Notes under the pieces: model-generated
What the model was told of the DNA's origin: nothing
Database searches by the model: none
The model's input: only the letters and a program-made list of their open reading frames with translations
DNA from: Acidobacteriota bacterium
GTDB lineage: Bacteria > Acidobacteriota > Vicinamibacteria > Vicinamibacterales > UBA2999
DNA length: 64,000 nucleotides
NCBI GenBank assembly: GCA_016871195.1
Contig: VFZN01000006.1
Coordinates: 145,489 to 209,488, forward strand
Reading direction: 5' to 3'
Translations under genes and position numbers: made by a program
In this document: piece after piece, positions 1 through 64,000 of the stretch
How positions within the stretch are numbered: position 1 is the stretch's first letter
Layout of the letters: every line of letters starts with the position of its first letter

Positions 1-740
1 TGGAGTCGGCGCAGTTCGGGATGCCGGTGGCGGGTGTGCTGGCGTTGCTGCTGCTGTGGTGGCGGCCTCCCCACGCGTCGACGACGCACGATGCGGTGCC
101 GGTGCTGCCGCTGGTGCTGGTAGCGGTGGGCGTCATCGCGTCGTACCTGCCCTATCGGCATTATCCGGAATGGTGGTACCTGCGGTTCCTGTTGCCGGCG
201 CTCGTGGTGTTGACCGTGGCCCTGGTGGTGCTGGTCTCCCGGGGTGTCGCACGCGCATCCGGGCGGGGGACGGAGGCGCTGCCGCTGGCGCTGACGGTCG
301 TCGGCATGACAGCGCAGTGGCGCACGGCAGAGGCGGCGGAGGCACGGAGTCTCCGATCACTCGAGTCGAGATTCCGAACGGTTGGTCGCGTAATGACCAC
401 ACAGGTGTCTCCACGTCGCGCGGTGCTGAGTGTGTGGGACAGCGGCAGCCTGCGCTTTGCCGGACGTGGCGAGGTGGTGTTGTGGGATGCACTTGATCCG
501 CAGTGGCTCGACCGTGCCGTAGACTGGCTGGCCGCACGTGGGGAGGCTCCGGTGATTGTGATTGAGCCCTGGGAAGAAGCCGCATTCCGGGCACGTTTTG
601 CGGGGCAGCAGTTCGGCGTGCTCGACTGGCCACCACGTGTGGACATCGACAGCCGGGTCCGGATCTACCGGACGGATGGCCGTGCCCGCTATCTGTCCGG
701 GGCACCGGTCGAGACGACGCTGGTGCCGCTGCTGCGCTGA
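1..740 (+). CDS. C-terminal part of a membrane protein, possibly a glycosyltransferase (partial)
   Basis: The frame is already open at the left edge (first full codon at base 3), so this is the 3' part of a longer gene; about 245 residues are visible. They contain hydrophobic segments near residues 9-18, 38-52 and 66-84, followed by a soluble C-terminal domain of about 150 residues. Multi-pass membrane part plus C-terminal soluble domain is the usual layout of PMT/ArnT-like lipid-linked sugar transferases and related polytopic proteins, but the catalytic N-terminal half lies outside the window, so the function is only a guess. The gene ends about 60 bases before the convergent symporter gene. 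A broadly similar membrane protein occurs at 50286-52007. Confidence 0.6.
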   Translation, partial: ESAQFGMPVAGVLALLLLWWRPPHASTTHDAVPVLPLVLVAVGVIASYLPYRHYPEWWYLRFLLPALVVLTVALVVLVSRGVARASGRGTEALPLALTVVGMTAQWRTAEAAEARSLRSLESRFRTVGRVMTTQVSPRRAVLSVWDSGSLRFAGRGEVVLWDALDPQWLDRAVDWLAARGEAPVIVIEPWEEAAFRARFAGQQFGVLDWPPRVDIDSRVRIYRTDGRARYLSGAPVETTLVPLLR

Positions 741-800
741 GAGCCACGCGCGACCGGGGCGAGGCCGTTGGACCTCGGCCCTGAGCAGGCGCGGGTGGTG

Positions 801-2327
801 TTATTCGCCGAAGTGAATGCGCTGCTCGACGTCTGCAAAGCGTCGGGCGGCGTCGGGCTCGGGGGCCACAAGCGACACGATGATGCCGACCGCAAACGAG
901 AGCGGAATGGTCACGAGTCCCGGATTCTTGAGGGGGAACCACGCCGCGCTGTGCTTGAGGATGTCGATCTGGATCGTGGGCGACAGGTAGATGAGCGTCA
1001 GTGTCGAGATGGTGCCGATGATCATCGACGCCTGTGCGCCGTGGGTCGTGCACGGCTTCCAGAACACCGACAGCACGAGTGCCGGGAAGTTGGCCGATGC
1101 GGCAATGGCGAAGGCGAGGCCGACCATGTAGGCCACGTTCTGTCCCTTGAACACAATGCCGAGGGCGATGGAGGCGAGGGCCAGCAGCACCGTCGACCCG
1201 CGGGCCACGAGGAACTGCTCACGTTCGGACGCCGACCCCTTCCGGACGACGCTGACCCAGATGTCGTGTGAGAGTGCGGCGGCGCCGGCGAGAGTGAGAC
1301 CGGCCACCACGGCCAGGATCGTGGCAAACGCCACAGCGGAAATGAAGCCGAGGAAGGCCTGCCCCCCGACCACTTCGGCGAGGAGCGGCGCGGCCATGTT
1401 GCCACCCGCATCGACGGCACGAATGGCATCGTGGCCGACCAGCACCATCGCCCCGAAGCCGAGAATGAAGGTGAACAGGTAGAACACCCCGATGACGGCC
1501 GTGGCGATGGCCACCGATGACCGCGCGGTCTGTGCGTCGGGCACGGTGTAGAAGCGCATCAGGATGTGCGGCAGGCCGGCGGTGCCGAACATCAGGGCGA
1601 TGCCGAGGGAGATCGCATCGAGCGGATTCGAGACCAGCTGGCCGGGCGCCAGCACGGCATCGCCGTATTGCCGCGTGGCCTCCTGGAACAGGGCGAGCGG
1701 ATTGAACGAGAACCGTGCCAGTACCAGGAGAGCGAGCAGCCCCGCCCCGCCCAGCAGGAGCACCGCCTTCACGATTTGCACCCAGGTGGTGGCCAGCATT
1801 CCGCCGAAGAGGACATACGCCAGCATCACCAGCCCGACAATGACAATGGCGACTTCGTACTGGAGGCCGAAGAGCAGGCGAATGAGATTGCCGGCTCCGA
1901 CCATCTGCGCGATGAGATAGAAGGCCACGACGGCGAGACCGCCGAAGGCCGACGCGACGCGCACCGGGGTCTGCTGCAGACGGAAGGCGACCACGTCGGT
2001 GAACGTGTAGCGGCCCAGGTTCCTGAGGGGTTCCGCAATGAGGAACATCACGACGGGCCAGCCGACGAGGAAGCCGATCGAGTAGATGAGGCCGTCGAAT
2101 CCGGAGAGGGCGACGAGGCCGGCAATGCCGAGGAAGCTTGCGGCACTCATGTAGTCGCCGGCGAGGGCGAGACCGTTCTGCCATCCGGTGACGCTGCGTC
2201 CGGCGGCGAGGAAGTCTTCGGTGGTGTTGGTGCGCCTCGCGGCCAGCCAGGTGATGATGAGCGACAGCGCGATGAAGATGCCGAACCCGGCCATCGCGAT
2301 GACGTTGGGCTGCGGCGCGGGTGTCAT
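801..2327 (-). CDS. actP: Sodium:solute symporter, cation/acetate type
   Basis: 508 residues, polytopic, typical of the SSS (solute:sodium symporter) family that couples uptake of small monocarboxylates such as acetate to sodium. The first helix and the segment TEDFLAAGRSVTGWQNGLA (residues about 35-53) match the ActP branch, and later helices carry the family's conserved Gly/Ala-rich stretches. The start is the ATG at 2327, which overlaps the stop of the upstream DUF485 gene in an ATGA arrangement; a longer frame exists upstream but would run through that gene. The DUF485-actP pairing is the same as yjcH-actP of E. coli, which supports acetate or a similar short carboxylate as substrate. Substrate cannot be fixed from sequence alone. 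Confidence 0.9.
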   Translation of the reverse strand: MTPAPQPNVIAMAGFGIFIALSLIITWLAARRTNTTEDFLAAGRSVTGWQNGLALAGDYMSAASFLGIAGLVALSGFDGLIYSIGFLVGWPVVMFLIAEPLRNLGRYTFTDVVAFRLQQTPVRVASAFGGLAVVAFYLIAQMVGAGNLIRLLFGLQYEVAIVIVGLVMLAYVLFGGMLATTWVQIVKAVLLLGGAGLLALLVLARFSFNPLALFQEATRQYGDAVLAPGQLVSNPLDAISLGIALMFGTAGLPHILMRFYTVPDAQTARSSVAIATAVIGVFYLFTFILGFGAMVLVGHDAIRAVDAGGNMAAPLLAEVVGGQAFLGFISAVAFATILAVVAGLTLAGAAALSHDIWVSVVRKGSASEREQFLVARGSTVLLALASIALGIVFKGQNVAYMVGLAFAIAASANFPALVLSVFWKPCTTHGAQASMIIGTISTLTLIYLSPTIQIDILKHSAAWFPLKNPGLVTIPLSFAVGIIVSLVAPEPDAARRFADVEQRIHFGE

Positions 2328-2614
2328 CGGCGTGCTTCCATTTCCCGCCGGAGGTCGGCGAGGGCGCGGTCGTAGGTGCTGTTGGCCCACCGCACATACA
2401 CGACGATGAGCGCCCAGGCGGCGAGAATGACGACGACGCCGAGGGTGATGCCGAGGGACAGGCCTGGCACCAGCTGCATCGCCAGCAGCGGCTTGTTGTA
2501 GGCGATGAGGAGAACGAACGCCACATAGATGGCGGTCATGGCGCCTGTCAGCGCCAGCGCGATGCGCCAGCGGGCAGCGTCGAGGGCACGGAGACGATCG
2601 GCCGGTGAATCCAC
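2324..2614 (-). CDS. DUF485 small inner-membrane protein, partner of the symporter
   Basis: 96 residues with two strongly hydrophobic helices (about residues 18-38 and 52-74) and charged ends, the standard form of DUF485 (YjcH) proteins that precede actP. The start is a GTG at 2614. A -10-like TAATAT (minus strand, 2626-2621) lies only six bases upstream and there is no Shine-Dalgarno sequence, so the mRNA is probably leaderless. Its stop overlaps the actP start by four bases, so the two are translated as a unit. The role of the family is not established; an accessory role to the symporter is inferred from constant pairing. Confidence 0.88.
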   Translation of the reverse strand: MDSPADRLRALDAARWRIALALTGAMTAIYVAFVLLIAYNKPLLAMQLVPGLSLGITLGVVVILAAWALIVVYVRWANSTYDRALADLRREMEARR

Positions 2615-2635
2615 GCGCGGATATTAGCCTATGAT
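2615..2635. promoter_or_regulatory. Back-to-back divergent -10 elements
   Basis: Minus-strand TAATAT (2626-2621) points at the DUF485-actP operon and plus-strand TATGAT (2630-2635) at the aminotransferase gene. Only three bases separate the two hexamers, so the two polymerase footprints must overlap. Confidence 0.6.
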
Positions 2636-2656
2636 CTGAGGCTGAGGAGCAGAAAC

Positions 2657-3979
2657 ATGACCGGCGAAGAGATTGTGGCCCTGAACAAGCAGCACACCCT
2701 GTACGAGTGGTCGGCGCAGTCGCACGTCGACCCGATTCCCGTGGCGGGGGCCAAGGGGGTGCACTTCTGGACGCCCGAGGGCAAGCGCTACATCGACTTC
2801 AACAGTCAGCTGATGTGCACGAACATCGGCCATGGCCATCCGAAGGTCATTGAGGCGATCCGGGTGCAAGCCGAGCAGCTGGCTTACGCGAACCCCTTCA
2901 TGGCGACCGAGGCACGCGGCCGGCTGGGGGCCAAGCTGGCCGAACTGTGCCCCGGTGACATCGACGTGTTCTTCTTCACCAACGGCGGGGCCGAAGCCAA
3001 CGAGAACGCCATCCGCCTGGCGCGGCTGGTGACGGGGCGGCACAAGATTCTGGCGCGTTATCGCTCGTATCACGGGGGCACGGCGGGCAGCCTCACGCTG
3101 ACCGGCGACCCGCGCCGGTGGGCGTCGGAGCCGGGCATCCCCGGTGTGGTGCGGGTGCCGCACCCGTACCACGGCGTACAGCGGGGGTCCGACACGGCCT
3201 CCGAGGCGCTCGCGCAGCTTGACGAAATCATCATGCTGGAAGGCCCGCACACCATTGCCGCCTTCATCCTCGAGACGGTGACGGGCACTAACGGTGTGCT
3301 GCCGCCGCCGCCCGGCTATCTGGAGGGCGTGCGGGCGCTCTGTGACCGCCATGGCATCCTGCTCATCTGCGACGAAGTGATGTCGGGCTTCGGGCGCACG
3401 GGCAAGTGGTTTGCCGTCGATCACTACGGCGTCGTGCCTGACATCATCACGATGGCCAAGGGGCTCACGAGTGCGTACGTGCCGCTGGGCGCCTTGGGCA
3501 TGCGGCGCGCGCTCGCGGATCACTTCCAGCAGAAGGTGTTCTACGGGGGGCTGACCTACAACAGCCATCCGCTTGGCTGCGCCACGGCACTGGCGACCAT
3601 CCAGGTGTACGAAGACGAAGGCCTCATCGATCGGGCGCGTGTCATGGGCGAACTGATGCGGTCGCTGCACGAGGAGATGCAGGCGAAGCATCCCTGTGTA
3701 GGCGAGTTCCGCAGCATCGGCCTGTTCGGCATTGTCGAACTGGTGCGCGATCGCGCGACACGCGAAGCGCTGGCGCCGTTCAACGGCACGTCGCCCGAGA
3801 TGCAGATCCTGGCGAAGCACTTCCGTGAAGAAGGCCTCTACACGTTCGTGCGGTGGAACAACTTCTTCACCAATCCGCCGCTGGTGATCACCGAGGCCGA
3901 GATGCGCGAGGCGTTTGCGATCATCGATCGCGGCCTCACGAAGGTCGACGCGGCGCTCGGACACCATGTCGGTGCGTGA
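2657..3979 (+). CDS. Class III PLP-dependent aminotransferase
   Basis: 440 residues, the usual length of fold-type I class III (omega-amino acid) aminotransferases. The PLP-binding region is clear: FFFTNGGAEANENAIRLAR near residues 111-129, the acidic cofactor contact in LICDEVMSGFGRTGKW near 236-251, and the Schiff-base lysine K268 in MAKGLTSAYVPLGA. It moves an amino group from an omega- or alpha-amino acid to a keto acid such as pyruvate. The sequence resembles the taurine/beta-alanine:pyruvate branch, but substrate is not determined. A GAGGAG ribosome site lies about 8 bases before the ATG. The gene overlaps the next one (start at 3966) and the two are surely co-transcribed. Confidence 0.9.
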   Translation: MTGEEIVALNKQHTLYEWSAQSHVDPIPVAGAKGVHFWTPEGKRYIDFNSQLMCTNIGHGHPKVIEAIRVQAEQLAYANPFMATEARGRLGAKLAELCPGDIDVFFFTNGGAEANENAIRLARLVTGRHKILARYRSYHGGTAGSLTLTGDPRRWASEPGIPGVVRVPHPYHGVQRGSDTASEALAQLDEIIMLEGPHTIAAFILETVTGTNGVLPPPPGYLEGVRALCDRHGILLICDEVMSGFGRTGKWFAVDHYGVVPDIITMAKGLTSAYVPLGALGMRRALADHFQQKVFYGGLTYNSHPLGCATALATIQVYEDEGLIDRARVMGELMRSLHEEMQAKHPCVGEFRSIGLFGIVELVRDRATREALAPFNGTSPEMQILAKHFREEGLYTFVRWNNFFTNPPLVITEAEMREAFAIIDRGLTKVDAALGHHVGA

Positions 3980-4973
3980 CCTGCTGATTGTCGGGGCCGG
4001 CCCTGCGGGGCTGGCCACGGCCATCGCGGCGCGGCAGCACGGCGTGGATGCGCTGGTGATCGACCAGGGCACGGTGGCCGACGGCATCCGCCGGTTTCCG
4101 ACGCACATGACGTTCTTCACGACGCCGCCGCTGCTGGAGATTGGCGGACTGCCGTTCACGACGCCGCACGACAAGCCGTCGCGCCTCGAGGCGTGGCGCT
4201 ACTATCGCCGGGCCGCCGAACTGTCGCAGGTCGCGATGGTGCTGCGTGAGCGCGTCGTCGCGGTCGAGGCGGACCGGCATGACGAGGAACCCGTGCTGGT
4301 GGTGACGTCGGTGGATGCGGCTGGTGTGTCGCGGGCCCGTGCGGGTCGTGCGGTGGCGCTGGCCATGGGCTACTACGACCGGCCCAATCTCCTGGGCGTG
4401 CCGGGTGAAGACCTGCCGCATGTGTCGCATTACTACACGGAAGCGGCTCCCTACTATCGGCAGCGGGTTGTGGTGGTTGGGGGAAAGAACTCGGCCTGTG
4501 ACACGGCGCTCGATCTGTATCGCGGGGGGGCGCAGGTGACGCTGGTGCATCGGGGCGCGGCGCTGGGCGAGTCGGTCAAGTACTGGGTGCGTCCGGACAT
4601 CGACAACCGAATTGCGGAGGGGTCGATTGCGGCGCATTTCGAGAGCGAGGTGGTGTCGATTGGGCCGCGCGAGGTGCAGGTGCGGCATCGGACGACGGGG
4701 GCGGTGACAGGGATGGGGGCCGAGGCGGTCTTTGTGATGACGGGATATCAGGCCGACCATACGTTTCTCGAGCGATGCGGGGTGCGGCTGCACCCGGAGA
4801 CGCGCGTGCCCCAGCACGATCCGGCCACGAATGAAACCAACATGCCCGGGCTCTACATTGCCGGCGGGCAACTGGCGGGTGTCCGGACGGGCAGCGTGTT
4901 CATCGAGAACGGGCGTCTGCACGGCGAGGTGATCGCGCGCGCGGTGGCGGCCCGGCTGAGCGCGCGCGGGTAG
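3966..4973 (+). CDS. ypdA: YpdA-family FAD/NADPH-dependent disulfide reductase (putative bacillithiol-disulfide reductase)
   Basis: 335 residues. The N-terminal FAD Rossmann motif LLIVGAGPAGLATAIAARQ (about residues 6-24) and a second NAD(P)H motif VVVVGGKNSACDTALDLYR (about 173-191) flank a thioredoxin-reductase-like core. There is no CxxC redox motif between them, which fits YpdA (Bdr) rather than thioredoxin reductase. YpdA proteins reduce bacillithiol disulfide in low-GC Gram-positives and relatives. The ATG at 3966 lies inside the end of the aminotransferase gene (14-base overlap), so translation is coupled. Reduction of a low-molecular-weight thiol is inferred from the family; bacillithiol production here is not shown. 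Confidence 0.8.
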   Translation: MSVRDLLIVGAGPAGLATAIAARQHGVDALVIDQGTVADGIRRFPTHMTFFTTPPLLEIGGLPFTTPHDKPSRLEAWRYYRRAAELSQVAMVLRERVVAVEADRHDEEPVLVVTSVDAAGVSRARAGRAVALAMGYYDRPNLLGVPGEDLPHVSHYYTEAAPYYRQRVVVVGGKNSACDTALDLYRGGAQVTLVHRGAALGESVKYWVRPDIDNRIAEGSIAAHFESEVVSIGPREVQVRHRTTGAVTGMGAEAVFVMTGYQADHTFLERCGVRLHPETRVPQHDPATNETNMPGLYIAGGQLAGVRTGSVFIENGRLHGEVIARAVAARLSARG

Positions 4974-5007
4974 GCGGCACGGCGTGCGCCTGACGCCCCG
5001 AGCCGTG

Positions 5008-5286
5008 TCAGCGCCCGCCGATGACCACCGCCCAGGGGCGGATCTGCCAGCGCGTGACCAGCCCTTCCGTCACATACGGGTCCGCCGACACAAACGCCCG
5101 TACACACGTGTCATCGTCGGCCCGAAAGACCAGCAGCGCGCCGAGCGGATCGGACAGCGCGCCGGCCATGACGAGTGCGCCGCGGGCTTCTGCCTCGCGG
5201 GCGAGTGCGATGTGGGCGTCGCGGAACGGCGCGCGGCGCGTGAGGTGGTCGGGCACGACGTCGTACTGCAGCGCGAAGTAGGCCAT
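5008..5286 (-). CDS. YciI-like protein
   Basis: 92 residues with the compact ferredoxin-like fold pattern of YCII-related proteins: an opening beta strand (MAYFALQYD), a conserved His-containing helix (FRDAHIALAREAEARG, about residues 21-36), a strand-rich middle and the typical FVSADPYVTEGLV segment near 64-76. The ATG at 5286 is preferred because a GAGG ribosome site lies just upstream, at the very end of ilvE; an upstream in-frame ATG would overlap ilvE. It begins two bases after the ilvE stop, so the two form an operon. YciI proteins are small, mostly uncharacterised, and some have weak hydrolase or dioxygenase-like activity. Confidence 0.85.
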   Translation of the reverse strand: MAYFALQYDVVPDHLTRRAPFRDAHIALAREAEARGALVMAGALSDPLGALLVFRADDDTCVRAFVSADPYVTEGLVTRWQIRPWAVVIGGR

Positions 5287-5288
5287 GG

Positions 5289-6350
5289 CTACACCTCGCA
5301 CAGCCAGCCGTGCACGTCAGGGGCCGTCCCCGTGCGCACGGCATCGAGCTGCTGCGCCGCTCGAGCAATTGGTGAGTCGGCCGCTAGGGCCGGCAGGCTG
5401 ATTTCCCGATCGCGATGGCGCAGGCGACCGATGGGGGCCACCGTCGCGGCCGTGCCCAGGCCCGCCGCGCCTTCCAGCGTGCCCGCGGCGTGGGCCTCGA
5501 AGACCTCGTCGATGCTGATGCGGCGCTCGTCGACCGGCACGCCCATGTCGCGCAGCAGCGTGAGGACCGAGTCGCGCGTGACGCCAGGCAGAATCGTTCC
5601 GTTGAGGGCCGGGGTGACCACGGTGCCGCCGATGACAAAGGCGATGTTCATGAGTCCGGCCTCTTCCACCCAGCGACGTTCAATTCCGTCGAGCCACAGC
5701 ACGTTGTGAAACCCGCGCGCCTGCGCCTCTCGCTGGGCCACGAGGCTGCCTGCGTAGTTGCCGGCACACTTGGCCGCGCCCGTGCCGCCCGGAAACGCCC
5801 GCACGTAGGTTTCTTCGGCCACGAGGTCGACGGCGCCTGAGAAATAGGCGCCCACCGGACACATCTCGATGAGGAAGCGGTAGCGGTCCGACGGCCTGAC
5901 GCCGAGGGCATCGCCCGTCGCAAACATGACCGGACGGAGGTACAGCGTGCCGCCGAGAATGGCCGGCATCCACTGACGGTCCACCGCGACCAGCGCGCGG
6001 ATGCCGTCGATGAACAGGTCGGCCGGCACCTCGGGCATGGCCATGCGGCGGCACGACTGCACCATGCGCCGATGATTCGCATCGGGACGGAACACGACCG
6101 CCCCAGTATTCGCGCGCGGATATGCCTTGAGGCCCTCGAAGATGCCCTGGCCGTAGTGCGCCACCAGCGGCCCGGGCACCAGCGGCATGTCGTGATACGG
6201 GACGATCGCCGGGGTGCCCCAGTGCCCGTCGGCGTAGTCGCAGACCAGCACATGGTCGGTGAACACGCCGCCAAACGGCGACGTGTCGCGCAGTGCGTCG
6301 GTCAATCGGGGGGTGGTGGTGCGGGTGACGCAAATGCTGAGGCTAGACAC
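5289..6350 (-). CDS. ilvE: Branched-chain amino acid aminotransferase
   Basis: 353 residues of fold-type IV aminotransferase. The PLP lysine is K194 in GGTGAAKCAGNYA, and the motifs LVAHYGQGIFEGLKAY (about 62-77) and EEAGLMNIAFVI further on are standard for the BCAT group with an N-terminal extension. The enzyme interconverts leucine, isoleucine and valine with their 2-keto acids using glutamate/2-oxoglutarate. The start is a GTG at 6350 with a GGAG ribosome site about six bases upstream; the frame stays open far upstream by chance across the divergent gene and was not used. It is followed at once by the YciI-like gene. Confidence 0.93.
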   Translation of the reverse strand: MSSLSICVTRTTTPRLTDALRDTSPFGGVFTDHVLVCDYADGHWGTPAIVPYHDMPLVPGPLVAHYGQGIFEGLKAYPRANTGAVVFRPDANHRRMVQSCRRMAMPEVPADLFIDGIRALVAVDRQWMPAILGGTLYLRPVMFATGDALGVRPSDRYRFLIEMCPVGAYFSGAVDLVAEETYVRAFPGGTGAAKCAGNYAGSLVAQREAQARGFHNVLWLDGIERRWVEEAGLMNIAFVIGGTVVTPALNGTILPGVTRDSVLTLLRDMGVPVDERRISIDEVFEAHAAGTLEGAAGLGTAATVAPIGRLRHRDREISLPALAADSPIARAAQQLDAVRTGTAPDVHGWLCEV

Positions 6351-6468
6351 GGTGTACTCCAGTGGATGATTCAGTGAGGGTAGTGTCAGGGGTGGGTGCG
6401 GCGGTGTCAAGCCGACCCGTGTCTCACCCGGGGCCGAATTCCTACAGGTCGGGCCGCAGGCAGGCATG

Positions 6469-6484
6469 TAGAATCGCCGCAGGG
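6469..6484 (+). promoter_or_regulatory. Promoter -10 and ribosome site of the VWA/MoxR operon
   Basis: TAGAAT at 6469-6474 is followed by AGGG at 6481-6484 and the GTG start at 6489. The 138-base gap to ilvE holds the divergent control region; no further operator is evident. Confidence 0.45.
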
Positions 6485-6488
6485 TTTC

Positions 6489-8780
6489 GTGGTCGACGCG
6501 CTTTTCCAGCTGTTGTTCTCGCACTCGCCGGCGATGTTTGCGCAGGGCGATGTGCGCTGGGCATCCGGACCCCTGACGGCCACGGTGTCCGTGCTCGCTC
6601 TGGTGGCCATCGCCACCACTGTGGCCGGATATCGCTCGGCCCGGGCGGGCAGCGCACGCGACCGTGCGGTGCTGCTGGGGTTGCGGCTGGCCCTGATTGC
6701 GGTGCTGATGCTGTGCCTGGCCAGGCCGCTGCTGGTGGTGCGCGCCGCCGTCGCGCAGCAGAACGTCGTCGGGGTGCTGGTGGACGACTCGGCGTCGATG
6801 GGCATCGCCGATGTGGAAGGCGCGTCGCGCAGCGCGCGCGCGCTCGCCGAGTTCCTCGGGCCGGACGGCCGCGCGGCTGCCGACCTGCGCGAACGGTTCA
6901 CGCTGCGGCCGTTCCGCGTCGCATCGACGGCCACGGCCGTTGCCGACGCCGCTGCCTTCACCGTCGATGGCAACGACACCAGCCTGGCCGACGCGCTGCA
7001 GGCGGCGCGTCAGGCCCTCTCGGGCCTGCCTCTTGCCGGGCTGGTCTTGGTCAGCGACGGCGTCGACACCACCGACCAGCCGCTCGACGAGGCCCTGCTG
7101 GCGCTGCGGGCCGACGGCATCCCGGTGTTCACCGTCGGCGTGGGTGCCGACACCCTGCCACGCGATGTGCAGGTCGAGCGCATCGCCCTGCCGCGTCGTG
7201 TGCTGAAGGGCAGCACGCTGCTGGTGGACATCACCCTGCGGCATCAGGGCCTCGGCGGCCAGTCCCTCACGCTCGACGTCGAAGACGAAGGACGTCTCGT
7301 CGCAACGCAGTCCGTGACGTTGCCATCCGCCAGCAGCCCGGTGACCGTCCCGGTGCGGCTCACGCTGGACGAGGCGGGGCCGCGCGTCATCCGCGTGCGC
7401 GTGCCGCCGCTGGACGGCGAACTGGTCACCGGCAACAACGTGCGCGACGTGCTCGTCACCGTCGACGAGCGGCGCGAAAAGATTTTGTACTTCGAAGGCG
7501 AGCCGCGCTTCGAACTGAAGTTCCTGCGGCGCGCGGTGGCGGATGATGCCCAACTGGAAGTCGTCACGCTGCAGCGCACGGCCGACAACAAGTATCTGCG
7601 CCTCGGGGTCGAGTCGCCCGACGAACTGGTGGCGGGGTTTCCCCGGACGCGCGAGGAACTGTTCGCGTATCGCGGGCTGATTCTGGGCAGCATCGAGGCC
7701 GGCGCCCTGACCGGTGATCAGCTGAAGATGGTGGCCGAGTTCGCGGATGTGCGGGGCGGCGGAGTGCTGGTGCTTGGCGGTGCCCGCGCGTTGTCGGAGG
7801 GTGGCTACGGCGGCACGGCCGTCGGAGAGGCCCTCCCCCTAGTACTCGAGGCCGGTGGCCGGATGCCCGCGGGTACGCGCGGACCACTCCAGCGTTTGGT
7901 CGTGCAGCCCACGGCCGAGGGCGCCCGACTCGCGGTGACCCGGCTGGCGGCTGAAGCGGAGGCCTCGCGTGCCCGCTGGGCCAGCCTGCCGCCAGTGACC
8001 CTCATCAACAGGGTCGGCGCGGTGAAGCCCGCGGCGACCGTGCTGCTGAGCGGTCGCACGGCCGGGGGCGTCGACGTACCGGTGCTCGCGCAGCAACGGT
8101 ATGGCCGCGGGCGCACCATGGTGTTCACGCCTCAGGATTCGTGGGTGTGGCAGATGCACGCCTCGCTCGCCGTCGATGACATGACGCACGAAACCCTGTG
8201 GCGTCAGATGCTGCGGGCGCTGGTCGACGATGTGCCCGAGGTGGTGGATGTGCGGCTGTCCGCGGACCGGGTGGCCCCCGGGGCCAGTGTCGATGTCGTG
8301 GCGACAGTGGTCGACGCGGCGTTTGTGCCGCTCAACGATGTGACGGTGCAGGCCACGGTGACCGGGCCTGCCGGAGACACGAGTGAGACCCCATTGACCT
8401 GGACGGGTACGACACCGGGTGAATACCGGGGCCGGGTGACGGTGCCCGGCACCGGCTGGCACGAAGTGGCCGTGGAAGGCCTGCGCGGGTCGGCCAGCGT
8501 GGGGCGCACCGTCACGCACGTGCGCGGCGCCCCGGGCGATGCCGAGTTTTTCGATGCGGGCCGTCAGGTCCCGGCCCTGCAGCGCATCGCCGAGGCGACC
8601 GGCGGCCGCTATGTCGATATTGCCGAGGCCGGCTCGCTGGCGGAGGCCCTGCGGTACACCGGGCGGGGCGTGACGCGCGTGGAAGAACACGAATTGTGGC
8701 AGATGCCGGCCGTCCTGCTGCTGCTGCTGGCGCTGATGGCGGCCGAATGGGCCTACAGGCGCCGTGTGGGATTGCCCTGA
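6489..8780 (+). CDS. VWA and glutamine-amidotransferase-like domain membrane protein
   Basis: 763 residues. Two transmembrane helices open the protein (about residues 28-47 and 60-84), followed by a von Willebrand factor A domain with an intact metal-binding MIDAS start (D99-D-S101-A-S103) and SDGVDTTDQP about 80 residues later. A region resembling class I glutamine-amidotransferase-like folds follows, then Ig-like strands, and a single C-terminal helix anchors the end (about 738-754). The bulk is predicted to face the periplasm. The start is a GTG at 6489 with AGGG just upstream. It is the first gene of a six-gene cluster with MoxR, DUF58 and BatA-type proteins. The biochemical role is unknown. 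Confidence 0.85.
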   Translation: MVDALFQLLFSHSPAMFAQGDVRWASGPLTATVSVLALVAIATTVAGYRSARAGSARDRAVLLGLRLALIAVLMLCLARPLLVVRAAVAQQNVVGVLVDDSASMGIADVEGASRSARALAEFLGPDGRAAADLRERFTLRPFRVASTATAVADAAAFTVDGNDTSLADALQAARQALSGLPLAGLVLVSDGVDTTDQPLDEALLALRADGIPVFTVGVGADTLPRDVQVERIALPRRVLKGSTLLVDITLRHQGLGGQSLTLDVEDEGRLVATQSVTLPSASSPVTVPVRLTLDEAGPRVIRVRVPPLDGELVTGNNVRDVLVTVDERREKILYFEGEPRFELKFLRRAVADDAQLEVVTLQRTADNKYLRLGVESPDELVAGFPRTREELFAYRGLILGSIEAGALTGDQLKMVAEFADVRGGGVLVLGGARALSEGGYGGTAVGEALPLVLEAGGRMPAGTRGPLQRLVVQPTAEGARLAVTRLAAEAEASRARWASLPPVTLINRVGAVKPAATVLLSGRTAGGVDVPVLAQQRYGRGRTMVFTPQDSWVWQMHASLAVDDMTHETLWRQMLRALVDDVPEVVDVRLSADRVAPGASVDVVATVVDAAFVPLNDVTVQATVTGPAGDTSETPLTWTGTTPGEYRGRVTVPGTGWHEVAVEGLRGSASVGRTVTHVRGAPGDAEFFDAGRQVPALQRIAEATGGRYVDIAEAGSLAEALRYTGRGVTRVEEHELWQMPAVLLLLLALMAAEWAYRRRVGLP

Positions 8781-8828
8781 GCGGGCGGTCCCCGGACTAC
8801 TGTGACCGAGACGGAAGGGAGACGCTGC

Positions 8829-9851
8829 GTGGAACACAACGACCTGCACACGCCCGATGATCTGGCACTGGCCGACCGGATGAAGGAGGGCCGTGACCGC
8901 ATCATCACGGAGCTGCGCAAGCTCATCATCGGGCAGGACGCCGTGGTCGAGCAGGTGCTGCTGTCGCTCTTCGTCGGCGGCAACAGCCTCATCGTCGGCG
9001 TGCCCGGCCTCGCCAAGACGCTGCTCATTCACACGATGGCGCGTGTGCTCGAGCTGAAGTTCAACCGCGTGCAGTTCACGCCGGACCTGATGCCGTCGGA
9101 CATTACCGGGACCGACATCATTCAGGAGGATCCGGCGACCGGCCGTCGCCAGATGGTGTTTGCGCCGGGGCCGATTTTCGCGAACATCGTCCTGGCGGAT
9201 GAAATCAATCGCACGCCGCCGAAGACGCAGTCGGCTCTGCTGGAAGCGATGCAGGAGCACCGCGTCACCATTCAGGGGCGCACCTACACGCTCGATGAAC
9301 CCTTCTACGTGTTTGCGACACAGAACCCGATCGAGCTGGAAGGCACCTATCCGCTCCCCGAGGCGCAGCTCGACCGGTTCATGTTCCAGATTGTCATCGA
9401 GCATCCACCCGAGGACGAAGAGCTGGAGATCATCCGCACGACCACCGCGGTCGTGGACCCGCACTTCGAACGCACGGTGACCGGTGCCGACCTGGTCGCG
9501 TTCCAGCGGCTGGTGCGCCGTGTGCCCGTCGCCGATCCGGTGCTGCGGTATGCCCTGGCGATTGTGCGGGCCAGCCGCCCCGGGTCGCCCACCTGTCCCG
9601 ACTCGGTGAAGAAGTGGGTGGCGTTCGGGGGCAGCGTGCGCGCGGCGCAGTACTTGGTACTGGCCGGCAAGGCGCGGGCGCTCACCCAGGGGCGCTATCA
9701 CGTCGGCATCGAGGACATCCGCTCGATGGCACATCCGGTGCTACGGCACCGTGTGCTGACCAATTTCCTCGCCCAGTCGGAAGGCATCACGAGCGACCTG
9801 CTGGTCGACCGGCTGCTGAGTGCGGTGCCGGCGCCGCGGTCGGGCATGTAG
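8829..9851 (+). CDS. MoxR-family AAA+ ATPase
   Basis: 340 residues. It has a MoxR-type Walker A GVPGLAKT (57-64), Walker B LADEIN (122-127), sensor 1 in VFATQNP (161-167) and the C-terminal lid domain. MoxR ATPases act as chaperone-like remodellers, usually of a VWA partner encoded beside them; here three VWA proteins flank it. The GTG at 8829 is chosen because AGGGAG lies seven bases upstream; a second GTG at 8802 has no ribosome site. The gene starts 48 bases after the first VWA gene and is followed after 12 bases by the DUF58 gene. Confidence 0.93.
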   Translation: MEHNDLHTPDDLALADRMKEGRDRIITELRKLIIGQDAVVEQVLLSLFVGGNSLIVGVPGLAKTLLIHTMARVLELKFNRVQFTPDLMPSDITGTDIIQEDPATGRRQMVFAPGPIFANIVLADEINRTPPKTQSALLEAMQEHRVTIQGRTYTLDEPFYVFATQNPIELEGTYPLPEAQLDRFMFQIVIEHPPEDEELEIIRTTTAVVDPHFERTVTGADLVAFQRLVRRVPVADPVLRYALAIVRASRPGSPTCPDSVKKWVAFGGSVRAAQYLVLAGKARALTQGRYHVGIEDIRSMAHPVLRHRVLTNFLAQSEGITSDLLVDRLLSAVPAPRSGM

Positions 9852-9863
9852 GCGGGCACGGAC

Positions 9864-10769
9864 ATGGCAGCGACCCTGGCTCCCGGTGCCCGGTTTGTCG
9901 ACCCGGCCGTGCTGGCCCGCGTCAGCAACCTCGAGTTTGTGGCGCGCTCGGTGGTGGACGGTGTGGTCAACGGGCTGCACCGCTCGCCGCTCTTCGGCAC
10001 GTCGGTCGACTTTGCGGAACACCGCGGCTATGTCGCGGGCGATGACCTGCGCCGGCTCGACTGGAAGGTCTTCGGACGCACCGACAAGTACTACGTGAAG
10101 GAATTCGAAGCCGACTCGAACGCGGCCTTCACCGTCCTGCTGGATGTGTCCGCGTCGATGGGCTTCGGCGAGCGGCTGAGCAAGCTCGACTATGCGCGCA
10201 CGCTGGCCGCATGCCTGCTGTACCTGGTGCATCAGCAGCGCGACCGCGTGGGGCTGGCGACGTTCGATACCGAGGTGCGCACCTACGTGCCCGCGGCCTC
10301 GCGGCACCTGCACACGGTACTGCACACTCTCGACCGCGTGGTGGCCGAGCGCCCCGGCGCGTTCGAAGCCCCCGTGACCCGCCTCGCCGAACAGCTGACC
10401 CGCCGGGGTGTGGTCGTCGTGATTTCCGATCTGTATGCGGAACCCGATGATGTGTTCCGCACTTTGGCGCCGTTGCGCTTCCGCGGCCACGACGTGCTGC
10501 TGTTTCACGTGCTCGATCGCGCCGAGCTCGAGTTTCCGTATGACACGCCGTCGACGTTTGAGGATTTGGAAGACGGCGACCAGGTGCCGGTGTCTCCCGA
10601 TGCGCTGCGGACCGGATATCTGGCCCTGATGCAGGTGCATCTCGAGACGCTGGCGACCCGGGCCCGGGCACAGCAGATCGACTATCTGCAACTGTCGACG
10701 GACCAGCCGCTGGACCACGCGCTCTACCACTATCTGTCGGCCCGCGACCGGGCGCTGCGGACGCGCTGA
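9864..10769 (+). CDS. DUF58 protein (VWA-like)
   Basis: 301 residues. The family signature is complete: HRSPLFGTSVDFAEHRGY (about 39-56), GDDLRRLDWKVFGR (59-72), then a VWA-like domain with a full MIDAS triad DVSAS (94-98). DUF58 proteins are found next to moxR in many phyla and are thought to be its partner or substrate. No transmembrane helix is evident, so the protein is probably cytoplasmic, where the ATPase acts. Its stop shares one base with the next ATG (TGATG), showing translational coupling. Confidence 0.92.
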   Translation: MAATLAPGARFVDPAVLARVSNLEFVARSVVDGVVNGLHRSPLFGTSVDFAEHRGYVAGDDLRRLDWKVFGRTDKYYVKEFEADSNAAFTVLLDVSASMGFGERLSKLDYARTLAACLLYLVHQQRDRVGLATFDTEVRTYVPAASRHLHTVLHTLDRVVAERPGAFEAPVTRLAEQLTRRGVVVVISDLYAEPDDVFRTLAPLRFRGHDVLLFHVLDRAELEFPYDTPSTFEDLEDGDQVPVSPDALRTGYLALMQVHLETLATRARAQQIDYLQLSTDQPLDHALYHYLSARDRALRTR

Positions 10770-12805
10770 TGCTGCTCGCGCCGTGGTTCCTGCTGGGGCT
10801 GGTGGCACTGGGCGTGCCGGTGCTGGTGCATCTCACCCAGCGTGAACGCGCGCGCGTCACGGCATTTCCGTCTCTGATGTTCATCCGGAAGGTGCCGTTC
10901 GAGACGACGCGCCGACGGCGGTTGCGCGATCGGGTGCTGTTCGCCCTGCGGGCGCTGGCGTTGACACTGGTGGTGCTGGCGTTCACGCGGCCCTTCTGGC
11001 CGCAGCCGCCTGCGGTGCTGGCCGCCGATGGGGCGCGTGAACTGGTGGTGCTGGTCGACCGCAGCTACAGCCTGCAGGCCGAGGGGCAGTGGGCCAGGGT
11101 CCAGGAGGCGGTGGCGTCGACGCTCGAGGGGATGCAGCCCGGAGACCGCGTCTCACTGGTCGGATTTGCCGACCGTGCGGAACTGCTGGTGCGTGCCACG
11201 CAGGATGCGGACGAGGTGCGTGCGGCCGCGGGATCCCTGCGTCCCGGCGACGGGGCCACGGCCTATGGCGGCGCGCTCAAGCTGGCGGCGGGAGTACTCG
11301 CCGAGTCGCCGCTGCCGCGCCGCGAAGCCGTGCTGGTGTCGGACTTTCAGCAGGTGGGCTGGACCCCTGAGGGCATCTTCCGGCTGCCGCCGGGTGCGGT
11401 GTTCACACCGGTGGTGATTCCGATGCCCACGGTCAGCACCGTCTCGGTAGCGCCGCTCGAGGTGGAACGGCAGGTGCGCCCCGACGCGCCGGAACGTCTG
11501 GTGGTCACCGGCAGGGTCCGTCGACAGCCGGGGCCGACGGCGCCCGCGCAGGTGGCGATGACGCTTGAGATCGATGGCCGGGCCGTGCAGACCGAGACGA
11601 TGTCTTTCGGGGACCGGGATGTGGCCTCGGTGACGTTTGCGCCGGTTGTCCGAGGCCGCGACACGCTGCGTGTCACCACCCGCATTGCGCCGGACGCGCA
11701 GCCGGCCGACGATGCCTTCCATGTGGTGGTGGGAGAGGCCCCGGCGATCGCCGTGCTGATGGTGGGCGCCGAGACCGTCGGTGGGCGAGGGGGTGACGGG
11801 TATCTCGCCCGTGCACTCGATATCGGCGACCGGCCGCGCCTCGCGCGCACCACGGTGCCGCTGGATGAGGTGACGTCTGCTCAACTGGCAGGTGCGCGGG
11901 TGGTCATCCTGCAGGATGTGGCGGTGACCGAGACGCAGGCGGCCGCGCTGCGCAGCTTTGTCGAGAGCGGCGGGGGGCTAGTGGTGCTGGCTGGTGAGCG
12001 CACGCGCCTGGCGGGTGAATCGTTCTGGCCGGGGACCCTGCAGGCCGAGGAGGATCACGGGCGCGACGGTGCGCAGCTCGTGCAGCTGGCCTACGGACAT
12101 CCCGTGTTCGAGCCGTTCCGGACGCCGCGCAGCGGCGAGTTTGCGACGGTGCGCGTGCGTCGCTCGCGCCGACTGGCTGCTCGGCCCGGCGACCAGGTGC
12201 TGGCCTGGTTCAGTTCGGGGCGGCCCGCGCTGGTGGAAGGTGTGCGCGGACGGGGCCGGGTGCTGGTGGCGGGGATACCCCTTGGCGACCCGTCGTGGAG
12301 CGACCTTCCGATGAAGCCGGTCTTCCTGCCGTTCGCCCACGAACTGGTGCGCCACGCCGCGGGATACCGGGCCGATGCCGGGTGGATGACCGTGGGTGAG
12401 GCGATCGACACCGGTGTGCCGGCCTCGCTCGTGGTGGGGCCCGGTGGCCAGCGCCAGTCACCCCCGGAGGGATCCACGGTCGTGCCGGTCGAGCGGGCGG
12501 GCTTTCATGAGGTGCGAGGGCCGCGTGAGGCGCAGCCGCTGCGGGTGGTGGCGGTGAACGTGAATCCGCGCGAGGTCGAGCGGCAGGTGCTCGACCCCGA
12601 GGTGATGCGGCAGGCGCTGGTGTCCGCCGGCACGGATCCCGACGTGGCGACCGGCGGACGGGAGCTGCCGTCGGCCGAGGCCCAGGAACAGCGGCAGCGG
12701 TGGTGGTGGCGTCTGCTCGCCGCAGGTATGCTGCTGCTGGCAGTGGAATCGTGGTGGAGCCGGCGCCTGGCGCCGCTGCGCCCGGAAGGAGTGCGACGCT
12801 CATGA
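10769..12805 (+). CDS. BatA/VWA-domain membrane protein with C-terminal anchor
   Basis: 678 residues. The N-terminus is a textbook BatA domain: membrane helix (residues 4-21), LVHLTQRERARVTAFPSLMF (19-38) and a second helix (55-73). A VWA domain with MIDAS sequence D97-R-S-Y-S follows, then a long beta-rich part that includes an amidotransferase-like fold, and a C-terminal helix near residue 650. The topology places the large middle part in the periplasm. In Bacteroides the Bat proteins were named for aerotolerance, but that role is not proven generally. The start overlaps the DUF58 stop; the stop overlaps the next start by four bases (ATGA). Confidence 0.9.
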   Translation: MLLAPWFLLGLVALGVPVLVHLTQRERARVTAFPSLMFIRKVPFETTRRRRLRDRVLFALRALALTLVVLAFTRPFWPQPPAVLAADGARELVVLVDRSYSLQAEGQWARVQEAVASTLEGMQPGDRVSLVGFADRAELLVRATQDADEVRAAAGSLRPGDGATAYGGALKLAAGVLAESPLPRREAVLVSDFQQVGWTPEGIFRLPPGAVFTPVVIPMPTVSTVSVAPLEVERQVRPDAPERLVVTGRVRRQPGPTAPAQVAMTLEIDGRAVQTETMSFGDRDVASVTFAPVVRGRDTLRVTTRIAPDAQPADDAFHVVVGEAPAIAVLMVGAETVGGRGGDGYLARALDIGDRPRLARTTVPLDEVTSAQLAGARVVILQDVAVTETQAAALRSFVESGGGLVVLAGERTRLAGESFWPGTLQAEEDHGRDGAQLVQLAYGHPVFEPFRTPRSGEFATVRVRRSRRLAARPGDQVLAWFSSGRPALVEGVRGRGRVLVAGIPLGDPSWSDLPMKPVFLPFAHELVRHAAGYRADAGWMTVGEAIDTGVPASLVVGPGGQRQSPPEGSTVVPVERAGFHEVRGPREAQPLRVVAVNVNPREVERQVLDPEVMRQALVSAGTDPDVATGGRELPSAEAQEQRQRWWWRLLAAGMLLLAVESWWSRRLAPLRPEGVRRS

Positions 12806-15800
12806 TCGACCCCACGCGCGCGTCTCTCGAAGCGACCATCGCAGCGGTCCGGCGTCGCTGGCGTACCCGCCTGCTTGTGCGCGGGCTGCTCCACGTGGTG
12901 GCAGCCGGCGTGCTGGCCATCGTCGCGGCCTCGATGGCCCTCGAGTTCTTCCGCTTCAGCCCGCAGGCCGTGTGGGTGGTGCGTGGCCTGATGCTGTGCC
13001 TGCTGGGGGGGGCGGCCTGGTGGGGCGTGCTGCGTCCGTTGCGCCGCGAGGCGAGTGATGCGCAGGTGGCCCTCTATCTGGAAGAGCATGAACCATCGCT
13101 CAATTCGGCCCTGATCACCGCGTTGTCGCCGCCGGCGGAAGTGGCGGTGTCGCCGCGCCTGCGCGAGGGCCTGCTGTCCGCGGTGGAAGAGGCACTGGGC
13201 CGCATCGAGCAGGGACGCCGGATCGACCGCATGCCCCTGCAGCGCTGGTCACTGGCCACGGCGCTGATGTCGGGTGCCGCGATTGCGCTGCTCGTGTTCG
13301 GCCCCGCGCTGCTGCGGCAGACGCTGTCGGCGCTGCTGGTGTGGACGGGTGGCGTCGAAGCCGCATCGCCCTATCGCATTACCGTGACGCCCGGGGACGC
13401 GCGCGTCCCGCAGGGTTCGGACCAGGTCGTGCGCGCCACGCTCGACGGCTTCACTAGCGATGAGGTGCTGCTCCGATTCCGGCCCGAGGGACGCGAGGCC
13501 TTCACGACGGTGCCGATGTTGAAGACCGAGTCGGGCGCCTACGAAGGCTTCCTGTTCGATCTGGCCTCGCCCACGGACTACCTCGTCGATGCGCGCGGGG
13601 TGCGGTCGACGCTGCACCGCTTCACGGCCGTGGAACTTCCGGCGGTGAAGACCCTGTCGGTGCGCGCGGTGTATCCAGCCTACACCGGGCGTGAGCCCGA
13701 GGTGTTCGAGGACGCGGCCGACCTGGCCGTCCTGCGCGGGACCAGACTGGAATTTGTGGTGACGCCGACGCGGCCGGCGACGGCCGGTGCCCTTGACCTC
13801 GGCCAGGGCCAGGTGGTGCCCATGACCGTGGCGGCCGATGGCACGGTGACCGCGGCCTTCACGCCGACGGCAGACGGCACCTATCAGGTGGCCCTGACCG
13901 CGCCCTCCGGCGAACAGGCCATGGCCTCGCCGCAGTACGCCATCGATGTGCTCGACGACCAGCGGCCCACCGTCCGCGTCGTGGCCCCGGGGCGTGACAC
14001 CGATGCGACGCCGGTGCAGGAATTTGCCGTGCGCGTGTCGGCCGACGATGACTACGCGGTGCGGCAGCTGGAGCTGGTGTATGCGGTGAACGGCGGGGCC
14101 GAGCAGTCGGTGCGGCTGTTCGGGGGTGCGCGTCCGACCACAGAGGTCACCGTCGGGCACACCTGGTATTTCGAGGAACTCGGCGTCAAGGCGGGCGACG
14201 TCGTGTCCTATTACGCACGGGCCACCGACAACAACGCGCAGGCCGGGCCGCAGCGGGCGACCAGCGACATGTATTTCGTGCGCGTGCGGCCGTTCGACAA
14301 GGACTTCAAGCCGGCCACATCGATGGGCGGCGGGGGTGGCGGCGGAGGCGGCGGCATGGATCAGGTGGGCGGGCTGTCGCAGCAGCAGCGCCAGATTGTG
14401 TCGGGCACCTTCAATGTGCAGCGCGACCGGGCGACGCTGGGACCGGTCAAGACGCGCGAGGGCCTGACCGTGCTGACACTGTCGCAGGGCCGTGTGCGCG
14501 AACAGGTCGAGGGGCTGGTGACGCGCATGACCAGCCAGCTGGCCGTGCGTGACCCGGCATTCGGGAAGATTGCGGAACTGCTGCCGCAGGCCGCCGCGGC
14601 GATGGCGCAGGCCGAACAGCAGCTGCAGGCGCAGAGTGCCGAGCGGGCGCTGCCGCATGAACAGCGGGCCCTGCAGCTGCTGCAGCAGGCCGAGGAGGAG
14701 TTCGAGCTGCAGGTGCAGACCCGCCAGAACAGCGGTGGAGGCGGCGGCGGGGGCAACAGCGGCTCGATGGCCGATGACCTCGGAGATCTGTTCAAGATGG
14801 AGCTCGACAAGATGGCGAGCCAGTACGAGACCAGCCAGCGGGCCATGCAGCAGCAGGGAGACGCGAAGGTGGACGCACTGGCCGAACGCCTCAAGGATCT
14901 GGCGAAGCGCCAGGAACAGGAAATCGAGCGCCAGCGCCGGATGGCCGCGGGGCAGGGCCCGCGCGTCAGCGGTGGCGACCTGCAGCGTGCCCTGGCCGAT
15001 CAGGCAGAAGAGGCGGCGCGGCAACTCGAGCGGCTCTCGCGCGAACAGTCGCGGGAAGACCTGGCCGACTCGGCCCGCCAGATGCGTGAGGCGGCGCAGG
15101 CCATGCGGCAGGCAGCCAGTGGGGGCGCGGCGGGACGGGGACAGGCGGCAAGTGCTGCACAGCGGCTGCGCGAGGCGCAGCGGCAGCTGGAGCGGGCGCA
15201 GGGGGACCGCAACGGACGGGACCTGCGCGAGGCGCAGCGCCAGGCGGACGAGATTGCCGCTGAGCAGGCGGCGATTGCCGAGGACGTGAACGACCTGCCG
15301 AATGCCGGCGCCGACCGGCTGGGCCGGGCCCAGCTGATTGGCCAGCGGAAGGATGCGCTCGAGCAGAGCGTGGCGCGGCTCGAACAGGAACTCGACCGGC
15401 TGTCGAACGACACGGCCCGCGAGGACCGGGCCGTGTCGCGCGAACTGGCCGAGGCGGCCAACAGTCTCAGGCAGAACCAGGTGCGCGACAAGATTCGGTA
15501 TGCGAAGCGCGCGGCGCAGGGCGGCGCGCCCGAAGACTTCATGCGCAATCTCGAAGCGCAGATTGGCGTGAACATCGACGAGATGCGCGAACGCATCGGG
15601 GCCGCGTCCGATGCCGCACAGCAGCAGCAGGCCGGGCGCGGTCCGGATGCGCTCGAGCGCACACGCGACCTCACGCGCCGCGCCGACTCGATGAGCCGCC
15701 AGCTCGACGAGCGCGCGCAGCGCCTGTCGAGAAACGGCCGTGGTGGGTCGCGTGAGGGTGAGGCGCGGGACGCACGCGACGGTGCCGATGCGGCACGGAA

Positions 15801-16416
15801 CGCAGACGGGGGCCGCGCGGATGATCGCGGTCGGGCGGGCCAGGACCGTACGTCGGGGCGGAACGGACAGGCCAGCCGAGACAGCGCCCAGGGCCGAGCC
15901 GGAGCGCAGGGCCAGCAGGGTCAGGCCGGGCAGCAGGGGCAGGGCTCGCAGGGGCAGGACGGGTCGGATGGGCGCGGCGACGCCGCGTCGGGCGCCCGTG
16001 GCAGCCGCGGTGGCGCGCTCGACGGCGGGGGCGACTGGTGGCGCGAGCCGGGGGACTACTGGACCGGTGACGACATCCGCCAGTTCCGCGGGGAGGTGCA
16101 GCAGTGGATGGGCGAGGCCCGTGCCCTGCGCGAACAGCTGCGCGAGCAGGGCGTCGATGCGCGCGAACTCGACGAGATCATGCGCCGCATGCGCGGGCTC
16201 GATGCCGAACGCCACTACCGCGACGTCGACGCCCTGACCGGGCTGCAGACCTTCGTGGCCGAGCGGATGAAACGGTTTGAATACACCCTGCGCGAACGGG
16301 TGGCCGCCACGGAGGGCCAGACCCGGGTCACGCCCGGAGACACCGTGCCGGCGGAATACCGGACGCTCGTCGAGGAGTATTTCCGGTCGCTGTCGCGCCC
16401 GAGGGCCCCGCAATGA
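12802..16416 (+). CDS. Giant DUF4175-like membrane protein with coiled coil and collagen-like tail
   Basis: 1204 residues. Three helices near the N-terminus (about 28-46, 53-72, 151-174) anchor it; then come Ig/bacterial beta-sandwich-like repeats to about residue 505, a pure glycine run of ten residues (14329-14358), and a very long Gln/Glu/Arg/Ala-rich coiled coil (about 530-970). After that lies a low-complexity Gly-Gln segment with consecutive Gly-X-Y triplets (about 15895-15950), and a final folded domain of about 125 residues. This matches the DUF4175-type protein seen in other MoxR/BatA/DUF4159 clusters. It is probably a periplasmic scaffold. The start is the ATG at 12802, coupled to the BatA stop; it overlaps the DUF4159 gene by four bases. 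Confidence 0.8.
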   Translation: MIDPTRASLEATIAAVRRRWRTRLLVRGLLHVVAAGVLAIVAASMALEFFRFSPQAVWVVRGLMLCLLGGAAWWGVLRPLRREASDAQVALYLEEHEPSLNSALITALSPPAEVAVSPRLREGLLSAVEEALGRIEQGRRIDRMPLQRWSLATALMSGAAIALLVFGPALLRQTLSALLVWTGGVEAASPYRITVTPGDARVPQGSDQVVRATLDGFTSDEVLLRFRPEGREAFTTVPMLKTESGAYEGFLFDLASPTDYLVDARGVRSTLHRFTAVELPAVKTLSVRAVYPAYTGREPEVFEDAADLAVLRGTRLEFVVTPTRPATAGALDLGQGQVVPMTVAADGTVTAAFTPTADGTYQVALTAPSGEQAMASPQYAIDVLDDQRPTVRVVAPGRDTDATPVQEFAVRVSADDDYAVRQLELVYAVNGGAEQSVRLFGGARPTTEVTVGHTWYFEELGVKAGDVVSYYARATDNNAQAGPQRATSDMYFVRVRPFDKDFKPATSMGGGGGGGGGGMDQVGGLSQQQRQIVSGTFNVQRDRATLGPVKTREGLTVLTLSQGRVREQVEGLVTRMTSQLAVRDPAFGKIAELLPQAAAAMAQAEQQLQAQSAERALPHEQRALQLLQQAEEEFELQVQTRQNSGGGGGGGNSGSMADDLGDLFKMELDKMASQYETSQRAMQQQGDAKVDALAERLKDLAKRQEQEIERQRRMAAGQGPRVSGGDLQRALADQAEEAARQLERLSREQSREDLADSARQMREAAQAMRQAASGGAAGRGQAASAAQRLREAQRQLERAQGDRNGRDLREAQRQADEIAAEQAAIAEDVNDLPNAGADRLGRAQLIGQRKDALEQSVARLEQELDRLSNDTAREDRAVSRELAEAANSLRQNQVRDKIRYAKRAAQGGAPEDFMRNLEAQIGVNIDEMRERIGAASDAAQQQQAGRGPDALERTRDLTRRADSMSRQLDERAQRLSRNGRGGSREGEARDARDGADAARNADGGRADDRGRAGQDRTSGRNGQASRDSAQGRAGAQGQQGQAGQQGQGSQGQDGSDGRGDAASGARGSRGGALDGGGDWWREPGDYWTGDDIRQFRGEVQQWMGEARALREQLREQGVDARELDEIMRRMRGLDAERHYRDVDALTGLQTFVAERMKRFEYTLRERVAATEGQTRVTPGDTVPAEYRTLVEEYFRSLSRPRAPQ

Positions 16417-17243
16417 CACGTCTCCTGCTGCTGGCGCTCGTGGTGGCGACCTTGTCGGTGTCGATGGCCGAGGCCCAGCGGGGCCGCGGCTTCGGCCGCT
16501 TCGGCGGGGAAGCCGGCGTGCCGCCGCGCTTCCCGACCGACGCCGATCAGGACGGAGGGTTCCACTTCTGTCGGCTGATGTACCGCACGGTGCGGTCGCA
16601 ACCGCGCGGCATGGGCTGGGGCACCGACTATCCCTTCGCGGACATCAATTACTCTCAGCGGCTGTCGGAGATGACGCGGGCGACGGTGTCACGCACGGAC
16701 GCGGGCCCGTCGCACCTCGTCGTACGGCCCACCGACGACTGGCTGTCGCTCTGTCCCTTCGTCATGGCGTCGGACCCGGGGACGGCCGGATTCACCGACG
16801 AAGATGCCGAGGCGCTGCGCGCGTATCTGCTGAAGGGCGGATTCCTGTGGGCCGACGATTACTGGGGCCCCTACGCCTGGGACGACTTCGCACGGGAGCT
16901 AGCCAAGGTGCTGCCCCCGGGGGCGTATCCGATTCGCGAACTGGCCGCCGATCATCCGCTGTTCCGTGCCCTGTTCCAGGTGCCCGAGATTCCGCAGGTG
17001 CCGGCGTGGCAGTTCTGGCGGCAGACCGGCGGCGACACCTCCGAACTGGGACGGCTGTCGCAGCAGGCGCATGCCGCAGCAATCAGCGACGCGCAGGGAC
17101 GAATCATGGTGCTGCTGACGCACAACACCGATATTGCCGATTCCTGGGAACGCGAAGGGGAAGACGCCGAGTACTTCCGGCTCTTCTCCCCGAAAGGCTA
17201 CGCCCTCGGGATGAATGTGGCCGTCTACGCCATGTCGCACTAG
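16413..17243 (+). CDS. DUF4159 exported protein
   Basis: 276 residues with a signal peptide (residues 1-21, cleavage after AEA) and the DUF4159 fold: FHFCRLMYRTVR (about 50-61), WGTDYPFADINYSQRL (69-84), FLWADDYWGPYAWDDF near 143-158 and LLTHNTDIADSWER near 233-246. DUF4159 domains look like degenerate glutamine-amidotransferase-type alpha/beta folds and normally sit at the end of MoxR/BatA operons, as here. It starts four bases inside the end of the DUF4175-like gene and its stop overlaps the convergent Lon-N gene by four bases. Function is unknown; a periplasmic part of the same complex is inferred. Confidence 0.88.
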   Translation: MTRLLLLALVVATLSVSMAEAQRGRGFGRFGGEAGVPPRFPTDADQDGGFHFCRLMYRTVRSQPRGMGWGTDYPFADINYSQRLSEMTRATVSRTDAGPSHLVVRPTDDWLSLCPFVMASDPGTAGFTDEDAEALRAYLLKGGFLWADDYWGPYAWDDFARELAKVLPPGAYPIRELAADHPLFRALFQVPEIPQVPAWQFWRQTGGDTSELGRLSQQAHAAAISDAQGRIMVLLTHNTDIADSWEREGEDAEYFRLFSPKGYALGMNVAVYAMSH

Positions 17244-17893
17244 TGGCGGGTGCGGAAGTCGGTGAGCCCCGGCTGCTGGTCGAACACGGCACGCAGGTCG
17301 AGCAGGTCGATGAGGGCGCGGCACCGCGCCAGCGGCCCCGGCTGTTCGAGGAGGGCCTGGCGCTCGAGCGGCTCGAAGTCGAGATACTGCGCGAGCGCAT
17401 TCACCACATCGACATCGGGCATGGTGTGGGGCAGCATCGCTTCGGTCCGGGCCCGCGCAAACAGCGGCTCGAGCCGCTGTTCCAGCTCGGTGCGTGCCTG
17501 CGCCAGCGCCTCGTGCTCGGCCTCGGGCACCACCTCTTCGAGGGCCTCCATCTCGACCGTCCGATACAGCAGCTGCGCGTTCGACGTCAGCTCGCGGATG
17601 ACGCGGAACTTGTGCGTCCCTCGCAGCACGAGGTTGAAGCGGCCATCGGCTAATCGCTCGACATGCGAAATGACCCCCACGCACCCGGTCTGGAACACCG
17701 GCGGGCGGTCGGGGTGCCCGGGGGCATCGGTGCCGCGCAGCAGGGTCATGCCGATGAGGCGGTCACTCGACAGGGCGTCGGTGACCATCTGGCGGTAGCG
17801 GGGCTCGAAGATGTGCAGGGGCAGGAAGACGTTCGGGAACAGCACGACCGACGGCAGCGGAAAGATGGGAATGATCGCGTCGCGCGTGGCCAT
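17240..17893 (-). CDS. Stand-alone Lon N-terminal (substrate-binding) domain protein
   Basis: 217 residues consisting only of the LON substrate-binding domain: IPIFPLPSVVLFPNVFLPLHIFEPRYRQM (given as two parts, IPIFPLPSVVLFP and LPLHIFEPRYRQM, about residues 8-35), then GCVGVISHVERLADGRFNLVLRG split over 69-92, and a C-terminal helical part. There is no AAA+ or protease domain. Such short proteins are common beside unrelated genes and may bind substrate or act as adaptors. The ATG at 17893 overlaps the complementary CATG that also contains an ATG for the divergent glycerophosphodiesterase gene. Confidence 0.88.
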   Translation of the reverse strand: MATRDAIIPIFPLPSVVLFPNVFLPLHIFEPRYRQMVTDALSSDRLIGMTLLRGTDAPGHPDRPPVFQTGCVGVISHVERLADGRFNLVLRGTHKFRVIRELTSNAQLLYRTVEMEALEEVVPEAEHEALAQARTELEQRLEPLFARARTEAMLPHTMPDVDVVNALAQYLDFEPLERQALLEQPGPLARCRALIDLLDLRAVFDQQPGLTDFRTRH

Positions 17894-17912
17894 GGCGGAA
17901 TTGTCTCTTCGC

Positions 17913-17918
17913 TATTAT
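17913..17918 (+). promoter_or_regulatory. -10 element of the glycerophosphodiesterase gene
   Basis: TATTAT ends six bases before the GTG at 17925 with no ribosome site between, so the transcript is probably leaderless. It argues against the upstream ATG at 17892 as the start. Confidence 0.5.
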
Positions 17919-17924
17919 GACTGG

Positions 17925-18782
17925 GTGCGTCCGATTTCGCCTGCACCTGCGGCGGTCTTCGATGGGCCGCAGCCGCTGGTGTTTGCACATCGCGGCGGCG
18001 CGGCGCTCCGTCCCGAAAACACGACGCTGGCGGTGACGCACGGCCTGTCGCTCGGGGCCGATGGCGTCGAAATCGATGTCCACCTGTCGCGTGACGGCAT
18101 CCCGGTCGTCATTCATGATCCAACCCTCGACCGCACGACCAATGGCCGCGGGCCGGTCGTCGCCCTGACGGCAGCTGATCTGGCAGGCCTCGATGCGGCC
18201 TGGCAGTTCGATGCCGCGCACGGGTATCCGTTCAGGGGGCAGGGCCACGGGGTCCCGACGCTGGCTGAGATCCTGGCTCTCTGCCGCGACTCGCGCCTCA
18301 TCATCGAAATGAAGTTCGGCACACCGGCCCTCTCCGAGGCGGTGGTGTATCTGGTGCGGCAGGCCGGATTGACCGGCCAGGTCTGCATCGGCGCCTTTCA
18401 CCAGCGGCCGCTCGACGTGGTCCGGCAGCGGGCCCCCGAACTGACGACCAGTGCCTCCCGGGACGAGGCCGCCGCCACCTGGCGGCGGTCGTGGGTGCGG
18501 TGGCCGTTCCGCCGTCACCTGCCCTTTGCGGCCTATCAGGTGCCGCTGCGACGGGGACGCCTGCGGGTGGTGACCCCGGCGTTTGTCGCGCAGGCTCACC
18601 GCAGCGGTCAGTGGCTGCAGTGCTGGGTCGTGGATGACCCGACCGAGGCCCAGACCCTCCTCGACTGGGGCGTGGACGGGCTGGTGACCGACCGGCCTGA
18701 CCTGCTGGTGGGGCTGCGCGACGCCTGGGTGGCCCTGGGCGCGGTGCCGGCTTCACGCCGGCGCCCCCCGTCCGTCCGCTAA
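17925..18782 (+). CDS. Glycerophosphodiester phosphodiesterase
   Basis: 285 residues with the GDPD TIM-barrel motifs: AHRGG (21-25), P-EN (30-32), the metal-binding EID (49-51), HD (64-65) and TTNGRG after it, then IIEMKFG near 126-132 and LQCWVVDD / WGVDGLVTDRPD towards the end. It hydrolyses glycerophosphodiesters to glycerol 3-phosphate and an alcohol. No signal peptide, so probably cytoplasmic. The GTG at 17925 is chosen because a -10 TATTAT lies six bases before it; the ATG at 17892, which would add 11 residues, remains possible. An insertion around residues 165-185 is rich in Arg/Trp. Confidence 0.87.
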   Translation: MRPISPAPAAVFDGPQPLVFAHRGGAALRPENTTLAVTHGLSLGADGVEIDVHLSRDGIPVVIHDPTLDRTTNGRGPVVALTAADLAGLDAAWQFDAAHGYPFRGQGHGVPTLAEILALCRDSRLIIEMKFGTPALSEAVVYLVRQAGLTGQVCIGAFHQRPLDVVRQRAPELTTSASRDEAAATWRRSWVRWPFRRHLPFAAYQVPLRRGRLRVVTPAFVAQAHRSGQWLQCWVVDDPTEAQTLLDWGVDGLVTDRPDLLVGLRDAWVALGAVPASRRRPPSVR

Positions 18783-18837
18783 CCGTCGCGCATCGGTGGA
18801 CCGGCATCCTAGTGGCACAGTTCGGGCCGTACGCGAC

Positions 18838-18876
18838 TACAATTGGAGGTCTTGTATTAGGGACAAGCAGGGAAGG
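18838..18876 (+). promoter_or_regulatory. aceE promoter -10 and ribosome site
   Basis: TACAAT at 18838-18843 lies about 45 bases before the aceE ATG; GGAAGG at 18871-18876 is the ribosome site with an 11-base spacer. Unlike many genes here, this one has an ordinary leader. Confidence 0.45.
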
Positions 18877-18887
18877 TTTTACACGGT

Positions 18888-21569
<2,682 letters not shown>

Positions 21570-21582
21570 GGGGCGTCGACAC

Positions 21583-22923
21583 GTGGCCGATTTCATTCTT
21601 CCGAATCTGGGTGATGGCGTTGCGCAGGGCGACGTCCTCAAGGTGCTGGTCAAGGTGGGCGACACGCTCAAGGTGGACCAGCCGGTGCTGGAACTGGAAA
21701 CCGACAAGGCAACCATCGAGGTGCCCTCCTCGGTCGCCGGTGTGGTGAAGGACATCCGCACCAAGGCTGGCGACAAGGTCAAGCCGGGGCAGGTGGTGCT
21801 GGTCGTGGACCAGGGCGTCGCCGGCGCTCCGCCGCAGGTCGATTCCCCGGCGGCCGCCCCCACGCCTCCCGCGGCGGCCCCTGCACCCACACCGCCCCCC
21901 CGGCCGGCGCCTGTGGCCGCGCCGTCTCCGGTGGCTGAGGCCGCTCCCCCGCCGCCCCCGATGGCGGCAGCGGTCGCCGCTCCTGCGGCGCCCATGCCGT
22001 CTGCCGCCTATCCCTCTGGACCGGCCGCGCCCTCGGTGCGTCGTCTGGCGCGGGAAATCGGCGTCGATATCACGCGCGTGCCTGGGACGGGTCCCGGCCG
22101 GCGCATCTCGCTCGACGATGTGAAGGCGTTTGCGAAGGCGGCGCTCTCGGGCACCGGTGGTGCCGTGGCGGCGTCTGGTGTGGCGGTGCAGCAGCGGGCC
22201 CTGCCCGATTTTTCGAAGTTCGGAGAAGTCGAGCGCAAGCCGATGAGTGGTGTGCGCCGGAAGACGGCCGAGCACCTCACGCATGCGTGGAACACCATTC
22301 CCCACGTCACCCAGTTCGACAAGGCGGATATCACCGACCTCGAGAAGGTGCGGCAGAAGTACCGTTCGGAAGTGGAGAAGCTCGGCGGCAACCTCACGGT
22401 GACCGCGGTCACCGTCAAGGTGCTGGCCATGGCCTTGCGGAAGTTCCCGCAGTTCAATGCATCGGTCGACCCGGCGAACGAATCGATCGTCTACAAGAAG
22501 TTTGTGAACATCGGCATCGCCGTCGATACCGACTTCGGGCTGCTGGTACCGGTCATCCGCCACGCCGACCAGAAGAACCTCGGCCAGCTGTCCGTCGAAA
22601 TCAGCCAGATGGCCGACAAGGCCAAGGCCCGGAAGCTGACGCTCGATGAAATGTCGGGCGGCTCGATGTCGATTACCAATCTGGGCGGCATCGGTGGCAC
22701 CGGGTTCACGCCGATTGTGAACTGGCCCGAGGTGGCGATCCTGGGCATCTCGCGCGGTGTCTACGAACCCAAGTGGAACGGGTCGACGTTCGAGCCCCGG
22801 CAGATGCTGCCGCTGTCGCTCAGCTACGACCACCGGCTGATTGACGGCGCCGATGCCATGCGGTTTCTGCGATGGGTGGCAGACGCCCTCGAAGAGCCGT
22901 TTGCCCTGGCGCTGCGAGGATAA
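21583..22923 (+). CDS. aceF: Pyruvate dehydrogenase E2 component (dihydrolipoyl acetyltransferase)
   Basis: 446 residues with one lipoyl domain (1-80, lipoylated K42 in LETDKATIEV), a long Ala/Pro linker (about 88-145), a peripheral-subunit-binding domain (PSVRRLAREIGVD, then GPGRRISLDDV, about 149-185) and the catalytic acyltransferase domain ending with the active-site SYDHRLIDGADA. It transfers the acetyl group from lipoate to CoA and forms the core of the complex. The start is the GTG at 21583 after AAGGGG, nine bases upstream; it follows the aceE stop by 13 bases. A single lipoyl domain is at the low end of the usual one to three. Confidence 0.95.
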   Translation: MADFILPNLGDGVAQGDVLKVLVKVGDTLKVDQPVLELETDKATIEVPSSVAGVVKDIRTKAGDKVKPGQVVLVVDQGVAGAPPQVDSPAAAPTPPAAAPAPTPPPRPAPVAAPSPVAEAAPPPPPMAAAVAAPAAPMPSAAYPSGPAAPSVRRLAREIGVDITRVPGTGPGRRISLDDVKAFAKAALSGTGGAVAASGVAVQQRALPDFSKFGEVERKPMSGVRRKTAEHLTHAWNTIPHVTQFDKADITDLEKVRQKYRSEVEKLGGNLTVTAVTVKVLAMALRKFPQFNASVDPANESIVYKKFVNIGIAVDTDFGLLVPVIRHADQKNLGQLSVEISQMADKAKARKLTLDEMSGGSMSITNLGGIGGTGFTPIVNWPEVAILGISRGVYEPKWNGSTFEPRQMLPLSLSYDHRLIDGADAMRFLRWVADALEEPFALALRG

Positions 22924-22929
22924 CCGGCC

Positions 22930-24354
22930 ATGGCAACCCGTATTGCAGTGGTGGGCTCAGGCCCCGGTGGTTACGCGGCTGCGTTCTACGCGGCCGATCT
23001 CGGCATGGACGTCACGCTCATCGGCGAAGAGCCCAACCCGGGAGGCGTCTGCCTCTACAAGGGCTGCATTCCATCGAAGGCGCTGCTGCATGTCGCCAAG
23101 GTGATTGACGAGGCGCAGCACGCGTCGCACTGGGGCGTCAGCTTCAGCGCGCCGGCGGTCGATGTCGATAAGCTGCGCGCCTACAAGGACCGCGTCGTCG
23201 AGAAGCTGACGAGCGGAACCGGGCAGGTCGCCAAGCTCCGCAAGGTCCACTTCCTCCAGGGGCGGGCGTCGATCACTTCGCCGACCAGCCTGCTGGTGAA
23301 GAAGGTGGCAGGCGGCGAAGAAGTGGTGACGGTCGACTACATCGTGCTGGCGACCGGCTCGCATCCGACACGCATTTCGTCGCTGTCGATCGACTCGACC
23401 CGCGTGCTCGATTCCACGGGCGCGCTCGACCTGCCGGAAATTCCGAAGACGATGCTCGTCATCGGCGGCGGATACATCGGGCTGGAACTGGGGTCGGTGT
23501 ACGCGGCCCTCGGCACGAAGGTGTCGGTCGTCGAGATGACACCGGGGCTGCTGCCCGGGGCCGACCGCGATCTGGTGCGTGTGCTCAACCAGCGCGCCGA
23601 GAAGGTGTTCGAGAAGATCTACCTCTCGACCCGCGTCACCGGCATGTCCGAGGTGAAGGGCAAGAAGGGCGCAACGGGCGTCTCGGTGTCGTTCGAGGGC
23701 GAAGGCGCCCCGGCGCAGCAGACGTTCGATTATGTGCTCGTCTCGATCGGTCGCCAGCCGAATGCGAGTATCGACGGCCTGTCGTCCACGCGCGTCACGG
23801 TGAATGCGAAGGGCTTTGTCGACACCGACGGCCAGCGACGCACGGGCGAGCCGACCGTGTTTGCCATTGGCGACGTGGCGGGTGAGCCGATGCTGGCCCA
23901 CAAGGCGTCGCACGAGGCACGCGTGGCCATCGAGGCGATTGCCGGTCACAAGGCGATGTTCGAACCGGCCGCGATTCCGGCGGTGGTGTTCACCGACCCG
24001 GAAATCGCATGGGCGGGTCTCACCGAGGCCGATGCCGAGCGACAGGGACTCACCGTCGAGGTGGCGCGGTTCCCGTGGGGGGCGTCGGGCCGTGCGATTG
24101 CCATCGACCGCGTCGACGGCATGACCAAGCTCATCATCGATCCCAAGACCGAGCGCATCTTGGGCGTAGGCATCGTCGGGTCTGGTGCCGGCGAGCTGAT
24201 TTCGGAAGGGGTGCTGGCGATTGAAATGGGCGCCACGGCGTCAGACGTCAAGCTGACGATTCATCCGCACCCGACACTTGGTGAAACCGTGATGGAAGCC
24301 GCCGAGCAGTTCTTCGGCCAGGCGACCCACGTCTACAAGCCGAAAAAGCGCTAG
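22930..24354 (+). CDS. lpd: Dihydrolipoyl dehydrogenase (E3)
   Basis: 474 residues. FAD motif VVGSGPGGYAAAFYA (7-21), redox-active disulfide C41-LYKG-C46, NAD motif MLVIGGGYIGLELGSVYAALG split around 177-198, and the active-site His-Glu pair in HPHPTLGETVMEA near 437-449 are all present. It reoxidises dihydrolipoamide with NAD+. It starts six bases after aceF. The same enzyme may serve other 2-oxoacid complexes, since no second E3 is visible. Confidence 0.96.
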   Translation: MATRIAVVGSGPGGYAAAFYAADLGMDVTLIGEEPNPGGVCLYKGCIPSKALLHVAKVIDEAQHASHWGVSFSAPAVDVDKLRAYKDRVVEKLTSGTGQVAKLRKVHFLQGRASITSPTSLLVKKVAGGEEVVTVDYIVLATGSHPTRISSLSIDSTRVLDSTGALDLPEIPKTMLVIGGGYIGLELGSVYAALGTKVSVVEMTPGLLPGADRDLVRVLNQRAEKVFEKIYLSTRVTGMSEVKGKKGATGVSVSFEGEGAPAQQTFDYVLVSIGRQPNASIDGLSSTRVTVNAKGFVDTDGQRRTGEPTVFAIGDVAGEPMLAHKASHEARVAIEAIAGHKAMFEPAAIPAVVFTDPEIAWAGLTEADAERQGLTVEVARFPWGASGRAIAIDRVDGMTKLIIDPKTERILGVGIVGSGAGELISEGVLAIEMGATASDVKLTIHPHPTLGETVMEAAEQFFGQATHVYKPKKR

Positions 24355-24401
24355 GCTAGGCCCCGCGCGTTCTCACGGCTCGCGATCAGCCATGTCGTCG
24401 T

Positions 24402-24421
24402 TCGGGTCGGCTCAGACCCGA
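24402..24421. terminator. Possible terminator hairpin between lpd and lipA
   Basis: TCGGGTC and GACCCGA pair as a 7-bp stem with a six-base loop between the convergent lpd and lipA ends. The stem spans the lipA stop and has no T run, so strength is uncertain. Confidence 0.35.
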
Positions 24422-25320
24422 GCGGCGGCGTGGGTCTCGTACGCGTCGGCCTGTTTGTGTGCGTGATAGGAACTGCGGACTAGCGGTCCGGCTTCCACGT
24501 GCACAAATCCCATCGACAGCGCTTCCCGCTTCAGATCGGCAAACTCATCGGGATGGTAGTAGCGCGTCATCACCGCGTGGTCGGCGGACGGCCGCAGGTA
24601 CTGACCGATCGTGAGAATCGACACGCCAACGCGACGCAGGTCGGCGAACACCTCGAGCAGTTCGTGGCGCTCTTCGCCCAGACCCACCATCAACCCGGTT
24701 TTGGTGGGGATGGCCGGGGCATAGGTGCGTGAGCGATCGAGCAGTTCGAGCGTGCGCGAATACTTCCCGCCCGAGCGCGCCATGCGGTAGAGCCGAGGCA
24801 CGGTTTCGGTGTTGTGGTTCAGCACGTCGGGTTGTGCATCCAGCACGGTCTGCAGTGGTGCTTCCTCGCCCTTGAAGTCGGGGATCAGCACTTCGACGCG
24901 GGTGTCGGGCATGCGCCGGCGGATGGCGCGGATGGTGTCGGCAAAGATGCCGGACCCACCGTCCTTGAGATCGTCACGGTCGACTGAGGTGATGACGGCG
25001 TAGGTGAGGCCCATCTTCTCAACGGCCTCGGCCACGCGTTCGGGTTCGCGGATGTCGAGCGCTTGCGGCTTGCCGTGCGCCACGGCGCAGTAGGCGCAGG
25101 CGCGGGTGCAGATGTCGCCCAGAATCATGAAGGTGGCCGTGCCGTGGTGCCAGCACTCGCCGATGTTGGGGCAGCGGGCGTCCTCGCAGACCGTGTTGAG
25201 CTTGAGGTCGCGCATGATGCTGCGCAGGCGCAGGTAGTTCTCAGACCCCGGGGCCCTGACCTTGAGCCACTCCGGCTTCGGTTCGCGAGGCGTGATGAAC
25301 TGCAGCGGCGCTTCCACCAT
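24412..25320 (-). CDS. lipA: Lipoyl synthase
   Basis: 302 residues. Both iron-sulfur clusters are complete: auxiliary cluster C45-x4-C50-x5-C56 and the radical-SAM CxxxCxxC C71/C75/C78; the conserved RSSYHA near the C-terminus supplies the serine ligand. It inserts two sulfurs into octanoyl groups bound to lipoyl domains, here most likely AceF encoded just opposite. The ATG at 25320 is nine bases from a minus-strand TATACT (25335-25330) and lacks a ribosome site, suggesting a near-leaderless mRNA. No lipB or lplA is in the window. Confidence 0.95.
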   Translation of the reverse strand: MVEAPLQFITPREPKPEWLKVRAPGSENYLRLRSIMRDLKLNTVCEDARCPNIGECWHHGTATFMILGDICTRACAYCAVAHGKPQALDIREPERVAEAVEKMGLTYAVITSVDRDDLKDGGSGIFADTIRAIRRRMPDTRVEVLIPDFKGEEAPLQTVLDAQPDVLNHNTETVPRLYRMARSGGKYSRTLELLDRSRTYAPAIPTKTGLMVGLGEERHELLEVFADLRRVGVSILTIGQYLRPSADHAVMTRYYHPDEFADLKREALSMGFVHVEAGPLVRSSYHAHKQADAYETHAAARV

Positions 25321-25329
25321 GATGTGCCC

Positions 25330-25335
25330 AGTATA
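25330..25335 (-). promoter_or_regulatory. -10 element of lipA
   Basis: TATACT on the minus strand, nine bases before the lipA ATG; no -35 of good quality at 17 bases. Confidence 0.5.
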
Positions 25336-25470
25336 CTTTGGCCGTCCTTGACAGGTTTGATGGCCGGTAGGGATGATCAGCGGGTGTGGGGGCGGCATTG
25401 TGCCCCGCATCAGGCACCCTGAGGCGCTCCCGGCGCGTCTTTCCCAGGAGTGTTCCAGGAGGAGTGATTC

Positions 25471-25731
25471 GTGGCGTATATCATTTGCGAACCCTGCATC
25501 GGGACCAAGGACACCGCCTGTGTCGATGTGTGTCCGGTCGACTGCATCCACCCGCGCAAGGACGAGGGAGATTTTGAGGGCGCAACCCAGTTGTATATTC
25601 ACCCCGACGAATGCATCGACTGCGGGGCCTGCGTGCCGGCGTGCCCGGTTGAGGCCATCTATGCACTCGACGAAGTCCCCGACAAGTGGAAAAACTACAT
25701 CGACGTGAACGCCGATCACTTCCGGAAGTAG
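25471..25731 (+). CDS. 7Fe-type ferredoxin
   Basis: 86 residues with nine cysteines: C6, C9, C17, C21, C25 in the first half and C48, C51, C54, C58 in the second (CIDCGACVPACP). The spacing C9-x7-C17-x3-C21-P is that of Thermus-type ferredoxins carrying one [3Fe-4S] and one [4Fe-4S] cluster. It is a soluble low-potential electron carrier. The GTG start follows a strong AGGAGG site. It stands alone between divergent lipA and a TPR protein; being next to lipA, it could supply electrons to the radical-SAM enzyme, but that is inference. The stretch between residues 26 and 44 is longer than in clostridial forms. Confidence 0.92.
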   Translation: MAYIICEPCIGTKDTACVDVCPVDCIHPRKDEGDFEGATQLYIHPDECIDCGACVPACPVEAIYALDEVPDKWKNYIDVNADHFRK

Positions 25732-25797
25732 CTTTCCGGCACACATGGGTTCCCGGGGTGCATCTCCGGGAGCCGGCTGCGCGTCACAGGGGGTGCC

Positions 25798-27333
25798 ATG
25801 CAACTCCGTTCCCGACTGCCGATCACGCTGCTGCTGGTGACGCTGGCGCTGTCGTCTGTGGTGCTGGGCCGTCAGCCCCTCACCGAGGGTGCGGTACAAC
25901 TGCAGCTGGCGAACCTGCTGTTTGACGACACGCGCTACGCCGAGGCCCTCGACGCGTATCGCCGCGCCGCCCGTTCCACCGATGCCTTGGTGTCGATTCC
26001 CGCGCGGGTGGGCCTGGTTATCTCGGCCCTCCGCATCGGCGAGTTCCTGGAAGCCCAGCGAGAAGCGGCATCGCTGAAGCAGGCGGCCCCGCGCAACCCC
26101 GACGTGATGACGGTGCACGCCGATGCGCTGTGGGCGGCCGGCCTGTTCGACGAGGCCGAGGCCGAGTACCGCGAGGCGCTGGCCCTGCAGCCCGGCCTGT
26201 CGCGCGCCCTGCATGGGCTGGCCCGGGCCCAGGCGTCACACAACGACCTCGATACGGCCATGAATACGGCGCAGGCCGCGCTCAAGGCCAATCCGCGCGA
26301 CGCCGAAATGCATCACACCGTGGGCAGCATCTTCGAGCGGATGCGCCGCTACGAGCAGGCCGCCGCGGCCTACACCAACTACATCAACCTGTTGCCCAAC
26401 AAGGATCGCAGCGAGAAGGCGGCATGGTCACGAGCCCAGGTGCGGTTCCTGCGCTCGTTCGGCGAACGTGAGCCGCTGGCCCTCGACGACCGCCTGGCCG
26501 ACCAGTTGCACACGGTTGATTTCAAACTGGTTGACGACAAGGTGCTAGTCAGTGCCCGGGTGAACGGCGGGCGTGCGCAGGATTTCGTGCTCGACACCGG
26601 GTCGGAGCAGACCACGGTGTCCCGTCGCACGGCGTCCTCGTCGGGCGTGCGTCCGATCACCTACACCCTCAGCGCCGGCGTCGGCGAGGTAGGTCTGCGC
26701 GGGCTGCAGCTCGGACGCCTCGATTCATTTGAAATCGGGACGCTCAAGCTGACCAACGTGCCCGTCATGATCAAGGCTCCGACGCTGCGCGGGCTGCCAA
26801 AGCGCGAGACCGAGAGTTTCTCGCCGATGGCGCTGGGCCTGTCGATGATCATCGACTACCGCACGCGGAAGTTGACGATGGGCCGGCGCCTGCCGGAGGA
26901 AGCCGCCGAGATCCGGATGCCGATGCGGCACCATCGGCTGTCGATGGTGCGCGGGCTCGTGAATGACAGGCATCCGACATATTTTGTCGTCGACACTGGT
27001 GGAGAGGTCATTTCGATTTCCACCGCAACGGCCGAGGCCATCAAGGCTCAACCCTCCAGGCGCATCGGCCTGCGGGTGTACGGCACCTCCGGCTGGGACC
27101 GCGACGCGTTTCTGCTTCCGGGACAGCGGCTGCAGTTCGCCGACGCGATTGACTATCAAAACTTTGCGGTGGTTGTGCTCAACCTGCGTGCGCCGAGCGT
27201 GCTGCTGGGGTTTGAGGTCGGTGGCATCGTCGGGCATCGCTTCCTGAGCCCCTACCGCGTGGCCATGGACCTTGAGCGAAGCGAACTGCGCATGACGCGC
27301 GGTACCGGTTCCCGAGCGACGGCCAACCCCTGA
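25798..27333 (+). CDS. Exported TPR protein with two retropepsin-like aspartic protease domains
   Basis: 511 residues. A signal peptide covers about residues 1-23. Residues 30-215 form TPR-like helical repeats (for example LLFDDTRYAEALDAYRRAAR). Two retropepsin-like half-domains follow, each with a catalytic-type motif: VLDTGSEQT with D266 and VVDTGGEVI with D399. Bacterial single-chain pepsin-retropepsin-like domains of this kind are usually paired to build one active site. The protein is probably periplasmic or lipid-associated; whether it cuts peptides is not known. It begins 66 bases after the ferredoxin and converges on the large outer-membrane gene. Confidence 0.78.
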   Translation: MQLRSRLPITLLLVTLALSSVVLGRQPLTEGAVQLQLANLLFDDTRYAEALDAYRRAARSTDALVSIPARVGLVISALRIGEFLEAQREAASLKQAAPRNPDVMTVHADALWAAGLFDEAEAEYREALALQPGLSRALHGLARAQASHNDLDTAMNTAQAALKANPRDAEMHHTVGSIFERMRRYEQAAAAYTNYINLLPNKDRSEKAAWSRAQVRFLRSFGEREPLALDDRLADQLHTVDFKLVDDKVLVSARVNGGRAQDFVLDTGSEQTTVSRRTASSSGVRPITYTLSAGVGEVGLRGLQLGRLDSFEIGTLKLTNVPVMIKAPTLRGLPKRETESFSPMALGLSMIIDYRTRKLTMGRRLPEEAAEIRMPMRHHRLSMVRGLVNDRHPTYFVVDTGGEVISISTATAEAIKAQPSRRIGLRVYGTSGWDRDAFLLPGQRLQFADAIDYQNFAVVVLNLRAPSVLLGFEVGGIVGHRFLSPYRVAMDLERSELRMTRGTGSRATANP

Positions 27334-27425
27334 CCGCTGCCTCCGACGGGCAGCCTGTCGCACGGGATGCCCTGCGCGCGGCCCGTCGCGGCGTGCGGTC
27401 AGCCCGCAAACCGCGACCGGCGCAA

Positions 27426-30400
27426 CTAGAAGTCGAACCCGACCCACAACTGGAAGCGTGAGCGGCGGAACTCTCGGCTGCCTCCGATGGCGGCGTAGGC
27501 GACGTCTTCCCACAGGGGATTCATCAGCGTGCGGAACGTCCAGTCGAAGTGCACCGGGAAGCCGAGTGCGAAGCTCATCAGGCCGAACCCGTACGACCCG
27601 CGGCCGTCTCGGAGGCGGAACCCTGACACGGGCACCGCCGGGCCGTAGATCGGCTGGCCGAGATTGTTGTAGCCGAGCACCGGGGATTCAATCGTGGTGT
27701 CGCGGGTGAAGACCCGGAAGGGCTGATTGGCGGTGCGCCACCGCGCCGCACCGAGGTTGGCAAAGAGCGTGGCACGCACGCCTCCCAGAATTCCGATGGG
27801 GGTGGCCATGGCGTTGATGAGCGGCAGGCGCAGCTCGGCGTTCACGAAGAAGGCGTCCTGCCCCGAGAACTCGAGGAAGTTGTAGCCGCGCAGTTCGTTG
27901 TTGCCGCCGAAGAAGGTGAAGCCGGGGTTGTTGCCCCAGCTGGTGAAGCCACGGCCGCGCACGGCGAGCAGCGCTGTGCCTGCCAGACGGAAGTACTTGC
28001 GCACGTCGACATCGACCGTCTGACGTGTCAGCGTGTTGCCGATCTTGGGCGCAATTTCATACGCCACACGCATCGTGCTGCCGGTCAGGGGGCCGAACTC
28101 GCGGAAAATCGTAGTCTCCTGAATAAACGCCGCTCCAATGGGAATCATGAAGCCGTTGTTGAACAGCTGGCGGCCGAACTGGTCCACCTGGTACTGCTGG
28201 GAGTATTCCTGCAGTCCAGGATCGGCAAATCGCTCGTTGAAGTAGTTCACCCCCCCGTACAGCTCGATGCGCCGGTAGCGGTTGAACGGATAGATGGCAT
28301 ACGCCGTGCCGCCGTTCGTGGTGCGGGTGGCGACTGCCAGGTCGCGATCGATGATGCCGCTGAGCATCGGGTCGAAGAAGACGTTCTGCAGCTGCCCGAA
28401 AAAGAACTGGGTCTGCGAGTAACCCTGTGCCGCCAGATTGAGCCGGCGCTCGAGATTGATCCACATGCCCTGAATGGTTCGGTACTGGGCGATGGACGAG
28501 GCAAACAGGGTGAACTGCTGGTCGCCCAGCACATCGGTGAAGGCGATCTGCGTGCCGCCGAACACGTCACCGCCGCTGGTGATGCCGACGCCGACGGGAG
28601 GGCGGCCCTCGAGGAACATCTTCTCGAAGCGGCCTTTCCGCTTGGCATTGTCCTGCACGAAGCTGTGCGTGAGCGGCGCCTGGAAGTCGACGACGGGGCC
28701 AGGGGCACCGAAGTCTTCCGACGGGACCGTCGTGATTTCGTTCTTGAGGTCAATAACGTGCAGGCCATAGTCACCCTTGAGGTAGGTGACGAAGGCGACG
28801 CGCTGATTTGTCCCGTCCTTGAGGATGACCGGCGACAGGTTGCCGGCCAGCGTGTCGGTGTACTGCTTGAGCTCGTTGGTGGTGAGGTTCAGCGTCCACA
28901 GGTTGAAGATCTGTCCGTTGCGTGCCACTTCGGGGTCGATGGCATCGGCCGGGTTCACGGCGGTCGACGAGAAGATCAGGGTGTTGCTGTCCCAGTACTG
29001 CGCCCCGCCCTCGTCATGGGTGCCGAAGGTGATCTGCTGCGGGTTTGAACCGTCGGCATTCATCCGAAAGAGTTTGTCGTTGCCGCTGATCCGCACGAGA
29101 TAGACGATGTGCTTACCGTCAGGCGACCAGGTGGGAGCATAGTGCGGCAGCGGGTCTTTGCCGAGCGGCTTCACCTCCCGTGACTCGAGGTCGACGAGGT
29201 AGATGTTCGCGTCGGAGCCTTCCATGGCGGAAAACGCAATCTTCGTCCCGTCGGGCGAGAAGTCGGGTGATTCGGGCGCGTCGAGCTTCAGCGGAATGCG
29301 CACCACGACCTTGCGCGTGACGACGTCCTGAACAATCAGCGACCGGTCCTTCTCGGTGCGCACGAAGTAGGCGAGGCGATCGCCCTGCGGCGACCAGGTC
29401 ATCCAGGGGACCGAATTCCATCGGCCGCCGGGGGTGGCCAGGTACTCGAAGCCCATCGACTGGTCGAATCCGCGGGTCAGGTTGCGCACCACCGCGCCGT
29501 CTTTCGAGGAGAGCAGCACGATGTCGAGTTCGCGATCGGCACCGTTGCCGGTCATGGCGGCGATGAGATCGCCCGAGGGTGAGGGTTCGATCGACAGCAC
29601 ATTCGAGTAGAAGGTCTTCCGCGGATCGGGCGCCAGGTCGCGACCGTAATCGACGGGGCGTTCCTTGTCGCGGAACGGCTTGAACCGCTCCTTCATGTAG
29701 CGGTCGAACTGCTGGTCGAATTCGGTCGCGTCCAGCTGGAACGCTTCCGAGTAGGCATCGTCGCTGCCCCCGATGACGCTGCGGCGCAGGGCGAAGACAT
29801 AGGCCCGGACGCCTTCCTTGCCCCAGCGCGATTCCATGAACTCGAAAGCGGCGTGGCCCAGGTTGTAGATGAGGCGGGGGTTGCTGAAGCCGCCGTAGTC
29901 CTGCATCTCGCTCATCTTCGGGACGATGTCCGACACGGCGGCGTCGCGGACGGTCATGAGGTCGAGCGGACGCCAGTATCCGGTCATGTAGTCGGACATG
30001 CCTTCCATGACCCACAGGGGCATGTTCCGCCGGATGAGACCGGTGGGAATGATGTCGAACTGGAAGATGTGGGTGAGTTCGTGCGTGACGAGCCGATAGA
30101 GCAGGTCGGAGGGCTCGTCGATCGGCATCAGGATGCGGCTGCGGCTGGGTTCGGCGAAGGCCCCGACCCCTTCCTGTGCGGCTCCGGGGATGACGTTCTG
30201 CTGCCAGAACTCGGCGCTGGTGGAGAAGAGAATGAGCGGGACCTTGAAGGCCAGGTCGTGCTTGAGCTCGGAACTGACGTGCTGATAGGCGCTTTCGGCA
30301 TAGCCGGCGATGCGCTCGACGTGCGGCTCGACCTCGGGGTAATAGTAGAGCTCGAAGTGGTCCGTCTGGTAGATGTGCCACTCGAACCGGTCGTACCGGA

Positions 30401-30497
30401 TGGCATTCTTCCCGTAGTAGGGAACCATCCCCATCTGCGCCTGGGCAGACGAGGCCGCCGTCAGAATCGCCAGCAGGGTCAGGCTGATGAGCCGCAT
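27426..30497 (-). CDS. Outer-membrane fusion: zinc metalloprotease, TolB-like propeller, beta-barrel
   Basis: 1023 residues. A signal peptide (1-20, ASSAQA) is followed by a gluzincin-type metallopeptidase with H139-E-L-T-H143 and a third ligand candidate E165 in LWVMEGMSDY. Residues about 310-640 hold repeated WD40/PD40 strands of a TolB-type propeller (for example PDFSPDGTKIAFSA, PTWSPDGKHIVYL). The last 350 residues look like a surface-antigen beta-barrel and end in an aromatic residue (WVGFDF), the usual outer-membrane insertion signal. The ATG at 30497 has AGGAG eight bases upstream; the frame is open further upstream by chance. The protease probably faces the periplasm or surface; its substrate is unknown. 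Confidence 0.82.
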   Translation of the reverse strand: MRLISLTLLAILTAASSAQAQMGMVPYYGKNAIRYDRFEWHIYQTDHFELYYYPEVEPHVERIAGYAESAYQHVSSELKHDLAFKVPLILFSTSAEFWQQNVIPGAAQEGVGAFAEPSRSRILMPIDEPSDLLYRLVTHELTHIFQFDIIPTGLIRRNMPLWVMEGMSDYMTGYWRPLDLMTVRDAAVSDIVPKMSEMQDYGGFSNPRLIYNLGHAAFEFMESRWGKEGVRAYVFALRRSVIGGSDDAYSEAFQLDATEFDQQFDRYMKERFKPFRDKERPVDYGRDLAPDPRKTFYSNVLSIEPSPSGDLIAAMTGNGADRELDIVLLSSKDGAVVRNLTRGFDQSMGFEYLATPGGRWNSVPWMTWSPQGDRLAYFVRTEKDRSLIVQDVVTRKVVVRIPLKLDAPESPDFSPDGTKIAFSAMEGSDANIYLVDLESREVKPLGKDPLPHYAPTWSPDGKHIVYLVRISGNDKLFRMNADGSNPQQITFGTHDEGGAQYWDSNTLIFSSTAVNPADAIDPEVARNGQIFNLWTLNLTTNELKQYTDTLAGNLSPVILKDGTNQRVAFVTYLKGDYGLHVIDLKNEITTVPSEDFGAPGPVVDFQAPLTHSFVQDNAKRKGRFEKMFLEGRPPVGVGITSGGDVFGGTQIAFTDVLGDQQFTLFASSIAQYRTIQGMWINLERRLNLAAQGYSQTQFFFGQLQNVFFDPMLSGIIDRDLAVATRTTNGGTAYAIYPFNRYRRIELYGGVNYFNERFADPGLQEYSQQYQVDQFGRQLFNNGFMIPIGAAFIQETTIFREFGPLTGSTMRVAYEIAPKIGNTLTRQTVDVDVRKYFRLAGTALLAVRGRGFTSWGNNPGFTFFGGNNELRGYNFLEFSGQDAFFVNAELRLPLINAMATPIGILGGVRATLFANLGAARWRTANQPFRVFTRDTTIESPVLGYNNLGQPIYGPAVPVSGFRLRDGRGSYGFGLMSFALGFPVHFDWTFRTLMNPLWEDVAYAAIGGSREFRRSRFQLWVGFDF

Positions 30498-30601
30498 CGC
30501 TGTTTCTCCTGTGTGCATCTTACAGTGAGGACCATCGGGAGCCATGAAACGGTCCCTGAATAGCACAACAGCAGCAAGATCCGATCCGCGGGGCGATGTC
30601 C

Positions 30602-30607
30602 TATACT
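30602..30607 (+). promoter_or_regulatory. -10-like element before the ECF sigma gene
   Basis: TATACT lies 40 bases before the ATG at 30648. No good -35 is seen at 17 bases and no obvious sigma-specific motif. Confidence 0.35.
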
Positions 30608-30647
30608 TGAGACGCGCGACAGGGCGCTGACGCTTCTTTCCTCTCCC

Positions 30648-31223
30648 ATGCCGTTTGGTCGCTGGCGGTCGTCTCCGCCTCCTCCGGATGCTGACAGTTT
30701 CACGGCCGATGCGCTCGACCACCTCGACGCCCTGTACGGCACCGCCCTGCGGCTGACCCGTCGGCCCGAGGACGCTCAGGACCTGGTGCAGGACACCTAT
30801 CTGAAGGCCTTTCGGGCGAGGGCGCGGTTCACGGCCGGCACCAACCTTCGGGCGTGGCTCTACACCATCCTGCACAACACATGGCGCAACCGGCGGCGTG
30901 ATCAGAGCCGATCGAGGGTCGAGGCCGATTCCGAGGTGGTGGAGATTGCCGCCGAGCGGGGCGACACAGGCGGGCTTCCGGCCCCCACTCCGGAAGACCT
31001 GCTGCTGCGAGAGGCCATGAGCGACGACCTGCGGGTGGCCCTCGACGGGCTGCCCGAGGCCTTCCGTGAGGTGGTCTGGTTGCGGGACGTGGACGACTTG
31101 AGCTATCAGGATATTGCGACCGTCCTGTCGGTGCCGATGGGGACGGTGATGTCGAGGCTGGCGCGGGGCCGTCGGCAGCTGCACGCCGGGGTGCTGGCGG
31201 CGCGGCGTGCAACCCCGTCATGA
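30648..31223 (+). CDS. RNA polymerase ECF sigma factor
   Basis: 191 residues with region 2 (LDALYGTALRLTRRPEDAQDLVQDTYLKAF split over about 28-62, including the core-binding DLVQDTYLKAF) and region 4 with its helix-turn-helix (DDLSYQDIATVLSVPMGTVMSRLARGRR split over about 146-173). It lacks region 3, as ECF factors do. It should direct polymerase to a small regulon when released from its anti-sigma factor, which is encoded 28 bases downstream. The ATG at 30648 lies in a C/T-rich context with no clear ribosome site. Target genes may include the lipid genes downstream, but this is inference. Confidence 0.93.
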   Translation: MPFGRWRSSPPPPDADSFTADALDHLDALYGTALRLTRRPEDAQDLVQDTYLKAFRARARFTAGTNLRAWLYTILHNTWRNRRRDQSRSRVEADSEVVEIAAERGDTGGLPAPTPEDLLLREAMSDDLRVALDGLPEAFREVVWLRDVDDLSYQDIATVLSVPMGTVMSRLARGRRQLHAGVLAARRATPS

Positions 31224-31251
31224 TTTTGGCGTCATAAGGACGCGGAATCGT

Positions 31252-32034
31252 ATGCGTATAAACACTGAGTGCGACCGTTTTGACGAGCTGCTGGCGCTGG
31301 AAGCCGAACACGGCGATGGCGCGGTCGTCGACCCGGCACTGCATCGCCATCTGGCCGGATGCCCGGCCTGCGAGGCGGCCGTGGCGGCCCAGCGCGCCGT
31401 TCGCAAACGGCTGGTGACTCATCGCCGGGCCTTGCAGATCACGGCCCCGCCCGGTGTCAGAACGCGCATCGCGGCCAAACTGGCCGGCGAGGCCCATGCC
31501 GAAGCGGGAGCGTCGATGGCCACGGGCTGGGGCCTGCGGCTGTCGCCGCTCGCGGCTGCCGCCGCGCTGATGCTGGTCATCACGGTCGGGGTGCTGCCGA
31601 TGGTGACCGGGCAGTCGTCTGTGGTGTTGGCGGCGCAGTTGGCGCTCGACCACGTGAAGTGCTTCCTCATCGATGGCGATGTGCACGCCACCCCCATTTC
31701 CGCGGCAGACGCCGAGGCCACGATGCGCAAGCAGCATGGTTGGTCGGTGCCGGTGTCTGCTACGGGCGGCGTCGACGACGGCCACCTCGTGGCCGTGCGC
31801 GAGTGCCTCTACAGCGAGGGCATGGCGGCCCACCTGCTCTATCGCGTCGGCGAGACGCCGGTGTCACTCTTCGTGATGCCCGACACCGACCATGCCGTCG
31901 CTTCGGTCTCGATTCTGGCGTCAGATACAGTGTCGTGGCACCAGAACGGACGCACGCACATGCTGGTTGGGCCCGCCGGGTCGCGCGCGACGCTCGACTC
32001 AATGGCCCGCCACCTGCAACTTGAGGCAAGATAG
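31252..32034 (+). CDS. Zinc-finger anti-sigma factor, membrane anchored
   Basis: 260 residues. The N-terminal zinc motif is H33-L-A-G-C37-P-A-C40 (HxxxCxxC), typical of zinc-binding anti-sigma domains; one transmembrane helix follows (about 98-116), then a periplasmic domain of about 140 residues with conserved-looking cysteines in VKCFL and RECLY. Such proteins hold an ECF sigma factor at the inner membrane until a signal arrives; the HxxxCxxC type often senses oxidative or thiol stress. The ATG at 31252 is preceded by AAGGA. It lies 28 bases after the sigma gene and 4 bases before the TlpA gene. Confidence 0.85.
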   Translation: MRINTECDRFDELLALEAEHGDGAVVDPALHRHLAGCPACEAAVAAQRAVRKRLVTHRRALQITAPPGVRTRIAAKLAGEAHAEAGASMATGWGLRLSPLAAAAALMLVITVGVLPMVTGQSSVVLAAQLALDHVKCFLIDGDVHATPISAADAEATMRKQHGWSVPVSATGGVDDGHLVAVRECLYSEGMAAHLLYRVGETPVSLFVMPDTDHAVASVSILASDTVSWHQNGRTHMLVGPAGSRATLDSMARHLQLEAR

Positions 32035-32038
32035 CGAG

Positions 32039-32713
32039 ATGGATACCTCCTCGCCGCCCGCGCAGTCTCCCGCCCCAAAGTCATCGTCGACGATGACCAC
32101 GGTGGCCCTGATCGCTACGGTGCTGGCGCTGCTGGCCATCAGCATTCCGTTCATCTGGCAGGCCGACGAGCATGCGGACGCGCCCGTGGCCGACGGCGGC
32201 GCGCCCCCTGCGGCGATGCCCCCGGCGGACGCCCCCGCGCCGGCCGCCTCGCACGGCGAGGCCACCGACGACCCCAACGCCCCGGCCTGCGATGCCGATG
32301 CGGTGCCGGCCCGTCTCGATTTCAACATCAAGGACATGGACGGCAAGGACGTGCCGCTCAGCACCTACAAGGGTAAGGTTGTTCTGCTCAACTTCTGGGC
32401 CACCTGGTGCGGGCCGTGCAAGGCCGAAATTCCCGGCTTCGTCGAACTGCAGAACAAGTACAAGAACGACCTCATCGTGGTCGGTTACTCCGTCGATGAC
32501 ACCGCCGAGAAGGCGCGTCCCTTCATCGAGGAATACAAGATGAATTATCCCGTCCTGCTGGGGCTGGGCCGCGAAGATGTGCAGGATGCCTACGGACCCA
32601 TCTGGGGCATTCCGGCCTCGTTCCTCATCTCGAAGGACGGCAAGGTCTGCAAGCGCCACATGGGCATCGCGCCCAAAGAGACGTTCGAGCGGGAGATTCA
32701 GAAGCTGCTGTAG
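32039..32713 (+). CDS. TlpA-family membrane-anchored thioredoxin
   Basis: 224 residues. A signal-anchor helix (about 20-40) is followed by a Pro/Ala-rich linker (about 45-80) and a thioredoxin fold with active site W-C124-G-P-C127 and the cis-proline segment GIPASFLI. The redox domain faces the periplasm, where it would reduce disulfides of cytochrome-maturation or stress proteins. Its ATG is four bases after the anti-sigma stop, so it belongs to the same operon, and the cysteines in the periplasmic part of the anti-sigma factor make it a natural candidate partner (inference). Confidence 0.9.
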   Translation: MDTSSPPAQSPAPKSSSTMTTVALIATVLALLAISIPFIWQADEHADAPVADGGAPPAAMPPADAPAPAASHGEATDDPNAPACDADAVPARLDFNIKDMDGKDVPLSTYKGKVVLLNFWATWCGPCKAEIPGFVELQNKYKNDLIVVGYSVDDTAEKARPFIEEYKMNYPVLLGLGREDVQDAYGPIWGIPASFLISKDGKVCKRHMGIAPKETFEREIQKLL

Positions 32714-32731
32714 TAAGATCCTGGGCGGATC

Positions 32732-32959
32732 ATGCTTAAAGGCTTCACCAAGGCGCACCTGTCGTGCGGGTGCGCTCTTTCGTTTCGCGATGGTACCGAT
32801 GAGGCCAGCCCCGTCACCGTCGTCCTCGAGGTGAAGGCCCCCGGGTGCACCAATCCCCGTCATGTCTCAGGGCTCGCGCTGTACGACTACCGCGAAGCCC
32901 TGCGCCCCTCCACCCGTTTCGGCATCGTCGGGGAAGAGGAATTCGAAGAAGAAGGCTAG
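32732..32959 (+). CDS. Small hypothetical protein with conserved-type cysteines
   Basis: 75 residues, not recognised. It has three cysteines (SCGCAL and PGCTN), no membrane segment, and a very acidic tail (GEEEFEEEG). It starts 18 bases after the TlpA gene and ends just before the desaturase gene, so it is likely in the same transcript. The frame has the same codon preferences as its neighbours, which supports it being real. A metal-binding or redox role is possible but unproven. Confidence 0.6.
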   Translation: MLKGFTKAHLSCGCALSFRDGTDEASPVTVVLEVKAPGCTNPRHVSGLALYDYREALRPSTRFGIVGEEEFEEEG

Positions 32960-32966
32960 CCTCGCC

Positions 32967-33809
32967 GTGGTGAATGCTGTCTCCACCATGGTGTTCTGGG
33001 GCGTGCAGGCCGCCTCGGTGCTGGTGCTCGTCGTCCCGTTCTCGTGGCCCCTCGTTGGGCTGTGGGCGACGTCGCACTTCGTGCGGGCCGTCGGCCTCAC
33101 CCTCTCATTCCACCGGTACTTTGCTCACCGCGCCTTCGAGATGTCGCGCGGCGCGCGGTTCTTCTGGGCGCTGGTCGGCACGGCGGCCATGCAGAAGGGG
33201 CCACTCTGGTGGGCCGGCAATCACATCGATCATCACAAATACGCCGACCACGAAGGCGACCCGCATAGTCCAAAACTGAGCGGGTTTTATCATGCGCATG
33301 TGGGCTGGTTCCTGCATGATGCACGGTGGAAGCAGGTGCCGGGATCGAATCCCGTCATGCGCGACTTCGGCCACGCCCCAGAACTGCGACTGCTCGATGA
33401 GTATTACTGGGCGCCTCCCCTGGCGCTGGCCGTGGGGCTGTATCTGGCCGGCGGTCTATCGTGGCTGGTCTGGGGCTTCGTGCTGCCGACCACCACGCTG
33501 GCGCATGCGACCTTTGCCATCAACACGGTGAATCACCTGTGGGGCTCACGACGTTTCCACACGCGAGACGACTCGACCAACAACGCGCTGACGGCGTTCT
33601 TTGCCGTGGGCGAGGGCTGGCACAACAACCACCACCGCTATCAGCGCGCCGCGCGCAATGGCTTCTACTGGTGGGAATTCGACGTCACCTACTACGTGAT
33701 CGTGCTGATGAACTGGCTCGGGATGGCTTGGCACATCCAGCCGGTGCCAGCGCGCATCTATGCCGAAGCCGAAGGCCACCGGGCACCGCCGCTGGGCGTG
33801 ACCGAGTAG
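32967..33809 (+). CDS. Acyl-CoA/acyl-lipid fatty acid desaturase
   Basis: 280 residues, membrane-bound di-iron desaturase. All three histidine boxes are present: HRYFAH, HIDHHKYADH and, near the C-terminus, HNNHH, with hydrophobic spans between them. It introduces a double bond (delta-9 type by similarity) into acyl chains using oxygen and electrons from a ferredoxin or cytochrome b5-like carrier. The start is uncertain: the GTG at 32967 is the first option after the preceding stop and has a GAAGG about 12 bases upstream; GTG 32970 and ATG 32988 are alternatives. It follows the redox genes directly and precedes a lipid-modification cluster. Confidence 0.88.
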   Translation: MVNAVSTMVFWGVQAASVLVLVVPFSWPLVGLWATSHFVRAVGLTLSFHRYFAHRAFEMSRGARFFWALVGTAAMQKGPLWWAGNHIDHHKYADHEGDPHSPKLSGFYHAHVGWFLHDARWKQVPGSNPVMRDFGHAPELRLLDEYYWAPPLALAVGLYLAGGLSWLVWGFVLPTTTLAHATFAINTVNHLWGSRRFHTRDDSTNNALTAFFAVGEGWHNNHHRYQRAARNGFYWWEFDVTYYVIVLMNWLGMAWHIQPVPARIYAEAEGHRAPPLGVTE

Positions 33810-33826
33810 CGACGGCTGGCCGCCCG

Positions 33827-35194
33827 CTAGACGCGGGCGGACCGCGCCTCGAGCTCGCGCAGGATGCGTGCGTGCTCGTGCGCGTCGATCGGATAGCGCG
33901 CCGAGATGGCGAGGGCGACGGCATAACATGCGCACGGCACGGCGCAATACAGCAGCCTGATGGCCTGCACGGCCTCGGGTGTCTGCGAGCCCGCGCCACT
34001 GACATAGCCCCACCAGCCCAGCAGAGGCAGGGCCACGCCTGCCCCGATAGCGGCTGAGGCCTTCATGACGATGCCCCAGACGCCCAGCAGGAGTCCTTCG
34101 CGCCGGGTACCACTGCGGAGCGCTTCGAAGTCGAGCGTGTCGGCCAGCATCGAGGCGGGCAGCAGCAGCGTGGCCCCGAAGCCGAGTCCGCTCAGCACGG
34201 TGATGCCGGCAAAGGCCATGACGTCGCCGGGGCCGAGCCACAGCGCGCCGAGAAATACGCCCACCGAGAGCAGGGTAGCCCCGAGGAACGCCCGCAGCTT
34301 GCCCAGCCGCCGCGAGGCCCACGTCCAGACGGGCAGACCGGCAAACCCCGCCACGAAATAGAGACCGAGCAGCGCATCGGTCGCGGCCGGTGCCTGCAGT
34401 ACCTGTTCGACGTAGAAGAAGAGCAGCGTGCCGGGGAGTGCGCCGCCCAGCGAGGCGACGGCGTAGGCCAGCAGCAGCAGCCGGTAGGGACGGTTACCGC
34501 GCCAGACACCGGCCAGCCCGTCGAGGGTGAGGCCCGGTTGTCTGGCAACCGGCGCCGCGGGCTCGGGCACGCGCCAGGCGCACCACAGCGGCAGCGAGGC
34601 CAGCAGCACGGCATAGGCCACGCCCAGTGTGCGGAACACCGCGGCCTCGTTGGGCGGTGCGCCGGTCGCGTCACGTACTGCCCGCACGAGCGCGGGTGCC
34701 GCGGCCGCCACGAGTGTGCCCAGCATCCACAGTCCATCGCGGATGGCGAAGAGCGTGGTGCGGCCGTGGTGTCCACCGGCGAGTTCGGTGCCGAGGGCCT
34801 GATAGGGAATCTGGACGACGGTCCATGCCAGAAATGCGAGGGTCATGCAGGCGAGGAACCACGGCGCGGCCGCCGCGCCCGATGGCGGTGCGAACAGCGC
34901 GATCACACTCAGCGCCAGGGGCAGGGCGCCGATGACCAGGAACGGACGGCGACGGCCCCAGCGTGTCCGGGCGCGGTCGCTGAGGGCCCCGATGACCGGG
35001 TCGGTGACACCGTCGAAGACGCGGGTCAGCAGAATCGCTGTGCCCAGGGCCCCGAGCGGAGCCCCGGCCACATCGGCGTAGAACTTGGGCAGATGAACGA
35101 AGACCGGCACGCCGAAAAGCGCCAGCGCAAACGCCGGCGCACCGTAGCTCCACTGACGGCTGCGGGGCAGGGCGTCTACTCGGGGGTATTCCAC
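33827..35194 (-). CDS. MFS transporter of the GPH (sugar:cation symporter) family
   Basis: 455 residues, about twelve hydrophobic helices. The GPH signature is clear at DGVTDPVIGALSDRARTR followed by WGRRRPFLVIGA (about residues 52-85). Members next to cyclopropane-synthase-like genes are usually called sugar transporters but are likely to handle something lipid related. No ATG fits; the GTG at 35194 overlaps the end of the SDR gene by 19 bases and gives the expected N-terminus. It is read with the SDR gene as a leftward operon. Confidence 0.85.
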   Translation of the reverse strand: MEYPRVDALPRSRQWSYGAPAFALALFGVPVFVHLPKFYADVAGAPLGALGTAILLTRVFDGVTDPVIGALSDRARTRWGRRRPFLVIGALPLALSVIALFAPPSGAAAAPWFLACMTLAFLAWTVVQIPYQALGTELAGGHHGRTTLFAIRDGLWMLGTLVAAAAPALVRAVRDATGAPPNEAAVFRTLGVAYAVLLASLPLWCAWRVPEPAAPVARQPGLTLDGLAGVWRGNRPYRLLLLAYAVASLGGALPGTLLFFYVEQVLQAPAATDALLGLYFVAGFAGLPVWTWASRRLGKLRAFLGATLLSVGVFLGALWLGPGDVMAFAGITVLSGLGFGATLLLPASMLADTLDFEALRSGTRREGLLLGVWGIVMKASAAIGAGVALPLLGWWGYVSGAGSQTPEAVQAIRLLYCAVPCACYAVALAISARYPIDAHEHARILRELEARSARV

Positions 35195-35934
35195 ATCACC
35201 AGCCGGTGGTAGAGCGGATACGGCAGCACCCGCAGCAGCTTCATTGTCCACGAGAACAGGGCCGGGAAGTGAATCTCGCGCGCACGATGCTCGAGGCCGC
35301 GGACGATGAGTGCGGCGGCCCGGGGGGCGTCGATGATGCCGGGCATGTGAAAGCGGTTGCGGTCGGTGAGCGGCGTGCGCACGAACCCCGGATTGATGAC
35401 CGAGACGGCGATGCCCTGGCGTTCGACGTCGAAGCGCAGCGCATCGAGCATCAGAATGGCGGCCGCCTTCGATGCTCCGTAGGCGGCGGCCGTCGGCAGT
35501 GCGCGATAGCCGGCCACCGAGGCCACGCCCGCGATGTGTCCCTGCCGACGCGCCAGCATATCGGGCAGGACGGCCTCGACGCCGTAGACGAGGCTCATGT
35601 AATTGACATCGATGAGTGCACGGAAATCGTCGGCACTCCACGTCTGCGCCTGCACGGGAATGTGTGTGCCTGCGTTGAACAGCGCGATGTCGATGTGGCC
35701 CCACTGTGCGCGGACATCCGATGCCGCGCGGTGCACGGCCTCGCGGTCGGTGACATCGAGCGGCAGCACGTGCAGCGATGCGCCCGGGTGACGGGCCGCC
35801 ACGTCGGCGAGCGCGTCGGCGCGACGTGCGGAAATGGTCAGACGCACGCCGGCGTCGAGCAGGGCAGGCACCAGGGCCTCGCCGATGCCCGAGCTGGCGC
35901 CGGTCAGCCACACGGCCTTGCCGGTCAACGACAT
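35176..35934 (-). CDS. Short-chain dehydrogenase/reductase
   Basis: 252 residues, classical SDR. Cofactor motif TGASSGIG (11-18), NAG (86-88), catalytic S138, Y151 and K155 (YGASK). The C-terminal 40 residues contain a hydrophobic, Arg-rich segment (FSWTMKLLRVLPYPLYHRL) that may touch the membrane, consistent with a lipid substrate. It oxidises or reduces a hydroxyl/keto group with NAD(P)H. It is the first gene of the leftward arm of the divergent lipid cluster; the ATG is at 35934. Confidence 0.92.
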   Translation of the reverse strand: MSLTGKAVWLTGASSGIGEALVPALLDAGVRLTISARRADALADVAARHPGASLHVLPLDVTDREAVHRAASDVRAQWGHIDIALFNAGTHIPVQAQTWSADDFRALIDVNYMSLVYGVEAVLPDMLARRQGHIAGVASVAGYRALPTAAAYGASKAAAILMLDALRFDVERQGIAVSVINPGFVRTPLTDRNRFHMPGIIDAPRAAALIVRGLEHRAREIHFPALFSWTMKLLRVLPYPLYHRLVMWNTPE

Positions 35935-35957
35935 GGCAGATGCTCGACGCGCAGATG

Positions 35958-35974
35958 TGACAGAAACATGACGG
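35958..35974. promoter_or_regulatory. Direct TGAC repeats in the divergent lipid-cluster control region
   Basis: TGACAG at 35958 and TGACGG at 35969 are 11 bp (one helical turn) apart in the 107-base gap between the SDR and flavoprotein genes. Could be an operator or an ECF -35; function is inferred. Confidence 0.3.
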
Positions 35975-36013
35975 CCTCTGGTGATTGCGACTCGGTGTGC
36001 GCGGAATTTCCGG

Positions 36014-36019
36014 TACACT
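36014..36019 (+). promoter_or_regulatory. -10 element of the flavoprotein operon
   Basis: TACACT, 22 bases before the GTG at 36042. No consensus -35 at 17 bases. Confidence 0.4.
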
Positions 36020-36041
36020 CGCGGGGTTCTTTGGCTTTGAC

Positions 36042-37289
36042 GTGAAAATCGCCGCGATTGGTGCAGGTGTTTCGGGACTCACGGCTGCGGCCCTGCTGTC
36101 GGCGGCCCATGAGGTGACGCTGTTCGAGGCCGAGCCCCGGCTCGGCGGGCACGCGCACACGCACGCCCTCACGCTGGGCGGCCGCACCTGGCCGGTCGAC
36201 ACTGGCTTCATGGTGTTCAACGAGCGTACCTATCCGAACTTCATCCGACTCATCAGTGACCTCGGCATCGAGAGTCGCCCGAGCGACATGTCGTTCAGCG
36301 TGCGTTGCCGCCGCTGTCGTCTCGAACTGTCGAGCCGGGGCATCGACGGCCTGTTTGCCCAGCGATCGCGGCTGCTGAGCGCCAGCCACTGGCGTCTCCT
36401 GCGCGATATCTTCCGCTTCTTTGCCCTCGGCCGCGAGGCGCTCGCACGCGGCGATGAGGCGCGCACGCTCGGTGCGTTCCTCGATGACGGCGGCTTCGGC
36501 GACGATCTGGCCCGGCACTTCGTGCTGCCGATGGGCGGCGCGATCTGGTCGGCATCATCATCTGACATGCGGGCGTTTCCCGCTGCGTCGTACCTGCGCT
36601 TCATGGAAAACCACGGCCTGCTGGCCGCCGGTGGCCAGCCCACCTGGCGTACCATCATTGGTGGTAGCCGCCGCTATGTCGACGCCCTGGCCGCGCGGCT
36701 CGGCGACGGAGTTCGAGCCGGCCAGCCCGTGGTGCGCGTGCGGCGCGAGGAGGCCGGTGTCGAGATCACGACGGCCGACGGCGCGCAGGAGCGTTTCGAT
36801 GCCGTGGTCATCGGCACACATGCCGATCAGGCCCTGCAGATGCTGGCAGATCCGAGCGATGGGGAGCGCGAGGCCCTTGGAGCCTTCCGCTACTCGTCGA
36901 ATGACACCTGGCTGCACTCGGATGCGCGTTTCCTTCCCGACGAACCCGATGCGCAGGCCTCGTGGAACTGTGACCTGCTCGACTGCACGCAGCCTGATGC
37001 TCCGGTGGCGGTGACCTACGATCTCAATCGACTGCAGGGACATCGGCCCGGGCAGGCGCTGCTGTGCTCGCTCAATCCGCTGCACGAGGTCGAGGGCGAG
37101 GTGCATGCGCGGATGCACTACACGCATCCGATTCTCGACGGGGCGGCCGTGGCCGCGCAGCCGCGCGTGGCGGCCCTCAACGGGCAGCGGCACACCTGGT
37201 ATTGCGGCGCGCATCTGCGTTACGGTTTCCACGAAGATGGCGTGATGTCGGCGCTGGCCGTGGTGAAAGGCCTCGGTGTCGGTGTCTGA
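36042..37289 (+). CDS. FAD-dependent amine-oxidase-like flavoprotein of the fatty-acid cluster
   Basis: 415 residues. The FAD-binding motif IAAIGAGVSGLTAAALL (3-19) ends with an acid in LFEAEPRLGGHAHT (about 29-42). A later segment, VDTGFMVFNERTYPNF (about 52-67), is characteristic of the NAD/FAD-binding proteins encoded next to DUF1365 and cyclopropane synthase genes. By position it corresponds to the flavin amine oxidase-like RSP1090/UfaO-type proteins of Rhodobacter, which act on methylated unsaturated fatty acids. The GTG at 36042 gives the proper N-terminus; the next gene overlaps its end by 14 bases. Confidence 0.85.
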   Translation: MKIAAIGAGVSGLTAAALLSAAHEVTLFEAEPRLGGHAHTHALTLGGRTWPVDTGFMVFNERTYPNFIRLISDLGIESRPSDMSFSVRCRRCRLELSSRGIDGLFAQRSRLLSASHWRLLRDIFRFFALGREALARGDEARTLGAFLDDGGFGDDLARHFVLPMGGAIWSASSSDMRAFPAASYLRFMENHGLLAAGGQPTWRTIIGGSRRYVDALAARLGDGVRAGQPVVRVRREEAGVEITTADGAQERFDAVVIGTHADQALQMLADPSDGEREALGAFRYSSNDTWLHSDARFLPDEPDAQASWNCDLLDCTQPDAPVAVTYDLNRLQGHRPGQALLCSLNPLHEVEGEVHARMHYTHPILDGAAVAAQPRVAALNGQRHTWYCGAHLRYGFHEDGVMSALAVVKGLGVGV

Positions 37290-38037
37290 GACGTGGCGCT
37301 CGTCGCTGATGGCAGGTCAGGTGATGCATCACCGCCTGCAGCCGTGGGCGCACGGGTTCCGGTACCGGCTGGCCCTGGTGCGGCTCGATCTCGACGAACT
37401 GCCGCGGTTGTCGCGGGCCTTCACGTGGCTCGGCATCGAGCGTGCGCGGCCGCTCACTCTCAGGGCGGCCGATCACATCACTGTGGACGATGTGCGGGCA
37501 CGGGTGCGGGAGGCGGGTGTGTCGGCACACATCGGGCGGATGGAACTGGTGACCAGCCTCCGCACGTTCGGGTATGTGTTCAACCCGGTCAGCTTCTTCT
37601 TCTGCCACGGCGAAAACGATCGCCTGCTGGCGGTCGTGTGCGAGGTGAACAACACCTTCGGACAGCGGCATGTATATGTGCTGCCTGCAGATGAAGGTCA
37701 GACGGTATGGCACGAGAAGAAGGTGTTTCACGTGTCGCCGTTCTTCACGCTCGACGGCACGTATCGGTTCGAATTCCAGATTTCGGACGGGCACATCGAG
37801 GCGCGCATCGATCTCTATCGTGGTGGCGAGGCGCAGTTTGTCTCGCGTCTGTCGCTCGACCGTCGGCCGCTGACCGACGGCGCGCTGCTGCGCATGCTGG
37901 TCGAGTATCCGCTGCTCACCCTGCGCGTGATCACCGCCATTCACTGGCAGGCCCTGCGCCTGTGGTGGAAGGGCGCCAACTATCATCCTGTTCCTGCCTA
38001 CGCCCCTGAGACTGCCCGACAGCACACGGAGCCCTAA
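37276..38037 (+). CDS. DUF1365 protein
   Basis: 253 residues of the DUF1365 family: MAGQVMHHRLQPWAHGFRYR (about 12-31), LRTFGYVFNPVSFFFC (about 95-110), EVNNTFGQRHVYVL (122-135) and a C-terminal IHWQALRLWWKGANYHP. These proteins almost always accompany the flavoprotein and the cyclopropane-synthase-like methyltransferase in this order; the function is unknown, though it is needed in the same lipid pathway. The GTG start lies inside the flavoprotein gene (14-base overlap) and the CFA-like gene begins 4 bases after its stop, so the three are tightly coupled. Confidence 0.92.
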   Translation: MSVSETWRSSLMAGQVMHHRLQPWAHGFRYRLALVRLDLDELPRLSRAFTWLGIERARPLTLRAADHITVDDVRARVREAGVSAHIGRMELVTSLRTFGYVFNPVSFFFCHGENDRLLAVVCEVNNTFGQRHVYVLPADEGQTVWHEKKVFHVSPFFTLDGTYRFEFQISDGHIEARIDLYRGGEAQFVSRLSLDRRPLTDGALLRMLVEYPLLTLRVITAIHWQALRLWWKGANYHPVPAYAPETARQHTEP

Positions 38038-38041
38038 TCTC

Positions 38042-39298
38042 ATGTCGAACGCCGACCTCTCGATTCGTCAGCCGGCCCTGTCGGCCCCCACCGTTCCGCT
38101 GCTCGATCGTGTCATCGGTCCGATGGCCCGACGTCAGATGGTGGCGGCGCTGGGGCAGTGGCAGGTGGGCCGGCTCACGGTGCACATGCCCGACGGCGAG
38201 GTGCTGCATGGCGGTGCGCACGATGCCGCCCCGCATGTGACGCTGTGGATTGATCGCGAGGCGTTCTTCACTAAGTTCGCGCTGCGGGGCGACATGGGCG
38301 CGGGTGAGGCCTACATGGATGGCGACTGGCGCACCGATGACCTCGCAGCATTCGTGGGCCTGGTGCTGCGCAACCAGTCGGTGCTGTCGCTCGAGTCGCG
38401 ACTGACCGCGTGGCTGAATGCCGGCAACAACTGGCTGCATCGCCGCCGTGCGAACACGCGCGACGGCAGCCGGCGCAACATCGGGGCACACTACGACCTC
38501 AGCAACGACCTGTTCCGCACGTTCCTCGATCCCTCGATGGCCTACTCGAGTGGCGTGTATCTGCGCAGCGACGATACGCTCGAGCAGGCGCAGCAGCAGA
38601 AGTTCGAACGCTGGTGCCAGACGCTGGCGCTGTCGGCCGAGGACCATGTGCTCGAGATCGGGTCGGGCTGGGGGGGGCTGGCGCTGCACGCCGCCCGCAC
38701 GCGCGGCTGTCGCGTGACGGGCATCACTGTCTCGCGTGAACAGCTGGCGCTGTCGACCGAGCGGGCCCGTGCCGAGGGGCTCGATCATCTCGTCGAATTC
38801 TGCTTCTGCGACTATCGCGATGTGCAGGGTTCGTTCAGCAAGGTGGTGTCGATCGAGATGATCGAGGCGGTGGGTGAGGAATTTTGGCCGGGCTACTTCC
38901 GGAAAATCGACGAGGTGCTGGCCCCCGGCGGCCGTGCGGGCATTCAGGCCATCACGATGGTTGATGCGCGCTTCGAGGCGTATCGCCGGCAGTGCGACTG
39001 GATTCAGAAGTACATCTTCCCGGGCGGCATGTTGCCCTCGATTGGGGCGATGGTCGACGTCACGGCGCGAGGCACACGGTTCGGGCTGGTGGGGCTCGAG
39101 GACCGACCCATCGACTATGCCAACACGCTGCGCGACTGGCGCCAGCGGTTCTTTGCCCGCATCGACGAAGTGCGGACGCTGGGGTTTGACGACCGCTTCA
39201 TCCGGATGTGGGATTACTACCTGGCCTCGTGTGAAGGGGCGTTCCGCACCCGCAACCTCGGTCTGCTGCACCTGGTCTTCGGGCGCGTCGGCGAGTAG
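38042..39298 (+). CDS. Cyclopropane-fatty-acyl-phospholipid synthase family methyltransferase
   Basis: 418 residues with a SAM-binding motif VLEIGSGWGGLALHAA (about 204-219), YSSGVY (about 172-177) and HNYGAHYD-type substrate motif here IGAHYDLSND (148-157), and the bicarbonate-site region VSIEMIEAVG. It transfers a methylene/methyl group from SAM to a double bond of a membrane acyl chain. Given the neighbours it may be a UfaM-like methylase making methylated or furan fatty acid precursors rather than a plain Cfa. The start ATG is 4 bases after DUF1365. Confidence 0.92.
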   Translation: MSNADLSIRQPALSAPTVPLLDRVIGPMARRQMVAALGQWQVGRLTVHMPDGEVLHGGAHDAAPHVTLWIDREAFFTKFALRGDMGAGEAYMDGDWRTDDLAAFVGLVLRNQSVLSLESRLTAWLNAGNNWLHRRRANTRDGSRRNIGAHYDLSNDLFRTFLDPSMAYSSGVYLRSDDTLEQAQQQKFERWCQTLALSAEDHVLEIGSGWGGLALHAARTRGCRVTGITVSREQLALSTERARAEGLDHLVEFCFCDYRDVQGSFSKVVSIEMIEAVGEEFWPGYFRKIDEVLAPGGRAGIQAITMVDARFEAYRRQCDWIQKYIFPGGMLPSIGAMVDVTARGTRFGLVGLEDRPIDYANTLRDWRQRFFARIDEVRTLGFDDRFIRMWDYYLASCEGAFRTRNLGLLHLVFGRVGE

Positions 39299-39302
39299 CG
39301 GT

Positions 39303-40043
39303 TCAGACGCGCACGCGCAGGTCGGCCGCCAGCGGTAGGTGGTCGGAGGCCAGCAGCGCCGTGCGCCCGCGCGGAATGGTGACCGTGTCGACCGACACGC
39401 GTCCTTCGTAATAGATGTGGTCGAGATGCAGCACCGGCAGCACGGCCGGATAGGTGCGTCGCCGGGGCAGGTGCGCCGAGACATCGAGGCTGTGCAGGTG
39501 ACCGGAGAGGATGTCGGTGGCCAGGCCCCGCGCCCATTCATTGAAGTCGCCCAGCACCAGGCGCGCCCCGGTGAGTGCCGGGTCGAGCACGTGCGTGACC
39601 AGTGCCGTCGCCTGCACGCGCCGTTCCATGAGCGCCGTCCCGAAGTGCACGTTGAACAGGTGCAGCAGGCCGACGCCGAGGTCGAGGTCGACCCGTTGTG
39701 CCGTGCGCGGTTCGCGGTGCTGCCAGCTGAGGTCGTGCTGCGTGTGGGCACGCATGGGCAGGCGGCTGAGCACGGCGTTGCCGAACGGCACGCCGCGATA
39801 CGTCTTCGTCGGAGCCATGACACTGCCCATGCCCAGGGCGGTGCCGAGGTCGGCGACCTGTCCCGGCGTGGAGGCCGTGGGGCCCAGCACCTCCTGCAGC
39901 GCAATGACATCGGCGTCGAGAGCGGCGAGCACCTCGGCAATGCGCTCGGGGCGCGTGCGCCGGTCGAGGCCCTGACACCGATGCACGTTGTAGGTGACCA
40001 CCCGCAGACGGTGCGTGCGGTGAGCGCGGGCAGGTTGCGTCAT
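39303..40043 (-). CDS. Endonuclease/exonuclease/phosphatase family protein
   Basis: 246 residues with the DNase I-like metal-dependent phosphoesterase motifs: VTYNVHRCQG (16-25), IALQEV (47-52), FNVHFG (about 130), LGDFNEW (about 163-169) and the final SDHLPL (about 234). Cleaves phosphodiester or phosphomonoester bonds; members act on nucleic acids or on sphingolipid/inositol headgroups, and which applies here is unclear. There is no signal peptide. It converges on the CFA-like gene, four bases away. Confidence 0.88.
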   Translation of the reverse strand: MTQPARAHRTHRLRVVTYNVHRCQGLDRRTRPERIAEVLAALDADVIALQEVLGPTASTPGQVADLGTALGMGSVMAPTKTYRGVPFGNAVLSRLPMRAHTQHDLSWQHREPRTAQRVDLDLGVGLLHLFNVHFGTALMERRVQATALVTHVLDPALTGARLVLGDFNEWARGLATDILSGHLHSLDVSAHLPRRRTYPAVLPVLHLDHIYYEGRVSVDTVTIPRGRTALLASDHLPLAADLRVRV

Positions 40044-40063
40044 GGCCGGGTTGTCACTAGTCT
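40035..40063 (+). promoter_or_regulatory. Promoter of the zinc-ribbon-like small gene
   Basis: TTGCGT at 40035-40040, 17-base spacer, TAGTCT at 40058-40063, followed by a GGAAGGA ribosome site (40074-40080). The -35 overlaps the start of the divergent EEP-family gene. Confidence 0.5.
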
Positions 40064-40087
40064 GAAACAGATCGGAAGGACCCGTCC

Positions 40088-40390
40088 ATGCCTCAACTCA
40101 CTACGGAACGAGAACTTGTCTGCCCCTGCTGCGGCGCCACGCTGGTCGTCGACCTGGCCCTCGGCCGCATTGTCTCGCATGGGGAGGCTCCGTCGGCGAC
40201 TCGTCCGGAACTGAGCCGCGCCGAGCAGATTCTGGCCGAGCAGGCGGCGCGGCGCGAGGCGCTATTCAACCAGTCGGTGCAGGACGAGAAGGGCAAGAGT
40301 GATGCGCTATCACGCCGCTTCGAGGAGGCCCTCAAGCAGGCGCATCAGGAACCGGTCCGCAAGCCGCTGCGCGGGTTCGACCTCGACTGA
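40088..40390 (+). CDS. Small protein with N-terminal CxxC zinc-ribbon-like motif
   Basis: 100 residues. LVCPCCGATLVVDLALGRI opens the protein: the cysteines C12, C14 and C15 form a knuckle, but there is only one, so a full zinc ribbon would need a dimer. The rest is a charged helix (about 42-90) ending in RGFDLD. Similar 2-nt-binding-like small proteins occur widely in Acidobacteria without known function. It has a strong ribosome site and its own promoter. Confidence 0.8.
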   Translation: MPQLTTERELVCPCCGATLVVDLALGRIVSHGEAPSATRPELSRAEQILAEQAARREALFNQSVQDEKGKSDALSRRFEEALKQAHQEPVRKPLRGFDLD

Positions 40391-40662
40391 CCCTCGTGCC
40401 GCTCCCCGCAGGGGCCGACCCCGGGGGCGTGCGGGTGATCGCCCGCGCTCGGTGTGGCGGGCAGGTGCGGCACCTCCGGGGGGCAGGTCAGCCGGCCGCC
40501 CGTCACGGCTGCGGGACAGCGGCGCAACGAGACCGTGTTCGTGAGCGTCTTACACCCAGACAGTGAGCGGCTTCCGGCCGTTCTGCTGCTGGCGTCGGTG
40601 CCGCCTCTGCGCGCATGGGCCGACCTCTCGGGAACCGGCGCGCAGAAGGCAGTAGCGATCGC
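40391..40662. other. Gene-free leader region before the RNA-binding protein gene
   Basis: 272 bases with no convincing reading frame. It may hold the promoter and a long 5' leader of the RRM gene; only a weak AGAAGG at 40644 is seen as ribosome site and no clear promoter stands out. Confidence 0.4.
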
Positions 40663-40989
40663 ATGGGCCGCAGACTGTATGTGGGCAACCTGCCCTACAA
40701 GACCACCGACGAAGACCTGACCGACCTGTTCGGACAGGTCGGGCCTGTCGACAATGTGCGCGTGATGCGCGAACAGGCCACCGGTCGGGCCCGGGGCTTC
40801 GGATTTGTCGAAATGACCACCGACGAAGGTGCTCAGAAGGCCATCGAACAGTTCCACCAGTACGAACTTGAGGGCCGCGCGCTGGTCGTCAACGAGGCGA
40901 AGCCCCGCGAGTCGGGCGGCTTCGGTGGCGGCGGCGGCCGTGGCGGCTACGGCGGCGGTGGCGGCTCGCGCCGCGAGCCCCGCTGGTAA
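40663..40989 (+). CDS. RRM-type RNA-binding protein with glycine-rich tail
   Basis: 108 residues: one RNA recognition motif with RNP2 LYVGNL (5-10) and RNP1 RGFGFVEM (44-51), followed by a Gly/Arg-rich tail (GGFGGGGGRGG...) ending REPRW. It resembles bacterial Rbp/cold-responsive single-RRM proteins and plant-type glycine-rich RNA-binding proteins. It would bind single-stranded RNA and may act as an RNA chaperone in the cold. The ATG at 40663 is preferred; an in-frame ATG at 40615 would add 16 unrelated residues. Confidence 0.92.
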   Translation: MGRRLYVGNLPYKTTDEDLTDLFGQVGPVDNVRVMREQATGRARGFGFVEMTTDEGAQKAIEQFHQYELEGRALVVNEAKPRESGGFGGGGGRGGYGGGGGSRREPRW

Positions 40990-41010
40990 CCACCGCCCCG
41001 GCGTCTGCGG

Positions 41011-41016
41011 TATCAT
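41011..41016 (+). promoter_or_regulatory. -10-like element of the amidase gene
   Basis: TATCAT, 12 bases before the ATG at 41029, implies a leader of only a few bases. Confidence 0.4.
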
Positions 41017-41028
41017 CCGCGGCACATC

Positions 41029-42630
41029 ATGCGTGCCTCGGTTGCCCTGCTTGCGCTTATCACCTGTTCGGCTCCGGCGTGCGCGTCTGAGCCAGCTCCC
41101 GCTGGTTCAGGCGCTGCCGCCACTCAGGCGGCCCTCTCCCCGCCGGATGTCATCGAACTGTCGGCCAGTGACGCGGCCGACCGCATGCGCGCCGGCACGC
41201 TCACGTCGGTGGCGCTCACCCAGGCCTATCTCGCCCGCATCGCCGCCATCGACGACAGCGGCCCCACGCTGAACGCGGTCATCGAGCTCAATCCGTCGGC
41301 GCTGTCCGATGCCGCGGCCCTCGATGCCGAGCGCGCCGGGGGGCGTGTGCGAAGCCCGCTGCACGGCCTGCCCCTGTTGCTGAAGGACAATATTGACGAG
41401 GCCGGGCTTGTGAACTCTGCCGGGTCGCTGGCCCTTTCGTCGCACCGGCCAAAAACCGATGCCTTCCTGGTTACGCGGTTGCGTGCGGCCGGGGCGGTCA
41501 TTCTCGGGAAGACCAATGTGTCTGAGTGGGCCAACTTCCGTTCGACGCGGTCCTCGTCTGGCTGGAGCTCGCGCGGCGGTCAGACAAAGAATCCGTATGC
41601 CCTTGACCGCAATCCCTGCGGCTCGAGCTCGGGCACCGGTTCAGCGATCGCGGCCAGCCTGGCGGCCATCGGCGTCGGCACCGAAACTGATGGCAGCATC
41701 ATCTGCCCGGCTGCCGTCGCCGGGCTGGTCGGCTTGAAGCCTACCGTGGGCGTGGTCAGCCGCCGCGGCATCATTCCCATTTCCATCTCGCAGGACACCG
41801 CAGGCCCCATGGGCCGCAGCGTGCGCGACGTGGCCCTGCTGATGTCGGCGCTCGCCGGTGCCGACGCGAACGACCCGGCGGGCGAGGCCGCCGAGGGACG
41901 CATCACCGCCGACTACACCGTCGCCCTCTCGGCCGGGGCCCTCCAGGGACGCCGCATGGGCGTGCTCAGACAGACGATGGGCGTGCATCCGGATGTGGAT
42001 GCGGCGATGGAGCGATCGCTGCAGACCCTGAAGGCCGCCGGTGCCGAGATTGTCGACGTGACGATTCCCTCGCATGGACAGTGGGGCGCACACGAGCTGC
42101 AGCTGATGCTGTACGAGTTCAAGGACGGACTGAACGCGTACCTGCGCGACAGCGGGGCACCTGTGGCCTCGCTGGAAGCCCTGATGGCCTGGAACATCGC
42201 GAACCGCGAACGCGCGATGCCATTTTTCGGTCAGGAACTCTTCGAGCAGGCGCAGGCCAAGGGACCGCTCACCGATGCGGTCTACGTGCGCGCACGCGAC
42301 ACGGCACGCCGTCTGGCCGGCACCGAGGGGCTGCTGGCAGCACTCGATCGCGGACGCCTTGATGCGATTGTCGCGCCGAGCGAAGCACCCGCCTGGCCCA
42401 CCGACCACGTCCTGGGCGATCACTTTCTCGGTGGCGGCTACGGCATCTCGGCCGTGGCCGGTACGCCGAGCCTGACCGTGCCCATGGGCGAGGTGATGGG
42501 CCTGCCGATCGGCATCGCCTTCATGAGCCGCCCGTACACCGAGGCGCAGTTGCTGTCGTGGGGCTACGCGTTCGAGCAGGCCACGCGCGCACGCAAGCCG
42601 CCCACATACCGACCCACCGTCGAAGACTGA
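41029..42630 (+). CDS. Amidase-signature family amidase, exported
   Basis: 533 residues. A signal peptide with a possible lipobox (residues 1-20, SAPACAS) is followed by the amidase-signature core: general base/acid K119 in LLLKDNID, the cis-serine in NPCGSSSGTGSA (about 196-206) and the nucleophile S223 in GTETDGSI. It hydrolyses carboxamide bonds; exported forms act on peptide or aryl amides in the periplasm. The N-terminal extension and lack of gatB neighbours argue against a GatA role. A -10-like TATCAT sits just 12 bases upstream of the start. Confidence 0.9.
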   Translation: MRASVALLALITCSAPACASEPAPAGSGAAATQAALSPPDVIELSASDAADRMRAGTLTSVALTQAYLARIAAIDDSGPTLNAVIELNPSALSDAAALDAERAGGRVRSPLHGLPLLLKDNIDEAGLVNSAGSLALSSHRPKTDAFLVTRLRAAGAVILGKTNVSEWANFRSTRSSSGWSSRGGQTKNPYALDRNPCGSSSGTGSAIAASLAAIGVGTETDGSIICPAAVAGLVGLKPTVGVVSRRGIIPISISQDTAGPMGRSVRDVALLMSALAGADANDPAGEAAEGRITADYTVALSAGALQGRRMGVLRQTMGVHPDVDAAMERSLQTLKAAGAEIVDVTIPSHGQWGAHELQLMLYEFKDGLNAYLRDSGAPVASLEALMAWNIANRERAMPFFGQELFEQAQAKGPLTDAVYVRARDTARRLAGTEGLLAALDRGRLDAIVAPSEAPAWPTDHVLGDHFLGGGYGISAVAGTPSLTVPMGEVMGLPIGIAFMSRPYTEAQLLSWGYAFEQATRARKPPTYRPTVED

Positions 42631-42710
42631 GCCCGGCCGCCTCAGGCTCCACCGTCGGCACTCATCGGCTCGTGTGCGGATGGTACGCGCGCCGGTGCAT
42701 GCGTCGCGGG

Positions 42711-43664
42711 TCAGGCACGCATCAGCTGATCGACGACAAATCCGACGGCCACCCGCTCGGCGTAGTAGCCGTCGTCTTCGCCCGCGCACTCGACAAAGCC
42801 ACAGTGCCCGCCGTGCGGCGTGACGCAGAGGGCGATGTGCGGATTGTCACGAAGGGCAGGAGCCTCGAACATCGCTGCCGGCACAAACGGGTCGTCGGCT
42901 GCCGTCAGAATCAGTGTGGGGCAGGTGATGCGCTCGATGACGCGCAGGGCACTGCAGTGGAAGTAGTAATCGGCGGCGTCGCGGTAGCCGAAGCCTTGCG
43001 AGGTGTACAGGTCGTCGAATCGTCGGATCGACCACGTGCGGCGCAGATGGTCGGGCTGATACTGCGCGGGGAACAGCGCGGCCTTGCGGCGCAGTCGCGC
43101 GCGCAATGTGCGGAGGAAGTTCCACTCGTAGAGACGATTGTCGAGTGATTCCATGGCGGTCATGCAGGCCGCCAGATCGATTGGCGGTGACACGGCACAC
43201 ACGGCCTGCACCATCGGCAGCACACGTGAGGTCGCATCGCGTGTGTCGGCTGATTCGCCCATCAGCTTGAGGGCGATGTTGCCGCCCATGGAATAGCCTG
43301 CCAGGCCAATGCGCGCAAGACCGTCCTTCCCGTACAGCTCGTGCAGCACGGCGCGCACGTCGGCCGTGAGCCCCGAGTGATAGAGCGTGGACGAGAGGTG
43401 CTCGGTGCCGCCGCAGTTGCGATGATTGAGGCGCACCACGTTGCAGCCGCGCGTCCATGCCTTCTCGGCCATGCCGCGCATGTAATGCCCGTGACTCGAT
43501 CCTTCGAGTCCGTGCAGCAGCAGCACCGTGGGCGCATCCGCGCGCTGCGGCTGCCAGTGACAGTGTGCCAGTACGCGCGTGCCGGGTTCGGTGTCGAAGA
43601 GTCGCGCCTCGCCCTCGGGCAGATCAGGGAACTGCCGTCGCCTCGCCCACGCATACATCGTCAT
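42711..43664 (-). CDS. Alpha/beta hydrolase, YheT/AB-hydrolase type
   Basis: 317 residues with the alpha/beta hydrolase motifs LLLHGLEGSSHGHY (oxyanion region, about 49-62), the nucleophile elbow GYSMGG and a C-terminal HGGHCGF holding the histidine. The YheT group (LRNHRGCGGT-type motif, here LNHRNCGGTEHLS) is a set of esterases of unknown in vivo substrate. The ATG at 43664 is followed by a second one six bases on; either may be used. Divergent from the small gene at 43762, with about 97 bases between. Confidence 0.9.
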   Translation of the reverse strand: MTMYAWARRRQFPDLPEGEARLFDTEPGTRVLAHCHWQPQRADAPTVLLLHGLEGSSHGHYMRGMAEKAWTRGCNVVRLNHRNCGGTEHLSSTLYHSGLTADVRAVLHELYGKDGLARIGLAGYSMGGNIALKLMGESADTRDATSRVLPMVQAVCAVSPPIDLAACMTAMESLDNRLYEWNFLRTLRARLRRKAALFPAQYQPDHLRRTWSIRRFDDLYTSQGFGYRDAADYYFHCSALRVIERITCPTLILTAADDPFVPAAMFEAPALRDNPHIALCVTPHGGHCGFVECAGEDDGYYAERVAVGFVVDQLMRA

Positions 43665-43728
43665 CCGGTGCCCGCCTGCGAGAAAGGGCGCGGGACGGAA
43701 GGGCGGGGCAGGACATGGCACCGACGCA

Positions 43729-43755
43729 TTGTATGCCTGCGCCGGCAGCTACAAT
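43729..43755 (+). promoter_or_regulatory. Promoter of the 127-residue hypothetical gene
   Basis: TTGTAT, 15-base spacer, TACAAT (43750-43755) ending six bases before the ATG at 43762. This predicts a leaderless mRNA. Confidence 0.55.
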
Positions 43756-43761
43756 GCAGGC

Positions 43762-44145
43762 ATGCTGACGTCTGCCGAGTTTGGCCGTGTCCTGTGTTCG
43801 TCGCTGAGTGGGAGCCTGCCTGCGGGTGTGACGCTGACGGCGCACGACGCCCGTGTCGATGTGCACACAGCCGGCGGCGAGGTGTATTCGACGGCGCTCG
43901 GTGATCTTGATGCCGCCGACACGGAACCGGATGACTACGCCGATGCGGCGTGGAATGTCCTGAGTCTGGTGCAGGACGTGGTCTGCGAGGCGACGGGCCG
44001 GTCGTGGCCGGGTAAGGCCCGGGACGTAGACGATGTGCCTGACGTGGGGACGCAGGTGAGTGGTGACCTGCTGCACTGCTGGTACGGCGACGAGGCGCAG
44101 CCGGTGCTGCGCCTCGCGCCGATGTTGCTGACGGCGACCCGCTGA
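43762..44145 (+). CDS. Hypothetical protein
   Basis: 127 residues, not recognised. It is acidic, without signal peptide or membrane helix; the middle (DDYADAAWNVLSLVQDVVCEATGRSWPG) looks helical and the ends look like beta strands. The ATG at 43762 is six bases from a TACAAT -10 with no ribosome site, so the mRNA should be leaderless, and this promoter supports the gene being expressed. It converges on the class V aminotransferase-like gene. Confidence 0.72.
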   Translation: MLTSAEFGRVLCSSLSGSLPAGVTLTAHDARVDVHTAGGEVYSTALGDLDAADTEPDDYADAAWNVLSLVQDVVCEATGRSWPGKARDVDDVPDVGTQVSGDLLHCWYGDEAQPVLRLAPMLLTATR

Positions 44146-44155
44146 GGTCGCCCGG

Positions 44156-45442
44156 CTAGACGCCGGTCTTCATGTAGCGGGCCACGGCAGAGACGAGGCG
44201 ATCGACCTCGGCCGGAGAGTTGTAGAAGTGCGGCGACACGCGCAGGCCGGGGCGATCCTGCCCACCGCGCGTCGTCACGCCGATGCGTTCCTTCTCGTAG
44301 AGCGCGTTTGCCAGCTTGTTTGCATCCAGCGGGCCGGGCTGGAACGACACGACTGCCACGCGGCGATCGGCTTCCGGTGCGGTCCACATCTTCACGCCGG
44401 AAATCTTCGAAAGTCCGTCGACGAGCTGCGTGGTGAGCGCCATGCTGCGCGCTTCCACAGCCTTGCGGCCAATCTGCGTCTGGAACTCGAGTGCGGCGCG
44501 GAAGGCGATCATCGTGGCTTCGTCACGCTGCCCGAACGACTCGAACGTCTTCGAAAACCCCACCGCTCCCGGATAGGCACTGTAAATGCTGGGCCACAGC
44601 CGGCTCTGAGCTGCCTTGCTCACATAGAGCACCCCGCACTCGCGCGCGCCGCATGGCCACTTGTGGGCGCTGCCCGTGTAAAAGTCGGGTTGGATGTCGG
44701 TGAGGTCAATGTCGAGCAGCCCCAGCGTCTGGGCGCCGTCGACCAGCGACAGCACGCCGCGTTCGCGGGCGATGCGGCACAGGGCCCGCACGGGCATGCG
44801 GTCACCGACGGTGCTGGTGAGATGCGTCACGGCCAGGACCTTCGTGCGGGGCGTGATGGCTTTCGCGAAGGCCTCTTCGTAATAGGCGGCGCCGGGATGG
44901 GGATTCTTCTGTGCGACGGTCACCACGGTGAACCCGAAGCGCTTCGCCTTTTCCTGCCAGGCGACGAGGTTGCTCGGGTGATTGTCGGCGTGTACCAGCA
45001 CTTCATCACCGGGCTTGAGGTCGAGCCCGTTCGACACCATGTTGTTCGACTCGCTGGTGTTGCGCGTGATGATGATGTCTTCAGGGGTGGCGCGCAGGAA
45101 GGCGGCGAGCGCCTCGCGGGTCTTCTCCTTTTCGGGATAGAGGCGGGCGCGGTTGTTGGGCGACGGATCGACGTCCACGCTGCGCGTCTCACGCATCAGC
45201 GTGTCGAGCACGCCGCGCGAAGCCGGGCACAGGTTCGCCGCATTCATCACCGTAAACCCTTCGGGCATGACGAACTGCTGACGCACGGCCGTCCAGAAGC
45301 GCTCGCCGGCAGCGACGCCTTCTGCGGGCAGGGCGGGCGCCTGTGGCGCCTGCGCGGCCCAGGCCGCATTGGTGAAGAGGGCCGCCGACCCTCCGGCCGT
45401 GAAGAGCCGGGTAAATGCGCGACGTGAAACGGGCTGTGACAT
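44156..45442 (-). CDS. Tat-exported class V aminotransferase-like (cysteine desulfurase fold) protein
   Basis: 428 residues. The N-terminus has a twin-arginine motif (SRRAFTRLF, residues 5-13) followed by a hydrophobic stretch to AWA, so the protein should fold in the cytoplasm with PLP and be exported. The fold-type I core has ITRNTSESNN (cofactor phosphate), DGAQTLG (Asp to pyridine N) and the Schiff-base lysine in GSAHKWPCG. No cysteine-rich loop of a true NifS/IscS desulfurase is seen; substrate unknown. A GGAGG site precedes the ATG. A related copy is at 56136-57443. Confidence 0.88.
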   Translation of the reverse strand: MSQPVSRRAFTRLFTAGGSAALFTNAAWAAQAPQAPALPAEGVAAGERFWTAVRQQFVMPEGFTVMNAANLCPASRGVLDTLMRETRSVDVDPSPNNRARLYPEKEKTREALAAFLRATPEDIIITRNTSESNNMVSNGLDLKPGDEVLVHADNHPSNLVAWQEKAKRFGFTVVTVAQKNPHPGAAYYEEAFAKAITPRTKVLAVTHLTSTVGDRMPVRALCRIARERGVLSLVDGAQTLGLLDIDLTDIQPDFYTGSAHKWPCGARECGVLYVSKAAQSRLWPSIYSAYPGAVGFSKTFESFGQRDEATMIAFRAALEFQTQIGRKAVEARSMALTTQLVDGLSKISGVKMWTAPEADRRVAVVSFQPGPLDANKLANALYEKERIGVTTRGGQDRPGLRVSPHFYNSPAEVDRLVSAVARYMKTGV

Positions 45443-45592
45443 GAGGGCCTCCGCCGGGGATTCTACGGGGAATCGCCGGCGCACGCCACCGGCGCGCGTG
45501 GTTTCACCTCGACTTCTGGAGTGGCACGGTGCTTGCCGTAGCAAGTCCCTGAAGACTTAACGGTTCGGCGAGCAGCACCCATCGGTTCCTGA

Positions 45593-46510
45593 GTGACCCG
45601 AACCTCTGAGAGGTGTGTCTTGGTGTGTGTCGTTTCGCCTCGCGTCGTGCCTGATGTGTCCCAGCCTGTCGGTCGATGGGCAGTGCACAGCGACAGTGGT
45701 GCAGGAACCTGGCGGAGCCGGGCGGTCGGGGTCGTGCTGGGCGTGTTCATGGGGCTCGCATCAGGGCTGGTGCCTCCGGCCACGGTAGCACAGGGCACGG
45801 GATGGATCACGTCAGCAGGCAGCCATACGATGGCGCCGGCGTCTTCGATGGTGCTGCTGGATGGTCCTTCGGGTTCGATGGTGGTGGGCTCGACGACCGT
45901 GCCGGTCCCGGCAGTCAGGCTGGTGGATTCCGGTGGCAACGGCGTCGCGGGCGAGACGGTGACGTTCACGGTCGCGGCCGGCGGAGGTCGGCTGGCCCCG
46001 GCGGTCATCGCGAACCTCGATGCGGTGTATCGCACCGGGGGCTCCACTGTCGTGACAAACGAGGCCAAGGCGGTGCTGTTTACGACGAGCCAGGGGGCCG
46101 TGTCCGTGAGCCGCGTGGCGGTGATGTTCAACAGGCCGACCAGTACCTATCCAGCATCGTTCTAGGCGCGCGTGGCGCTGCATGCCGTGAGCGGCGGCAA
46201 TCCGGCCGCGGTGCTGGCGCAGTCGGAGGTCGTCTCGCTGACCCTGGCCAACTCGCGGGTGTGGCACGTGTTCACGCTGCCCGCGCTGACGCTGGCTGCG
46301 AGCCAGCCGTACGCGCTGGTGGTCTCGAATCCCGGCGGCACGGGCTTCCGGTGGGCCAACACCGATTCGTCTTTCGCGCCGTCGGCGTTTGGCGGTGCGA
46401 TCTACGACGGCGCACGATTCTGGAATCTCACGACGTCCCAGTGGGATGAGGCGTCTTCCGTGAACGCCTTCGCGCTGGGCGCGGCTGACCGTACGACTGT
46501 GAGACGATGA
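45593..46510 (+). pseudogene. Exported Ig-like/choice-of-anchor protein split by an in-frame TAG
   Basis: The first part (45593-46165) has a signal peptide (about residues 43-68, ending ATVAQ) and a Big/Ig-like domain (VRLVDSGGNGVAGETVTFTV). A TAG at 46163-46165 stops it in mid-domain; the same frame then continues without break to 46510 with LHAVSGGNPAAVLAQSE and YALVVSNPGGTGFRWANT, as expected for a choice-of-anchor-type beta-sandwich. The two parts join smoothly across the stop, so a single nonsense change has cut one gene. It could instead be a sequencing error. The start is unclear (GTG 45593 or a later GTG). Confidence 0.65.
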
Positions 46511-46534
46511 GGCGGGGCCGACGGCCCCGCCTCA
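46508..46534. terminator. Perfect 12-bp hairpin between convergent genes
   Basis: TGAGGCGGGGCC and GGCCCCGCCTCA pair perfectly around a three-base GAC loop, right after the last stop of the Ig-like gene and eight bases from the end of lemA. No T run, so it is a strong but non-canonical bidirectional terminator candidate. Confidence 0.65.
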
Positions 46535-46541
46535 CGTGCGA

Positions 46542-47111
46542 TCAGGGGCGTGAAAAGTCGACCTTGGGTGCCACCTTGGCCGATTCCGGCGCCTGGAACA
46601 GCGTCGCTTCCTTGAAGCCAAAGATGCCGGCCGCGATGTTCGACGGGAACAACCGCCGCTGTGTGTTGTAGGCCTGCACGGCCTCGTTGTAGCGCATGCG
46701 CTCGACGGCGATGCGGTTTTCCGTGCCCGCCAGTTCGTCCATCAGCCGGCCGAAGGTCGCATCCGACTTGAGCGTCGGATAGTTTTCGACCACGACCAGC
46801 AGGCGTGCGAGGGCGGATGACTGTTCGTTGGCCGCCGCCATCTTCTGCTCGGGCGTGGTGGCCCCGGCCAGCTTGGCGCGCGAGTCGGCGATGGCCCCGA
46901 ACACGTCGCGTTCCTGCTGAGCGAAGCCCTTCGTCGATTCCACGAGATTGGGAATGAGGTCGTTGCGGCGCTGCAGCTGGTTTTCCACCTGGGCCCACTG
47001 CGCCTTGATGGCCTCATCCTGACTGACAAATGTGTTGTACGAGCAGCCCGACGACACCACGGCCATCATCGCCACTGCACTCAGTGCTACCCACCGCATC
47101 AGCTTCTGCAT
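46542..47111 (-). CDS. lemA: LemA family lipoprotein
   Basis: 189 residues. A lipoprotein signal (lipobox VSSGC, cysteine near residue 22) precedes the LemA helical bundle: QLQRRNDLIPNLVESTKGFA (about 46-65), RAKLAGATTPEQKMAAANE and ENRIAVERMRYNEAVQAYN. LemA proteins are exported, membrane-attached helical proteins of unknown role, often with a TPM-domain protein as here. The ATG at 47111 has GAGGAG close upstream. It is the last gene of the three-gene leftward operon. Confidence 0.93.
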   Translation of the reverse strand: MQKLMRWVALSAVAMMAVVSSGCSYNTFVSQDEAIKAQWAQVENQLQRRNDLIPNLVESTKGFAQQERDVFGAIADSRAKLAGATTPEQKMAAANEQSSALARLLVVVENYPTLKSDATFGRLMDELAGTENRIAVERMRYNEAVQAYNTQRRLFPSNIAAGIFGFKEATLFQAPESAKVAPKVDFSRP

Positions 47112-47172
47112 ACGCTCCTCATTGAACTGAAATTCATCTGACCTGCTGCGCGTGCCACCGGGCACGACGCGG

Positions 47173-47982
47173 TTACCATCCGGCTCCGCCGCCGCCGCCC
47201 CCTGAGCGGCCACCGCCGAAGCCTCCGAATCCGCCCCCACCACCGCCACCGAACCCACCACCACCGCCCCAGCCGCCGCCTCCCCAGGGCCCTGCACCCC
47301 AGGTGGCGCCGCCAATGAACGGTCCGACCCCACTCGACCAGCGGCGCCGGTGCCCGCGTCCGCCGCCGCCGAACATCTGCGACAACAGGAACAGCGCCAG
47401 CAGCACCAGCAGGCTGCGCAGCGGACTGCCGCGCCGCGCCGGACGCTCGGGCGCCACGGGTGCGCCGAAGTCGACCTGCACGCCCCGGCCTTCGGCAATG
47501 CGCTCGGCCAGACGCCGCGCGCCGGCCGCCAGCCCCCCGCCATAGTCGCCCCGACGGAAGAAGGGCACCATCGTGTCGCGGCTCACCTCACCGGCAAACC
47601 CGTCGGTGATAAAGCCCTCGAGGCCGTAACCGACCTCGACCCGCACCTGGCGATCGTTGACCGCCAGCACCAGCAGAATGCCGCCGTCTTCCTTCCGCGT
47701 GCCGATGCCGCGCCCACCGTTCTCGAACATCTTCACGGCGTAACTCGGCAGGTCGGCATACGGCTGATACGTATCGACCGTCGCCACGACGAGCACATCA
47801 CCCGTCGCGGCTTTCAGCGCCCGGATCAGCGTATCGAGCGTCTGCGCATCGTCAGCACCAATGACGCCCGCGAAGTCATTGACGGGACGGGTGAGTTCGG
47901 GCGGTGCCGGCTGCGCCAGCCCCGGCAGCGGTGCCAGCAGCAGGGCCAGCAGCGCCAGCAGCGCTAATGGGCGGGTGACCAT
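47173..47982 (-). CDS. TPM-domain (YgcG) membrane protein with glycine-rich tail
   Basis: 269 residues: signal peptide (1-23), TPM domain (about 30-150) with VNDFAGVIGADDAQTLD, DVLVVATVD and GLEGFITDGFAGE, then a transmembrane helix (about 189-205) and a Gly/Trp/Phe-rich tail ending GGGGGGAGW. TPM domains bind divalent metal and are implicated in photosystem II repair in plants and in membrane-protein quality in bacteria. Its start lies inside the end of the nucleotidyltransferase-like gene; lemA follows 61 bases later. Confidence 0.9.
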   Translation of the reverse strand: MVTRPLALLALLALLLAPLPGLAQPAPPELTRPVNDFAGVIGADDAQTLDTLIRALKAATGDVLVVATVDTYQPYADLPSYAVKMFENGGRGIGTRKEDGGILLVLAVNDRQVRVEVGYGLEGFITDGFAGEVSRDTMVPFFRRGDYGGGLAAGARRLAERIAEGRGVQVDFGAPVAPERPARRGSPLRSLLVLLALFLLSQMFGGGGRGHRRRWSSGVGPFIGGATWGAGPWGGGGWGGGGGFGGGGGGGFGGFGGGRSGGGGGGAGW

Positions 47983-48662
47983 TGATCGATCAGTTCCCTG
48001 AGTCGCGTGGCCACGGCGAGATAGTCGGGATAGAGCCTCACGCCCTCTACCGGCGCGGCATCGTCACTGGCCAGGGCGAGGATGTCGCCGACGGTGCGCA
48101 CGTCGAGGCCGAGCTGGGTGTGTGCCCAGGAGGCCAGCGCACGATCGTCTGCGGGAGCCTGGTCGTGGAGCCGGGCCACACGCCGCAACAGCGCGGCAAA
48201 TTCGGGAGCGGCGGCGCGCACGACGGCGTCGACCGCCTTGAGGCGGCCACCACCCTCGATAAAGTTTTCGCGCAGGTGCACGAGGTGGCTGGTGAGCCGC
48301 ACCTCGACGGCGCGTCGCACGTCTTCGCGCGCCACCTGCATGCCCTCGAACGGGTCGGCCCCGGCCAGCACCGTGTGCGTGTCGATGATTTCGCCGTATT
48401 CGAGGGGGAAGGCGTCGAGTGACCGGGCAAACTCGTCGCGCGGCATCACGAGCGGTGTGGCGATGCCGGCATCGCGCCAGCGTGGTGACGCGAGGGCCAG
48501 CGCGTTGAGGTCATCGACGGTGAGAGACGACACCAGCACGAGGCTGTGCTGGCCGCCGCGCCGGTCGCGGCCGTAGGCCACGACGGCCTCGAGGCGTGTG
48601 CCGAACAGGCGGGTCACGTCGGCCACGAGGGCCGAAAGGGGGCCGTGTGCGATGGGCTGCAT
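47964..48662 (-). CDS. Nucleotidyltransferase-like hypothetical protein
   Basis: 232 residues, soluble. The opening (LFGTRLEAVVAYGRDRRGGQHSLVLVSS, split) resembles the beta strand and turn of minimal nucleotidyltransferases where GS..R.. and D-x-D are expected, but no clear metal-binding Asp pair is visible, so activity is doubtful. The rest is helical (HEPN-like possibility for 120-230). The ATG at 48662 lies seven bases from a minus-strand TACACT -10 with no ribosome site, so the mRNA starts at or near the start codon. It overlaps the TPM gene by 19 bases. Confidence 0.7.
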   Translation of the reverse strand: MQPIAHGPLSALVADVTRLFGTRLEAVVAYGRDRRGGQHSLVLVSSLTVDDLNALALASPRWRDAGIATPLVMPRDEFARSLDAFPLEYGEIIDTHTVLAGADPFEGMQVAREDVRRAVEVRLTSHLVHLRENFIEGGGRLKAVDAVVRAAAPEFAALLRRVARLHDQAPADDRALASWAHTQLGLDVRTVGDILALASDDAAPVEGVRLYPDYLAVATRLRELIDQWSPAH

Positions 48663-48669
48663 GGTCTCT

Positions 48670-48675
48670 AGTGTA
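48670..48675 (-). promoter_or_regulatory. -10 element of the nucleotidyltransferase-TPM-lemA operon
   Basis: TACACT on the minus strand (48675-48670), seven bases before the ATG at 48662; predicts a leaderless mRNA. Confidence 0.55.
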
Positions 48676-48721
48676 GGACGAACGGCGCGCGTGCAGGTTC
48701 CACACCCGGGCATGCCTGCGC

Positions 48722-48727
48722 TATTGT
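48722..48727 (+). promoter_or_regulatory. -10-like element of the sterol desaturase-family gene
   Basis: TATTGT, ten bases before the ATG at 48738. Used to prefer this start over the ATG at 48726. Confidence 0.35.
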
Positions 48728-48737
48728 GGCCGGTGTC

Positions 48738-49976
48738 ATGGAAGCGCTGGTTATTGTCCTGGCCATTCCGGTGTTCTTCGCGATGTTCGCCGTCGAAGCG
48801 GTAGTGGCCCAGTGGCAGCGCCGGTCGGTCTATCGCCTCGACGACACCCTCAGCAACCTGAGCCTAGGGCTGCTGTCGCAGGTGGCCGGGGTGTTCACGC
48901 GGGTGCTGACGGTGGGGGTGTACGCCGTCCTCTTTGAACACGCACGGGTGGCGACGCTGCCGGCCTCGCATCCGCTCGTGTGGGTGGGGGCGCTTGTCGC
49001 CTACGACTTCTGTTACTACTGGCAGCATCGCCTCGGTCACGAACGCACGCTGCTGTGGGCGGCGCACGTCGTGCACCACCAGAGCGAGCATTACAACCTG
49101 AGCACGGCGCTGCGGCAGACGAGCAGCGGTTGGCTGCTGGGGTGGATGTTTTACATGCCGCTGGCGGTGGCCGGTGTGCCGCCGTCGGTCTTTGCCGTGG
49201 TGGCGCTCATCGACCTGCTGTATCAGTTCTGGGTCCACACCGAACTGGTGGGGTCGCTCGGCTGGTTTGACCGCTGGTTTGCCAGTCCGTCCAATCACCG
49301 CGTGCATCACGCGGTGAACGACCGCTATCTCGACCGCAACTATGGCGGCATCTTCATGGTGTGGGATCACCTCTTCGGCACGTTTGTCGACGAAGATGCG
49401 GCGCACCCGCCGGTCTATGGCACCCGCGCCCCGCTGCGGTCGTGGAACCCGGCGTGGGCCAACGCCGAGGTCTATGCCGGCCTTGTGCGGGAGCTGCGCG
49501 CGGCACCGGGCCCGGGCGCGTGGTGGCAGGTGCTCACAGGTCGCACGGGCTGGCACCTGTCGGGTGCGGGCATGGCACCGGCAGCCACCGCGTTTTCCCT
49601 CGACCGTGCGGCATACGACCCGCGACCGTCACGCAGCCTGCTGGCATACGGCGTGGTGCAGTACGCGGTGCTGGCTGCGGGTGGCGTGCAGTTTCTGGTG
49701 ATGCAGCCGGGGCAGTCTCTGCTGAACCTGGCCCCGATGGCGATGTGGATCGCGGTGTCGCTCAGCACGCTGGGCATGGCGCTCGACAACCGCCCTTCGG
49801 GGATGCGCGCCGAGCGGGCCCGGCTGATGGTGACGGCCCTCGGCGTGGCTGTGAAGCAGTCGTGGTTCCTCGTCGGCCCGATACCGGCGTGGGCCGTGGT
49901 CGGTGTGGTCGTCGCCGCGCTGCTGTCGGCGGTGTGGGTGGGAAAGAGCCATGGGGCGGAATCAGGGCACGGCTGA
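48738..49976 (+). CDS. Fatty acid hydroxylase / alkylglycerol monooxygenase-like protein
   Basis: 412 residues, polytopic. The di-iron histidine boxes of the sterol desaturase/fatty acid hydroxylase superfamily are intact: HRLGHE (about 100-105), HVVHHQSEHYN (about 114-124) and HRVHHAVNDRYLDRNYGG (about 192-209). The extra C-terminal half with three or four helices is the layout of alkylglycerol monooxygenase (TMEM195), which cleaves ether lipids by hydroxylation. Members in bacteria without tetrahydrobiopterin may do other C-H hydroxylations. The ATG at 48738 is chosen since a TATTGT lies ten bases before it. Confidence 0.88.
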   Translation: MEALVIVLAIPVFFAMFAVEAVVAQWQRRSVYRLDDTLSNLSLGLLSQVAGVFTRVLTVGVYAVLFEHARVATLPASHPLVWVGALVAYDFCYYWQHRLGHERTLLWAAHVVHHQSEHYNLSTALRQTSSGWLLGWMFYMPLAVAGVPPSVFAVVALIDLLYQFWVHTELVGSLGWFDRWFASPSNHRVHHAVNDRYLDRNYGGIFMVWDHLFGTFVDEDAAHPPVYGTRAPLRSWNPAWANAEVYAGLVRELRAAPGPGAWWQVLTGRTGWHLSGAGMAPAATAFSLDRAAYDPRPSRSLLAYGVVQYAVLAAGGVQFLVMQPGQSLLNLAPMAMWIAVSLSTLGMALDNRPSGMRAERARLMVTALGVAVKQSWFLVGPIPAWAVVGVVVAALLSAVWVGKSHGAESGHG

Positions 49977-50285
49977 GAGGCGTCGCCGCGAGGCCGACGT
50001 GCGGACGGCACAACGCGGCATGCCGCAGACAGCGGTGGGACCTTCGCGGCCGCCCGATCGCATCCAGCCTGACGGACATGTGCGGCGACAGCGATGTCAG
50101 GTGCCACGCGTGCGGTGTCGGCACTTGGTGGCGACGGAGGCGACGTGCGGTGTCGCGGGCTTGCGCGTGGTCTGACTGGGATACACTGCGCTGCGGGACT
50201 GGAGCCTCGACCGGGTATGCCTGCGGCAGGCGCCGCTCGTCGCCGAGAGATGGTGCGGCTGAGACGCCGGTGCCTGGGAGACCTG
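49977..50285. other. Gene-free stretch with one promoter
   Basis: 309 bases. The only feature I can support is the promoter at 50161-50187; the rest shows no reading frame with typical codon use, repeat or RNA gene. Confidence 0.5.
50161..50187 (+). promoter_or_regulatory. Promoter of the membrane protein gene at 50286
   Basis: TTGCGC (50161-50166), 15-base spacer, TACACT (50182-50187). The predicted start is near 50194, giving a leader of about 90 bases. Confidence 0.45.
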
Positions 50286-52007
50286 ATGACGCTCATGACG
50301 CCGGGCCGCTGGACCGGGTGGCAGGGCCTGTCCGTGGGGCGCGCCGTTATCGTCGGTGGCTTGTCACTGCTGGGCGCGCTCTTTCTGATCGATGCGGGGC
50401 GCGGCACCGAGCCCCTGCGGCTCTTGTCCTTCTTTCCGGGCAATGAGATCGACGCGGCGATGAATCTCTGGTTGCTCGAGCGTAACCTGACCGTGCTGCG
50501 GGACGGTCAGGCGTTGGGGCGCCTCGATGTGGTCTTCACGACCGGGGCCTTCTGGCCTGACACCAACACGCTGGCCTGGTCGGACAACTGGCTGGTGGCA
50601 ACGCCCATCTATGGCCTGCTGCGCCTCGCGCTGCCTGTATCTCAGGCGTTTGCGGCACTGATCGTGGCCAGTCTGGTGGGCAACACCCTGGCCTGTTATC
50701 GACTCACCCGGCACGGAGCCACGCATCCGCTGGCGCGGCTGGCTGGCGCCGGGCTGGCCACATTTTCACTGGTGATCGTGGCGCGCCTCGGGCATGCGCA
50801 GCTGCTGCCGGCCTTTGCCGGCATTCTGGCCGTCGATGCCCTCCTGAGCGCCACAGGGACGGCCCGTGACAGCGACCGCTGGCCCGACTGGCGCGCGCTG
50901 CTGGCCGTCGCGGCCTGGCTCCAGTTGCAGCTGGCCCTGGGTTTTTATCTCGGTGCGTTCTTTGCCCTGGCGTGTGCATGCACGGCTGCAGTGCTGCTGC
51001 TGCGGCGATGGTACAGGCCGGCCGGGGCCTCCTGGGGGTCGGCGTGGCTCCCGATGTCGCTGAACAGGCTATGGCCGGGGCTCGCCGCGAATGGCGCCCT
51101 GCTGACGGTTAACGGTTTGATTTACCGACAGTATGCGATGTATGCGGCAGAGGCGGGCGCTCGCGACTGGGGCGAGGTGTCGACCATGGTGCCGCGTGCG
51201 TGGTCATACGGCTACAACGCATTCGCGACGATCGACAGGGTGTCCTTTCCGGCGCCGGTGCAGTACGCCAGCGGCCTGCCCGGGCCCGTGTGGGAGCACT
51301 CGATGTTCCCAGGCTGGGCGTTTGCGGCGGCGTTGCTGATGGCGGCCCGATACTGGCGGCGGCTGCGCGGACGCGAGGCGCTGGTGGGCGTGACGTTCGG
51401 CTGCGGATGCCTGATGCTGCTGACCATCGGCGTCGGTCCGCTGCCTGACGTCTGGTCGCTGTGGCGGGTGCTCTACGAGGTGGTTCCGGGACTGTCTGCG
51501 ATCCGGTCAGTGGCACGGGTGGGTCTGGTGCTGTCGCTGCTGGCGGCCCCGGTCCTGGCGGCGGGCCTCGAGCAGTGGACACTCGACCGGCGGGGACGTA
51601 TGTCGGTCGCGCGCTGGGTGGCGTTCGGTGCCCTCTGGCTGGTGAGCGGCCTCTCGGTGCCTGACGAGCACCGCGTGAGCACGCTCGACTACGACCGGCG
51701 TCGGACGGACGTGGCCGGACGGCTTGCCGACGCCGTGCGCGGTCGCGGCTGTGTGGCGTTCTATGTGCCCACGTATCCAGAGACGCCGGTGGTTGAGTCG
51801 TGGCGGTGGCAGGTGCTGGCCATGTGGGGGAGCCTTGCGGCGCACGTCCCCACGGTGAACGGCTACAGCGGCCACGGACCCCAGGGGGGCTGGTCAGACT
51901 CGATGAACGCCCCGGCGCTCGATCGCTATCTGGAAGCTCGGGGCGTGTTACCGGATCAACGCACGCGCGTGTGCCACATTCCGCCCTCAGAGATGATGCC
52001 CCGGTAG
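50286..52007 (+). CDS. Large polytopic membrane protein, glycosyltransferase-like
   Basis: 573 residues with about eleven hydrophobic segments, the first at about 16-32, and a soluble C-terminal part of about 120 residues containing PTYPETPVVESW and VPTVNGYSGHGPQGGW. The extracytoplasmic loop after the first helix carries acidic residues (FFPGNEIDAAMNLW), as in GT-C sugar transferases, but the family was not identified with certainty. The ATG at 50286 has GGGAG five bases upstream; ATG 50217 and ATG 50250 are alternatives downstream of the same promoter. Confidence 0.7.
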   Translation: MTLMTPGRWTGWQGLSVGRAVIVGGLSLLGALFLIDAGRGTEPLRLLSFFPGNEIDAAMNLWLLERNLTVLRDGQALGRLDVVFTTGAFWPDTNTLAWSDNWLVATPIYGLLRLALPVSQAFAALIVASLVGNTLACYRLTRHGATHPLARLAGAGLATFSLVIVARLGHAQLLPAFAGILAVDALLSATGTARDSDRWPDWRALLAVAAWLQLQLALGFYLGAFFALACACTAAVLLLRRWYRPAGASWGSAWLPMSLNRLWPGLAANGALLTVNGLIYRQYAMYAAEAGARDWGEVSTMVPRAWSYGYNAFATIDRVSFPAPVQYASGLPGPVWEHSMFPGWAFAAALLMAARYWRRLRGREALVGVTFGCGCLMLLTIGVGPLPDVWSLWRVLYEVVPGLSAIRSVARVGLVLSLLAAPVLAAGLEQWTLDRRGRMSVARWVAFGALWLVSGLSVPDEHRVSTLDYDRRRTDVAGRLADAVRGRGCVAFYVPTYPETPVVESWRWQVLAMWGSLAAHVPTVNGYSGHGPQGGWSDSMNAPALDRYLEARGVLPDQRTRVCHIPPSEMMPR

Positions 52008-52188
52008 GCGGCGGCCCCGATTGACTGCGCGGATGATGGTCTCTGGTCCAGGCTGGATCGGCACGAGGGGGACGGTCATGGCGGACTCGGCGACCTGGGC
52101 CGGACGGTGCCGGCAGACGGTGGGCAGGGGGCTGGAGTGCGGCATCCTCCCTTCGCCGACCGGGGGGACGCGAGCCGAGCACTCGGAC

Positions 52189-52194
52189 TAGACT
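52189..52194 (+). promoter_or_regulatory. -10-like element before the Na/Pi transporter gene
   Basis: TAGACT, 27 bases before the ATG at 52222. A short out-of-frame ATG at 52203 lies between. Confidence 0.3.
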
Positions 52195-52221
52195 GAATCT
52201 CCATGCCTACTGTAGACCCTG

Positions 52222-53159
52222 ATGCTGGTCAGGAGCCGTCGGGCTCTCGCGGGGCTGATCCTGTTCCTGTATGCGGTCAGTAGCCTGTCGACCCACCTCA
52301 ATGAGGCCCTTGGTGATCGCGCCCGGGCCATCATCGCCCGCTACACCAGCCACACCCTCGGCAGCATTCTCGTCGGCATCATCACGACGGCCATTCTCGA
52401 CTCGTCGTCGGCGGTCATCATCATGGCGATCGTCATGGTGAATGCCCAGGTGATGACCTTCCGTCAGGCGATGGGCATCGTACTGGGCGCCAACATCGGC
52501 ACGACGGTCAGCAGCCAGATCATCGCGCTGGATGTGGCGCGCTATTCGCCCCTGTTCCTGGCGGCAGGGTTTGTGCTGATGGTGGCCTCGCGCAGCGACC
52601 ATGTCAGCCGCGCGGGTCGCGTGCTGCTGTACTTCGGGGACTGTTCTTCGGTCTGTTCACCATGGAGCATGCCGTCGAACCGCTGCGCGACGAGCCGTTC
52701 TTCACCGAGTGGATGCAGACGACCGAACATCCGCTGCGCGGGGCCCTGATCGGTGCGCTGGTCACCCTGGTGATTCAGTCATCGTCCGCCACGGTGGGCA
52801 TGGCCATCGTGCTCGCGAAGAAGGGTCTGCTGAGCCTGTCGGGCGGCATCGCCGTGATGCTCGGGGCCGAACTCGGCACGGTCAGCGACACGCTGGTCGC
52901 CACCATCCGGGGCAGCCGTGATGCGGTGAAGACCGGACTGTTCCACCTGACATTCAACCTCATCAGCATTGTGCTCGGCCTGGTGCTGTTCGGGGCCTTC
53001 CAGGGGCTGGTGCAGCAGGTGAGTGGCGATGTGCCAATTGAGCGTGCCATTGCCAATGCCCACATGATGTTCAACGGCCTCGGGGTCGCGCTGTTCGCGT
53101 GGACGCTGCCCTGGTTCGAACGCACGCTCAACCGCCTGCTGCCGAACCAGTCGGCGTGA
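52222..53159 (+). pseudogene. Na+/phosphate cotransporter family gene with a one-base deletion
   Basis: Two halves of one gene in different frames. The first (to about 52638) has LAGLILFLYAVSSLS, ITTAILDSSSAVIIM and GIVLGANIGTTVS; the second has VTLVIQSSSATVGMAIV and AVMLGAELGTVSD, the two inverted repeats of the Na_Pi_cotrans family (each with an (Q/D)SSSA motif). The frames join at a run of four G's, 52636-52639: with one more base the protein reads on as FGGLFFGLFTMEHAVE. As given, the first frame ends after frameshifted residues at 52749. Genuine loss or an assembly error in a homopolymer cannot be told apart here. Confidence 0.8.
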
Positions 53160-53203
53160 TCGGCGATGCGCGCCCGCGCTACCATGCAGCCTGGGAGGCG
53201 GCC

Positions 53204-53524
53204 ATGAAGCAGGCGGCTACGGTCATCGTCGAAAACGTGAATGTGCCGGGTTACACGGCCAGAGTCGATGCAGCGAAGTATCACGCCATGCGCGAGGCCA
53301 TCCTGCAGGTGACACCCGCCACGCCTCCCGGCATGACGGCGAAGGAGATGCTCGCCTGTCTGGCGCCGGTGCTGCCGCCGCACATGTAGCCGGGGGGCGA
53401 GAAGGCCGGGTGGTGGCAGAAGACCGTGCAGCTCGACCTCGAGGCGAAAGGACTGCTGACGCGCGTGAGCGCGCCCGCTCCGCTGCGGTGGTACCGGACG
53501 TCACCGATGGGCAAGTCGGCCTGA
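53204..53524 (+). pseudogene. Small conserved (DUF6958-like) gene interrupted by an in-frame TAG
   Basis: A GGGAGG site at 53193-53198 precedes the ATG at 53204. The frame codes 61 residues (IVENVNVPGYTARVDAAKYHAMREAI, split at VPGY) and then meets a TAG at 53387-53389. The same frame continues without another stop to 53524 with GEKAGWWQKTVQLDLEAKG and PLRWYRT, which reads as the natural C-terminal half of such small proteins (substrate/DNA-binding-like conserved WW and VQLDLEAKG). The joined length of about 105 residues fits the family as I remember it. The family assignment is tentative; the broken frame is plain. Confidence 0.62.
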
Positions 53525-53658
53525 GGGCTGGGGGGCCCTGGCGGGGCAGGCCGCCCTTCCATATTCTCGAAACGCGAACCAACGACGGCGTGCCATCGTG
53601 CGGCGACCTGTCCCTCGCAGCCCTGCTGAGTCATCCCCCGGTGGCCCACCCCCGCCGC

Positions 53659-53664
53659 TACAAT
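53659..53664 (+). promoter_or_regulatory. -10 element of the cofD/yvcK-like gene
   Basis: TACAAT, 11 bases before the ATG at 53676; no ribosome site between. Confidence 0.5.
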
Positions 53665-53675
53665 GAACCGTTCCC

Positions 53676-54559
53676 ATGCGCCTACGGACCCTCAACGTCG
53701 GATGCTTTGGCGGCGGCACCGGACTGCCCGCCCTGCTCGGGGCGCTCAAGCGCAATCCCTGGGTGCGCCCCCACGCCGTCGTCACCACGTTCGATTCGGG
53801 CGGCAGCTCGGGCAAGCTCCGTGACGAATGGGCGTGCTGCCCCCGGGCGATGTCCTGCGCTGCGCCCTGGCCCTGGCCCGCAACGAAGGCGAGGCCCGGC
53901 GTGTCCTGCTCGGACGCCTGCCCGGCCTCGACAATCACCGCCTCGGCGGGCACACCGGCGGCAATCTGCTGCTCTCGATGATGGAGCAGTACAGCGGCGA
54001 CTTCCTCGCCGCCGTCAACGGCCTGCGCGCCCTACTCGGCTGCCGCGGCCACGTCTGGCCCATCAGCGTCGAACGCTCGACCCTCTGCGCCCGCTACGAC
54101 GATGGGTCGGTGCGCAGGGGCGAGGTGGAAGTCGATGATGGGCACGCGCGAGGGCTGCGCATCGAGCAGCTCAGGCGCGAGCCTCCCGCCCCGATCCATC
54201 CCGCCGTGGCCACTGCCATCGAGGGATTCGATGCCGCCGTCATCGGCCCCGGCAGCTTCTTCACCAGCCTGATGCCTACCCTGCTCGTCGAGGGTGTGGC
54301 CGAGCGGCTGCGCGCCGTGCCGGGTCCCATCATTCTCGTCGCCAACCTCCTCACCGAAGGCGAGGGGATGCGTGATTTCACCGCCGCCGATGCCGTGCGC
54401 TGGGTCACCACCACCATCGGCCGCCCCGTCGATGTCGTCATCGTCAATGAGGGGCACCCGCGGCACGAGGTGCTGGCGCGCTACCGTGACGAGCAGAAGG
54501 TGCCGCTGCCCGTCGGCGAGATGCCCGATGGCTGCCTGGTCGTGAGCGGCGCCTTCTGA
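53676..54559 (+). pseudogene. CofD/YvcK-family gene with a one-base deletion
   Basis: The first 51 residues carry the nucleotide-sugar binding start of the YvcK/CofD family (VGCFGGGTGLPALLGALK, FDSGGSSGKLRDE). At about 53829 one base is missing: the frame runs on as WACCPRAM, while the next frame resumes exactly with GVLPPGDVLRCALALARNE and continues as a normal CofD-like protein (GGHTGGNLLLSMMEQYSGD, GPGSFFTSLMPTLL, VNEGHPRHE) to 54559. YvcK binds UDP-sugars and is needed for growth on gluconeogenic carbon and for cell-wall control; loss would be notable. Sequencing error is a fair alternative. Confidence 0.82.
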
Positions 54560-54652
54560 CAGTCGGACATCGCCCGTCACCACCGCCGACGGCTGTCGTA
54601 TGCCGTGTGGGCCGTGCTGAGCCGCGCACTGCTCGCCTGACGCCGGCGCGCA

Positions 54653-54658
54653 TACAAT
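54653..54658 (+). promoter_or_regulatory. -10 element of the POT transporter gene
   Basis: TACAAT, nine bases before the ATG at 54668, with no ribosome site. Confidence 0.5.
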
Positions 54659-54667
54659 ACGGCCTCT

Positions 54668-56158
54668 ATGGCCCAGACAGCTTCTGCCCCTGCCGACCGC
54701 GCGTTCTTCGGCCACCCGCGTGGCCTGTCGACGCTGTTCTTCACCGAAATGTGGGAACGCTTCAGCTATTACGGCATGCGGGCCCTGCTGCTGCTCTACA
54801 TGACCGCGCCCCTCGCCGCCGGCGGTCTCGGCTTCGACGAAGCACAGGGCGGGGCCATCTACGGGCTCTATACGTCGATGGTCTATATGACCGCCCTGCC
54901 CGGCGGATGGATTGCCGATCGCCTCATCGGGCAGCGCAAGGCCGTGCTGTACGGCGGCATCCTCATCGCGGCCGGTCACTTCAGCCTCGCCGTGCCGTCG
55001 CTGGCCATGTTCTATCTCGGCCTCTTTCTCATCGTCATCGGAACGGGGTTGCTGAAGGGCAACGTCAGCGTCGTCGTCGGCCAGCTCTACGGGCCCGAAG
55101 ACAAGCGGCGCGATGCCGGGTTTTCGATTTTCTACATGGGCATCAACCTCGGGGCGTTCGTCGCGCCGATTGTGTGTGGGTATCTGGGGCAGCGCGTCAG
55201 CTGGCACACCGGCTTTGCGGCCGCAGGCGTGGGCATGGTGCTCGGGGTCATTCAATACGTGGCGGGCAGCCGTCATCTCGGCGATGCCGGCCTGGCCCCG
55301 GCGGTGACGCCGTCACCGGCGTTTGTGGCCCGTGTGCGGGCCGGGCTGCTGCTCGTTGCGGGTGCGTGCGTGGTGCTGGGCCTGGGCGCCTACACCGGTG
55401 CCCTGGCGACCACCGCGACACAGGTGGCCGATGCCGCCGGCGTGCTGCTGCTGGTGCTGACGGCCGCGTTCTTCGGCTGGCTGCTGTTCGGGGGTGACTG
55501 GACGGTGGAAGAACGGCGTCGGCTGTATGTGGTGACCGTGCTGTTTCTCGCGGCGGCGCTGTTCTGGAGTGCGTTCGAGCAGGCCGGCACCACGCTCAAC
55601 CTCTTTGCCGATCGCGATACCGATACGGTGCTGTTCGGCATGCCCTTCCCGAGCACGTGGTTTCTGTCGCTCAATTCGCTGTTCATCTTCGGGCTGGCTC
55701 CAGCGTTTGCCTGGCTGTGGGTGCGCATGGCGGCGCGCGGCACCGAGCCGTCGAGCCCGGCCAAGTTTGCCTTCGGCCTCGTGTCTGTGGGCCTCGGCTT
55801 CGCCGTGCTGATCGTGGCCTCGCAGCTGGCCGAGCAGGGCGTGAAGGTGAGCCCGTGGTGGCTGGTCGCGACCTACCTGCTGCACACTATCGGGGAAATG
55901 ACGCTGAGCCCGGTGGGACTCAGTGCCATGACCACGCTGGCGCCGGCGCGCATTGCGGGACTGATGATGGGCGTGTGGTTCCTCGCCGTGTCGGTGGGCA
56001 ACTTCATCGGCGGACGCCTCGCCGGCTTCTACGAGTCGATGGCGCTGCCGACGCTCTTCGGGTCAGTGGCGGCGTTCAGCATCGGGGCCGGACTCGTGCT
56101 GGCAGCATTCGTCCGGCCCATGGCCCGCATGATGTCTACGCCGGCAGACCGTTCCTAG
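54668..56158 (+). CDS. Proton-dependent oligopeptide (POT) transporter
   Basis: 496 residues, about fourteen helices. The POT signature is present: FFTEMWERFSYYGMRALLLLY split at about 21-41 (E-x-x-E-R-F-x-Y-Y-G) and, later, GTGLLKGNVSVVVGQLY (PTR2 motif) near residues 122-138; SAFEQAGTTLNLF is the helix-7 motif. It imports di- and tripeptides with protons. A TACAAT nine bases before the ATG with no ribosome site suggests a near-leaderless mRNA. It overlaps the convergent class V aminotransferase-like gene by 23 bases. Confidence 0.93.
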   Translation: MAQTASAPADRAFFGHPRGLSTLFFTEMWERFSYYGMRALLLLYMTAPLAAGGLGFDEAQGGAIYGLYTSMVYMTALPGGWIADRLIGQRKAVLYGGILIAAGHFSLAVPSLAMFYLGLFLIVIGTGLLKGNVSVVVGQLYGPEDKRRDAGFSIFYMGINLGAFVAPIVCGYLGQRVSWHTGFAAAGVGMVLGVIQYVAGSRHLGDAGLAPAVTPSPAFVARVRAGLLLVAGACVVLGLGAYTGALATTATQVADAAGVLLLVLTAAFFGWLLFGGDWTVEERRRLYVVTVLFLAAALFWSAFEQAGTTLNLFADRDTDTVLFGMPFPSTWFLSLNSLFIFGLAPAFAWLWVRMAARGTEPSSPAKFAFGLVSVGLGFAVLIVASQLAEQGVKVSPWWLVATYLLHTIGEMTLSPVGLSAMTTLAPARIAGLMMGVWFLAVSVGNFIGGRLAGFYESMALPTLFGSVAAFSIGAGLVLAAFVRPMARMMSTPADRS

Positions 56159-57443
56159 CCACGCGCCGCATGGCATCGGCAAAGTAGTCGACTTCCTCGA
56201 GCGGTGTGTAGATGTTCGGGGTCACGCGCAGGCCGCGATAGCTGAGCGCGGGTTCCTTCGGGTTGTCGTGACCCACACCCGTGATGACGATGCGGTGGCG
56301 GTCCCAGAGGTGGACGACAAGCTTGTTGGTGTCGACGCCGTCGATCGACACGACGGCGAGGCCCCACGTCTGGCCCGCCTCGAGGCTCGAGTGCAGCCGG
56401 ATGCGTGGCTCATCCTTCAGCGCATTGGCCCAGCGCAGCGTGAGATGGCGCAGGCGCGCGGCCTTGCGCTCGAGGCCGATGGCCTGCTGAAACGCCACGG
56501 CTTCGCTGATCGCGGCGCGTGGTCCCGGCGGGTGCGTGCCGATTTCCTCGAACTTGCGGATGTCACTGTCGGCCCGTTCCGGCGCGGCCTGCAGCGGCCA
56601 CGTCGATGCGATGCGGTCGCGCCGCACATAGAGCAGCCCGGTACCGAGCGGAGCCATCAGCCACTTGTGCAGGCTGACGCCGTAGTAATCCATCTCGAGA
56701 TCGCGCAGCTGATAGGGGAAGTGGCCCATCGCGTGCGCACCGTCGACAATCGTGATGATGCCGCGCGCGCGGGCGAGGCGGCTCAGTTCCTTCACGGGAA
56801 ACAGCTGCCCCGACTGGTTGGTGATGTGGCAGAAGTGCATCACCTTCGTGCGTGGGGTGATGGCGCGCTCGAATCGCTGCAGCAGATCGGCCTGCGTGGT
56901 GGGGCAGGGGAAATCGATGCGCGTGACGACGATTTTGTCCCGGCGTGCGCGCTGATCCCACGTCGTCAGCATGCGACCGTAGTCCTGCTCGGTGGTGAGA
57001 ATCTCGTCGCCGGGTTTGAGGCCGAGACCCATCTGCGCAATCTGCAGCGATTCGCTGGCGTTGCGTGTGATGGCAATCTCCTCAGGGTCGGCACCGAACT
57101 CGGCGGCCAGGCGGCGGCGCGCGGTTTCGATGTTCCGATCGATCATGCCGCGGTGGTAGACCGGGGCCTGATTGGCCCAGTCCATGTAGCGCTTGCACGC
57201 CTCGTGTACCACGGTGGGCGCCGGGCACTGATTGCCGTTGTTGAGGTTGATGAGGGTGCGGTCGAGCGTGAACGCAAACTGAATTTCGCGCCAGAAATCT
57301 TCGTCGGCGGCGATTTGCTCAGCGGGGCGTCCCTGGGTCGACTGCGTGAGGGCGGCGACCTCGTCGAGGCCGAATTGACGGGCCGCCAGGCCGGCACCGG
57401 CGGCCGCGCCGGTCGAGCGGAGGAAGGTGCGTCGGGTCAGCAT
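56136..57443 (-). CDS. Tat-exported class V aminotransferase-like protein, second copy
   Basis: 435 residues. Twin-arginine signal TRRTFLRS (3-10) with a short hydrophobic core (TGAAAGAGLAA). Fold-type I core with ITRNASESLQIAQ (cofactor), DGAHAMG (Asp) and the PLP lysine in GVSLHKWLMAP. It is a paralogue of the gene at 44156-45442, with the same order of motifs but only moderate similarity. Export of a PLP enzyme is unusual and both copies share it. Substrate unknown. The ATG at 57443 is chosen for the Tat motif. Confidence 0.88.
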   Translation of the reverse strand: MLTRRTFLRSTGAAAGAGLAARQFGLDEVAALTQSTQGRPAEQIAADEDFWREIQFAFTLDRTLINLNNGNQCPAPTVVHEACKRYMDWANQAPVYHRGMIDRNIETARRRLAAEFGADPEEIAITRNASESLQIAQMGLGLKPGDEILTTEQDYGRMLTTWDQRARRDKIVVTRIDFPCPTTQADLLQRFERAITPRTKVMHFCHITNQSGQLFPVKELSRLARARGIITIVDGAHAMGHFPYQLRDLEMDYYGVSLHKWLMAPLGTGLLYVRRDRIASTWPLQAAPERADSDIRKFEEIGTHPPGPRAAISEAVAFQQAIGLERKAARLRHLTLRWANALKDEPRIRLHSSLEAGQTWGLAVVSIDGVDTNKLVVHLWDRHRIVITGVGHDNPKEPALSYRGLRVTPNIYTPLEEVDYFADAMRRVARNGLPA

Positions 57444-57641
57444 GCGGCGGAGTATACCCCCGTCGCGTGCCGGTGGAGTTCCGCACGTCAATCCCGCTGG
57501 GTTCGGCCGTGCCCCAGGCGTTTCTGGCGTGTCGCGCCCCGCCGCGTGCCAGTGGAGATCGGCGCGTCACGCCCGCGGAGAACACTCCATCGGGTGTCGT
57601 CGGGAGGGCGAGCCCAGCCGCGCGGGGGTATCCGGCGCCGA

Positions 57642-57917
57642 CTACTGCGGCGTGGGCGTGTAGCCCGGCGGCAGCGCGGCACTTTCGCCGAAGAAGAACT
57701 GCTCGAGGTGCGTGCGAATCAGTTCCTGGCCTTCCTTCTGCCAGGGCATGATGCGGTACTCGTTGAGAATCATCTTCTGGCGCTCTTCCCACTGCTTCCA
57801 GGCCTCGGCCGAGACCTCGCGGAAGATGCGCTCGCCGAGCGCACCCGGCCACGGGGCGACGTCGAGCCCGGGCAGTTCCCTCTTCATCTTGATGCAGAAC
57901 ACGGTGCGGCCACTCAT
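57642..57917 (-). CDS. yggX: Fe(II)-trafficking / oxidative damage protection protein (YggX family)
   Basis: 91 residues, the usual size. Starts MSGRTVFCIKMKRE with the single conserved cysteine C8, followed by LPGLDVAPWPGALGERIF and WKQWEERQKMILNEYR, all standard for the family. It is thought to bind ferrous iron and protect iron-sulfur enzymes against superoxide. A GGAGG site lies ten bases before the ATG. It stands apart from both neighbours (198 bases before the aminotransferase start and 82 bases after the oxidoreductase end). Confidence 0.95.
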   Translation of the reverse strand: MSGRTVFCIKMKRELPGLDVAPWPGALGERIFREVSAEAWKQWEERQKMILNEYRIMPWQKEGQELIRTHLEQFFFGESAALPPGYTPTPQ

Positions 57918-57998
57918 ACCTGTGAATCCTCCTGCAGAACCAACCCGGATGTGCGGCGCGCGTCTCCGGACTGCCGGACGACCGACGCGCCCTGGTGA

Positions 57999-60029
57999 TC
58001 AGTGTGCGGTGATGACGGCGCGGACATTGACGCGGGCGTCGTTGTAGCAGGCGCCGCCCCCGAGATCGGTGAGGGTGTCGGGCGCCAGGGCGGTGGCCGT
58101 GAGGCCGTTACGGCTGTGACGCCGCCACACGCCCTTGGGCATCGACACGGTGCCCGGGCGCAGCAGCGGAGTAATGCGGACCTTGATTTCCACCGACCCC
58201 CGCGCGTTGAACACGCGCACGAGGTCGCCGTCGGCGATGCCGCGTGCGGCGGCATCGGCGTCGCTGATGTCGAGCACCACGTCGGGACGTGCCGCTTCGC
58301 CGAGCGTCGAGTTGATGGTGCGATCGGTCGCCGGCGAAATGAGCGACAGCGGGTAGGCGTCGCTCGCCGGGTCGGCCTGGAAGTGATAGAGCCCGTGCGG
58401 CGCTTCGGCGTCGAGCGCCGGCGGACACAGGTGAACCTTGCGATCGGGGGTGTTGGGAAACACGTCGACAAACTGGACGGGGCGACCGTTCCAGGGCGGC
58501 GTGGCCGTCCACGTCTCGCGCAGCGGATCGGCAATCGTCTCGGGCAGCGCGGCCAGCGAGGTCAGCATGGCCTCGAGGTCATCCGACGGGTCGGCGTCGG
58601 TGCCGAGGTCGAGGCGACGCAGCAGATCGAAGAACACATCATTGTTCGACCGTGCCTCGCCGACCGGCTCAATCACCGGGCGCGCCAGCTGCAGTGCGAT
58701 GGGGCCGTAGGCCTTCGCATAGTCGTAGTGCTCGAGGAATGTCGTGGCCGGCAGCAGCACGTCGGCATACAGCGCCGTATCGGTCATCACCTGATCGAAG
58801 ACGACGGTAAAGAGGTCGTCGCGCGAGAAGCCCTGAATGACGCGCGTCTGATCGGGCAGCGTGACCACGGGGTTGCAGTTGTAGACGAACGCGTGATGAA
58901 TGGCCGGACCGGTGGTCTCGGTGAGTGCGCGACCGGCCTGTGCCAGATTGATGGCGCGCACATCCGGTTCCGGTGTCGTGATCCACGGGCGGGCCGTGCC
59001 CCACACGCCGGCGTTGCTCATGGCGTAGCCGCCACCGCGCACCCCGAACTTGCCAGCCACTGCAGGCAGGGCCATCACGGCGGCGGCCGCGCTGCCGCCG
59101 TTGCGGTTGCGTTCGAGACCCCAACCGCACTTGACGAGGGCCGGCGACGCCGCCGCATACCGCTGTGCGAGTTCCTCGATGGCGGTGGCGGGCACTCCGC
59201 ACACCTCAGCCGCACGGTCGATGGTCCACTCGGCTGCCCGCGGGCGCAGGGCGTCGGCCCCTGTCGTGTGTGCGTCGAGGAAGGCCGTATCGGCATGACC
59301 GTGCTCGAACAGGTAGCGATGCAGGGCCAGGGCCAGCACCAGGTCGGTCCCGGGCCTGATGGCCAGATGGCGATCGGCCTGCCGGGCGACGCTCGTCGCG
59401 CGCGGGTCAATCACGATGAGGGTGGCGCCGCGATCGCGGGCCTCCTTCAGAAACGGCATGAGATGAATGCCCGAGACGCCCGGGTTCATGCCCCAGATGA
59501 TGATGAGGCGAGCCTCTGCGAAGTCTTGATAGGCCACCGACGGCATCTTGCCGTAGAGGCCCATGTTGGCGGCACCGGTCGGGGCGGCGCAGATGGTGCG
59601 CAGCAGGCGCGAGGCTCCGAGCCTGCGGAAGAGCAGGGCGTCGGCAAAGTCCTGCGTCAGCCAGCCGTTCGAACCGCCGTAGCAGATCGGAAGAATCGAG
59701 GCCGCTCCATGCCGCTCGCGCGTGTCGCGCAGGTTCTCCGCAATGTGTTCGAGGGCATCGTCCCAGGTGACACGGCGGAACTGCCCCGATCCCTTGGGAC
59801 CGGTGCGCAGGGCGGGATACTTGATGCGGTCGTCGCTGTAGACGCGGTCGTGGAAGTGCCTGACCTTGGCGCAGATGTATCCGCGCGTCGCGTCGTTGGC
59901 CGTGCCGCCGTCGATGCTGGTGATGCGGCCTCCGCGCAGTGACACGCGCAGCGAGCAGGCATCGGGGCAGTCGAGCGTGCAGGCGGTGTCGACGGTGGAG
60001 ACGGGTGGGGCAACGGCAGGACGGGCCAT
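57999..60029 (-). CDS. Molybdopterin-dependent oxidoreductase
   Basis: 676 residues, DMSO-reductase superfamily. The N-terminal [4Fe-4S] motif is C17-x3-C21-x3-C25-x27-C53 with the electron-relay K55. The molybdopterin part has IWGMNPGVSG, VIDPRAT and, in the C-terminal domain, FPNTPDRKVHL and GDLVRVFNARG. No twin-arginine signal, so it is cytoplasmic. It is close to the formate-dehydrogenase/BisC-like group whose true substrates vary (formate, S/N-oxides, thiosulfate). No small iron-sulfur or membrane subunit is encoded nearby. I cannot name the substrate. Confidence 0.9.
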   Translation of the reverse strand: MARPAVAPPVSTVDTACTLDCPDACSLRVSLRGGRITSIDGGTANDATRGYICAKVRHFHDRVYSDDRIKYPALRTGPKGSGQFRRVTWDDALEHIAENLRDTRERHGAASILPICYGGSNGWLTQDFADALLFRRLGASRLLRTICAAPTGAANMGLYGKMPSVAYQDFAEARLIIIWGMNPGVSGIHLMPFLKEARDRGATLIVIDPRATSVARQADRHLAIRPGTDLVLALALHRYLFEHGHADTAFLDAHTTGADALRPRAAEWTIDRAAEVCGVPATAIEELAQRYAAASPALVKCGWGLERNRNGGSAAAAVMALPAVAGKFGVRGGGYAMSNAGVWGTARPWITTPEPDVRAINLAQAGRALTETTGPAIHHAFVYNCNPVVTLPDQTRVIQGFSRDDLFTVVFDQVMTDTALYADVLLPATTFLEHYDYAKAYGPIALQLARPVIEPVGEARSNNDVFFDLLRRLDLGTDADPSDDLEAMLTSLAALPETIADPLRETWTATPPWNGRPVQFVDVFPNTPDRKVHLCPPALDAEAPHGLYHFQADPASDAYPLSLISPATDRTINSTLGEAARPDVVLDISDADAAARGIADGDLVRVFNARGSVEIKVRITPLLRPGTVSMPKGVWRRHSRNGLTATALAPDTLTDLGGGACYNDARVNVRAVITAH

Positions 60030-60038
60030 GCCCCTAAT

Positions 60039-61286
60039 TTACTTCGTCCGCACCTGCGCGCCGTCCTTCAGTTCACGCAGCACCTGAAATGGCCCCGAGA
60101 CGATGGTGGCGCCTTCCTGCAGGCCGTCGACTTCGATGGTGAGGCCGCCGATGATACCCGTGGTGGTCGGCGTGAAGCGGGCGATGCCGTCGGTGACCAC
60201 GAACACACCGGTCTGTGGCGTGCCGTCGGCGCCCGGGCGCTGCACGACGGCCTGCAGCGGCACGGTGAGGACGTTCGAACGTCGCGCCACCAGAATCTCA
60301 GCGTCGCAGGTCAGGCCCGGACGCAGCGCGCCCAGGTCGCTGCCCTCGAGGCGCACCTTGACCTTGAATTCGCGCGCGGCGGCCTGCGTGCCCGTCTGCG
60401 GAAGGGCGCTGGCGCCGATTTCGGCCACCTTGCCGGCAAACTTCTTCCCGGGCAGGGCTTCGAGCGACACGGTGGCCGCATTGTCGAGCCCGAGGCGGAG
60501 CACATCGGCTTCGGCCACTTTGACTTCGGCGTTGATCGAACTGAGATCGGAGATGGTCATCAGAATCGTGCCGGGCTGGTTCTGCACGCCGATGACGACC
60601 ATTTCGCCTTCTTCCACATCGAGGCGGGTGATCACGCCGTCGATCGGAGCGGTGATGTCGGTCTTGGCCAGCTGGTCGCGCGCGCGCGAGACCTCGGCGC
60701 GGCCCTGCGCGACGCGGCGCTCGGCAGCCGAGCGTGCCTGCTGCAGGCGGTCGATGGCGGCCTGGGCGCTGCGCACCTGGGCGGAGGCCGCGTCAGCATT
60801 GGCCTGGGCCGTGTCGACTTCACTCTGGGCCACGAGGCCCGAGATCCGCAGCTCGCGGGCGCGGGTGAGCACCCGGGCGGCGTCGGACGACCTGGCCTCG
60901 GCGGCTGCCAGCTCGGCCTGACTGGCCTTGATCTGGTTGGCCGCGCCCTCGGCGTCGGCCTCGAGGGCCCGTACGCCTGCGGCGGCCGCGTCGGCCGTGC
61001 TGGCGGCCTGCACCGGATCGATGCGGGCGAGCACCTGTCCGGCCTTGACCACATCGCCTTCACGCACCGACAGCTGCACCAGTCGGCCCATGGCCGACGA
61101 CCCGAGGTCGGCGTAGCGCGTGGCCACAATCTCGCCTGACGCCGTGACATACGACTGCAGCGATTCCGTGCGGCTGACCGTGGAAACTTCGGCCAGGGTG
61201 CCTTCCGTGCGTCCGCGTCCCCGCATCACGAACACGGCGACGGCGACGACGGCAATTCCAACGAGGGCGAGACGGGTCTTTGACAT
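60039..61286 (-). CDS. MacA/HlyD-type periplasmic adaptor protein
   Basis: 415 residues. An N-terminal helix (5-21) anchors it; then comes a lipoyl-like half (about 60-92, GEIVATRYADLGS and VVKAGQVLARIDP), a long Ala/Glu-rich coiled-coil hairpin (about 95-195) and beta-barrel parts (LRPGLTCDAEILVARRSNV around 312-330). It links an inner-membrane transporter to an outer-membrane channel. It is divergent from the two FtsX-like permease genes, which it should serve. The ATG at 61286 lies 65 bases from the first permease start. Confidence 0.92.
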   Translation of the reverse strand: MSKTRLALVGIAVVAVAVFVMRGRGRTEGTLAEVSTVSRTESLQSYVTASGEIVATRYADLGSSAMGRLVQLSVREGDVVKAGQVLARIDPVQAASTADAAAAGVRALEADAEGAANQIKASQAELAAAEARSSDAARVLTRARELRISGLVAQSEVDTAQANADAASAQVRSAQAAIDRLQQARSAAERRVAQGRAEVSRARDQLAKTDITAPIDGVITRLDVEEGEMVVIGVQNQPGTILMTISDLSSINAEVKVAEADVLRLGLDNAATVSLEALPGKKFAGKVAEIGASALPQTGTQAAAREFKVKVRLEGSDLGALRPGLTCDAEILVARRSNVLTVPLQAVVQRPGADGTPQTGVFVVTDGIARFTPTTTGIIGGLTIEVDGLQEGATIVSGPFQVLRELKDGAQVRTK

Positions 61287-61351
61287 AGGTCCGAAACGTT
61301 TAGACGCCGGGTCGGGGGCGAATGGTGCGACACGAGCGTCTTACGGGACAC

Positions 61352-62578
61352 ATGATACGCGAGGCGATCAGTCAGGGTGCCGCCGCCCTCAGAGGAAATC
61401 CGTTGCGAGCCAGCCTCGGGGCGCTGGCGATCGCCGTGGCCGTGGCCACCATCGTGCTCGTTGTGGCCGCACTCGACGGCATCGCCCTCTATGCCCGCCA
61501 GACCACGGCCCGCACCTTCGGGTCAGACACCTTTCTCATCGCCCAGATTGCCTCGCCTGGCCGCGTGTCGCGCCGCGAGCTGCAGGAGCAGCTGCAGCGT
61601 AATCCCGCCATCCGTCGGCTCGAGCTGCGTTTTCTCGAGCAATACGCCGATGGCCTCGTCGAATACGCGCCCAATGCCCAGACGCGAGCTGATGTGATTT
61701 CCGGCCCTCGGAAAATTGAAAATGTGGCGGTCACCGGCACGACCTGGCAGCTGGCCAACCTGCGCGATCTGGCGATCGAGCGCGGGCGCTTCTTCCGTCC
61801 CGATGAAGATCAGACCGGTGCGCAGGTGGCCGTCATCGGCGCCGATGTCGTCGATGCACTGTTTCCCTCGGTCGACCCGCTGGGGCAGTCGGTGCGGCTC
61901 GCGGGGCGCCGCTTCACCGTGATCGGGGTTCAGGAGCGGCAGGGGCAGTCCGGGGGCGCGTCGCTCGACAAGTATGTCTGGATGCCGTTGATTGCCTACG
62001 AACGGGCCTTCGGGGCCCCGCGCACGCTGCAGATTTTCGCGAAGGCGACGAATGACCGACCATCGGTGGTCGGTGAAGATCGGGCCCGCATCTCGTTCCG
62101 TGCGCGTCGTGGGCTCGGCCCCGGAGCGACCGACAACTTCGACATTCTCACCCCCGACGCCGCGCGCAGCTTTGTCGCCAGTCTTTCGGAACGCGTGGGT
62201 GCCGCTGCCGGGCCCATCTCCCTCATGGCCCTGCTCGCGGCCATCATCGTCATCACCAATACGGTGCTGGTGTCGGTGACGCAGCGCACGCGCGAAATCG
62301 GCGTGCGGCGGGCCCTGGGGGCACCACGCCAGCAGATCATCTGCGAGGTGCTGGCCGAGTCGGCCCTGGTCGCCATCATCGGCGGGGCGGCCGGCCTCAC
62401 GGCCGCCACACTCCTCGTCTCGGCGGTGGCCGGTGCGGTCGACCTGCCGATCCGTGTCGAGTGGACGACCATGGTCTACAGCCTGGCGGCATCGGCGGCG
62501 AGCGGCATTGTCGCCGGGTGGTATCCCGCGCGCCGGGCCGTGCGGCTCGACGTCATCGAAGCCATCCGCACCGAGTAA
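61352..62578 (+). CDS. MacB/FtsX-type ABC transporter permease
   Basis: 408 residues: an N-terminal helix (about 17-40), a large periplasmic MacB_PCD domain (about 45-275) and three C-terminal helices in the FtsX pattern (about 290-395, with TQRTREIGVRRALGAPR between the first two). It lacks an ATPase domain. It probably works with the divergent adaptor and the next permease. ATG 61352 is chosen; ATG 61322 would add ten residues. Confidence 0.9.
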   Translation: MIREAISQGAAALRGNPLRASLGALAIAVAVATIVLVVAALDGIALYARQTTARTFGSDTFLIAQIASPGRVSRRELQEQLQRNPAIRRLELRFLEQYADGLVEYAPNAQTRADVISGPRKIENVAVTGTTWQLANLRDLAIERGRFFRPDEDQTGAQVAVIGADVVDALFPSVDPLGQSVRLAGRRFTVIGVQERQGQSGGASLDKYVWMPLIAYERAFGAPRTLQIFAKATNDRPSVVGEDRARISFRARRGLGPGATDNFDILTPDAARSFVASLSERVGAAAGPISLMALLAAIIVITNTVLVSVTQRTREIGVRRALGAPRQQIICEVLAESALVAIIGGAAGLTAATLLVSAVAGAVDLPIRVEWTTMVYSLAASAASGIVAGWYPARRAVRLDVIEAIRTE

Positions 62579-62584
62579 CCGGCC

Positions 62585-63859
62585 ATGAAGCAAACTGTCA
62601 CCGAATCGGTTACCAGCGAACTCCGCGAGGCGGCCAGCCTGGCCGTCGAGTCGATTCGTTCACAGCCGGCCCGATCCACCCTCGCCATCATCGGCGTCGT
62701 CATCGGCATTGTCACCGTGGTGCTGGTGTCGTCGACACTGGTGGGCCTGCGCAACAGCGTGGCGCAGCTCTTCCGCGAACTGGGCACCGACAACATCTTC
62801 GCCTTCCATGTCAGCGGCGAGCCCTATTCGGCCGGCAGTTCCACCGAAATCAACCGGCCGACGCTGAAGCCCGAGTTCGCTGCGCGCATCTCGGAACTGG
62901 GCCCCTCGATTCGCGACGTGGGCATCGAGGTGATTGTGCCGGCGGTGACGGGCACCAGAGCGATCACGGCGCGTGCGGGCAGCAACGAATCGGATTCGCT
63001 GCTGATCGAGGGCATCTCTCCGAATTTTTATGACGTGGTGGGAGCCGAATTTGCCTCGGGGCGTCCGTTCACCGACTACGAAGAGCGTGCACGGGCCCAG
63101 GTGGCCGTGCTCGGTTCGAGTGTGGCCCGGGCCCTGTTCGGGCAGCAGTCGTCGGTGGGGCAGTCGTTCCTGCTCGGCGGCGATCGCTACTATGTCGTCG
63201 GCGAGCTGCTGCCGCGCAAGGGCACGTTCTTCGGCGAGAATCGCAACGACACCGTCGTCGCCATTCCCGTCAACACGGCGAAGCTCAAGTTCCCCGATGC
63301 CCGCAACACCATTCTCTACATTCGGGCGCTGCCGGGGCAGCGGGCCAGTGCCCTTGAAGAGGCACAGACCATTCTGCGGCTGCTGCGCAATGTGCCGATC
63401 GGCGAGCCCGATAACTTCTCGCTGAGCACGGCCGACCAGATCATCGCGTCATTCGATCGCATTGGCGTGCAGATTTTCATCGCCACGGTGGCGCTGGCCG
63501 CCGTCAGTCTGCTGATCGGCGGTATCGGCATCGCCAACGTCATGATCATCAGCGTGACCGAGCGCACACGCGAAATCGGCGTGCGTCTGGCGATTGGTGC
63601 GAAGCGGCAGGAGGTGCTGCGGCAGTTCCTGTTCGAGGCGGCCCTGTTGGCCGGAGCCGGAGGTGCCGCTGGCGTCATGCTGGCGTCGCTGCTCGGCGTG
63701 CTGGCCTCTCTGGTGGCCCCAACGTTCCCGGCAACTCCACCGCTCTGGGCCGTCGTCGCCGGTGTGACGACATCGGTGGTCGTTGGTGTGGCCGCCGGCT
63801 ACCTGCCTGCGCGCCGTGCCGCGGGCATGGACCCGGTCGAAGCGCTGCGCTACGAGTAG
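62585..63859 (+). CDS. MacB/FtsX-type ABC transporter permease, second
   Basis: 424 residues, same plan as the preceding gene: N-terminal helix (about 30-53), periplasmic domain (about 60-290) and three FtsX helices with TERTREIGVRLAIGAKRQEV in the loop. Starts six bases after its neighbour's stop. The two are paralogues and may form a heterodimer. No ATP-binding protein is in the window, so the motor subunit must be elsewhere. The usual substrates of such systems are lipoproteins, antibiotics or peptides. Confidence 0.92.
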   Translation: MKQTVTESVTSELREAASLAVESIRSQPARSTLAIIGVVIGIVTVVLVSSTLVGLRNSVAQLFRELGTDNIFAFHVSGEPYSAGSSTEINRPTLKPEFAARISELGPSIRDVGIEVIVPAVTGTRAITARAGSNESDSLLIEGISPNFYDVVGAEFASGRPFTDYEERARAQVAVLGSSVARALFGQQSSVGQSFLLGGDRYYVVGELLPRKGTFFGENRNDTVVAIPVNTAKLKFPDARNTILYIRALPGQRASALEEAQTILRLLRNVPIGEPDNFSLSTADQIIASFDRIGVQIFIATVALAAVSLLIGGIGIANVMIISVTERTREIGVRLAIGAKRQEVLRQFLFEAALLAGAGGAAGVMLASLLGVLASLVAPTFPATPPLWAVVAGVTTSVVVGVAAGYLPARRAAGMDPVEALRYE

Positions 63860-63868
63860 CCGCCCGGC

Positions 63869-64000
63869 TCAGCGCCGCACGGGCACCACGACACGTCCCG
63901 GCAGCGTGCTGGTGAATACGCCGGCGCGCCGCACCCACTGGCCGTTGACGATGACGTCGGTGATGCCGGTGGCCAACTGGTGCGGATTTTCGTAGGTGGC
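63869..64000 (-). CDS. C-terminal end of a D-aminoacylase-like amidohydrolase (partial)
   Basis: The last 43 residues of a gene running in from the right edge. They read YENPHQLATGITDVIVNGQW then VRRAGVFTSTLPGRVV, the typical closing beta strands of N-acyl-D-amino-acid deacylases and related D-aminoacylase/amidohydrolase-family enzymes (NGxWV and LPGRVL motifs). The stop is at 63871-63869, ten bases from the convergent permease gene. The catalytic barrel is outside the window, so the exact enzyme is not certain. Confidence 0.72.
   Translation of the reverse strand, partial: ATYENPHQLATGITDVIVNGQWVRRAGVFTSTLPGRVVVPVRR

Follow-up and report, generated by a model that had tools for sequence, protein, structure and literature searches.

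A predicted zinc peptidase joined to a TolB-type propeller and an Omp85-type barrel, and its partner genes in Acidobacteriota

The gene and its neighbours

We analysed a 64,000-nucleotide stretch of DNA from an Acidobacteriota genome (the window), in which one long gene of the minus strand is predicted to encode a peptidase, a propeller and an outer-membrane barrel in a single chain. The features assigned to this gene and to the genes on either side are as follows, with coordinates counted from the first letter of the window.

27426..30497, minus strand: peptidase-TolB propeller-Omp85 barrel gene, ATG to stop, 1023 amino acids plus stop
30438..30497, minus strand: signal peptide, residues 1-20, recognised by eye
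29610..30428, minus strand: gluzincin-type zinc peptidase domain, residues 24-296, from the AF2 model and fold matches
30069..30083, minus strand: HELTH, residues 139-143, two predicted zinc ligands and the catalytic Glu, from conservation across alignment rows
30003..30005, minus strand: E165, predicted third zinc ligand, in PLWVMEGMSDY, from conservation across alignment rows
28743..29609, minus strand: TolB-type beta-propeller, residues about 297-585, from PF07676, TIGR02800 and the fold match to TolB
27429..28601, minus strand: 16-stranded Omp85/BamA-type barrel, residues about 633-1023, with a terminal Phe, from fold matches and hhalign
27882..27893, minus strand: LRGY, residues 869-872, equivalent of the Omp85 loop-6 VRGF/Y, from row conservation and the hhalign alignment
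30648..31223, plus strand: ECF sigma factor, divergent neighbour, from Pfam Sigma70_r2 and r4_2
31207..32034, plus strand: probable anti-sigma factor, divergent neighbour, from HxxxCxxC and one hydrophobic segment seen by eye
25798..27333, plus strand: TPR and retropepsin-like aspartyl protease with a signal-peptide-like start, convergent neighbour, from Pfam Asp_protease_2 and TPR

The family model found a match in 194 of 396 Acidobacteriota genomes, and 24 sequences, the one from the window among them, can be aligned over their full length. We accordingly rejected a chance fusion or a frameshift artefact. Of the 194 matches, 19, those with E > 1e-80 and picked by eye, are possible fragments or may be missing a domain. 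Relatives have hydrophobic leaders of varying length, and a homologue on a Salinibacter plasmid consists of the peptidase and propeller without the barrel.

The neighbours are shared to differing degrees. The ECF sigma factor lies upstream in 15 of the 25 related loci with enough sequence, and the anti-sigma candidate, which scores 32.2 bits against DUF3379 (just under the cut-off of 33.2) and matches zf-HC2 weakly, in 12 of 25. The aspartyl protease gene is convergent in 22 of 29 loci; of the remaining seven, several are too short.

Three domains in one chain

The putative zinc site is strongly conserved. E165 follows H143 after 21 intervening residues. In an alignment of 80 rows that takes in the query and near-duplicates, 79 share H139, E140, H143, E165 and G166, and the 80th is gapped there. 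An HExxH motif arises in 35 of 5000 shuffles of the 1023-residue protein, so that the motif alone is no proof; it is the conservation across the rows that makes the peptidase call strong, and on this ground we rejected a motif arisen by chance. The AF2 model of residues 24-300 (pLDDT 75, pTM 0.77) resembles a bacterial collagenase (Z 16.1, rmsd 3.9, 233 residues aligned), the M30 peptidase lugdulysin (Z 14.8, rmsd 4.1, 228 aligned) and M1 aminopeptidases (Z about 12-13). The domain thus has both the HEXXH motif with a downstream Glu ligand and the known fold of the gluzincins (MA(E)).

Profile matches to this domain are fainter. PF13485 (Peptidase_MA_2) matches the window protein at E 0.035, below its curated cut-off, and 15 of the 24 members at E <= 0.1 (best 1.1e-5); Peptidase_M9 matches 3 of the 24 (best 0.013), and a search of the peptidase-domain profile against solved structures found none (best E 0.26). 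In each of 20 divergent homologues the peptidase is better conserved than the propeller or the barrel, with 33-53% identity to the window protein as against 24-48% for the barrel, which suggests that catalysis is probably central to the role of the protein.

The propeller carries Pfam PF07676 (2e-12), and its model (residues 308-585) is closest to TolB (Z 22.9, rmsd 2.6, 241 residues aligned, 21% identity). Beyond this common fold the chain differs from TolB of the Tol-Pal system: the TIGR02800 equivalog model matches at 8.3e-24 and 84.3 bits, far under its cut-off of 343.15, Pfam gave no match to TolB_N (PF04052) in the window chain at E <= 1, and the chain has a peptidase and a barrel in addition. 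Elsewhere the same genome encodes a separate TolB, in which TolB_N was found, with Pal- and CpoB-like open reading frames beside it (by eye), as well as four PF01103 matches, which indicates that the protein is an addition to Tol-Pal and BAM rather than a substitute for either.

The barrel region (residues 607-1023) matches BamA and Sam50 chains with Z about 20-22, and BamA, TamA and Sam50 are its fold matches, among the matches listed in both cases. Sixteen strands were counted by eye in the DSSP string, and hhalign aligned the family barrel with 27 acidobacterial BamA-type barrels at 98.7% (E 2e-16, 340 columns). In that alignment LRGY lies opposite SVRGFD, with R870 present in 77 and G871 in 72 of 78 ungapped rows; we take it to be the loop-6 (V/L)RG(F/Y) motif of Omp85 proteins. 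PF01103 has no match on the window protein at E <= 1, and the gene is not among the genome's four PF01103 matches; five sibling genes in a 25-genome sample (G116, G088, G054, G134 and G028) pass the PF01103 cut-off, and NF047779 (Omp85_fam) matches 13 of the 24 members at E <= 0.01. Pfam likewise gave no POTRA match in the window protein at E <= 1, so the POTRA-before-barrel arrangement of TpsB was not found; some 48 residues separate the end of the propeller near 585 from the start of the barrel near 633, and a POTRA domain needs more than about that number. The Omp85-type membrane barrel is described as the defining feature of the Omp85/TpsB superfamily (PMC4104836), and by fold and profile the predicted barrel is a member of the Omp85/BamA superfamily.

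Collectively, profile matches and models show a protein with a predicted signal peptide, a conserved gluzincin-type domain, a TolB-type propeller and a BamA-type barrel, with no recognisable POTRA domain. A preliminary description of the gene had placed it, together with H139, E140, H143 and E165, exactly, and its division into gluzincin, propeller and barrel with terminal Phe agrees with Pfam, the models and the fold matches. The structural modelling that it proposed recovered a gluzincin fold, a TolB-type propeller and a 16-strand barrel. Of the two observations that it said would speak against it, a broken barrel is contradicted by the DSSP string, the fold matches and hhalign, and a loss of HEXXH by its presence in every relative that covers the motif. 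The full-length model is of moderate quality only (pLDDT 64, pTM 0.38) and does not fix the relative placement of the domains.

The HEXXH motif and downstream Glu set the domain apart from PF00149, a metallophosphoesterase family. It is to PF00149 that the enzyme of the 'Metallo' Omp85 subfamily, which like the window protein has an N-terminal metal-dependent enzyme on an Omp85 barrel, was assigned (PMC4104836). The same survey by Heinz & Lithgow (2014) describes the WD40-Omp85 proteins, non-POTRA proteins in which a TolB-like propeller is N-terminal to an Omp85 barrel, and likens them to a BamA-BamB fusion (PMC4104836). The window protein has this order of domains, and its propeller and Omp85 part, as predicted, fits that class. 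It differs in the peptidase ahead of the propeller, which the sections of the survey covered here do not mention (its supplementary domain tables may include it), and in the partner genes presented below, of which those sections name none (PMC4104836). PlpD, a patatin-like Omp85 protein, likewise carries an enzyme on an Omp85 barrel of 16 strands, but with a patatin-like domain and one POTRA in place of the zinc peptidase and propeller, with no POTRA found, seen here (PMC11116518).

Partner genes in divergent loci

Next to the divergent homologues we found a recurrent cassette. In all 20 divergent loci the protease-Omp85 gene comes directly after a gene of its own strand for a protein of about 220 residues, which is in turn preceded by a TPR gene. 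The gap between the ~220-residue gene and the protease-Omp85 gene is <=26 nt in 14 of 16 measured loci; for the four further loci (L073, L074, L083 and L089) adjacency was taken from gene coordinates. Both partners often have a lipoprotein-like start.

Among the 396 genomes, 171 carry both the ~220-residue gene and the protease-Omp85 gene, 23 the latter only, 3 the partner only and 199 neither; related genomes are not independent, which inflates the p-value of this co-occurrence. The 23 of 194 protease-Omp85 genomes lacking a partner match count against the joint role proposed below, and 16 of these 23 are weak protease-Omp85 matches. With the 19 weak matches set aside, 168 of 175 protease-Omp85 genomes also carry the partner. 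Five of the seven strong exceptions belong to one family, f16 (G004, G020, G047, G240 and G375), and G004 has a faint partner match of 14 bits at the expected place (locus L090).

Also counting against that role, the cassette is split in the window's order, where the TPR and ~220-residue pair lies beside topA and the protease-Omp85 gene has the sigma/anti-sigma pair and the aspartyl protease as neighbours instead. In its favour, the window genome has kept its own unlinked pair beside topA. G277, of the same order, has the partner and no protease-Omp85 match. None of the 13 window neighbours has a match at 1e-5 in the 20 divergent loci. The genes flanking the cassette loci, topA and, by eye, dprA, dnaA and dnaN, do not point to a client.

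The ~220-residue partner itself is similar to FlgT_M, weakly and in 3 of 8 members (best 2.9e-4), and hhalign gave a weak collinear match to TolB_N (20.6%, under the usual thresholds). It had no match of note in NCBIfam (best 0.062) and none among solved structures (best 0.26).

These gene orders and counts show that the predicted protease-Omp85 protein is co-inherited with the TPR gene and the ~220-residue gene in many Acidobacteriota. The cassette is a new result: in the titles and abstract openings covered by a literature search, neither a gluzincin-propeller-Omp85 protein nor a TPR/~220-residue cassette is described.

Possible roles and regulation

We propose, with a probability of roughly one half, that the protein is an outer-membrane zinc protease on an Omp85 scaffold which works with its two partners in the assembly, processing or clearance of outer-membrane proteins. 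The barrel would be seated in the outer membrane, with the peptidase and propeller hanging beneath it in the periplasm in place of POTRA domains. The propeller would dock clients or partners, the TPR and ~220-residue proteins would join the protease-Omp85 protein, and the zinc site would cut proteins of the outer membrane or periplasm during their insertion or maturation or once they have stalled. One cassette would then cover the functions of four proteins encoded by separate genes, namely the barrel BamA, the propeller BamB, the TPR lipoprotein BamD and the TPR metalloprotease BepA, and would act in outer-membrane assembly, processing or quality control alongside ordinary BAM and Tol-Pal. 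BepA carries a TPR domain. This zinc metallopeptidase is found with the BAM complex at outer-membrane protein assembly (PMC7950410, PMC8423444, PMC13067283), but it belongs to M48 and is not fused to a barrel, whereas here a different gluzincin is fused to a propeller and barrel and the TPR is in a separate gene.

More tentatively, the TPR protein, the TolB-D1/FlgT_M-like ~220-residue protein and the peptidase-propeller-Omp85 protein could make up a single complex for the insertion, maturation or degradation of outer-membrane proteins. The insertase-type barrel with its own protease might then take an active part in proteolytic quality control and be no passive anchor, and if it is a working insertase, insertion and proteolysis would be coupled in one polypeptide. 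The Omp85 subfamilies that carry an enzyme or a WD40-like domain at the N terminus have been termed not well characterised (PMC11116518). With the conserved catalytic domain and the two co-inherited partners, what was a name in a domain survey becomes a complex that can be tested: its activity and its partners are predicted, and there is a phylum in which to study it.

A role in envelope or peptidoglycan coordination of the Tol-Pal or Lpo/CpoB kind appears unlikely. The propeller and the two small proteins would then have Pal, peptidoglycan or wall synthases as ligands, and the peptidase would trim some envelope protein in division or remodelling. Such a role would accord with a propeller closest to TolB, with the weak similarities of the ~220-residue partner to FlgT_M and TolB_N, with the flanking topA, dprA, dnaA and dnaN, and with the regulation of wall synthases by the TPR proteins LpoP and CpoB and by LpoB, which resembles the TolB N-terminal domain (PMC7267771). 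However, a TolB next to Pal- and CpoB-like reading frames is already present in the genome, the match of the partner to TolB_N is under the usual thresholds, and a TolB propeller fold tells little about the ligand.

Improbable, too, is a protease delivered to the surface, where the Omp85 barrel, as in the older type Vd model, moves the peptidase and propeller outside to digest proteins or be released. The collagenases and lugdulysin, to which the peptidase fold is closest, are secreted enzymes, and the barrel-less Salinibacter homologue indicates that the front part can exist free. TpsB-type Omp85 barrels do export proteins (PMC11116518), but this one would need to let through a peptidase and propeller of about 560 residues together, and TolB is periplasmic (PMC4104836). 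The surface-anchored protease of the preliminary description is weakened by PlpD, in which a tested topology keeps the N-terminal enzyme in the periplasm (PMC11116518), a precedent for the periplasmic placement proposed here. The least probable of the three alternatives is a dedicated secretion or maturation channel, whose barrel exports a particular substrate that the peptidase trims before or during export. An Omp85 barrel and a peptidase in one chain, and the convergent aspartyl protease in the window's order, would suit such a channel; against it, neighbour clusters 1, 3, 5 and 6 of the divergent loci gave no sign of a large, conserved protein that might be exported, and there is no POTRA match. 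Two-partner secretion, also suggested in the preliminary description, was dropped as a main reading given the missing POTRA match, the short stretch between propeller and barrel and a barrel of the BamA/TamA/Sam50 type.

As to regulation, no GGAAT-N17-21-GTT motif was found in a scan of the window locus itself. Upstream in related loci this motif points toward the sigma gene in 9 of 25 (0.3 expected) and toward the protease-Omp85 gene in 1 of 25, an orientation that makes self-regulation of the sigma gene likelier than control of the protease-Omp85 gene.

Architecture and conservation of the protease-Omp85 protein

27426-30497, minus strand: protease-Omp85 gene, 1023 aa

The bounds of this reading frame in the preliminary description are exact. 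We found a single, full-length copy in the window genome, and its product begins with a signal peptide that, judged by eye, ends near A20. PD40 repeats (PF07676, 2e-12) are the sole Pfam family above the cut-off; peptidase families match below it, and no Omp85 or POTRA family was listed in the Pfam scan at E <= 1. By sequence, the nearest solved structures are TolB propellers.

Modelled alone from 29 sequences, peptidase residues 24-300 gave a pLDDT of 75 and a pTM of 0.77. The closest solved folds are bacterial collagenase peptidase domains (best Z 16.1, rmsd 3.9, 233 aligned), and the model also resembles lugdulysin M30 (Z 14.8) and M1 aminopeptidases (Z about 12-13); these matches to the predicted fold are gluzincins. 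For conservation we used an 80-row alignment made of the query, 29 reference-genome loci, 30 loci from the search of 396 genomes and 20 further loci, near-duplicates included. H139, E140, H143, E165 and G166 are invariant in 79 of the 80 rows and the 80th is gapped there, so the lack of a conserved HEXXH in relatives, a refuting condition of the preliminary description, is not seen. Among the 20 rows that represent divergent homologues (29-46% identity to the window protein), the peptidase is better conserved (33-53%) than the propeller (26-39%) and the barrel (24-48%) in every case.

The full-length model has a pLDDT of 64 and a pTM of 0.38, and the relative placement of its domains is therefore not to be trusted. 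Within it, residues 308-585 match TolB (Z 22.9, rmsd 2.6, 241 aligned) and residues about 607-1023 match BamA and Sam50 (Z 20-22), with 16 strands counted in the DSSP string of the barrel part. Compared by profile, the family barrel matches 27 acidobacterial BamA-type barrels at 98.7% (E 2e-16, 340 columns), and its LRGY falls opposite VRGF. Five sibling genes from a sample of 25 genomes exceed the PF01103 cut-off; in the Pfam scan and genome search this family does not reach the window protein itself. NF047779 Omp85_fam matches 13 of 24 family members. A Salinibacter ruber plasmid gene (L072:4908-6809), annotated as "basic secretory protein-like protein", carries the peptidase and propeller without a barrel; these two front domains can exist on their own.

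A co-inherited pair of small genes

An alignment model of the protein matched 194 of 396 Acidobacteriota genomes (E <= 1e-20), 19 of them weakly (E > 1e-80); these 19 could be fragmentary or short of a domain. Among the genomes listed as the window's own or as of the same family, order or class, 45 of 46 match, 182 non-matching genomes being left out of that listing. The reference genomes contributed 29 loci, mostly Acidobacteria or Vicinamibacterales, with best-segment identities of 54-92%.

Twenty divergent loci were hand-picked from the 194 for score spread, and all show the same order: first a short gene for a TPR protein, next the ~220-aa gene, and protease-Omp85 last. The distance between the last two, computed for 16 loci, is <= 26 nt in 14, and 134 and 153 nt in two; match coordinates place them adjacent and on the same strand in the remaining four of the 20 loci (L073, L074, L083 and L089). 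Seven of the 20 divergent loci supplied the sequences for the TPR model and therefore match it by construction. Many of the ~220-aa and TPR proteins examined by eye have a lipoprotein-like Cys closing a hydrophobic leader. In one locus (L091:7786-8838, minus strand) the TPR protein and the ~220-aa partner form a single chain, encoded upstream of the protease-Omp85 gene.

In the window genome the pair lies on another contig, adjoining topA. We sampled its surroundings there and in 20 of the 41 other partner-bearing genomes of the order: in 21/21 loci the TPR gene precedes the partner, topA is nearby, and the protease-Omp85 gene is absent from the stretch compared. Of the 20 divergent loci, 8 also have topA close to the complete cassette. 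The simplest history would start from a single cassette near topA in the ancestor, with protease-Omp85 leaving it in the window's order.

Across the 396 genomes, 171 have both partner (E <= 1e-6) and protease-Omp85, 23 protease-Omp85 only, 3 the partner only and 199 neither (Fisher p 1.6e-81, which is not readable as a probability because the genomes are related). The pair is kept even where unlinked, which argues for a function shared with protease-Omp85.

Possible function and precedents

In PlpD, an enzyme-Omp85 fusion with topology data, the enzyme is described as periplasmic (PMC11116518). By analogy, the peptidase and propeller would be placed in the periplasm. BAM and BepA supply these same parts (BamA-type barrel, propeller, TPR protein and metallopeptidase) as individual proteins, BamD among them. 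BamB and BepA are reported separate-protein counterparts (PMC13067283, PMC7950410, PMC8423444). The most economical proposal is that protease-Omp85 and its partners would form an accessory machine assembling, maturing or clearing outer-membrane proteins; beyond anatomy and co-inheritance, every step is one that we infer. The main rival is a link to Tol-Pal or the cell wall. Pfam scans of eight partner members gave weak hints only (FlgT_M in three, best 2.9e-4), and acidobacterial TolB_N aligns with the partner collinearly, though weakly (20.6%); by sequence, the partner is perhaps TolB-D1-like.

WD40-Omp85 proteins, which bear a TolB-like propeller, were reported by Heinz & Lithgow (2014; PMC4104836), who compared them to BamA and BamB joined in one chain; the text passages on these proteins mention no peptidase ahead of the propeller, a feature present here. 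Our literature search found the term "WD40-Omp85" in that paper alone. As far as such searches go, neither the peptidase nor the co-inherited pair has been described before. PF00149 is a metallophosphoesterase family. A "Metallo" Omp85 subfamily is called a metalloprotease yet assigned to PF00149 (PMC4104836, section 10), and the label may be a slip.

Genomic neighbourhood in the window's order

25798-27333: TPR and retropepsin-like aspartyl protease gene
30498-30647: stretch between protease-Omp85 and sigma factor
30648-32034: ECF sigma factor and probable anti-sigma factor

The first of these is convergent with protease-Omp85 in 22 of the 29 reference-genome loci. Where enough upstream sequence was available (25 loci), an ECF sigma factor is divergent from the protease-Omp85 gene in 15, and a probable anti-sigma factor in 12. 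GGAAT-N17-21-GTT, a SigR-like motif, is oriented toward the sigma gene in 9/25 loci vs 0.3 expected, and the motif scan reported none for the window itself. In those 9 loci the motif suggests that the sigma gene controls itself; the motif's orientation does not show sigma control over the protease-Omp85 gene. The stretch between the two contains a ~45-bp block, cgcgtctcaagtataggacatcgccccgcggatcggatcttgct in the window (gene direction), that is strongly conserved in 12 aligned close relatives (the window and loci L009-L013, L018, L031-L034 and L037).
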